In this document: in pieces, positions 1 to 5,461 of the stretch
How positions within the stretch are numbered: the stretch's first letter is position 1
Layout of the letters: each line of letters begins with the position of its first letter
Source of the DNA: a bacterium
GTDB lineage: Bacteria > Gemmatimonadota > Gemmatimonadetes > Gemmatimonadales > Gemmatimonadaceae
Direction of reading: 5' to 3'
Length of the DNA stretch: 5,461 bases
Assembly (NCBI GenBank): GCA_021802745.1
Contig: JAJZRK010000216.1
Coordinates: forward strand, 1 to 5,461
Notes under the pieces: generated by a model
Told to the model about the DNA's origin: nothing
The model's input: the letters and a program-made list of their open reading frames with translations, nothing else
Databases searched by the model: none
Translations under genes and position numbers: made by a program

Positions 1-6
1 AAGCGC

Positions 7-15
7 GGGAGGGGG
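7..15 (+). promoter_or_regulatory. Ribosome binding site of the ATPase gene
   Basis: A purine run GGGAGGGGG contains a perfect GGAGG core at 8-12, seven bases before the ATG at 20. This is near-ideal Shine-Dalgarno strength and spacing and supports that start codon. The promoter, if there is one directly upstream, lies outside the window, so an operon with an upstream gene cannot be excluded. Confidence 0.8.
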
Positions 16-19
16 CACT

Positions 20-2872
20 ATGGCATCAGCATTCCATCGGTTCCGGGACGAATGGCTCGTCCGTCTTGTTGAGGGCACCGCCGGAGTGCCGGCCGAGCGC
101 ATCGAGCAATGGCGTACGGAGAAAGTCTCCTTCCTGTCGCAGGCGCTGCTTGACGCCGATGCCCTCACCTTTGCGCAGTTGGCGGAGGTGATCCGCCGCG
201 CGTTTCGCATAGAAGCAACGGAGCTGAGTGGCGGTGCGCCGAAGGAACTTGCGCAGCTGCTCCCGGAGAAGGTGACGCGACGGCACTTTGTCGTCCCCGT
301 TGAGGCGGACCAGAAGCGCGTGACGCTCGCAATGGCGAATCCGCTGGATGAGTATGCCGTTCACGACGTACAGTCTGTCACCGGCCGGACCGTCAACCCA
401 CTGTTCTGCCCACCAGCGACCTTGGAGCGCGCGACACTCGAGGAATTGGCCCCCGACGCCATCGTTTTCAACCTCCTGAAGAAATTCGAAAGTCAGACGT
501 CGGTCGAAGTGGTGGAGCGCGAATCGGACGAGCCCCTTCCCGAAGTCGGCACGGGCCCCCGCGCACCGGTGATCCAGCTGGCTGACAACATCATCGGCAA
601 CGCCGTCCTCAAGAACGCCTCGGACATTCACATCGAACACGATGAAACGTCGACGCTCGTGCGCTATCGCCTCGACGGCCTGCTGAAGAACATCATGGTC
701 CTCCCACGGTATGTGGGCGCTGGACCGCTTGTCTCGCGCATCAAGATCATGGCCGGCCTCGACGTGAGCGACCGGATGCGACCGCAGGATGGACGCGCCA
801 AGCTGAAGGTGGGTTCCACGGTGGTGGGTCTGCGCGTTTCGACGCTCCCGGCGCGAACGGGCGAAAAGGTGGTGCTCCGCATCCTCAACGAGCGCGCGAT
901 CCAGGCGAAGATTCTGCAGCTTGGGTTTCACCCGGATGTGCTGGCTCGCTTCAGTGCGATGCTCGAACTCGAACAGGGCATGGTGCTTGTCACGGGACCG
1001 ACCGGCTCCGGCAAGACCACCACGCTGTATGCCGCCCTGAACCATTTGCACGGCGAGACCGTCAATGTCGTGACCGTCGAGGATCCCATCGAGTACCGGC
1101 TCGGTGGCATCACGCAGGTGCAGGTGAACGAAAAGCAGGGACTGACCTTCGGCGCGGTCCTGCGCTCGGTGCTGCGGCAGGATCCGGACGTCGTGATGGT
1201 CGGCGAGATCCGCGACCAGGAAACGGCACAGATTGCGGTGCAGGCGGCGCTCACCGGGCACCTCGTCCTGTCGACTCTTCACACGAACGACACGGTGGGA
1301 GCCGTGACGCGCCTTGGCGACATGGGCGTCGAAGGGTTCAAGCTGGCCAGCGGGCTTGCGGGTGTCACCGCTCAGCGCCTCGTGCGACGCACCTGCCCGG
1401 AGTGCGCCGTCCCGGCCGACGCATCGGAGTTGCCCGAGAGGGTGCGCGAGGCGATGCAACGGCTGTATGGCCGCACCGCCCATATGAGGGCGCCGGGCTG
1501 CATGCATTGCAGTTTCGCCGGTTTCAAGGGACGCCTGCCGCTCATCGAGCTGCTCGACGTCGGCGGTGGATTACGGGAGGCCATCAGTCAGGGCGAGGGT
1601 GATGAGTCGCTGCGCCGGCGGGCGCTGGCGTCCGGTGCGCTTCACACGATGGAAGCAGATGCGCTGTGGCATCTACTCGAAGGCCGCACGACGCTCGAGC
1701 AGGTGCAGCCATTTCTCCTCGGTCTCGTTCACCCGGTGGATGCGCCGCGGGAAGCGCCGACGGCGTCCATGCCCGGCATCGCGGCCGGGCTCGAGGCCAC
1801 GCCGGAGGCCTGGCAGGCGACGGTCAGCGAGGCGTTTGGACTCGCCACGCAACTTCCCGCGGCGGCGGCAGGGTCATCGGGTTCCGCACCGTCGACGACG
1901 ATTTCGCCGACTGACCAGCCGCCGGCGACGCCAACGGCGTCCCCTCCCGCCTCGGCCCCGCCGGCCGCGAGCATTCCGCTGCTGGCGGAGAGCACGACCA
2001 TGCCGCAAATCCTGGTTGCCGTCTCCGATCCGATGTGGCGAGCGGTCCTTGAGGGCGCGCTCACGTCGTGCCGAGCGCAGGTGTCCTACGTGCATAGTGG
2101 TCTTGACGTACTCACTCGCGTCGCGGCCCAGGCACCCGATGTGCTGCTGACGACGGCGGATCTGTCCGGACTGAACGCCGAGCACGTGGTGCGCAGCATC
2201 CGCACCGTAATCCAGGCGACGAACGTCGCGATCCTGGCGATCCTGCCGTCGCACGACGTCGCCACGGCAGAGGCGATGATGTCGGCGGGAGCCGATGATG
2301 TGCTGCGGCCGCCAATCGATGCGGTGCAGCTGCGCGCGCGCGTTGAGGCGATGTTCCTCCGTGACCACCTTTGGTCGAAGACCGCCGATGTGATGAAGCC
2401 GCCGGTCCCGGTCCGCGAACCCGAACGGATCGCCGCGTTGCACGCCACGGGCCTTCTCGACACGCCGGCGGAGGAGCGCTTCGACCGGATCACGCAGGAG
2501 GTCACGGAGTCATTCGGCGTGCCGATGTCCGTGATCTCGCTGGTGGACAGCGACCGCCAGTGGTTCAAGTCGAAGCAGGGATTGTTGGCCGACCAGACGC
2601 ACCGTGATATCTCGTTCTGCGGGCACGCCATCAACTACGACGGAGTGTTCGTCGTGGAGGATGCTTACCTGGATCCCCGTTTCTCCGAGAACCCGCTGGT
2701 AACGGGTGACCCGAACGTGCGCTTTTACGCCGGGGCTCCCATCAAATCGCCCGATGGGCACAAGATTGGGACGCTGTGCGTGCTCGACCATGCGCCGCAC
2801 CAGTTCACGGATGAGGAACGGTCCAAGCTCGCGAGCCTTGCGCGCGAAGTTGAGGCGGAGATGTTCCGCTAG
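20..2872 (+). CDS. GspE/PilB-family assembly ATPase fused to a pseudoreceiver and a GAF domain
   Basis: This is a cytoplasmic hexameric motor ATPase of the type IV pilus/type II secretion family, which powers pilin or pseudopilin assembly at the inner membrane. Residues about 30-140 resemble the MshEN/GspE N-terminal domain (LLPEKV at 80-85, then VTLAMANPLD from 101). Residues about 180-570 form the motor. The motor shows ASDIHIE (200-206), RYRLDG (215-220), Walker A GPTGSGKT (326-333; Lys332), the Asp box VEDPIE (353-358), Walker B DVVMVGEIRD (390-399; Glu396), the His box TGHLVLSTLHTND (412-424) and a zinc tetracysteine (C459/C462 and C494/C497). All key motor residues are present. The usual family length is about 560-570 aa; this protein has 950. 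Residues 573-660 form an Ala/Pro/Ser/Thr-rich linker. Residues 661-785 form a receiver-like fold with Thr712 where the phospho-Asp should be. Residues about 792-950 form a GAF domain (SFCGHAI around Cys867, RFYAGAP, GTLCVLD around Cys920). The start at 20 is supported by a strong GGAGG. PilB and GspE cannot be told apart without neighbouring genes, so no symbol is given. Confidence 0.93.
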   Translation: MASAFHRFRDEWLVRLVEGTAGVPAERIEQWRTEKVSFLSQALLDADALTFAQLAEVIRRAFRIEATELSGGAPKELAQLLPEKVTRRHFVVPVEADQKRVTLAMANPLDEYAVHDVQSVTGRTVNPLFCPPATLERATLEELAPDAIVFNLLKKFESQTSVEVVERESDEPLPEVGTGPRAPVIQLADNIIGNAVLKNASDIHIEHDETSTLVRYRLDGLLKNIMVLPRYVGAGPLVSRIKIMAGLDVSDRMRPQDGRAKLKVGSTVVGLRVSTLPARTGEKVVLRILNERAIQAKILQLGFHPDVLARFSAMLELEQGMVLVTGPTGSGKTTTLYAALNHLHGETVNVVTVEDPIEYRLGGITQVQVNEKQGLTFGAVLRSVLRQDPDVVMVGEIRDQETAQIAVQAALTGHLVLSTLHTNDTVGAVTRLGDMGVEGFKLASGLAGVTAQRLVRRTCPECAVPADASELPERVREAMQRLYGRTAHMRAPGCMHCSFAGFKGRLPLIELLDVGGGLREAISQGEGDESLRRRALASGALHTMEADALWHLLEGRTTLEQVQPFLLGLVHPVDAPREAPTASMPGIAAGLEATPEAWQATVSEAFGLATQLPAAAAGSSGSAPSTTISPTDQPPATPTASPPASAPPAASIPLLAESTTMPQILVAVSDPMWRAVLEGALTSCRAQVSYVHSGLDVLTRVAAQAPDVLLTTADLSGLNAEHVVRSIRTVIQATNVAILAILPSHDVATAEAMMSAGADDVLRPPIDAVQLRARVEAMFLRDHLWSKTADVMKPPVPVREPERIAALHATGLLDTPAEERFDRITQEVTESFGVPMSVISLVDSDRQWFKSKQGLLADQTHRDISFCGHAINYDGVFVVEDAYLDPRFSENPLVTGDPNVRFYAGAPIKSPDGHKIGTLCVLDHAPHQFTDEERSKLASLAREVEAEMFR
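1987..2002 (+). promoter_or_regulatory. Possible internal translation start for a receiver-GAF product
   Basis: Within the ATPase gene, GGAG at 1987-1990 lies nine bases before an in-frame ATG at 2000. That ATG encodes Met661, which is exactly where a free-standing receiver domain would begin (MPQILVAVSDP). Translation from here would give a separate protein of 290 residues containing the pseudoreceiver and GAF domains. The spacing is acceptable and the motif is short, so chance is quite possible in GC-rich sequence. It could also be a relic of two genes fused through the linker. Confidence 0.25.
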
Positions 2873-2900
2873 GCTCGCGACCTCTGCGCCGGCTGACGGC

Positions 2901-2937
2901 ACGCCGCACCGCGTACGCGGTGCGGCGTTTCTCGTTT
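2901..2937 (+). terminator. Rho-independent terminator after the ATPase gene
   Basis: Positions 2901-2928 are a perfect 28-base palindrome whose left half is ACGCCGCACCGCGT. As RNA this folds into a GC-rich hairpin of about 12 pairs closed by a tight loop. It is followed by TTT, then CTCGTTT, an interrupted T-rich tail. It starts 28 bases after the TAG stop. The stem is very strong and the T tract imperfect, as is common in high-GC genomes. The rest of the 227-bp gap to the next gene shows no convincing promoter or small gene. Confidence 0.72.
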
Positions 2938-3066
2938 CCAGCTGCACGACGTGTCGCGGACGACGCACAGCCCTGACGCGATGTGACTGCGAATCGCGCT
3001 GCCTGCCGCTTGCGGCGTGTTTGACCGAACGTCGATACTTACGGAACCGCAACCGCGGTAGGGCCC

Positions 3067-3095
3067 CCCAGGTTTTGTACTCTCACGCCTGGGAG
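3067..3095 (+). promoter_or_regulatory. Ribosome binding site within a small inverted repeat, upstream of the hydrolase gene
   Basis: GGGAG at 3091-3095 precedes the ATG at 3100 by four bases, which is a little close but usable. Its first three bases also form the end of the right arm of an inverted repeat, CCCAGG (3067-3072) and CCTGGG (3088-3093), separated by 15 bases. If the hairpin forms in the mRNA it would partly hide the ribosome binding site and lower or control translation. The stem is only six pairs, so this may be coincidental. The ribosome binding site is more secure than the hairpin. Confidence 0.4.
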
Positions 3096-3099
3096 CTCG

Positions 3100-5025
3100 A
3101 TGTCCGCCTCACTTCCGCCCGTCGATTGCCCGGACCGCGCGCCGTCGCGCCGTTCCACGCGCATGCTGCTCCTTTCGCTTGCGCTGATCTTTGCCGGCAG
3201 CGTCGGCGGCTACGTCGTGAAGACCGACGCCGGTCGCGTCGATGTCACCGGGATCACGCTTCCGACGCAGGATGGACAATGGGTTGCTGCCGACATCTTC
3301 CGTCCACTCGCCGCCTCGAGCAAGAATCCGGTTCCCCTCGTCGTCGTCTGCCCCGGATTTGAACGCAGCAAGGAGACGCTCGACAGCTACGCCATCGAGC
3401 TCGCCCGGCGCGGCATGGCGGTGATCACCATCGATCCGTACGCCCAAGGTGCGTCGAGCAGTTCGCGGCAACGTCGTTCGGCAACTCTCGAGGGCTACGG
3501 CGTGATCCCGATGGTGGAGTACGTCGCCAGTACACCGAACCTGAACTACGTGGACAAATCCCGCATTGGCGCCGCCGGCTACTCGGCCGGCGGCAATGCG
3601 GTCATTCAGGCGGCGGCGCACTTCGGTGGACGTCAGCCACGCGTCGGCCGGCGGGCCCAGTCGGTGGAGCCGCCCCCTGCGCCGACGCCGAAGCCGCCCA
3701 GCAAGCTCGCCGCCGTCTTCGTGGGCGGGTACGTGCTCACGCTCACCGACAGCGTACTCGTGCCCGTGCGCTCGAACGTCGGCATGGACTATGCCTTTTA
3801 CGATGAGGGGGCGTTCCGCAATGCGCTCAAGCACGCCGACATGCGCACGGCACCCGAGGCCCTTCGACTGGTGAATTCCGGCCTGTCCAAGGACAGTGCC
3901 ATCACGGCCGTCGAAATTGGCCGGCGCTACGGGGACCCGGTGAATCGGACGATGCGGGTTGTGTACAACACGGTGAACCTTCATCCGTTGCTACCGTATG
4001 ATCCGCGTTCCATCGCGCATGTGGTGGACTACTTCACCACGGTGTTCGGCCTGACGCCGACGATGCCGTCCACGGACCAGCGGTGGTGGTTGAAGGAGTT
4101 CTTCACGCTCGTTGCCCTGGTCGGCGGCCTGCTGTTCCTGGTGCCGTTTGGTGCGCTGCTGCTCAAGACGCCGGCCTTTGCCGCGCTGGCGAAGCCAATT
4201 CCCCCCGCCCTGCCAAAGCCGGGAGCGACCGGCACGGTGCTCTATTGGACGACGTTTGCAGTGGGCGCCCTGCTCGCCTGCTTTCTTTTCATTCCGATGG
4301 TCCTACTGACCTTCAAGGTGTTCCCGGCCGCCAGTGCTGCACAGCAGACGTGGTGGTTCCCGCAGCGCATCAACAACGCCGTCTTGCTGTGGGCCATCGC
4401 CAACGGGCTGCTCGGCCTGCTGTTCGTGTGGCTCACCTACCGCTTCTTCGGCCGACGGAATGGCGTGCGCCCCGAGATGCTCGGGTTGCAGACAACCGCG
4501 GGCGAGCTGGGACGCACTGTGCTGCTGGCGTTGGCGATCGCCGGCGGGTTCTTCGTGCTCCTCTTTGCGGCATACGGTGTCTTCCATACCGACTTCCGCT
4601 TCCTGTTCGTCTCGGCGCCGGCGTCGTTCCCGCGGCGGATGGTGCTGGTGGCGCTGATGTACCTGCCGCTCTTTTTCATCTTCTATTTTGCCAACTCGGT
4701 GCGCGTGAACTCGGCGGGCCGCTTTGCGCACCAACCCGAATGGCGCAGCCTGCTCATCAACGGGCTCGGCAACTCGGTGGGGCTCGTGCTGATTCTCCTC
4801 ATCCAGTACGCCAGCTTTGTGGGCACCGGCACCGTGTATTGGACGGCGGAGTGGCTGTTCGCCAACCTGCTGTTCGGCATCATCCCAATGATGTTTCTAC
4901 TCCCGCTTTACAACCGGTGGTTCTTCAACCTTACCGGGCGCGTGTACCTCGGGCCGATGGTGACGTGTCTCGTGTTCGTGATGATGATGCTCACGAGCAA
5001 CGTCTGCTACATCCCATTGCGGTAG
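3100..5025 (+). CDS. Membrane-anchored alpha/beta hydrolase with C-terminal polytopic membrane domain
   Basis: The protein has 641 residues. An arginine-containing N-terminus (RAPSRRSTR) precedes a hydrophobic segment at about 22-40, which looks like a signal anchor. Residues about 45-320 form an alpha/beta-hydrolase domain of the dienelactone-hydrolase type: a VVCPGF strand/oxyanion region, the ITIDPYAQGASSS loop, and the nucleophile elbow GYSAGG with Ser162. His307 (in HVVDYF) is the best catalytic-His candidate and His295 a less likely one; the acid residue was not identified. By the positive-inside rule this domain should face the periplasm. A proline-rich insert (about 190-200) follows the nucleophile region. 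After about residue 333 come roughly eight membrane helices (about 334-355, 381-406, 427-446, 473-495, 514-533, 552-575, 586-606 and 617-636). I recall similar hydrolase-plus-membrane proteins annotated only as alpha/beta hydrolases, without a known substrate. An ester or peptide substrate in the envelope is a guess. The start at 3100 has GGGAG upstream; Met22 (3163) is an alternative without one and would remove the basic N-terminus. Confidence 0.88.
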   Translation: MSASLPPVDCPDRAPSRRSTRMLLLSLALIFAGSVGGYVVKTDAGRVDVTGITLPTQDGQWVAADIFRPLAASSKNPVPLVVVCPGFERSKETLDSYAIELARRGMAVITIDPYAQGASSSSRQRRSATLEGYGVIPMVEYVASTPNLNYVDKSRIGAAGYSAGGNAVIQAAAHFGGRQPRVGRRAQSVEPPPAPTPKPPSKLAAVFVGGYVLTLTDSVLVPVRSNVGMDYAFYDEGAFRNALKHADMRTAPEALRLVNSGLSKDSAITAVEIGRRYGDPVNRTMRVVYNTVNLHPLLPYDPRSIAHVVDYFTTVFGLTPTMPSTDQRWWLKEFFTLVALVGGLLFLVPFGALLLKTPAFAALAKPIPPALPKPGATGTVLYWTTFAVGALLACFLFIPMVLLTFKVFPAASAAQQTWWFPQRINNAVLLWAIANGLLGLLFVWLTYRFFGRRNGVRPEMLGLQTTAGELGRTVLLALAIAGGFFVLLFAAYGVFHTDFRFLFVSAPASFPRRMVLVALMYLPLFFIFYFANSVRVNSAGRFAHQPEWRSLLINGLGNSVGLVLILLIQYASFVGTGTVYWTAEWLFANLLFGIIPMMFLLPLYNRWFFNLTGRVYLGPMVTCLVFVMMMLTSNVCYIPLR

Positions 5026-5034
5026 CGGGCGCTA
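5023..5034. repeat. Short inverted repeat spanning both convergent stop codons
   Basis: TAGCG (5023-5027) and CGCTA (5030-5034) form a perfect inverted repeat with a two-base centre. The left TAG is the stop of the hydrolase gene, and the right CTA is the stop (TAG) of the minus-strand TfoX-like gene. The two coding regions are only six bases apart. The stem is short and neither side has a T tract, so this is not a convincing bidirectional terminator. The two transcripts probably run into each other's 3' ends. Confidence 0.5.
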
Positions 5035-5385
5035 CTTCTTCGGCGCGGGTTTCTTGGGCGTCTTCCGGGCCACCTTCTTCTTTGGTGCGGGCAGTGCCGC
5101 ATCGGTGGCGTCGACCAACTGCACCAGCCAGCCCGGATCGTCCAACAGATCTGACACATTGAAGTACGGTTTCGCACCCGGGTAGGGCTCGCCATAGGTG
5201 GGCGAACCGAGCACCGACTCCCCGGCCGGTGTCGGCTTCACGAACAGCTGATTGTCGCAGATGAGACCGACGATCTTGCCGTGGCGGTACAGCCCGTACT
5301 CGCCGAACATCCGGCGCGCGCTGATCCCGCCCGCGGCGTGCAGTTGATCACACACATACTTGGCGTATTCGGTATCGGTGGCCAT
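5032..5385 (-). CDS. TfoX N-terminal domain protein with lysine-rich tail
   Basis: This is a small cytoplasmic protein of 117 residues when started at Met 5385. It matches the TfoX N-terminal domain family: an opening helix ending in YVCDQL, then ARRMFGEYGLY, KIVGLICDNQLFVKP, and an EPYPGAKPYF segment. The family is named after the competence regulator TfoX/Sxy, but stand-alone domains like this one have no established role, so a competence function should not be assumed. Residues after about 100 form a tail of repeated Lys, Ala and Pro (PKKKVARK, PKKPAPKK); a basic tail is also seen in relatives I recall. The reading frame stays open to an ATG at 5454, which would add 23 residues. I prefer 5385 because family members typically begin with a short Met-Ala-Ser/Thr sequence directly before this first helix, and the extra residues resemble no domain. 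Neither start has a clear Shine-Dalgarno (a G run lies 12 bases before 5385). The gene converges on the hydrolase gene. Confidence 0.82.
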   Translation of the reverse strand: MATDTEYAKYVCDQLHAAGGISARRMFGEYGLYRHGKIVGLICDNQLFVKPTPAGESVLGSPTYGEPYPGAKPYFNVSDLLDDPGWLVQLVDATDAALPAPKKKVARKTPKKPAPKK

Positions 5386-5440
5386 CTGGGCAACATGCCC
5401 CCGTTCGACCGCCGCGACAAGATCGCCCGTTGCGCCGGCG

Positions 5441-5461
5441 TAATGCATATTCATTTCATGA
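5441..5461 (-). promoter_or_regulatory. AT-rich patch upstream of the TfoX-like gene
   Basis: Sixteen of these 21 bases are A or T, in sharp contrast to the rest of the window. The patch lies 56-76 bases upstream of the preferred start at 5385. Such a patch fits a promoter -10 region or 5' leader better than coding sequence in this genome, but no clean -35/-10 pair can be read before the window ends. Confidence 0.25.

Follow-up and report, generated by a model that had tools for sequence, protein, structure and literature searches.

How is a pilus- or secretion-type motor controlled when a receiver-like domain and a GAF domain are built into its own chain? The question is raised by the window (the whole 5,461-nucleotide stretch of Gemmatimonadaceae DNA analysed here), in which one stop-free frame with an ATG start, at 20..2872 on the forward strand, encodes a 950-residue protein. 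Pfam profiles give the domain order MshEN (residues 74-138, 46.0 bits against a cut-off of 23.1), T2SSE motor (182-562, 411.5 against 24.9), receiver-like domain (REC; Response_reg, 664-776, 35.4 against 30.2, barely above) and GAF (818-946, 66.5 against 22.4). The features are as follows.

8..13, forward: GGAGGG, ribosome-binding-site-like, 5' of the start (by eye)
20..2872, forward: MshEN-T2SSE-pseudoREC-GAF fused assembly ATPase, 950 aa (ORF, Pfam, alignments)
239..433, forward: MshEN domain, residues 74-138 (Pfam)
563..1705, forward: T2SSE motor domain, residues 182-562 (Pfam, aligned residues)
995..1024, forward: Walker A GPTGSGKTTT, residues 326-335 (translation, alignment)
1394..1510, forward: tetracysteine region C459, C462, C494, C497 (alignment)
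1709..1999, forward: Ala/Pro/Ser/Thr-rich linker, residues 564-660 (alignment)
2009..2347, forward: pseudo-receiver, residues 664-776, without the phosphorylation site (Pfam, alignment)
2471..2857, forward: GAF, residues 818-946, nearest solved GAF that of Dcsbis (Pfam, structure-database match, alignment)

One chain from motor to GAF domain

The sequence-only reading had the motor run uninterrupted into the receiver-like and GAF domains, and the reading frame, the Pfam profiles and the homologues bear this out. No split near position 1990 was found: in eight relatives' loci from species genomes the gene is one uninterrupted frame, 888-972 codons long between stops (L009 runs off the contig end and L015 has masked stretches), and the window protein aligns along the same single chain with these eight loci as well as with 104 database proteins (850 aa or longer). 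The 106 fused rows used below are the window and 105 database proteins of this length; one of the latter, P0072, is the protein of the window itself, which leaves 105 distinct rows. GAF-bearing sequences served as queries in the homologue searches, and the figures rest on the best 120 matches, below which GAF-bearing proteins with an intact REC may exist. By our own count of precomputed Pfam lists, T2SSE, REC and GAF are called together in 85 of the 105 database proteins, while 18 are without a REC call and two without a GAF call. That two genes were joined by faulty assembly or sequencing, for which the weak REC match and the linker of the window copy (longer than in the eight aligned loci) might speak, is rejected with near certainty, because the homologues aligned along the same chain refute it and GAF-less cousins already have REC fused to the motor. 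Since motor, REC-like domain and GAF form one conserved chain, a sensor-type module would, as proposed earlier, sit on every motor subunit.

The motor itself carries the intact GspE/PilB residues first read from the translation, now seen across the 106 aligned rows: E354, D355, E396, H414, H421, C459, C462 and C494 are present in all 106, while 105 rows have C497 and the Walker A residues K332 and T333 (the remaining row being a gap at each of the two Walker A positions). The window protein thus shares with PilB/GspE assembly ATPases the Walker A, Asp box, Walker B, His box and tetracysteine, as well as an MshEN domain ahead of the motor, and differs from them in its C-terminal pseudo-receiver and GAF. 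The best solved match of the motor is PilB (3jc8). Both NCBIfam equivalogs score below their cut-offs (TIGR02538, PilB, 481.1 bits against 675.65; TIGR02533, GspE, 504.1 against 630.25), and we therefore call the protein a PilB/GspE-class motor rather than PilB or GspE proper.

MshEN c-di-GMP receptor domains are homologous to the N-terminal domain of the window protein. Scored over the 11 positions of the tandem RLGxx[LVI][LVI]xxG... motif, taken from PMC5013675, the c-di-GMP motif is not recognisable in the N-terminal part of the window protein, whose best stretch has 5 of 11 positions, as in shuffled sequence (105 fused proteins, 4-7; 100 shuffled sequences, 4-7). A PilB encoded in the same genome (C223) has 11/11 and 10/11 positions with a 5-residue spacer. 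The same paper reports MshEN joined to REC domains and adds that the motif perhaps need not be perfect. Because the motif is unrecognisable here, binding of c-di-GMP to the N-terminal domain is unlikely to provide an extra input, and control of the window motor through MshEN is unsupported.

A receiver-like domain without its phosphorylation site

We took a complete REC site to comprise the acidic residue, D57, T/S87 and K109 (CheY numbering). In the window protein the phosphoacceptor position is Thr (T712, own count), the conserved Lys position is Pro (P764), the Thr/Ser position is Leu (L742) and the acidic pair is Val-Ser (V668-S669). Among the matches listed, the site is complete in none of the 106 fused rows (105 distinct), and in some relatives the domain scores under the Response_reg cut-off or has no match. 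The presence and fold profile of a receiver-like domain thus stand, whereas, with the site residues absent, it does not look like a working receiver. Among relatives (nine locus pairs, the window copy not included; several dS values near or above 1 and saturated), dN/dS is 0.05-0.08 for REC and 0.00-0.13 for GAF.

PilB-REC motors, in which the same motor is followed by a receiver in one chain, are the nearest GAF-less relatives of the window protein by motor tree and REC profile. Unlike the window protein, these cousins lack a GAF and retain the complete phosphorylation site (41/41, one of them encoded in the window's genome). With trimmed REC pieces, the fused-REC profile scores PilB-linked receivers at medians of 82.5 and 80.5 bits, and the best receiver outside the PilB-linked class in the fetched loci at 49.4. 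REC-tailed motors are frequent in Gemmatimonadota and Elusimicrobia among these loci (L016-L046 in part, mostly Elusimicrobia; L091 and L094-L111, Gemmatimonadota relatives), so fusion as such is not the surprise; the unexpected part is the loss of the phosphorylation site combined with a GAF. In the listed titles and abstract openings of open-licence PMC papers, neither PilB-REC-GAF nor PilB with a C-terminal receiver was described.

The fused group has a support of 79 (not starred) in the motor tree after five rows were dropped as long or doubtful (L045_1235, L044_589, L045_584, L043_863, L034_838), and a first tree that retained long branches placed Elusimicrobia inside the group. On these trees, an order in which the receiver came first and the GAF later is therefore likely, not proven.

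Genome setting of the window motor

Of the three full-length motors encoded in the window's genome, one has the c-di-GMP motif, another an intact REC and the window motor neither; the genome also holds one strong PilC-type gene and a weaker T2SSF gene. The neighbourhood, which the earlier reading had singled out for pilC, pilT, gspF or pilins, yielded no recognised pilC, pilin or pilT operon gene adjoining the motor in the window genome and relatives, where some neighbours were profiled. The neighbours are alpha/beta hydrolase, thiolase and 3-hydroxyacyl-CoA dehydrogenase genes, and the contig also carries, at a distance of about 7 kb, a PilT-like gene whose Walker A is altered. Among the relatives, a look at the sequence showed a divergent Crp-like gene together with a monooxygenase gene in seven of the eight loci (one copy each by Pfam); L011 has no upstream sequence.

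The window motor gene is accessory. It is absent from that place in all five same-genus genomes examined, which hold other sequence there and no significant trace of it, and the best match in 10 other genomes of the genus (36-44%) is not of the fused form. A foreign contig in the binned genome was considered and rejected because same-genus genomes match the flank with DNA identities as high as 84-88% (84% over 3.2 kb against G001), and the neighbouring genes hold their order in these genomes.

Three neighbourhoods of PilB-REC cousins were also inspected. NUDIX genes, two recognised by Pfam and one by eye, adjoin the cousins. Two of the three neighbourhoods have an FHA-GAF-cyclase gene at a distance of about 4 kb, and no histidine kinase gene was recognised beside the cousins, some genes having been profiled.

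The GAF domain and proposed control of the motor

The GAF signature residues W848, K850, C867, H869, R901 and Y903 are present in 106/106 fused rows. At E up to 0.01, the sole solved chain matching the domain is Dcsbis (PA2771; PDB 4zmu, E 7.1e-40), a GAF-GGDEF diguanylate cyclase whose GAF is N-terminal and controls the cyclase, whereas that of the window protein is C-terminal. The GAF of Dcsbis forms dimers, its hydrophobic pocket is large, and an unknown small molecule has been proposed for it.

In the window's lineage, comparison of the sequences places a GAF behind the receiver, with the receiver site lost and the motor and GAF signature residues conserved. We consider it somewhat probable that this is a PilB/GspE-class motor with swapped control, in which the input now comes from the GAF in place of phosphorylation and reaches the motor through the pseudo-receiver. 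A ligand (or a redox change) sensed by the GAF would alter how the GAF domains of adjacent subunits are posed or paired; the pseudo-receiver, attached to the motor as an adaptor, would transmit this change and so set motor activity or docking. The window motor may then drive, as an alternative engine, the type IV pilus platform that the cell itself encodes, beside the PilB with the c-di-GMP motif and PilB-REC.

The tail might instead be a docking or localisation module that takes the motor to a pole of the cell or to partner proteins without sensing a ligand. FrzS-type pseudo-receivers have a role in type IV pilus-linked polarity, which favours this reading, as does the orphan state of the window motor gene, whose partners must come from elsewhere. 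Six invariant signature residues are nevertheless more than a plain docking surface would need, and many other proteins with the same GAF type carry histidine kinase domains among the matches listed; we regard docking alone as unlikely.

The loss of the receiver site beside a GAF finds a parallel in metallo-beta-lactamase (MBL)-fold phosphodiesterase-like proteins (P0143, P0184 and kin), unrelated to the motor, which have the same tail order, the GAF signature and a lost receiver site but an MBL-fold domain as output where the window protein has a motor. Two cut GAF rows left aside, the REC site among the matches listed is complete in 0/117 members with a GAF and in 7/7 without one (by their protein sequences). 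One may ask whether REC-GAF was acquired as a single ready-made, already degenerate module common to both families. The RECs are degenerate in both, and the MBL and window tails share 38-44% identity over 78-99% in nine of the ten rows listed (52% over 64% of the tail region in the tenth). Against this, each degenerate REC is closest to the intact REC of its own family: the fused-motor profile gives PilB-REC its 82.5 and 80.5 bits, MBL-REC 65.1 and MBL pseudoREC 61.0, a modest margin on the motor side, and the MBL pseudoREC profile gives MBL-REC 115.4 and the fused motor 44.9. A single loss accordingly seems rather unlikely; with each degenerate REC lying by profile closest to its own family, the phosphorylation site was probably lost twice.

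No third output class with a REC directly ahead of the same GAF type was found among the listed matches and fetched loci, a small test in which one of 41 candidate segments was long enough; receiver matches in 15 locus segments lay solely in copies of the fused motor. In 41 genomes (the window's own and relatives), no listed match spanned the whole of P0143.

Within the GAF, two cysteines are conserved (C867 in 106/106 rows, C920 in 105/106) and could make it a redox sensor. Dcsbis, for whose GAF a small-molecule pocket is proposed, has Cys at both aligned positions, and we judge redox sensing improbable.

Of the sequence-only reading, the single chain of motor, REC-like domain and GAF stands, with the qualifications that REC-tailed motors are frequent, that c-di-GMP input through MshEN is unlikely and that no adjoining pilus gene was recognised. 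The same pairing in an unrelated enzyme family suggests a reusable way of rewiring bacterial machines. More tentatively, a GAF of this type arriving on a receiver-tailed protein may lead to loss of the site, a fixed relay and a change from kinase to direct ligand control, and this may have happened at least twice, in a pilus-type motor and in an MBL-fold protein; the three paralogous motors of the window's cell could then each answer a signal of their own, one c-di-GMP, one a phosphorelay and one a GAF ligand. Families paired by the presence or absence of a GAF offer a natural experiment on how a receiver becomes a passive relay, and the cousins that lack the GAF can serve directly as controls for what it senses. 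If the proposal is true, a signal sensed by the motor would gate pilus assembly or secretion with neither a kinase nor a separate adaptor, in the same cell as differently wired motors.

A fused motor chain in Gemmatimonadota

The open reading frame at 20..2872 on the + strand runs uninterrupted for 950 codons and encodes four Pfam domains:

Residues 74-138, + strand: MshEN, above the curated cut-off
Residues 182-562, + strand: T2SSE, above the curated cut-off
Residues 664-776, + strand: Response_reg, passing the curated cut-off narrowly
Residues 818-946, + strand: GAF, above the curated cut-off

We counted motor residues over 106 aligned rows, comprising the window protein and 105 database proteins of at least 850 aa (one of which, P0072, is the window's own protein, leaving 105 distinct sequences). 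All 106 rows kept the residues of the Asp box, Walker B and the His box; the Walker A Lys and Thr were found in 105/106 each (one gap apiece), and the tetracysteine in 106/106 at three positions and 105/106 at the fourth. The intact GspE/PilB motor proposed in the sequence-only reading is therefore upheld, and judged by its residues the window protein's motor is complete. The NCBIfam PilB and GspE models matched the protein strongly, both under their cut-offs, and we therefore place it in the PilB/GspE class rather than in PilB or GspE proper. The window was placed on contig C162 of genome G000; the protein from the locus fetched there (L089) differs from the window protein by one residue (99.895% identity), so the window may derive from another, closely related assembly.

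Near-full-length matches came from 8 of the 80 loci returned from species genomes (L009-L015 and L018), each a single open frame of 888-972 codons, L009 being cut off at a contig end and L015 containing masked stretches. Gemmatimonadota is named in seven of the eight records, and L009 belongs to an unidentified bacterium. When 5.8 billion proteins were searched by profile, the best 120 matches included the 105 proteins of at least 850 aa, whose organisms, where given, are Gemmatimonadaceae, Gemmatimonadetes or Longimicrobiales; the residue counts leave out 14 shorter matches and P0120 (Elusimicrobia, 722 aa, without GAF). Precomputed Pfam lists gave T2SSE, REC (receiver) and GAF together in 85 of the 105, with 18 lacking the REC call and 2 the GAF call, and fused members carry the database name 'type IV pilus assembly protein PilB'. 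An assembly error joining two genes is ruled out, since the eight loci are single open frames and the database proteins share the chain; as far as sequence can tell, the fusion of motor, receiver-like domain and GAF described in the sequence-only reading is no artefact. Across a 101-genome sample of the phylum, matches above 500 bits, corresponding to the fused family, occurred in at least three genomes (G000, G014 and G093, one of them ending at a contig edge ahead of the tail), a threshold that more distant fused members would not reach.

Loss of the receiver site and probable origin of the receiver

The receiver-like assignment stood in part: Response_reg is called, narrowly, but the phosphorylation site is lost. 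Aligned to CheY, the fused rows retained Asp57 in 6/106, Lys109 in 0/106 and Thr/Ser87 in 2/106, whereas in GAF-less PilB-REC proteins, motors of the same class with a C-terminal receiver, Asp57, Lys109, Thr/Ser87 and the acidic pair were each present in 41/41; a complete site was found in none of the 106 fused rows and in all 41 cousins. At 70% REC identity the fused receivers formed 28 clusters and the GAF-less ones 8, and the counts therefore do not reflect one sequence counted repeatedly; the fused receivers are largely one evolutionary lineage. GAF residues W848, K850, C867, H869, R901 and Y903 showed no variation over the 106 rows. Over nine locus pairs of relatives, several saturated at synonymous sites and all excluding the window, dN/dS was 0.05-0.08 for REC, 0.00-0.13 for GAF and 0.00-0.11 for the MshEN part. 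Because the REC and GAF values lie in the MshEN range, the pseudo-receiver seems to be preserved rather than decaying.

The next nearest proteins were PilB-REC motors found in some of loci L016-L046, mostly from Elusimicrobia; the remaining records comprise one from Deltaproteobacteria, one labelled Cloacimonetes and some without a name. A second, separate PilB-REC clade occurs in relatives of the window's genome and includes a G000 paralogue on contig C165, and at least 30 genomes of the 101-genome sample had a match extending from the motor as far as query residue 750 or further. With the fused-receiver profile, PilB-linked receivers had median scores of 82.5 bits in the mostly Elusimicrobia set and 80.5 bits in the Gemmatimonadota relatives. 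The remaining frames from the fetched loci served as a small background: their top match (L040, 93.5 bits) is itself a PilB-REC protein and the next reached 49.4 bits. A first motor tree that included long branches placed Elusimicrobia inside the fused group and needed three changes, partly because one fused protein stood outside the group label. With five long or doubtful rows left out, a single branch separated each motor group from the rest: fused (support 79, under the tool's star), Elusimicrobia PilB-REC (97) and Gemmatimonadota PilB-REC (100). The likely order of events, read from these comparisons, is receiver first, with the GAF and the loss of the site coming afterwards.

Two further arrangements were seen around PilB-REC genes. 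The 838-aa frame at L034:56-2569 has a Trans_reg_C DNA-binding domain after its PilB-REC part; this locus is labelled Cloacimonetes and its motor is nearly identical to that of Elusimicrobia L038. In the genomes of two relatives, an FHA-GAF-adenylate/guanylate cyclase gene (L140:14710-16296 and L141:2915-4486) sits roughly 4 kb away from the one for PilB-REC.

A second case in MBL-fold proteins

A search with the tail (residues 655-950) returned fused motors, many GAF sensor kinases and, as a second and unrelated case, ten proteins some 600 aa long in which a metallo-beta-lactamase-fold (MBL) domain precedes REC and GAF. Querying with the front portion of one such protein recovered members with and without GAF, giving 126 MBL proteins, nine of them under 520 aa; P0254 and P0276, whose sequences stop within a cut or broken GAF, were set aside. 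The phosphorylation site was complete in 7/7 remaining short proteins, GAF-less as judged from protein sequence, versus 0/117 GAF-bearing ones, in which Asp alone was kept in 25. Such with/without-GAF counts come from the best 120 matches of searches seeded by GAF-bearing sequences, and exceptions may occur lower down. The MBL pseudo-receiver profile scored MBL-REC at 115.4 bits and the fused motor at 44.9, and the fused-motor REC profile scored MBL-REC at 65.1 and the MBL pseudo-receiver at 61.0. Since each degenerate receiver is closest to its own family's intact one, by a modest margin on the motor side, the comparison points to two separate losses.

These MBL-fold phosphodiesterase-like proteins (P0130, P0143, P0184, P0285 and kin) come in two forms, the site being intact with REC alone and lost with REC-GAF. 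Sources of GAF-bearing MBL proteins include Geminicoccaceae, Methylomirabilota, Rokuibacteriota and Verrucomicrobiota.

Genomic setting and proposed signalling

Three of nine T2SSE matches in G000 (estimated completeness 94%) cover the full profile. The C223 motor adjoins PilT-like and PilC-like genes and bears the tandem c-di-GMP motif of PMC5013675 (11/11 and 10/11 positions, 5 residues apart); the motor on C165 lacks this motif but keeps its receiver intact; and the window motor has neither feature, scoring at best 5/11 for the motif, no more than shuffled sequences (n = 100) can reach. Five GGDEF matches make c-di-GMP signalling plausible in G000. One strong PilC-type gene was found, on C223, and a C14 gene gave two weaker T2SSF matches above cut-off; the motors may share one platform.

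The sequence-only reading had raised adjoining pilC, pilT, gspF or pilin genes; among the subset of the fused motor's neighbours tested in the window genome and the relatives' loci, none was recognisable as a pilus gene. Its neighbours in the window genome encode an alpha/beta-hydrolase-type membrane protein, a thiolase and a 3-hydroxyacyl-CoA dehydrogenase. In 5/5 same-genus genomes examined (L120-L124), the hydrolase and thiolase genes stand side by side with other sequence between them and the motor absent; this gap is a variable spot, largely different in each genome, with two sharing a 66% stretch. Ten other genomes of the genus gave no best match above 44% identity. Upstream of the motor, seven of the eight relatives' loci carry, by sequence look, a monooxygenase gene and a divergently oriented Crp-like one, the eighth locus (L011) lacking upstream sequence; Pfam on one copy each returned a Crp-type helix-turn-helix and a luciferase-like monooxygenase.

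Elsewhere on C162, a PilT-like ATPase gene (L089:17559-18641) has the Walker A GVPGSGRTST, with Arg replacing Lys; because it is kept in two same-genus genomes (~92% identity), it is perhaps an altered motor. At the window's end lies a TfoX_N-domain gene (5032-5454, - strand, 52.7 bits); in other bacteria, proteins of the TfoX type have links with competence.

PMC5013675 already reports fusions of MshEN with receiver domains, and in the open-licence literature we found no title or abstract start on the fused layout or the linked phosphorylation-site loss. The sole solved chain matched by the GAF was Dcsbis (E 7.1e-40). By analogy with it, GAF domains of neighbouring subunits could pair or unpair with ligand, and the pseudo-receiver, flexibly linked to the motor, would pass this change on to the hexamer.
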